Source: Acanthamoeba castellanii str. Neff (Eukaryota > Discosea > Longamoebia > Acanthamoebidae). From it: 25,988 nt of DNA. The notes beneath the pieces were generated by a model. The model was not told the DNA's origin and did no database searches. It saw only the letters and a list, made by a program, of their open reading frames with translations. The stretch covers positions 588,922-614,909 of the forward strand of contig NW_004457380.1 of the NCBI RefSeq assembly GCF_000313135.1. Direction: 5' to 3'. Of the stretch, positions 1 to 25,988 are shown piece by piece; within the stretch, counting starts at the first letter, position 1, and each line of letters starts with the position of its first letter. The position numbers were made by a program, and so were the translations under genes.

Positions 1-3000
1 GAAGAGGACGAGGACCTCTCCGGCGCCCTCCCACAGCAGGAGCCTGAGCCTGCCGCTCAGATAGATGAGCTGCCTCCATCTGCCGCAGCAGCGCCCGCAT
101 CTGCCGAGACTACAAATGCCTCGGCCGGGCCAGATATCGATCAGGCGCCGCCTTCGAACGGCCACGATGAAGCACTCATGGAGACTGACGCTGCACCGAG
201 TGGGCAGGACGAACCAGAGGGTTCGTCCACGATTGATCCTCCTCCCTCCACGGAGGCATCGGCCGAGGAGGAGCCCGCCCCTGTCGAGCCACCACTCGAA
301 GAGGAGCCCGCCCCTGTTGAGGCGCCACCGGTGGTGCGTTCGCACAGGTGGGAGGCGGAGCACGTCAAGCGGATTGAGACCGACATCGCGACCAACCTCT
401 ACAATACCGATGCCTGGCTGGCCCTCATCAACGAGGCCAACCGGCACAGCAGTGACATGTCCTTCCTACGCGAGGCCTACGAGCGATTCCTCAAGATCTT
501 CCCCACGGCAGTACGCTTCTCCGCCCGCTACACGAATAAATAAATAAATAAATAAATAAATAATACTAATAGTACTGGTACTAATGCATAAATAAATAAA
601 TAACAATTATAGCAATATAATATAATCAATTCACACGTGGTCGGTGGTTTGTTGTGTTGTAGGGCCGATACTGGAAGCAATACGCAGAGCACGAGATGAC
701 GGCCGGCAACTACGCCAACGTGGAGAACATCTTTCGGCGCTGCCTCCTCACGTGTCCCAACATGGACCTGTGGCGGTGCTACCTGACCTACATACGGCTC
801 ATCAAGGACGGCAAGCCCGACGAGCGCGAGTCGGTGCTGCGCGCCTTCGAGTTCGCCATCGAGCACATGGGCATGGACCTCAACGCCACCCACATCTGGC
901 GCGACTACATCCAGTACGCCAAGGCCGGGCCCAAGCCGGCCAACCAGTTCGAGGAGAGCCAGAAGGTGGCCACCGTGCGCCGGCTCTACCAGCGCGCCAT
1001 CGAGAGCCCCATCAGCAACCTCGAGTCGCTGTGGAAGGAGTACGACGCGTTCGAGAGCGGCGTCAACAAGCTCCTGGCCAAGCCCCTCATCGCCGAGTAC
1101 GCCGGCAAGTACATGACCGCCCGCGCCGTGTGCCACGAGCGACGCGGCTACGTGGACGGCCTCCAGCTCAACATGCTCCCCGTCCCGCCCACCCACACCC
1201 CCCAGGAGGCACACCAAGTGCGCCTCTGGCGTCGCCTCATCAACTTTGAGTACGCGACACGCCATCGCACACGCCATCGCACACGCATGTAACTGACGGG
1301 AATCTCGCACCACCTGCGCAGAAAAACGAATCCTGAGCGCACGCCGGATGAGCGGCTGCGAAGACGCGTGGGGTTCGCCTACAACCAGGCCCTCCAGTGC
1401 CTCTACCACTTTGCCGAGATCTGGCACGAGGCCGCCCAGTACCAAATCGACAACGGCGCTCCCGAGGTACCCTCCCCCCACCGCGTGCATTCCTTCACAT
1501 TCCAATCCGCATACGTGTGCTTACGGTCGATCGTACGACACGACACGACGCGGGACACGACACGGCACGGCACGACACGACACACCCACCCACAGGAGGG
1601 CCAGACGATCTACGAGCGGGCGGTGAACGCGCTGCCGACGAACCTGTTCCTGCACCTGGCCTACGCCGATCTGCTCGAATCCGGCAAGCGGGTGTCCGAG
1701 GCCAAGGAGATCTACGAGCGCATCATCCAGCACACGCCCGGCACCAACACCCTCGCCCACATCCACTACCTCCGCTTCCTGCGACGAACCGAAGTGCGCT
1801 CGCATTCATTTCATTCTTTCCCATTCACCTTTATTTGTAAACAATTCCAATTCCAATTTTTATTTGAATTCAATTTATTTGTTCAGTTCTTTCTGTATTT
1901 TTTATGGTTTTTAATTATATTTATTTCTGTTTTTTTTGGCTGATCGTATGCGAACAATGTTCTCCAGGGGCCGGACGCTGCGCGCAAACTCTTCGTCAAG
2001 GCCAAGAAGGCTCCCGGCACCACCTATCACCTCTACGTCGCCACCGGTACGACACGCACCAACACTTTCTTCACTCGGCCCTTCTTGGTCTTCTTGGTCT
2101 TCTTCTTGCCCTTGGCTTGACCCTGACCCACCCCGTGGCGCGCGATGCAGCGATGCTGGAGTACCACGCGAACCGGAATGTGGACTATGCGCGGGACGTG
2201 TTCAACGCGGGCCTCAAGAAGTTCATCGGGGAGCCCACCTACGTGCTCCACTACCTCCGCTTCCTCATCCAACTCAACGAAGACAACAGTACACACATTG
2301 CCGCCCACCTCGCCTCTTCGTACCAGGCGCTGAGCGTGTGTCGTGTGTCGTGTCGTGTGTCGTGTGTGTCGTGTGTGTCGTGTCACAGACGTGCGTGCGG
2401 TGTTTGAGAGGGTGCTCGGGAGCGCGGAGATGGCCAACGAGCGAACGGCCGAGCTGTGGAACGCCCTCCTCGAATTCGAGTACGCCGCCGGCGACCTCGC
2501 CTCCATCCAAAAGCTCGAGAAACGCCGCGCCCAGATCTTTCCCGAACTCGGTACCCGCCGCGGCTTGTGTGTGTCGTGTCGTTGTGTGCGTGTGTGCGTG
2601 CGACTAAGCATGATGGTCGACAGAGCCGGCGAGTGTGCCGTCGCTGGTGCAGCGATACCGGTTCCTGGACCTGTGGCCGAGCGAGCCGTCCGAGGCCTAC
2701 CTCCCGCTCTCGTTCGGCGTCGGCGCCGCCGCCGGCAAGTCGGCCGACGCACGCGACGAGCGACCCAAGATCGTGGCTCGCCCCGACACCTCCAAAATGA
2801 TCGCCTTTCGCCCCGAGGTACGTGTATCGCGCGCATCGTGTCGTGTGTCGTGTGTGTGTGTCGTGCTCACCCGCGCGTGTGCGTCAGCTCGAGGCGCCTC
2901 CGCCAGAATCGCACGCGATCCCTTCCCTCGGGCACGAAGCGGGTGGCGGCCACCGGCATGGGGGCGATGAGGGGGGGCCGACGATGACCATGGCGCCGTT

Positions 3001-3613
3001 CTCGCCGCCGCCGTTCAGTCCGACCAACCTGCCCAGCATGAGCCCGCGCTCGCCCACCACGCTCGCCGCCGCCGGGGGGTCCGACGGGGGTCCGGCCCGG
3101 CTCTTCGCTTACTACCTGCCTCTCTTCCCTCCGGCCGACTCCTACTACGGTGCGCACACACCAACAGCACGCGCCACACGACCGCACGGCCGCACGACAC
3201 GCGCGCTGTGCATTAACGTGTCTTGGGTGGTTCTCGCGCGCACAGGTCCTATGGTCAATCTCGACGGGTTGGTCGCACTTCTCCGACAGACGAACATCCC
3301 GCCATCGGCCCTTGTGGTTCGTTTTTTCCAAACTCATCCCGCCTCCTTTCTCGCAAAACGTGTGTTGTGTGACCCTCGTGCGTGTGCGGTGTGTGCGGTG
3401 TGTGCGATCGAGCAGCCGCCCGCAGGTGGCGGGGATGTAGGAGGCCGGAAGCGCAAGGCGGCGGAGGATCACCACCACCCGCCACCCATGCACATGGGCG
3501 GCGGTGGTGGAGGCGGCGGCGGCGGCGGCGGCGGACCGGCTCCCCAGAACGCGCCGCCGGCGAGGGACATCTTTCGGCAGCGCCAGGCCGCCAAGCTCAC
3601 CCGCTTCAAGTGA
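1..3613 (+). CDS. CSTF3: Cleavage stimulation factor subunit 3 (CstF-77 / Rna14), 5'-partial
   Basis: CstF-77/Rna14 is the HAT-repeat scaffold of the nuclear pre-mRNA 3'-end cleavage complex. Exons: 1-510, 663-1249, 1322-1466, 1596-1793, 1968-2046, 2151-2288, 2389-2550, 2624-2817, 2888-3149, 3246-3316, 3416-3613; they join in one frame to 847 residues plus stop. The frame is open from base 1, so the start lies upstream. The visible N-terminus is acidic and Pro-rich with an EEEPAPVE duplication, then HAT/Suf repeats begin near HVKRIETDIATNLY. Family hallmarks include FPTAGRYWKQYAEHEM, INFEKTNPERT, FAEIWHEAAQYQ, LNEDNNVRAVFERVL and LASIQKLEKRRAQIFPE. The tail has RPDTSKMIAFRPE, then PMVNLDGLVALLRQTNIP (hinge/Rna15-binding region) and a basic end ARDIFRQRQAAKLTRFK. 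A poly-Gly run of GGC/GGT codons sits near 3497-3536. The exon 10 donor (3313 or 3316) is the least certain boundary. Introns 3, 6 and 7 carry ACACG/GTGTCG tracts. Confidence 0.93.
534..566. repeat. (AATA)n microsatellite in CSTF3 intron 1
   Basis: A TAAA/AATA tetranucleotide run lies inside the AT-rich first intron (511-662). Similar short runs follow near 588-602. It is intronic; the exons on both sides are GC-rich. Confidence 0.85.
2333..2385. repeat. GTGTCGT-type tract in CSTF3 intron 6
   Basis: Alternating GTGTCGTGTC and GTGTGTCG units fill the second half of the intron 2289-2388, ending just before the ACAG acceptor. This is one example of the intron-restricted repeat family seen across the window. 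Confidence 0.85.
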
Positions 3614-3703
3614 GTGCTGTGCCCCCCCCCACCAGCCCAACCACTATTCCCACCATTCTTTCTTCAAGAAACAAACAAAGAACATGGCAACGTCGTCGGC
3701 ACA

Positions 3704-5151
3704 TCAGCCGCGGCCACAGTCGCACATCTCAAACGGTCCGCCACAGAAATTCGAGTAATAGTCGAGCTGCACGACGCACGCCAGCCGCCGTCCCATCACC
3801 AGCAGTCGGTGGCCCGTGTGCCCGTCGGACTGCCCAGGGCCAGAGTTGAGGTCAACCATAACAGTGCCGCGCGCGGGCGCGAGGGAAGAGGAGGCGTGGT
3901 ACCACGTAGCTGCCGTCCTTCCACATCAGCAGCTGGTGGTGTTCGTCCACCAGATCGGCGAGTGCGTTGAGCGTGCGGCCCACCGGCGGTGGCTTGCACG
4001 GGTGCGCCTTGATCACCGTCAAGTCGATTTGTTTCTCCACAATACTGTCCACCGCTGCTCTCCCGATCAAGAGACACACACAACACATGCCCACTCAATG
4101 CGACACACACACCACACACCACACACACCACACGCAGCACCGCACAACAAGAAGATATGCGTGTACATTGGGCGAGTGTTGCGTAGGCTTGGTGGTCGGC
4201 GATGAGCTGGAGCCGCAGGTGGAGGGGCGGCGGCGTGGTGAAGTAGGAGTGGTGCCAGGCGTCGTCTTCCGGCTGATAAGCGCTCGGCGTCGCCGGGAAG
4301 GCCGGGTCCGCCAGCAGCTTGTTGTAGTCCGGCCCGAATGTCACCGTGGTCAGCGCTTCCGCCACCACACCGCTGAGCTCCTCCGCTGCGTTGCGTGTGC
4401 GGTGGTGAGTGCGCCTGTGTGTGTGCGCGGTGGTGTGTGTGCGGTGGTGCGTGTACCGGGCACGAAGCGAAGCAGGCCCTCGGTTGGCAGTGGGAACGCT
4501 CGCGCGGTGACGAAGCACTGGACCTGGGCGCTGTCGGTGCGCACCTGCGGGTCTAAGGCTCTCGACACCGCCTCGGTGCGCTGCCACGGCAGCCGGCCTG
4601 CGTTCGTGGCGGCTCGCGCCAACAGCGCTCCCGCCAGCTGCCTGCGCAGCTCGTCCACCTGTCCACTCGCTACATTGTCCAATGTATGTCGACACAAAAA
4701 CAATATATCAACATATAACTATGTGCCCACACCATTAAACATTATATTAAAAAAATAATAAACAAATAAAAAGAAAGAACTGAACTGCCCCAGTACCGGG
4801 TTCGTAGTGGAGCCGCGAGAGAAGGGCAGCATAAAGGGTGGGGAGGGAGGTGATGGTCGCGTAGAGGGTGCAACTGGTCTGGGCAAGGGCCAGGAGGGCG
4901 GGGGCATCGAGCCTCTCGAAGATGGCGCGCTGCAGCTCGGCCGGCAGTTGGCTGAGCAAACCGTTCGTCGTCGCGCCGCTTGCGTCGTGTTCTGCCGCCC
5001 CCTTCGAGAAGATGGACTGCCGCACACGTTCAGCCGCAACTGCGGCGGCCTCCCTGTCGAACCGAGCCACGACCACCACCCGAGGCGGGTCGTCTGGGCT
5101 CTGTTTGGTCCGTTTGCTCCCTTCGCCTCCCTTGCTCACCTTCGACCCCAT
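3704..5151 (-). CDS. F-box domain protein, possible N-myristoylation
   Basis: Predicted substrate adaptor of an SCF (Skp1-cullin-F-box) ubiquitin ligase. Exons, in transcription order: 5151-4797, 4669-4457, 4385-4167, 4054-3903, 3829-3704; they join to 354 residues with compatible phases (1, 1, 1, 0). The F-box is in exon 1: LLSQLPAELQRAIFERLD followed by LLALAQTSCTLYATI, about residues 63-105. The protein starts MGSKVSKGG, which fits an N-myristoylation signal (Gly2, Ser6, Lys7). The remaining 240 residues (for example FGPDYNKLLADPAFP, WHHSYFTTPPPLHLRL, LLMWKDGSYVSDGHTG, ending CGGPFEMCDCGRG) match no domain I recognise, so the substrate is unknown. The gene converges with CSTF3 (90 bp between stops) and lies tail-to-head with the E2 gene. 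All four donors begin GTAC. Confidence 0.77.
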
Positions 5152-5266
5152 CAGCGTTTGAGTTTCTTATTTTTATCAAAATTTATTTAATTTTTGTTTG
5201 CTTTTTTGCTTTTTTGTTGAATTTTATGTATATTTGTTTAATCGCACAGTCCAGTCAAGAAAGCTC

Positions 5267-6440
5267 TCAGTTGGTGAGCTTCCTCATCACGACGGCGACG
5301 ATGGCGAAGAAGAGGGCGATGATGATGTAGTTGAGCAGCTTGGCCGGACCCTCGATCTCGTGGTCCTGCTGCTCCTGCTGCTGCTGCTCCTGCTGTGGTG
5401 GCCCATGCACCTGGTGTGGCTGCGGCTGCTGCTCGGCGGCTCTCTCTGGTGCGCCTCCCCATGGCTGGGCCTCGGGCTGCTGCTGCTGCTGGCGCTCTCC
5501 CAGCTCTTCGGCGCGGCGCTCCACCGGTGGCGTGGCGGGCGCCTCACCTTCTTCGTTGCCTGTTTCTACAGAAGACTTCAGTCGTGTGTGTGTGTGTGTG
5601 TGTCTGCACGCACACATGAAACACGCGAGTGACGTACCGCTTGTGGATGATGATGACGAGACGGGAGGGAGGATGTTGGCGATGGGTCCGCACTTGGGGC
5701 AGCAGAAGTGGACCGACTTCCTGGCCAGCGCCCTTCGCTCGTCGGCAGAGTAGTCCAGCGCGCCGAGTGCGCCTTCGCCCGGCGTCGGGAGGAATCCAAT
5801 CAACGCCACCAGCGCTGTACGAACTGTGTACGTGAGTGTGCGTGTGCGTGTTGTGAATTAGTGGGTGAGTAGCGGGTGTGTACAGACGCGGAGGGTCGTA
5901 CTGCTCCACGAGGGCTGCCAGTGTTCTGGGTGGTGCGCCGAGATGGTAAGGCAGATCTTGGTTCCCACGTCGAACCTACCGTTGGGCTGGGTTTACAATC
6001 GAACGAATGCGTGAGAAACTAACGACACGACAGGCATGCACAACAAAGGGGCAAGGTGGCGTACCGTGAGCCACACGATGTTGGGCGGTTTGAAGGGATA
6101 CTCGGCCGGCAACAGGATCCTACCGTGGTAGACACCGCCTTCGAACGGGGTACCGCTCGGCCCGCGAACGGTGAAGTGCCATTCGAAGATGTTGTCCTGT
6201 GTAGGAAATAAGGGGTGGGGTCAGCAATTCGAAGATGAAAATAAACACGTTAGCACGAATCGATTGTGCCCAAGGCGCTACAAAAAGATGGATGCAAAAA
6301 AAGAAGAGAAGACTTTGATGCACACTGGGCAGTACCTCGAGTGCTCGTGCGGAATACTCGTGGCTCGTGTCCTTCTCCATTTCCTTCATCTCACGCAGGA
6401 TGCGCTTTACAGAGGGGTTGTTGGGGCTGTAGCCTTCCAT
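5267..6440 (-). CDS. UBE2J1: Tail-anchored ubiquitin-conjugating enzyme E2 (UBE2J1/Ubc6 type)
   Basis: ER-membrane E2 that receives ubiquitin on its active cysteine and passes it to ERAD substrates with ER-resident RING ligases. Exons: 6440-6336, 6196-6065, 5986-5902, 5823-5638, 5565-5267; they join to 268 residues. The UBC fold spans about residues 8-150: NPSVKRILREMKEM, then FEWHFTVRGPSGTPFEGGVY, PNGRFDVGTKICLTIS and HHPEHWQPSWSIRTALVAL. The predicted active cysteine is Cys91 in KICLTIS, the same number as in human UBE2J1. ALDYSADERRALARKS and FCCPKCG follow, as in UBE2J1 rather than UBE2J2. A Gln-rich linker (QQEQQQQEQQ) leads to a C-terminal membrane anchor, LLNYIIIALFFAIVAVV, with basic end MRKLTN. 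Intron 4 (5566-5637) contains a (GT)n tract. The start at 6440 gives a typical UBE2J N-terminus. Confidence 0.95.
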
Positions 6441-6655
6441 CTCTTTTCACGTTTTGTACTTGCTGTCTGCTTTCTCGGGCCACTTTCTCTTTTGGCCAAG
6501 CGAACAAAAGGAAAAATTTGGGAAACACATTTCTTAGGAGAAATTCACAGGAAAATCAATTTCTTTGATTTGCTTTCTTGCTTTTCCAAGAACAACGTGT
6601 GAGCCAAGATTATCGGCATTTGTGTCTCACGGCCGTGCTCTCATCACCAAACAAC
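6441..6655. promoter_or_regulatory. Divergent intergenic promoter region, E2 / Tim8-like
   Basis: The 215 nt between the start codons of the minus-strand E2 gene and the plus-strand Tim8-like gene must hold both 5' UTRs and promoters if both gene models are right. The stretch is AT-rich with runs of T and A. I see no clear TATA box. Confidence 0.5.
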
Positions 6656-6907
6656 ATGGATCACACGACCCTCGCGCGCAACCTCCAGGCGATTCAGGTC
6701 GCGGTGGAGTCGCAGAAGCAGCTCATGGAGACGACGGACTTCTGCTGGCCCATCTGCATGCGAAATGCGCGCATCGGGACGGAGCTCGATCGAAGCCAGA
6801 AGGTGTGCTTCAGCAACTGCGTCGTCCGCTCCATCGATGCCGAGAGGATGATCGCTCAACGCGTGCTTGTCGCCATGAAGCAGAGCTCCACCGGCGAGGC
6901 CGAGTAA
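6656..6907 (+). CDS. TIM8: Small Tim chaperone, Tim8-like (twin CX3C)
   Basis: An 83-residue, single-exon protein of the Tim8/9/10/13 family, hexameric chaperones of the mitochondrial intermembrane space that escort hydrophobic precursors to the TIM22 and SAM complexes. The twin CX3C motif is CWPIC, then 16 residues, then CFSNC; these cysteines form two intramolecular disulfides through the Mia40/Erv1 relay. The preceding VESQKQLMETTDFCW and following NCVVRSIDAERMIAQRV resemble Tim8 more than Tim9/10/13. The ATG at 6656 gives the family-typical length; an upstream in-frame ATG at 6578 would add 26 residues with no family match. It is the only clearly intronless gene here. It is divergent from the E2 gene and 315 nt upstream of the GGT gene. 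Confidence 0.86.
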   Translation: MDHTTLARNLQAIQVAVESQKQLMETTDFCWPICMRNARIGTELDRSQKVCFSNCVVRSIDAERMIAQRVLVAMKQSSTGEAE

Positions 6908-7222
6908 AAATCTGTCCACATCTCCATTTCACATCGCACTACAAGCCTGCACGATCTGCAGGTTGCGTGCATTTTTATTTAATCAACACACACACATCCA
7001 ACCCAAGCATAAATCTGTGCTGTAGGTCCCTCCTTGTTGCACGCTCTGCCATCTGCTTGAAGAGATTGGCTTTCATCTCTGCACCACTTCTTGTAGACAA
7101 AATCTGGAGGTTGTTTTGTTTGTGGGAATTCACAGATTGGAATCCGAATCGCCGATTTCCCACTTCCACCATTGGAAGGCACCTGCCCCACCTCACAAGC
7201 AAAGCCTTGTTGATCGCAGTTC
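6908..7222 (+). other. Intergenic region, Tim8-like 3' flank and GGT 5' flank
   Basis: The 315 nt hold the Tim8-like 3' UTR and the GGT upstream region. I find no convincing ORF, RNA gene, TATA box or long repeat. A short (CA)n run lies near 6986-6996. Confidence 0.5.
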
Positions 7223-10878
<3,656 letters not shown>

Positions 10879-11263
10879 TCGGTGCTCTTTTTCGCATTTA
10901 TTATCTTGGCTGTGCACAAACCTACTGACATGTAACAAGCTGGCATGTAACGCAATGATTGTTGGTTGGTCATCAACAAGCACGTGTTCGTCACAATTCT
11001 CAACGGCCGTTGCTAGAACCCCATGACTCGTTCTTTACGTTTAATTCTCACGTTCTGATTGGTTATTTCAGGAACTGTCGGAAAATTCCGCAAGAAATGG
11101 CGGAAATGTGCAGTCCAACTCAAGGACCGTGCAAAAATGCCTGCAGTAAAAAGGTGCTGTCGCTGCTCTTCTTCACACATACACAACCACCACAACGCGC
11201 AAGCTTCATCGTCGGCTGTGCACACCACATTCACTCACACACACAAAACACCAGCAAGCAAGC
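10879..11263 (+). other. Intergenic region, GGT 3' flank and PEPCK 5' flank
   Basis: The 385 nt must contain the GGT 3' UTR and the PEPCK promoter and leader. I see no ORF with family features, no RNA gene and no canonical TATA box. A CA-rich leader (about 11228-11260) directly precedes the PEPCK ATG. Confidence 0.5.
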
Positions 11264-13520
11264 ATGCGCTCTGCCAACACCAACAACACACAGCTTCTCC
11301 AGTGGGTGGAGAAGGTAAAGCAGCTCACCAAGCCCGCCAACGTCCACTGGTGTGATGGCTCAGGTACTTGCCCACACACATGCTCATAAAGTGTGTAGCC
11401 TGTTCTTCTTCTTCTTCTTATTCTATTCTTCCAACCTGAATAGACCAGGAATACGCCACGTTGTGCGAGGAGCTGGTGAAGAAGGGCACCTTCGTGCGCC
11501 TCAATGAGAAGTTCGTGGGCAAGAACAGCTTCCTCGCTCGCACGGACGAGCGCGACGTAGCGCGTCACGAGAGCCGCATGTTCATCTGCACGAAGGTGGA
11601 GGAGGACATCGGCCATGGCCGCAACTGGGCTCAACAGACCGAGATGACCGACGTACGCCACAGTCTTCACCCACTACTCGCAACATTATTACTTTTAATT
11701 CTAATTATTCTTTTCTTATCTGTTTTCCTTTTCCTGTTTCTCTGTGTAGCGACTGGCCAAGCTGCTGGCGGGCAGCATGGAGGGCCGCACCATGTACGTC
11801 GTGCCGTTCGCCATGGGGCCGCCCGGCTCGGCCCTGGCCCGCTACGGCGTCCAAATCACCGACCACGCCTACGTCGCCGCCTCGCTCTCTCTGGTCGTCC
11901 GCACCGGCACCGACGTCCTCCAGCACCTCGGCAATGGCGGTACGCGCTTCGTGAACACACACACGACACACACACAACACACGCACACACACACACGACT
12001 CACCGTGTCTCGCAATCGCAATGCAACAGAGTTTGAGAAGTGTCTGCACTCGGTGGGTGTGCCGTTGGGCGGCAGCGCTGCTGACGTGGCGTGGCCATGC
12101 AACATCGATGACCACCACCTGGCCTTCTTCCCCGAGCACGGCCACGGCACCGACGCCGACGCGCTGGGCTCGCCCCGCTTCGTCTCGTTCGGCAGCCTCT
12201 ACGGCGGCAACTCGCTGCTGGCCCAGAAGTGGTTCGGCCTCGACTGGGCCTCGGTGCTGGCCCACCGCGAGGGCTGGATGGCCGAGCACTGCGCCGTTGT
12301 CACCCTGACCGACTCCGAGGACCGCAAGTTCCACATCGCCGCCATCTTCCCCTCGGCCTGCGGCAAGTCCTCGTTCGCGCTTCAAATTCCCACCATTCCT
12401 GGTACACACGCGCACACAACGCACCGCACGACACGCATGGACCACTGATCCTAAGCTATGTATGGAATGTGTGTGCGCAGGCTGGACGGTGCGTTGCGTG
12501 TCGGAGAACATGGCGTGGCTGCGCCAGGGAGCGGACGGCCGCCTGTACGCGACCAACCCCGAGTCGGGCTTCTTCGGCGTGGCGACCGGCACCTCGCAGT
12601 TCAACAACCTCTCGCTGATGGTCGCCATGCGCAAGGGCACCAACATCTTCGTCAACGCCGCGCTCACGCCCGAGGGCGACGTATGGTGGGAGGGCAAGAC
12701 CAAGGAGGCGCCCGCCCAGCTCAAGGACTGGCGCGGCCAGGCCTGGACCCCGGCCAGCGCCACCCCCGCGGCGCACCCCAACGCGCGCTACACATTCCCC
12801 GCCACCAACTGCCCCGTCATGGACGAGGCCTGGAGGTTCGGCGCCACCCCTCTCAAATTCTAGAATGAATGTTGGAATGTCTCATTGCTCATTCCGTTCA
12901 TTCCAATCTGTATAGCTCGCCCAACGGAGTGCCGATCGACGCGTTCCTGCTGGGCGGCCGCCGGAGCACGACCGTGCCGCTCGTCGCGCAGGCGCTCAGC
13001 TGGGAGCACGGCGTGTTCCTCGGCGCGGTGCTCTCGTCGGAAACGACCCACGCCACCGACGGCGCGACGGGCGTGGCCAAGCGCGACCCGTTCGCATTCC
13101 GCTCATTCCTGGGCTACCGCCTGGGCGACTACCTCCAGCACTGGGGCGATATGGGCCAGCGCCTGGGCCGCCACGCCCCGCTCGTGTTCCAGGTCAACTT
13201 CTTCCGCCGCGATAGCGCCGCCGACGGGGCCTACCTGTGGCCCGGCTTTGGCGACAACGCGCGGGTGCTCAAGTGGGTGTGCCAGCGCGTGCGCGGCGAG
13301 GTGGGCGCCCGCCGTACCGCCGTCGGCCTGGTGCCGCACGCGCGCGATCTGGACCTCACCGGGCTCGACCTGTCGCGCGAGGTTGTGGAGAACAAGCTGC
13401 TGGCCGTCAACGCCCACGAGTGGATGGAGGAGTGCAAGGACATGAAGAAGTTCCTCGGCGGCGTCGAGTCGCTGCCCGGCTTTGTCGCGTCGCAGCTCAC
13501 CACGCTCGAGAAGAGCCTGC
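11264..13520 (+). other. N-terminal PEPCK domain, degenerate active site
   Basis: This domain covers about residues 1-605. It keeps the family frame: DVARHESR (the Arg that contacts substrate), [13 protein letters not shown] (metal-ligand His), P-loop [10 protein letters not shown] with Lys279, GGRRS, and VNFFRRD with [11 protein letters not shown] (guanine pocket). It departs at the kinase-2 motif, where CVGDDIAW of active enzymes reads CVSENMAW (Ser298-Glu299-Asn300), losing the Asp that binds the catalytic metal. GKKCFALR reads AQKWFGLD, and the P-loop TN pair reads SS. There is a 2-residue insertion before the guanine loop. I infer reduced or absent catalysis but probable nucleotide binding. 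Confidence 0.85.
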
Positions 13521-15650
13521 AGCTGGAGCTCACCAAGGTGCCGACGACGGACCGGGCGATCCTCGACTGGGTCGAGAGCACGGTCCGGCTGTGCAAGCCC
13601 GACGCCGTGCGCTGGTGCGACGGGAGCGAGGAGGAGTACCACGAGCTGTGCCAGCTGCTGTGCGAGAAGGAAACGTTCGTCAAGCTCAACGAGAGCCTCC
13701 GGCCCAACTCCTACCTGGCCCGCTCGACCGAGGACGACGTCGCCCGCGTCGAAGACCGCACCTTCATCTGCTCCACCAAGAAAGAAGGTAACACGTGTGT
13801 GTGTCGTGTGTGTCGTGTGGTTCTTGAAACTCACACAACACATGCAACACACAAAGATGCGGGTCCGACCAACAACTGGATGGAGCCGGCGGAGATGAAG
13901 GAGAAGCTCAACAAACTGTACGACGGGTGCATGAAGGGCCGCACGATGTACATCATCCCCTTCTGCATGGGTCCGCTCAACAGCCGCGTGTCCAAGTACG
14001 GCATCGAGATCACCGACTCGGCCTACGTCGTCGTCAACATGAAGATCATGACCCGCATGGGCATCGAGGTGCTCCACTACATCGAGCAGAACGCCCAGCG
14101 CGGCGACCCCAAGCCCTACCTCCCCTGCCTCCACTCGGTCGGCAAGCCGCTCCAAGAAGGTAAGCGCACATTCCATCGCCACCTAGAATGTGTGTGGAAT
14201 GCATGTGGAATGCTCACACCGCACACGCACGCAACAGGTGAGAAGGACGTGCGCTGGCCGTCGAACCCGCAGAACAAGTACATCACGCACTTCCCCGAGG
14301 ACCCGTCGGTCATGTCGTTCGGCAGCGGCTACGGCGGCAACGCGCTGCTGGGCAAGAAGTGCTTCGCCCTCCGCATCGCGTCGACCATGGCCCGGCGCGA
14401 GGGATGGCTCGCCGAGCACTGCCTCATCCTGGGCCTCACCTCGCCCGAGGGCAAGAAGTACTACATCGCCGCCGCGTTCCCGTCGGCCTGCGGCAAGACC
14501 AACCTCGCCATGCTCGTGCCCACCATCCCCGGCTGGAAGGTGCGCTGCGTGGGCGACGACATCGCGTGGATGTACGTGGGCGAGGACGGCCGCCTCTACG
14601 GCGTCAACCCCGAGCGCGGCTACTTTGGCGTCGCGCCGGGCACCTCCGACTACACCAACCAATCGGCCATCCAGACCATGCGCTCCAACAGCCTCTTCAC
14701 CAACGTCGCACTCACCCCCGAAGGTACGCATTATAGTAATATATACTCTTCGACATAGTATCAAGATATAAACTGACTCAATATGTGACGATGGCAGGTG
14801 ACGTGTGGTGGGAGGGCAAGTCGAAGGAGCTGCCGCCGGTGCTCGAAGACTGGACCTACAAGCAGTGGACGCCCGACTGCGGCCGCAAGGCGGCCCACCC
14901 CAACGCGCGCTACACGACGCCCGCCGCGCAGTGCCCCGTGATCGATCCCGAGTGGGAGAACCCGCGCGGCGTGCCCATCTCGGCCATCATCTTCGGCGGC
15001 CGCCGGTCGACCATGATCCCGCTCATCTACGAGTCCTTCGACTGGCAGCACGGCACCTTCCTCGGCTCCGTCTGCTCGTCCGAGACCACCGCCGCTGCCG
15101 CCGGTCAAGTCGGCGTCGTCCGCAGGTACGCAACCGCACACATGCATGCAACACACAGCACACGACACACAACTAACAGCACGACACGCACATGTGTTAA
15201 TATAACAGGGATCCGTTTGCGATGTTGCCCTTCTGCGGGTACAACATGGCGGACTACTGGCAGCACTGGCTCGACGTGGGCGCGGCGCTGGGCGACAAGG
15301 CGCCCAAGGTGTTCTACGTGAACTGGTTCCGCAAGGACGCCAAGGGCCGGTGGCTGTGGCCCGGCTTCGGCGAGAACTCGCGCGTGCTCAAGTGGGTGTG
15401 CGAGATGATCGACGGTGTGGGCGCCCACCGCGACACGCCGATCGGGCGCGTGCCGACCGAAGACGCGCTCGACCTGATGGGCCTCGACGTCGCGCCCGCC
15501 GACGTGCACGAGCTGCTGCGCGTCGACAGCGACGAGTGGAAGCCCGAGGTGGCCGACATCCGCAAGTTCTACGCCACCTTCGGCGACAAGCTCCCGGCCG
15601 AGCTGCGCCGCCAGGTCGACGAGCTCGAGAAGCGGCTCTCGGCGCAATAG
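11264..15650 (+). CDS. PCK: Tandem double-domain phosphoenolpyruvate carboxykinase (GTP type)
   Basis: GTP-type PEPCK converts oxaloacetate plus GTP to phosphoenolpyruvate, GDP and CO2, a control point of gluconeogenesis and glyceroneogenesis. Exons: 11264-11363, 11444-11652, 11750-11939, 12030-12401, 12481-12835, 12916-13787, 13857-14159, 14238-14723, 14798-15125, 15209-15650. All phases agree and give 1218 residues, twice the family's usual 600-640. Two full PEPCK domains follow each other; the junction falls inside exon 6 (872 nt, no stop). The 12836-12915 intron removes an in-frame TAG at 12861-12863; its donor is GTTCGG. The ATG at 11264 precedes [23 protein letters not shown], a normal PEPCK N-terminus. 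I see no signal or transit peptide, so the enzyme is probably cytosolic. The two halves are described separately below. Confidence 0.93.
11944..12001. repeat. ACACACGAC/CA-rich tract in PEPCK intron 3
   Basis: The CA-rich run with ACACGAC units sits a few bases after the GTACGC donor and is confined to intron 11940-12029. Confidence 0.75.
13530..15650 (+). other. C-terminal PEPCK domain, apparently catalytic
   Basis: This domain covers about residues 612-1218, starting near [17 protein letters not shown]. All hallmark sites are intact: [25 protein letters not shown] (metal-ligand Lys), LAEHC (metal-ligand His), P-loop [12 protein letters not shown] with Lys887, CVGDDIAWM with Asp907-Asp908, [16 protein letters not shown], and VNWFRKD with [10 protein letters not shown] for guanine stacking. 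It ends in a helical tail ([15 protein letters not shown]). It is predicted to carry the PEPCK activity of the fused protein. Confidence 0.9.
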
Positions 15651-15990
15651 GGACCCCAAGCGTGGGTTGATTGATTGATCACTGTCCCTCATGAATCATC
15701 ACTCCTGCGCTCTCCTGTAAGTAAAAGTTTTGTTTGCCAACCTGCTGTGTCTCAGCCTGGGTGCGTGCGTGCGGCGTGTGTCGCGTCGTGTCGCGTCGTG
15801 TCGTGTGTCGTGTCGTGTCGTGTCGTGCGGTTGTTCGGAACAATTTCTTTTATTTTCTTAGGCGAACTTTTTTGGCTGACGAAGCGTTGACTGGTGTTGA
15901 CTTGCTCAGGTTGTTGGGCCACAGATCTGTGACGAATTAGAATTGATTGAAGTTACGCTCGCTAGACAGACAAGGAAGAAGAAGAAGAAG
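15651..15990 (+). other. Intergenic region, PEPCK 3' flank and TMEM214 leader
   Basis: The 340 nt hold the PEPCK 3' UTR and the promoter/leader of the TMEM214-like gene. A TGTCGCGTCGTGTCGTG tract (about 15778-15828) is of the kind otherwise found in introns. I see no independent gene. Confidence 0.5.
15717..15909 (+). other. Possible 5'-UTR intron of the TMEM214-like gene
   Basis: A consensus-like donor (TCCT|GTAAGT at 15717) and acceptor (TTGACTTGCTCAG at 15909) flank the GTGTCG tract and a T-rich stretch. Because these tracts are otherwise intronic here, I infer a leader intron. RNA evidence is lacking. Confidence 0.4.
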
Positions 15991-17979
15991 ATGAGCTCCA
16001 ACGGCTGGCAGGTGGTGGACACAAAGCAGAGGAAGGCCGAGAAGCAGCAGCAGAAGGGCATCGAGAAGAAGAAGCTGCAGAAGCAGATCGAGCAGGAGCG
16101 GCAGAAGCGGAAGGAGGAAGAGGAGCGACTGTCCTACTCGGGCTGGGGTCCTGAAGATGAGGATGCCAAGAAGAAGAAGAAGGCGCTGAAGGCCAAGCTT
16201 GCGCAGCAGAAGCCCAAGAAGAGGGAGCTGCCGCAGGTGGCCGACAGCAATCCATTCACCGCGGCGACCATCTACACTCAGCTCAGAGCCTTCGAGGAGG
16301 CCAAGGAGAAGAAGGCGCGCGCTCAGCAATCGGCCCTCGAATGGAAGGCCAAGGAGGCCGAACGCGCCGCTGAGGCTGAGGCCGAGATCAAGCGACGGAA
16401 GGAGAAGGAGCGCAAGAAGAAGAAGCCCAAGAAGCCCTCTGTCGCCCACCTCAGTGCCGCTGTACGTCGCCACCCCCCCCCCTCTCCAAATCATCTCTCG
16501 CACTGGTTCCATTTTCACTCGATTTGATTTCCAAATTTTTGTGGAGCTTCACATTCGCATTTGCTCGATTTTCCATCTATCTCTGCACGTTTTTCATTCA
16601 TTCATTCGTTGATTCCACATCCGTTTTACTGACGCACCTCAACCTACCTCACCCCCATCGACAGTTGGACGTGGCCTCGTGCCGCACGTACATGGAGGAG
16701 CTGAGCTCGAGGTACCCCGCCAAGTACGACGTGCAGCTCATGGCCCTCGCCGACTTCTTCGAGAGCAAGTTCGGCAAGGCCTCGCTCGGCCCCGCCAAGC
16801 TCCTCGACGAGAAGAGCTTCGCCCGAAAGCTCGGTATCCCAGTCCTCCCACGCGCGCGTGTCGCCGTGCGTGTCGTGTCATGTGTGTCGCCGTGCGTGTT
16901 GCCGTGTGTGTCGCCGTGCGTGTCGGGTGTGCTGACATGGCGCGAATGGCACACAGAGATCCCGTACGCGTACCTGGACGACGCGGTGGCGGAGGCGCTG
17001 CAGACGTGGCTGGCGACGGTACCGCCGACGGTGATGGCCGAGTTCACGCAGTTCCTGCTGAACGAGGTGTTCAGCGCCGAGAAGAACCACAAGACGTCGG
17101 GCATCGGCCTCCGCATGCTCCTGGCCGCCATCGCCCGCGGCTTCCCCGACGTCGTGCGCGGCGCTGTCGACCACGCCTCCTTCGTGCAGAAGTACCTCGG
17201 CGACTCGCCCGCGACCTACCCCAAGCACGAGCCCAACGGTGAGTGCTCGCCAGAGCCTGCTCTGTGTGCGTGCGGTGGCGTGTCGTGCGGTGTTGCTGAC
17301 GATTGTGTGGGTGTTGTGTGTGTGTGTGTGTCGTGTCGTGACAGTTCTGTCCGAGGACACAGCCCTGTTGCGCGCCAACTTTGTGCCGGTGCTGGTGTGG
17401 TACTTTGGCCAGACCATCGAAGACCACCCCGCGCTCGCGTTCGACCGTACCACCTCCCTTCCCTATGGATTGCACACGACACACACGGCACACAAACACC
17501 TTTTATGAGTCGGCTGATGAACCATCGTGTCGTGTGTATGTCGGTTGGTCATTGTCATCATCGTTCACACTGATCAGTGTGGGCCGAGTTCCTGCTGCCT
17601 TTCCTGCTCGTTTCTGCGCCCGAGACCATCCGCACCCTCGTTCTCGACTACTTCCACCTCCTCTTCACCGAGTACGCGGCCTTTTCTTTATTATTTTATT
17701 TTTATTTTTAGTTTAATTTATCATTCATCATTTTAAATCCATTTTTTAAAAAAGGTGAATTTGTCTTATTTATTTGTGGTGGCACAGCGTCGGCGGGAAG
17801 GTGAAGCGGGCCGATCCTGTCGTCACCGCGCGCGCGCTGGAGAGGCTGGCCGCCTACCGGGAGAGTGTCAGCGAGAACCAGCTGAAGAAGGGCGCCATCA
17901 ACCCCATCTACCTCGCCATCGAGGTACTCCTCTCTCTCCCTCTTCTGGCGCACACGCCACCCTGATCGCAACTAACGCG

Positions 17980-18032
<53 letters not shown>

Positions 18033-19263
18033 TATTATTCTGTTGATATTATTTAGAACGCGATCGTGTGGCGCAACTCGTCGTCGGTGCACAACTACCT
18101 CAACGTCTACCTGCGCCGCGCCGCCTCGGCCAACAAACACGTCCGAGATGAGGTACATTCCTTATTTATTATTTATTGTTTATTCTTTTTTGTGTAATTG
18201 TGTAATTGTTTCTGTGTTTATATTAATATATATATTTTATTATTTTACTTTCAGGCCCAGAAGAAGGTGCTGCGGGCGTTGGCGGTGGACAAGGAGTCCT
18301 ACCAGACGTGGGACTCGCTCTACCCGCGCTACGTCCTCCAGTCGACCCAAGTCATCCTCTTCCTCACCGACAAGTGGGACAAGTACGCACCACCGCACGC
18401 ACCACCGCACACGCACGCACCACCGCACACGCACACACCACCGCCACATCACCGCACACGGCTGACGTGTTGCGTCGTCAATGTGCAGGTACGTGTTGAC
18501 GCAGGACAAGGGCACCATTCAGGCGAGCGATGTGGCCGAGACGGTGCACAACTTCCTCTACACGAACGAGAAGCTGGCCGAGTCGCACTACCGGCTCACC
18601 ACGCGGGTCAAGAAGGGCGCCAAGGCCAAGAAGGAGGCCAAGGCCGACCAGGCCGACGTCGAGGCCAGCACCGCCGCCTGCCGCGAGCTCCTCCGGCGCA
18701 CCGGCGCCAAGGTGTCGGTCACCGCCTCGAGCCGGCCCACCAGCAGGTCCCGCGCCCAGCACGCCGCCGCCGCCTCGTCCCGCGCCTCGTCCGCCTCCTC
18801 TTCCTCCTCTGGGTACGCGCGTGTTGCGTGCTGTGTGCTGTGTGTCGTGTCATTCCACCGCTCATATCACAACACGACACGACACGACACACACCGCACA
18901 CGCAGGTTTTTGGGTACTTTGGTGTATTTGCTGCTGTTCGTGGCGCTGGTGGCGGCGATCGCGGTGCTCTACCTGCGCCAGACCCAGCCGGAGACCTACG
19001 AGGAGCTCCTCAGGACGGGGCTGGCCTACTACCGCGAGGGCCAGGCCCACGCCGCGGTGCTGACCGCGCAGGCGTCGGCCAAGGCCCAAGACCTGCTGGC
19101 TCAGGCCTACGAGCTCAAGGCCAAGTACATGGCCCAGGCGCAGCCGCTGCTGGCCCAGGCGTCGGCCAAGGCGCAGGAGCTGCTCGCCCAGGCCCACGAG
19201 CTCAAGGCCAAGTACATGCCCGCCACCGCGAGCCCAGCAGCCGCCGTCGCCGGCAAGGCCTAA
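15991..19263 (+). CDS. TMEM214: TMEM214-like ER membrane protein
   Basis: TMEM214 family proteins are ER-membrane proteins; the human one has been linked to caspase-4 recruitment in ER-stress death. The role in a protist is unknown. Exons: 15991-16461, 16665-16833, 16957-17238, 17345-17446, 17578-17671, 17788-17923, 18057-18152, 18255-18382, 18489-18812, 18906-19263; 719 residues, close to human TMEM214 (689). The N-terminus (SSNGWQVVDTKQRK) and a long Lys/Glu-rich coiled coil (about residues 12-150) precede the helical core, for example YMEELSSRYPAKYDVQLMAL, NHKTSGIGLRMLLAAIARGF and INPIYLAIENAIVWRNSSSV. A Ser-rich linker leads to a transmembrane helix (about 605-625, LVYLLLFVALVAAIAVLYL). 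An Ala-rich tail with a 29-residue tandem repeat follows. An in-frame upstream ATG (15943) would add 16 residues ending in poly-Lys; I prefer 15991. Confidence 0.85.
17982..18039. repeat. (TTA)n microsatellite in TMEM214 intron 6
   Basis: About 17 uninterrupted ATT/TTA triplets, then TTTATTATTC, lie within intron 17924-18056. This is the longest trinucleotide tract in the window. Confidence 0.9.
19051..19221 (+). repeat. Coding tandem repeat, 87-nt period, TMEM214 tail
   Basis: Two copies of a 29-residue unit (core LLAQASAKAQELLAQAHELK, ending AKYM) start with the same TCGGCCAAG at 19075 and 19162, exactly 87 nt apart. The copies differ mostly at synonymous sites. The unit is Ala/Gln/Leu-rich and probably an amphipathic helix on the far side of the transmembrane segment. 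Confidence 0.85.
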
Positions 19264-19372
19264 CAAATTGCCGATTGCACGCGTGTCGTGTGTTGCAATA
19301 CAAATGGCTTCTTTCTTTCTCGCCCACGCAATTGCCGCCAGAAAAAGAGGAAGAAAGAAGAGCAGCAGAGCT

Positions 19373-22300
19373 TCAGGTGTATTTGTGAATCAGCTCGCGC
19401 AACAACTCTCGTCGCGTGCGGCGGAAGGGGACCGAGAACTGCTGCGCGTTCATCGCCTTCACCTCCGCGCTGATCACTGCCGCGTTGATAAGTGGTGGTG
19501 GGGGTGGGGGTTGAGCACTCGATCATTCTTTGGTTTGCGGCGGAGCGGAAGAACCAGGAGAGGGGGGTGGGGTACGTTTGGTGAGGAGGAATTCGTGGAA
19601 GTGCTCGTCCTTGTCGAAGAGGGCCGGATAGGGCAGGTAGGGCAGGTTGGGATGCACGCCCAGCTTGCACGAGAACCCCACCCTACGCACACATGATGCA
19701 CGCAGTCCAGCGGACAGTCAGACACACCACACGACACAGTCGCACCGTCGCACACGCCGCACGACACATGCACCGAACCGGTATTTGTCGCCTTCGGGCT
19801 GAACCACGCAGAAGACGTGGTTGAACTGCGAGGCGATGTGCTCCGGCGAGAAGGGGATCTTGCCGCCGTCCCGGAACACCACCATCACCACGTCGTTCCC
19901 CAGGTGCCGCTTTCGCTCCACCTGATGCAGCCCCCCCGCGTGTGCCGTGAGCCTTCTTTCTGCAAACACACCGCACACGCACACGACAGCACACACATGC
20001 GCACACGCACAGTTGCACACGCACAGTTGCACACGCACACGCACACGCACCTGCTGTTTGTCGTCCTCGGTGAAGGGGATGTAGGTGGAGACGTGGAACA
20101 TCACCTCCCACCCCTTGTGCTGCGTGTAGATGCTGTGCGTGCCCGTCAGGTCGGCTGCGGCAGTGTGTGTCGTGTGTGTTGTGTGTTGTGTATGTGTGTG
20201 TGGTGTGTGTGTGTTAAGTTCAACGCGTGCGTGGTGTGTGGTGGAGTGTGTGCGATTCGCCGGCGTACTGTGGACGTTGAGTCCTGCTCGGTATCGGTTC
20301 CATCCCTTTAGCACGACCTTGTCCCCGAGATGCCCCAAAAATTCCTCAAATGCCGCACTTCCCGTTCCTATCCCCGCATCCGCATCGTCAGCTGCGTGTG
20401 TGCGGTGTCGTTGGTCGTGTCGTGTCGTGTCGTGTTGCGTACTGTTGTTGTACATGTCGTTCTCGTCGTATTGGCCGTGGCTGGCGTAGAGTACGCCGAT
20501 CTTGTAGCCCCGGATGGACATCTTCTGTTCGTAGTGCACCAGGTTCTCCGACAGCGAATTGCCCGGCCACGTCGACGCTCCCCTGCCATCATTGGTCGGC
20601 CCCCAATTAATTGCGTGTGCGGTGGTGCGTGTGCGGTGGTGCGTATGTGGTGATGAGTGTGTGTAGGTGGTGCGTGTGCGGTGGGGAGGTGGTGCGTGTG
20701 GGTGGCTGGGGCGTACCTCGCTGAGACGCGCAGTGTGTCCATGTCCACGGCGCTGTGTGAAGAGCTCGGCGATGGGATTGCCAACGAGCGGGTCGCTGTG
20801 CAAGTGGTACGTAAGTTACACTCAGCACTTGGCCAGCTCCGCCACCACACATATCACCACACACGACGCATGACACACACGACACACGACACACGACACA
20901 CGACACATGACACACAAACTGTGCGTGCGTGCGTGCGCGTGCGATATATTACCTTGCCGGATGGTGTCGCCAGCGAGGTTGTGTGGCGAGTCGGCTTCGG
21001 TGGCGGCGGGTTGTTGTTCGTTGGGGTCGGCCCCGTACTTTTTGTCGCGGATCTCGAGCAGCTTGGCGTCCTGGAGCTGCGGCATGGCCTGCCTGAGGCC
21101 CTGCACCCGTCCCTTCTTCGTGTCGACCGATGTCGCGACCAGCAGCCGCTCATCGCCCTTGAGAAACGCAACAAGGAATGAGCGAAAAAGACAAAGAACG
21201 AATGCGAGAAAGAAAGAAAGCGACAAAGAACGAAAAACGCCAATGGGGAAGAGAGGGTGTACGGAGATGGTGCGGACGATGGCGCGGTAGACGAACTCCG
21301 GCCGCCGAGCGGTCAGTGAGTTCCGCTTCTTGCCCCGGGTCTCGATGGATATGATCATTGGTCGGTCGAGATCGTCAGTCACCGCGTAGTGCTCGAGTTC
21401 TGGCCAAACGAGGTCAGGCACCGTGTGCCGTGTGCCGTGTGCCGTGTGCCGTGTGCCGTGTGCCGTGTGCCGTGTGCCGTGTGCCGTGTGCCGTGTGCCG
21501 TGTGCTGTGTGCTGCTGTTATGGTGTGTCGTGTGGCGGTGTACCGATGTCGGCCGGTTCGTGGAGGTAGACCCGGTAGTAGGCGATGTTCTTGGGCAGCT
21601 GCCACGTGAATCCGAGGTCGACGGCGTCCTGCTCGCCGCCCAGTTCGCGGTAGAAGCCCGGAATGTCCGCCACGAGCTCGTCTTCCGCCTCAGCGTCGGG
21701 AGGCAGCACGCGCTGCAACATTCCAAAAATGCCAGAGGGTTACACGACACTTTCTTCGTTGCCTGGAATGTTGGAATGTGTGACGAACCTTGGGCCACAC
21801 TCGCTTTGCCAGATCCTTGGCGTTGGCCCAGTCGGGATAGGGGTTTTCGTCCAGTACCCCGTCATTGACCACGGCCACGCCCAAGCTGTGTGTGTGTGTG
21901 TGTGTGTGTGTGTCGTGTCGTGTCGTGTCGTGTATCGTGTCGTGTGTCGTGTGTCGTGTGTCGTGTGTCGTGTGTCGTGTGTCGTGTGTCGTGTGTCGTG
22001 TGTCGTGTGTCGTGTGTCGTGTGTCGTGTGTCGTGTGTCGTGTGTCGTGTGTCGTGTCGTGTGTCGTGTGTCGTGTGTGTGTGTGAGAGGTACTCCAGAA
22101 GTCGTTGTGCTGGAGCGTACACTTCCGTGGAGGTGACGCGCGTGGAGGAAGTCTTCGCGATCAGCCGATCCTTGAGCTTGCGGCCCGACAAGGCCTTGGG
22201 CAACCGGGCCGTGAATGTGGTCAGCTCTCGCGACATCTGAGAGATGAAAGAGCACACACTGATGCGTCAGTGCACTTCACTTGAGTGTGCCGTGTTTGAG

Positions 22301-24151
22301 TGTCGCGTGTCGCACCTTTTTGGAGAGTGTGAGAGAGGAATCCGAGTTTTTGAGCAGACTCACGGAAGCCGGGATGCCTTCTTCTCCGCATTCGTTCTCG
22401 TCCTCGTCCTCGCCCTCGGCAGCGCTGTTGTTGCCCGGTGAGTGGGCCTGCGCTTCGCCGGCGGTATCGCAGCGCGGCACCACGCAGGGCGAGCCCACGC
22501 TGCCGCCGGAGGGGTTTTCGCCATCGCTCTTCCTGGTTATTCCCTTCTTTCTGTCGCCCAGCCGCAGGCTGAGCCGCCGCTTGTCCTTCTTTGCTCCGAC
22601 CTTGGCGCCGCCGCCATCACCTTCGGCTTGGGCGAGGGCTAGGGCGGTGTCGAACGCGGTCAGCTCGATCTCTTCGCCGCCCGAGCCGCCATCGCGGTCG
22701 GCCACGCCATTGCCGACGTCAGCCGCAGCAGTAGCAGCGGCAGTCTGCTTGCCGGGGATGGTGCTGCCCTCAGGTTCTGCCGCCGCACCGAACCCGACCC
22801 GGCTCCGCCGTTTACTGCTCTGCGGGCTGTCCAGATCCTCGTGTTCCTTGGCCTTGGGCTTCATTTTCGACGGGCTCTTGTCCTTCGTGCTGGTCTTACT
22901 GCTCTCCTTCCTGGCCGTTTTGGACCCTCGCGACGCCGGATCCTTCTCCTTCTTCTCCTTCTTCTCCTTCTTCTTCTCCTCCTTGTCCTTTCCTTGTCCT
23001 TGGTCTTGTCCTTCACCGTTCTGTTGGTCTTGCTGCTGAACGAGCGCGTGCGCTTGATGCGCTTACCTTTGTAGGAAGAAGAAGATGTAGAGTGTTGAAC
23101 GAGAACAATGAGAATTGCGTAGAGTGTGATCTGGGACAGGGTTGGAAAATACCGGTTGTGGGGAGCGCAGCGAGAGGAGGTGGTCGTCTGTCTCATCGCC
23201 GTCATCTTCGGGATAGTCGTTGGTGCAGTAGGGACGCCCCTGGTGCGCGTAGACGGGCGAGCCCGCGTCCAGCACGACCTGCGAGGCACGATTTATCAAA
23301 AAAGAGTTAATAATAAAAGGACAAAGAGGCGTACATCGCAGACGACACAGGTGAAGTGCGCAGGGTGCCACTTCTTCCCCAGGGCCGATATGCAGCTGTC
23401 ATCTTCAATTACCTGCCAGATCCATTGGATTGGTAAAATTAAATGGCGAATTATCATTATGGCGGGGCGTACTTGGTTGCATTTCCCCATTTAGGAAGAA
23501 ATGTATTGTTGAAGTCTCTCTCGCAATAGGCCTGACCGTCCTTCTCGCAGAAGGGCGTGCCCTGCGTGAAGCTACGCTGGCACACGCAACAGGAGAAATG
23601 GTGCGCATGCCTTTGGAGAACGCCAATTAATTTAATTCCATTTCAAAACAACAATGTTGTAAATTTGTGTGCTGATCGTGAAGATGATGTTTGATGTGCG
23701 TACCAGCTCTTGCCCAGGGCTTCGATCTTATCCTGGAGAATGGGTTCATTGCATTGGGCGCAGCGATCCGTGAGCTTAGCGGTGTGGCAGTCGGCGCAGT
23801 ATGGCCGCTCCCGGTAGAACTGGTATGGAGTACCCACCAACATCGCACTGCAACGCTTACAGCGAAAGTGGTCTTGGTGGTAGACCTTCCCCATCGCCTG
23901 GCCAGCTCCGTGTTAACCCTTCCCAATGAGGGTGAAGATGCAGTTGCTGGCGGCGGTGGTGGTGGTGAAGAAAGCCGCACCTCAACTGGAGCAGACAGGA
24001 CCGGCCGCTTACAGACCTCGCATCTAGGCTTGAAGCCGCTGCCTCGCCCCGTGCCCGCGAGTGCGTTCACACAGGGAGAGGAACGTGCGAGGTCCCCGCT
24101 CCCGGACGGACGCTTCCGTCGGGCCAGCTGAGCGCTGATGCTCTCATCCAT
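19373..24151 (-). CDS. LIM-domain / RapGAP fusion protein
   Basis: Predicted GTPase-activating protein for Rap-type small GTPases carrying LIM docking domains. Exons: 24151-23981, 23897-23704, 23610-23473, 23412-23335, 23278-23153, 23035-22316, 22236-22094, 21885-21789, 21712-21544, 21399-21263, 21157-20953, 20795-20717, 20582-20443, 20391-20269, 20154-20051, 19921-19779, 19682-19576, 19476-19373 (about 992 aa if one missing base is allowed in exon 3). LIM1: CEVC, HFRCKRC, CADC. LIM2: CAQC, HFSCCVC, CERD. LIM3: HFTCVVC, CTND, first Cys pair disrupted. A Lys/Glu/Ser-rich linker follows, then the RapGAP N-lobe (about 590-740) and catalytic domain (about 755-960). Catalytic landmarks are ENLVHYEQKM, GYKIGVLYA, AFEEFLGHLGDKVVLKGW, TGTHSIY, MFHVSTYIPF, ERKRHLGNDVV (catalytic 'Asn thumb', about Asn884), FNHVFCVVQP and FHEFLLTKLISAE. 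A second in-frame ATG at 24175 adds 8 residues. The gene is convergent with TMEM214 (109 nt). Confidence 0.85.
20862..20917. repeat. ACACACGAC tract in RapGAP intron 11
   Basis: Tandem GACACACGACACACGACAC units on the plus strand lie within the intron 20796-20952 of the minus-strand LIM-RapGAP gene. Confidence 0.8.
21421..21511. repeat. Perfect heptamer minisatellite (CCGTGTG)x12
   Basis: Twelve identical CCGTGTG units (21421-21504) are followed by one CTGTGTG variant (21505-21511). The array fills most of the LIM-RapGAP intron 21400-21543. Such perfection suggests recent slippage or expansion. Confidence 0.93.
21887..22086. repeat. Longest GTGTCGT array (about 200 nt), LIM-RapGAP intron 7
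   Basis: A (GT)n stretch, then GTGTC pentamers, then about 19 GTGTCGT heptamers and another (GT)n occupy nearly the whole intron 21886-22093. The gene is on the minus strand, so the transcript carries ACACGAC. It is the largest microsatellite in the window. Confidence 0.93.
22880..23035 (-). repeat. Low-complexity Lys/Glu coding tract in LIM-RapGAP linker
   Basis: Purine-rich triplets encode KKEKKEKKEKD-type sequence in the frame continuing into MKPKAKEHEDLD. The overlapping +1 frame reads KDKTKDKE upstream, so the true reading frame across 22990-23035 is uncertain. Confidence 0.6.
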
Positions 24152-24985
24152 CTCTCTCTCTCTCTCGGACAACAACCTGCGACTCTAGGTTGTTTTCTTC
24201 TTCCCTGAACGGCACGCGGCTTGAGCTCAACCATCTCTGGCATGCAACCCCCTCTCCTCCGTGAGAAACAGGTAGAGGCTGACTATATATGTGTGACTTT
24301 CCTTTCTTGGGGCTGACAGACCTAAAATGGAGTTTTGTTCAACAAAGGACAATAACCTCCGCTAGTCTCACCCTACTTTGAGTGTTGTCAGGTACGCACC
24401 AAACGTATTTGGGCACGTGTGCCTAAAACAGTGAAGAGATGCGCGTTGTCTCTCGCCATTCCTGGCACCGGGTATAGTCCCTTCTTTTTCTTCACCTCAA
24501 GAGCCAAGAGAAGGTGAAGAAGAAGCTGGGCTTCCCTCGCCCCCTTGAGCCATCAACGGACAGAGCGATCAGGTACCTATTTTTCTCAACACCGCACCTT
24601 TCAGCACCTCCTCGATGGAGCGCGAATCTCCCCGTCCCACTGGGGCCTCTCAATCATCATCATCAACATCTCTTTGATATATACCAATTCAATCCCTCAG
24701 TTCTTAAACTCGACCAGCTAATCTCTCCCTCCCTCCCCCCCGTGGTGTCAGGTTGGCCCGCAGTTTTTAGCCGGTGTTGAGGGGACAACGAAAGCCCTAC
24801 GCCCGCTACAACCCAACGCAACCGCCACCTTTTTATGGTAGGTGCACCTCTTTTTTGGTAACTTTTCAAAAAACAAACCCTGGGCCAGATCAGGTCGCGC
24901 TGTGTTGCGTGTGGCTAACGCGGCGCACACTGCAGCTATTGCTGTAATCCTATTTATGTTTCATTATTATTGTCCGGCCCTGAAG
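24152..24985. promoter_or_regulatory. Divergent intergenic region, LIM-RapGAP / surface protein
   Basis: The longest non-coding gap (834 nt) lies between two divergently transcribed genes and should hold both promoters. A TATATAT element at about 24283-24290 is some 135 nt upstream of the LIM-RapGAP ATG. It is only weakly suggestive because it is near-palindromic. No tRNA-like or rRNA-like fold is evident. An 88-codon ORF (24514-24780, +) has no recognisable feature and is not called. Confidence 0.45.
24488..24521. repeat. Perfect 10-bp inverted repeat (hairpin)
   Basis: TTCTTCACCT (24488-24497) and AGGTGAAGAA (24512-24521) are perfect reverse complements separated by 14 nt. The hairpin lies in the divergent promoter region. 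It may be a regulatory dyad, a leader hairpin or chance; it lacks a U-tract. Confidence 0.6.
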
Positions 24986-25988
24986 ATGCGAACGATTTCC
25001 GGTCGTCCGTCCGTCATGATGGGAGCCCGCAACAACTCTACTGTACCACTACTCCTGAGCCTTGTCATCACCATGATGCTGCTCTTCCTGGGCTCGGCCC
25101 AGGCCGATGATCTCTGTAGAATCTACACGACGTCCTCTTGTACCGCCAACGCTGCCCTCTCCGGGGTACTTGCCACAACCCTTTTCTCGCTCCGTCTCCG
25201 CAACCGTCTTCGCAGGGATCTCAATGTGTGCTGTGTGTCGTGTGTGTGTCGTGTGTCGTGTGTCGTGTGTGTGTGTGTGTGTGTCGCGTGACAGACGACG
25301 GAGGTCGCCCTTAAAGCCGAGATCCAGACCAAAATGAATAACAGCGCGAACTTCGGTTCGACGTACAGCTGGGACAACGACTTCTGGTGGGAGCAGAACA
25401 CCTACCTGCTCAACTTCACCTACACAGCCATCGATCCGCGTACCTTCGCTCTTCGTGATCAGCGCAACGGTCTCTTGACGATCAACACTGCCGTCCTGAA
25501 CATCCTCTGTAAGGCCGAGTTCAACGGCACGGCCTCCATCATCCGCCAAGTGACCCAAAACGCCGTGTGCCCGTCGCCGTCGCCCTCAGTCACCCCTACC
25601 TTGTCCCTCACCCCGTCGCCCACGTCGTCCATCTCGCCCAGCGCGTCGCGGACCATGTCACCCACGCCCTCTATCTCGCCCTCCAAAACGCCCACGATGT
25701 CCCCCACGAACAGTCCCACCCCCAGCGTGACGCCCTCGGTCACGCCCTCACCCACACCAACGAGATCTGTGACGCCCTCGATCACGCCCTCACTCACCCC
25801 AACGAGATCCGTGACGCCCTCGGCCTCGCCCACGGCCTCGATCTCCGTCACGCCGACCACGTCGCCGACCACGTCGCCCACGCAGTCGCCCACCCGGTCG
25901 CCCACGCCTAGCGTCAGCGCGACGCCCTCGCAGACCCCCACCCAATCGCCCACCCGGTCGCCCACCAACAGCCCGACCACATCGCCCA
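24986..25988 (+). CDS. Secreted or surface protein with Pro/Ser/Thr stalk, 3'-partial
   Basis: Not a family I recognise. Exon 1 is 24986-25165 and exon 2 is 25295 to beyond the window end; both junctions are phase 0 (donor GTACTT, acceptor TGACAG). The N-terminus shows a basic stretch, then a hydrophobic core (VPLLLSLVITMMLLFLGSAQA) and a likely signal-peptidase site before DDLC. Later in-frame ATGs at 25016/25019 would give a more typical signal peptide. A domain of about 110 residues follows, with four Cys (LCRIY, SSCTA, ILCKA, AVCPS) and N-glycosylation sequons (NNS, NFT, NGT). From about 25562 the protein becomes a mucin-like SPTPS/TPSVTPS repeat, likely O-glycosylated. A downstream membrane anchor or catalytic domain may lie outside the window. 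Confidence 0.7.
25562..25988 (+). repeat. Coding Pro/Ser/Thr-rich repeat array
   Basis: Imperfect repeats of SPTPS, TPSVTPS, TPTRSVTPS and SPTRSPT run to the window end. Two near-identical blocks around TPTRSVTPS occur at about 25756 and 25798. The reverse strand is open only because CGA/GGT-type reverse codons avoid stops. Confidence 0.88.

Follow-up and report, generated by a model that had tools for sequence, protein, structure and literature searches.

A tandem GTP-type PEPCK in Acanthamoeba castellanii with an intact second unit and a likely impaired first unit

Introduction

According to one review, known GTP-dependent phosphoenolpyruvate carboxykinases (GTP-PEPCKs, EC 4.1.1.32) are single units of ~600-620 residues, mostly monomeric, and are not under allosteric control. 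Here we describe a protein of Acanthamoeba castellanii in which, unlike in these single-unit enzymes, two such units are joined. Both of its halves match over near full length the GTP-PEPCK family, to which rat PCK1 and the enzymes of M. tuberculosis and C. glutamicum belong, with an active site that is intact in unit 2 and lacks the metal-ligand Asp in unit 1. A duplicated enzyme of sugar metabolism with one active and one regulatory half has a precedent in the tandem hexokinases of vertebrates, whose N-terminal half is inactive and regulatory. The likeness would be one of analogy only, as hexokinases are unrelated to PEPCK in both fold and reaction. In total size the A. castellanii tandem is similar to PPi-dependent PEPCK (EC 4.1.1.38; Entamoeba, Propionibacterium), an enzyme of ~130 kDa. 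The PPi- and GTP-dependent enzymes are evolutionarily unrelated according to the review; other authors are reported to assign them a common ancestor and similar structures.

Results

The window, i.e. the whole stretch of DNA analysed, comprises 25,988 nt of A. castellanii str. Neff (GCF_000313135.1, NW_004457380.1, positions 588,922 to 614,909, forward strand). Numbered within it, the locus is composed of:

11264..15650, + strand, whole tandem PEPCK coding region: 10 exons, 1218 aa (spliced model, Pfam domains matched twice, database protein P0008)
11264..13549, + strand, first unit (residues 1-620), covering exons 1-5 and the initial portion of exon 6: complete PEPCK fold, metal site altered
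12916..13787, + strand, exon 6: end of unit 1, ~17-residue linker and start of unit 2, no stop
13550..15650, + strand, second unit, residues 621-1218: full PEPCK, active site intact

An earlier note on this DNA had claimed that ten exons join in one frame and that exon 6 runs without a stop from the first domain into the second. An independent rebuild of the gene reproduced both, with exons 1-5 at 11264-11363, 11444-11652, 11750-11939, 12030-12401 and 12481-12835, and exons 6-10 at 12916-13787, 13857-14159, 14238-14723, 14798-15125 and 15209-15650. All nine introns measure 69-97 bp and follow the GT..AG rule, and the spliced coding sequence of 3657 nt is in frame, carries its sole stop at the end and yields 1218 aa. 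The frame of exon 6 is open, as it is in 36 of 20000 mononucleotide shuffles of this exon. P0008, an intron-free database protein (source 'lgn', 3839 bp contig), is identical to the spliced protein at 1040/1044 residues, one of the four mismatches being its own start codon. It spans both units and is gap-free over the sites of introns 4-9, including the exon 5/6 and 6/7 joints, and a joined two-unit mRNA therefore very probably exists. Introns 1-3 lie outside P0008 and are placed by splice sites and homology only.

It is hardly credible that two adjacent genes or transcripts have been read as one, or that the layout is an artefact of assembly or gene model: exon 6 is stop-free through the joint and P0008 spans it, the halves are only 50% identical, and the same layout recurs in other records, e.g. 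P0017. The crossing of the joint by P0008 led us to reject mis-joined neighbours, and the 50% identity rules out an assembly duplication of one copy. What speaks for such a reading is that introns 1-3 are outside any intron-free sequence found, and that an isoform of the second unit only is possible, if translation starts at an internal Met close to where unit 1 ends. The two-PEPCK architecture of the protein is solid.

Unit 1 alone (residues 1-620) matches Pfam PEPCK_N at 13-244 and PEPCK_GTP at 249-608, and unit 2, in the numbering of the joined protein, matches PEPCK_N at 626-853 and PEPCK_GTP at 857-1214 (230.5-550 bits across both halves; cut-off 23.8). NCBIfam names each half 'phosphoenolpyruvate carboxykinase (GTP)', the scores of 737.7 and 947.7 bits lying above the cut-off (504). 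The domain search proposed in the earlier note has thus been run with Pfam and found each domain twice, and its claim of two full GTP-type PEPCKs in one frame holds. With two units and 1218 aa, the protein exceeds the single unit of ~600-640 aa typical of GTP-PEPCK. Its two units are identical at 305/611 positions (50%). Each half matches 23 distinct PDB sequences; every one is called PEPCK and has a name that mentions GTP. Identity as a PPi-dependent PEPCK is not supported, given that the family matches are to GTP-PEPCK and that none of the 23 PDB sequences per half is of PPi type. ATP-dependent PEPCK was likewise not supported, the PEPCK_ATP family (PF01293) being unmatched in the tandem protein, and a search of the A. 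castellanii genome for PF01293 found none. A fold search confirmed the PEPCK fold, with one unit per alignment only (TM to target 0.96 for 4wl8). In the AlphaFold model of the relative P0020 both units are well folded (mean pLDDT 87.1); at a pTM of 0.57 the model does not confidently predict how the halves are placed relative to each other, and the domain arrangement of this model was not trusted.

Active sites were compared by alignment to rat PCK1 numbering at 25 sites, with a consensus taken from 205 single-unit PEPCKs. Two codon pairs mark the difference between the units:

12504..12509, + strand, codons GAG AAC = E299 N300 of unit 1, where rat PCK1 has the Asp-Asp pair D310-D311
14555..14560, + strand, codons GAC GAC = D907 D908 of unit 2, intact Asp-Asp pair

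K244, H264 and D311, which we take to be the PEPCK metal ligands, are complete in unit 2; in unit 1, K244 and H264 are present and the metal-ligand Asp (D311) is Asn. The Lys adjoining the metal-ligand Lys is Gln in unit 1, whose departures in full are K243Q, T291S, D310E, D311N, W516F and F525Y. Unit 2 departs from the consensus at a single site (F525W), at which Trp is common among single-unit PEPCKs (71/205). The P-loop FPSACGK(T/S) occurs in both units, as GKS in unit 1 and GKT in unit 2. The guanine site (W516, F517, F525, F530, N533) reads WFWFN in unit 2 and FFYFN in unit 1, the changes being conservative. The oxaloacetate (OAA)/PEP contacts R87, Y235, G237, N403 and R405, as listed in PMC4631375, are present in both units. 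The altered active site of unit 1 is absent from the earlier reading of this gene.

These residues make a catalytic impairment of unit 1 likely. The earlier note had proposed a covalent PEPCK-PEPCK dimer; the joining of units stands, but two working enzymes are not what the residues suggest, and owing to D311N and K243Q in unit 1 the protein would be better read as an impaired PEPCK fused to an active one. Weak or altered metal use by unit 1 is possible because K244 and H264 are kept.

Asn311 and the loss of K243 recur in a group of eight first units that includes that of A. castellanii, defined by a first unit with N311 and without K243, an intact second unit and first units forming one branch; the group was delimited once the table and tree were known, and its member P0123 is a 453-aa fragment with the first unit only. 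Position 311 is Asp in 205/205 single-unit PEPCKs and Asn in 8/8 of these first units; position 243 is Lys in 204/205 and 0/8, respectively. The seven known partner second units retain both residues, and among the first units K244 is kept in 8/8 and H264 in 7/8. This distribution speaks against a reading in which both units are active, Asn311 being tolerated or altering metal or substrate preference, and the benefit of joining lies in dosage, stability or proximity and not in control. We consider that reading unlikely, even with K244, H264, R87, Y235, G237, S286, the P-loop GK, N403, R405, R436 and N533 all kept in unit 1. In its favour, joined units need not degenerate: in two chytrid triples, five of six units agree with the single-unit consensus throughout the 25 sites, and the sixth differs only by F530Y.

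Among the relatives, P0017 (1225 aa) has the two-unit layout and aligns with 60% identity at 100% query coverage. Its first unit is 53% identical to that of A. castellanii and its second unit 68%, and this greater divergence of unit 1 would fit a decaying, functionless leftover. Such decay is very unlikely, however, since D311 and K243 are lost within an open frame in 8/8 related first units, a pattern that holds at 38-53% identity to the A. castellanii first unit (five related first units) as well as at 68-72% (P0123). Tentatively, loss of D311 to Asn together with loss of K243 may be ancestral and conserved in first units of this kind.

Pocket residues are unequally preserved. The eight first units keep 38/38 readable OAA/PEP contacts, 111/143 GTP contacts (78%) and 763/1132 other positions conserved in single-unit PEPCKs (67%); the seven partner units keep 35/35, 123/126 and 1016/1071, respectively. 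Substrate sensing by the first units would hence be better supported than nucleotide sensing, which is less supported because GTP contacts are hardly better kept than other conserved positions. Partial conservation beyond the active site is also what might be expected if unit 1 were devoid of ligand sensing and acted only as a structural or binding platform (e.g. for dimerisation or a partner protein), yet a pure scaffold would not need the fully kept OAA/PEP contacts, and we regard this reading, too, as improbable.

In the phylogenetic tree the eight Asn-type first units occupy one side of a branch (support 100/99). Their branches are long, so that support for the grouping could be inflated by long-branch attraction; in a reduced tree, with the longest rows removed and the Asp-Asp motif masked in 35/40 rows, five first units were still grouped (100/98). 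A recent duplication within the A. castellanii gene is ruled out, the AU test rejecting a pairing of its two units in the full (p-AU 7.8e-56) and in the reduced tree (p-AU 3.4e-59). By alignment, unit 1 (5 introns), unit 2 (4) and the paralogue (6) share no intron position. A clade of A. castellanii, P0017 and P0123 units only, which had been defined with the tree already in view, was also rejected (p-AU 0.0015). The best reading is that the tandem PEPCK is old. One origin for twelve degenerate units, i.e. the eight first units plus P0018_2, P0019_1, P0021_2 and P0023_2, was not rejected (p-AU 0.128), and the substitution patterns of these two degenerate kinds differ.

Joined PEPCKs are more widespread. 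Among the 120 relatives listed of 724 matches, at least 25 carry two or more PEPCK units, each no shorter than 400 residues; database PEPCKs comprise two units, three, or parts of four, with triples in chytrids and red algae. P0002 (Nowakowskiella), P0003 (Cladochytrium), P0006 (Porphyridium purpureum), P0005 and P0001 are built of head-to-tail units as in A. castellanii, but possess three or more instead of two. Their units form one branch (29 rows, 96/96) with the A. castellanii second unit outside, and a further branch (94/91) unites the PEPCKs of three or more units with PEPCKs of bacteria and of mitochondrial type, to the exclusion of the A. castellanii kind. In view of these two branches, a separate origin of these proteins is possible. 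Ten other last units of multi-unit PEPCKs have lost K244 rather than D311, unlike the A. castellanii first unit, and this loss, mostly accompanied by loss of H264, looks separate from D311N.

Where their source names them, multi-unit PEPCKs bear generic or automatic-looking names. A profile search built on nine doubles found no further multi-unit protein; it missed P0010 and P0025 and is hence not exhaustive. No description of joined PEPCK units was found among the titles and abstract openings listed from open-licence literature. Within that scope the earlier note's view of an architecture not known to be described stands, but the arrangement is not unique to the A. castellanii genome. In a scan of viral contigs, eight loci each gave a match of ~1.7-1.9 kb, equal to one unit, within the contig stretches examined; with one unit per locus in these stretches, a viral origin of the tandem was discarded.

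Discussion

Our main reading, to which we assign a probability of about 0.5, is that A. castellanii possesses an old tandem PEPCK whose first half is impaired and probably ligand-sensing or structural, and whose second half is active. The gene would give rise to one ~130 kDa protein of two GTP-type PEPCK units. Unit 2 (621-1218) is most likely the one that catalyses the reaction (oxaloacetate + GTP -> PEP + CO2 + GDP), because its checked catalytic residues are kept. Unit 1 (1-620) is most likely a catalytically impaired, ligand-binding regulatory or structural half, as the metal-ligand Asp and the neighbouring Lys are gone and the fold, P-loop and OAA/PEP contacts are kept. We infer that substrate, perhaps also nucleotide, bound by unit 1 may alter how the lid or the domains of the active half move. 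The protein is probably cytosolic, because the sole other PEPCK gene found in the A. castellanii genome, a single-unit paralogue on C176, has a mitochondrion-like leader (MLYPQAVRRWLASSSSS).

Extended to the family, a still more tentative reading is that concatenated GTP-PEPCKs of two to four units form an undescribed group in which one unit, deprived of its metal site and retaining its pocket, may have become a substrate-sensing pseudoenzyme half. For annotators, 'PEPCK' models of 1200-1850 residues may be real. GTP-PEPCK is a textbook enzyme, and a fusion of impaired and intact units with a conserved pocket would provide a direct test of evolved allosteric control; the tandem PEPCK may also serve as a model for the origin of metabolic pseudoenzymes. 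If this reading is true, a gluconeogenic GTP-PEPCK would have acquired a built-in, substrate-sensing pseudoenzyme half.

A single gene encodes two joined PEPCK units

The window is carried on a 1.03 Mb contig of a genome comprising 38.4 Mb in 250 contigs. Rebuilt from its splice sites, the tandem PEPCK gene consists of ten exons with 3657 coding bases, yielding 1218 residues and no internal stops; its ends are the same as those given in the earlier note. All nine introns are 69–97 bp long with GT..AG borders and a G+C content of 0.456, and the coding sequence has GC3 values of 0.924 for the first half and 0.955 for the second half. Intron 3 (11940–12029) spans 90 bases, a length divisible by three, and is open in frame; if it were retained, the protein would gain 30 residues with no stop introduced. 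Neighboring genes are distinct from the tandem gene: the upstream gamma-glutamyltranspeptidase-like frame stops at 10878 and the next downstream frame starts past 15900.

Genes in the window and the PEPCK paralogue
Window 9263-10878, same strand as the PEPCK gene and just upstream: gamma-glutamyltranspeptidase-like gene pieces (Pfam G_glu_transpept; last piece 36.4 bits, above the cut-off of 27; earlier piece 24.5 bits, below it)
Window 11264-15650, plus strand: tandem PEPCK gene
Window 19721-20815, minus strand: pieces of a Rap/ran-GAP-like gene (Pfam Rap_GAP, E 1.7e-34)
G000:C176:3905-6541, minus strand: single-unit PEPCK gene (L009), seven exons; sole other PEPCK gene found (counts are lower bounds)

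The two PEPCK domains previously read in this one gene were recovered by Pfam, which matches the N-terminal and the C-terminal PEPCK domain twice each, leaving a linker of ~17 residues (609–625) between the matches of the two units, and NCBIfam assigns both halves to GTP-type PEPCK. First and second unit (residues 1–620 and 621–1218) are 50% identical, and in our alignment no intron position is common to the two units, nor to either of them and the C176 paralogue.

A joined transcript is supported by the database protein P0008 (1044 residues), which comes from a contig of 3839 bases with the source "lgn", presumably a public-read assembly. P0008 is identical to the spliced tandem protein at 1040 of 1044 residues, its own start codon being one of the four differences, and spans the sites of introns 4–9 gap-free (introns 1–3 fall outside it). 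Its source sequence therefore lacked those six introns and contained both units. This is the pattern that spliced mRNA would give, and P0008 is the strongest independent support for a single joined transcript. It could also derive from a processed gene copy, yet two genome searches gave just two PEPCK loci, the tandem gene and the C176 single-unit gene, these counts being lower bounds.

The metal site is altered in the first unit

The catalytic Mn is presumably liganded by D311, K244 and H264 (rat PCK1 numbering). Both units were aligned to rat PCK1 and compared at 25 active-site positions, with nucleotide and substrate contact residues taken from PMC4631375, which locates D311 in the active site. 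The sole departure of the second unit from the single-unit consensus is Trp at F525, a residue frequent in normal PEPCKs (71 of 205 single-unit rows among the matches listed). Six departures are found in the first unit: K243Q, T291S, D310E, D311N, W516F and F525Y. Among the same matches, single-unit PEPCKs have Asp at 311 in 205/205 and Lys at 243 in 204/205; this set comprises the single-unit rows listed in the protein searches after removal of the repeated-piece rows P0029, P0041 and P0077 and of P0123, which was placed in the first-unit group. With neither the ligand Asp nor the Lys adjacent to K244, the first unit is probably catalytically impaired.

Asn311-type first units are conserved

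Eight first units form one group: that of the window, those of the database proteins P0017, P0016, P0020, P0022, P0024 and P0025, and P0123, a fragment in which the first unit alone is seen. Asn occupies position 311 in all eight and K243 is absent from all; readable oxaloacetate/PEP contacts are retained in 38 of 38 cases, and the P-loop Lys in 8/8. The substrate pocket of the first unit is under constraint. The seven partner units, i.e., the second units of such proteins, retain 186 of 189 active-site cells.

In a 58-row tree, a branch supported at 100/99 separates the eight first units from the other rows. Five of them remain once the longest rows are left out, and these still group (100/98) when 35 of the 40 rows have their Asp-Asp motif masked; long branches call for caution with all tree results. 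Constraining the window's two units to be each other's kin costs 185 log-likelihood units (p-AU 7.8e-56) and was rejected. As these units are not sisters, the duplication predates the split from the lineage of P0017 and others. The window's second unit is placed with P0017_2 (second unit of P0017), the database protein P0216 and other partner units, their branching order not being resolved. Units of three-unit proteins form a separate branch of 29 rows (96/96). A further branch with 94/91 support joins them to PEPCKs of bacterial and mitochondrial type and does not include the window's second unit; a separate origin of these triples is thus possible. A single origin of all degenerate units was not rejected (p-AU 0.128).

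Multi-unit PEPCKs occur in other organisms

A whole-protein search with the tandem protein scored 7991 candidates, and the best 120 of 724 matches were examined. Among these, at least 25 proteins (P0001–P0025) carry two or more PEPCK units of at least 400 residues each, and P0026, P0028, P0039 and P0085 carry pieces of two units, one piece being shorter than 400 residues. The number of independent genes is lower, since the names of P0011 and P0014 mark them as isoforms from a single transcript cluster and P0008 represents the tandem gene itself. A second search, using a profile of nine doubles, yielded no additional multi-unit PEPCK among the matches listed; as P0010 and P0025, both already known, were absent from its list, neither search is exhaustive. 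Multi-unit PEPCKs are present in public sequence collections, some under generic names, apparently without discussion as far as the literature searches show: no description of joined PEPCK units was found among the matches listed in the open-licence papers searched.

Named sources of three-unit PEPCKs are the chytrids Nowakowskiella and Cladochytrium and the red alga Porphyridium. P0002, P0003, P0004, P0006 and P0007, with chytrid fungi and a red alga as named sources, consist of three GTP-PEPCK units arranged head-to-tail, and P0005 has three full units plus a partial fourth. The active site is intact in the six units of two chytrid triples except for one F530Y.

Ten last units of other multi-unit PEPCKs, chosen as degenerate (P0001, P0009, P0011, P0015, P0018, P0021, P0023, P0026, P0028 and P0039), have lost K244 in 10/10 and H264 in 9/10 and kept D311 in 9/10. 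Judged from the aligned residues, this is a different route of metal-site loss than that of Asn311-type first units. In P0005 and P0011 the first unit, too, is heavily degenerate.

Proposed roles of the tandem and single-unit enzymes

Known GTP-PEPCKs are mostly monomers, the characterised archaeal enzyme being a tetramer, and are not under allosteric control according to one review; a second likewise describes the GTP type as monomeric. Catalysis in the tandem enzyme would most likely be carried out by the second unit. The first unit may serve as a sensor, oxaloacetate or PEP bound there affecting the adjoining second unit, a role that its constrained substrate pocket suits. In the grouped first units, 78% of GTP contacts are kept, compared with 67% at the other conserved positions; the case for nucleotide sensing is therefore weaker than that for substrate sensing. 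A predicted model of P0020, which is 55% identical to the tandem protein across 99% of it, has two well-folded units (pLDDT 87.1) and leaves the relative arrangement of the halves unfixed (pTM 0.57).

In the 58-row tree, the C176 PEPCK falls into one group (100/96) together with rat PCK1, P0038 and the Planoprotostelium protein P0098. Its leader, MLYPQAVRRWLASSSSS, with Arg and a run of Ser, resembles a mitochondrial presequence by eye, and the tandem protein has no leader of this kind. An ATP-type PEPCK was not found in the genome. Given the mitochondrial-looking leader on the C176 protein and none on the tandem protein, it is plausible that A. castellanii divides the roles between a single-unit PEPCK in mitochondria and a tandem PEPCK in the cytosol.
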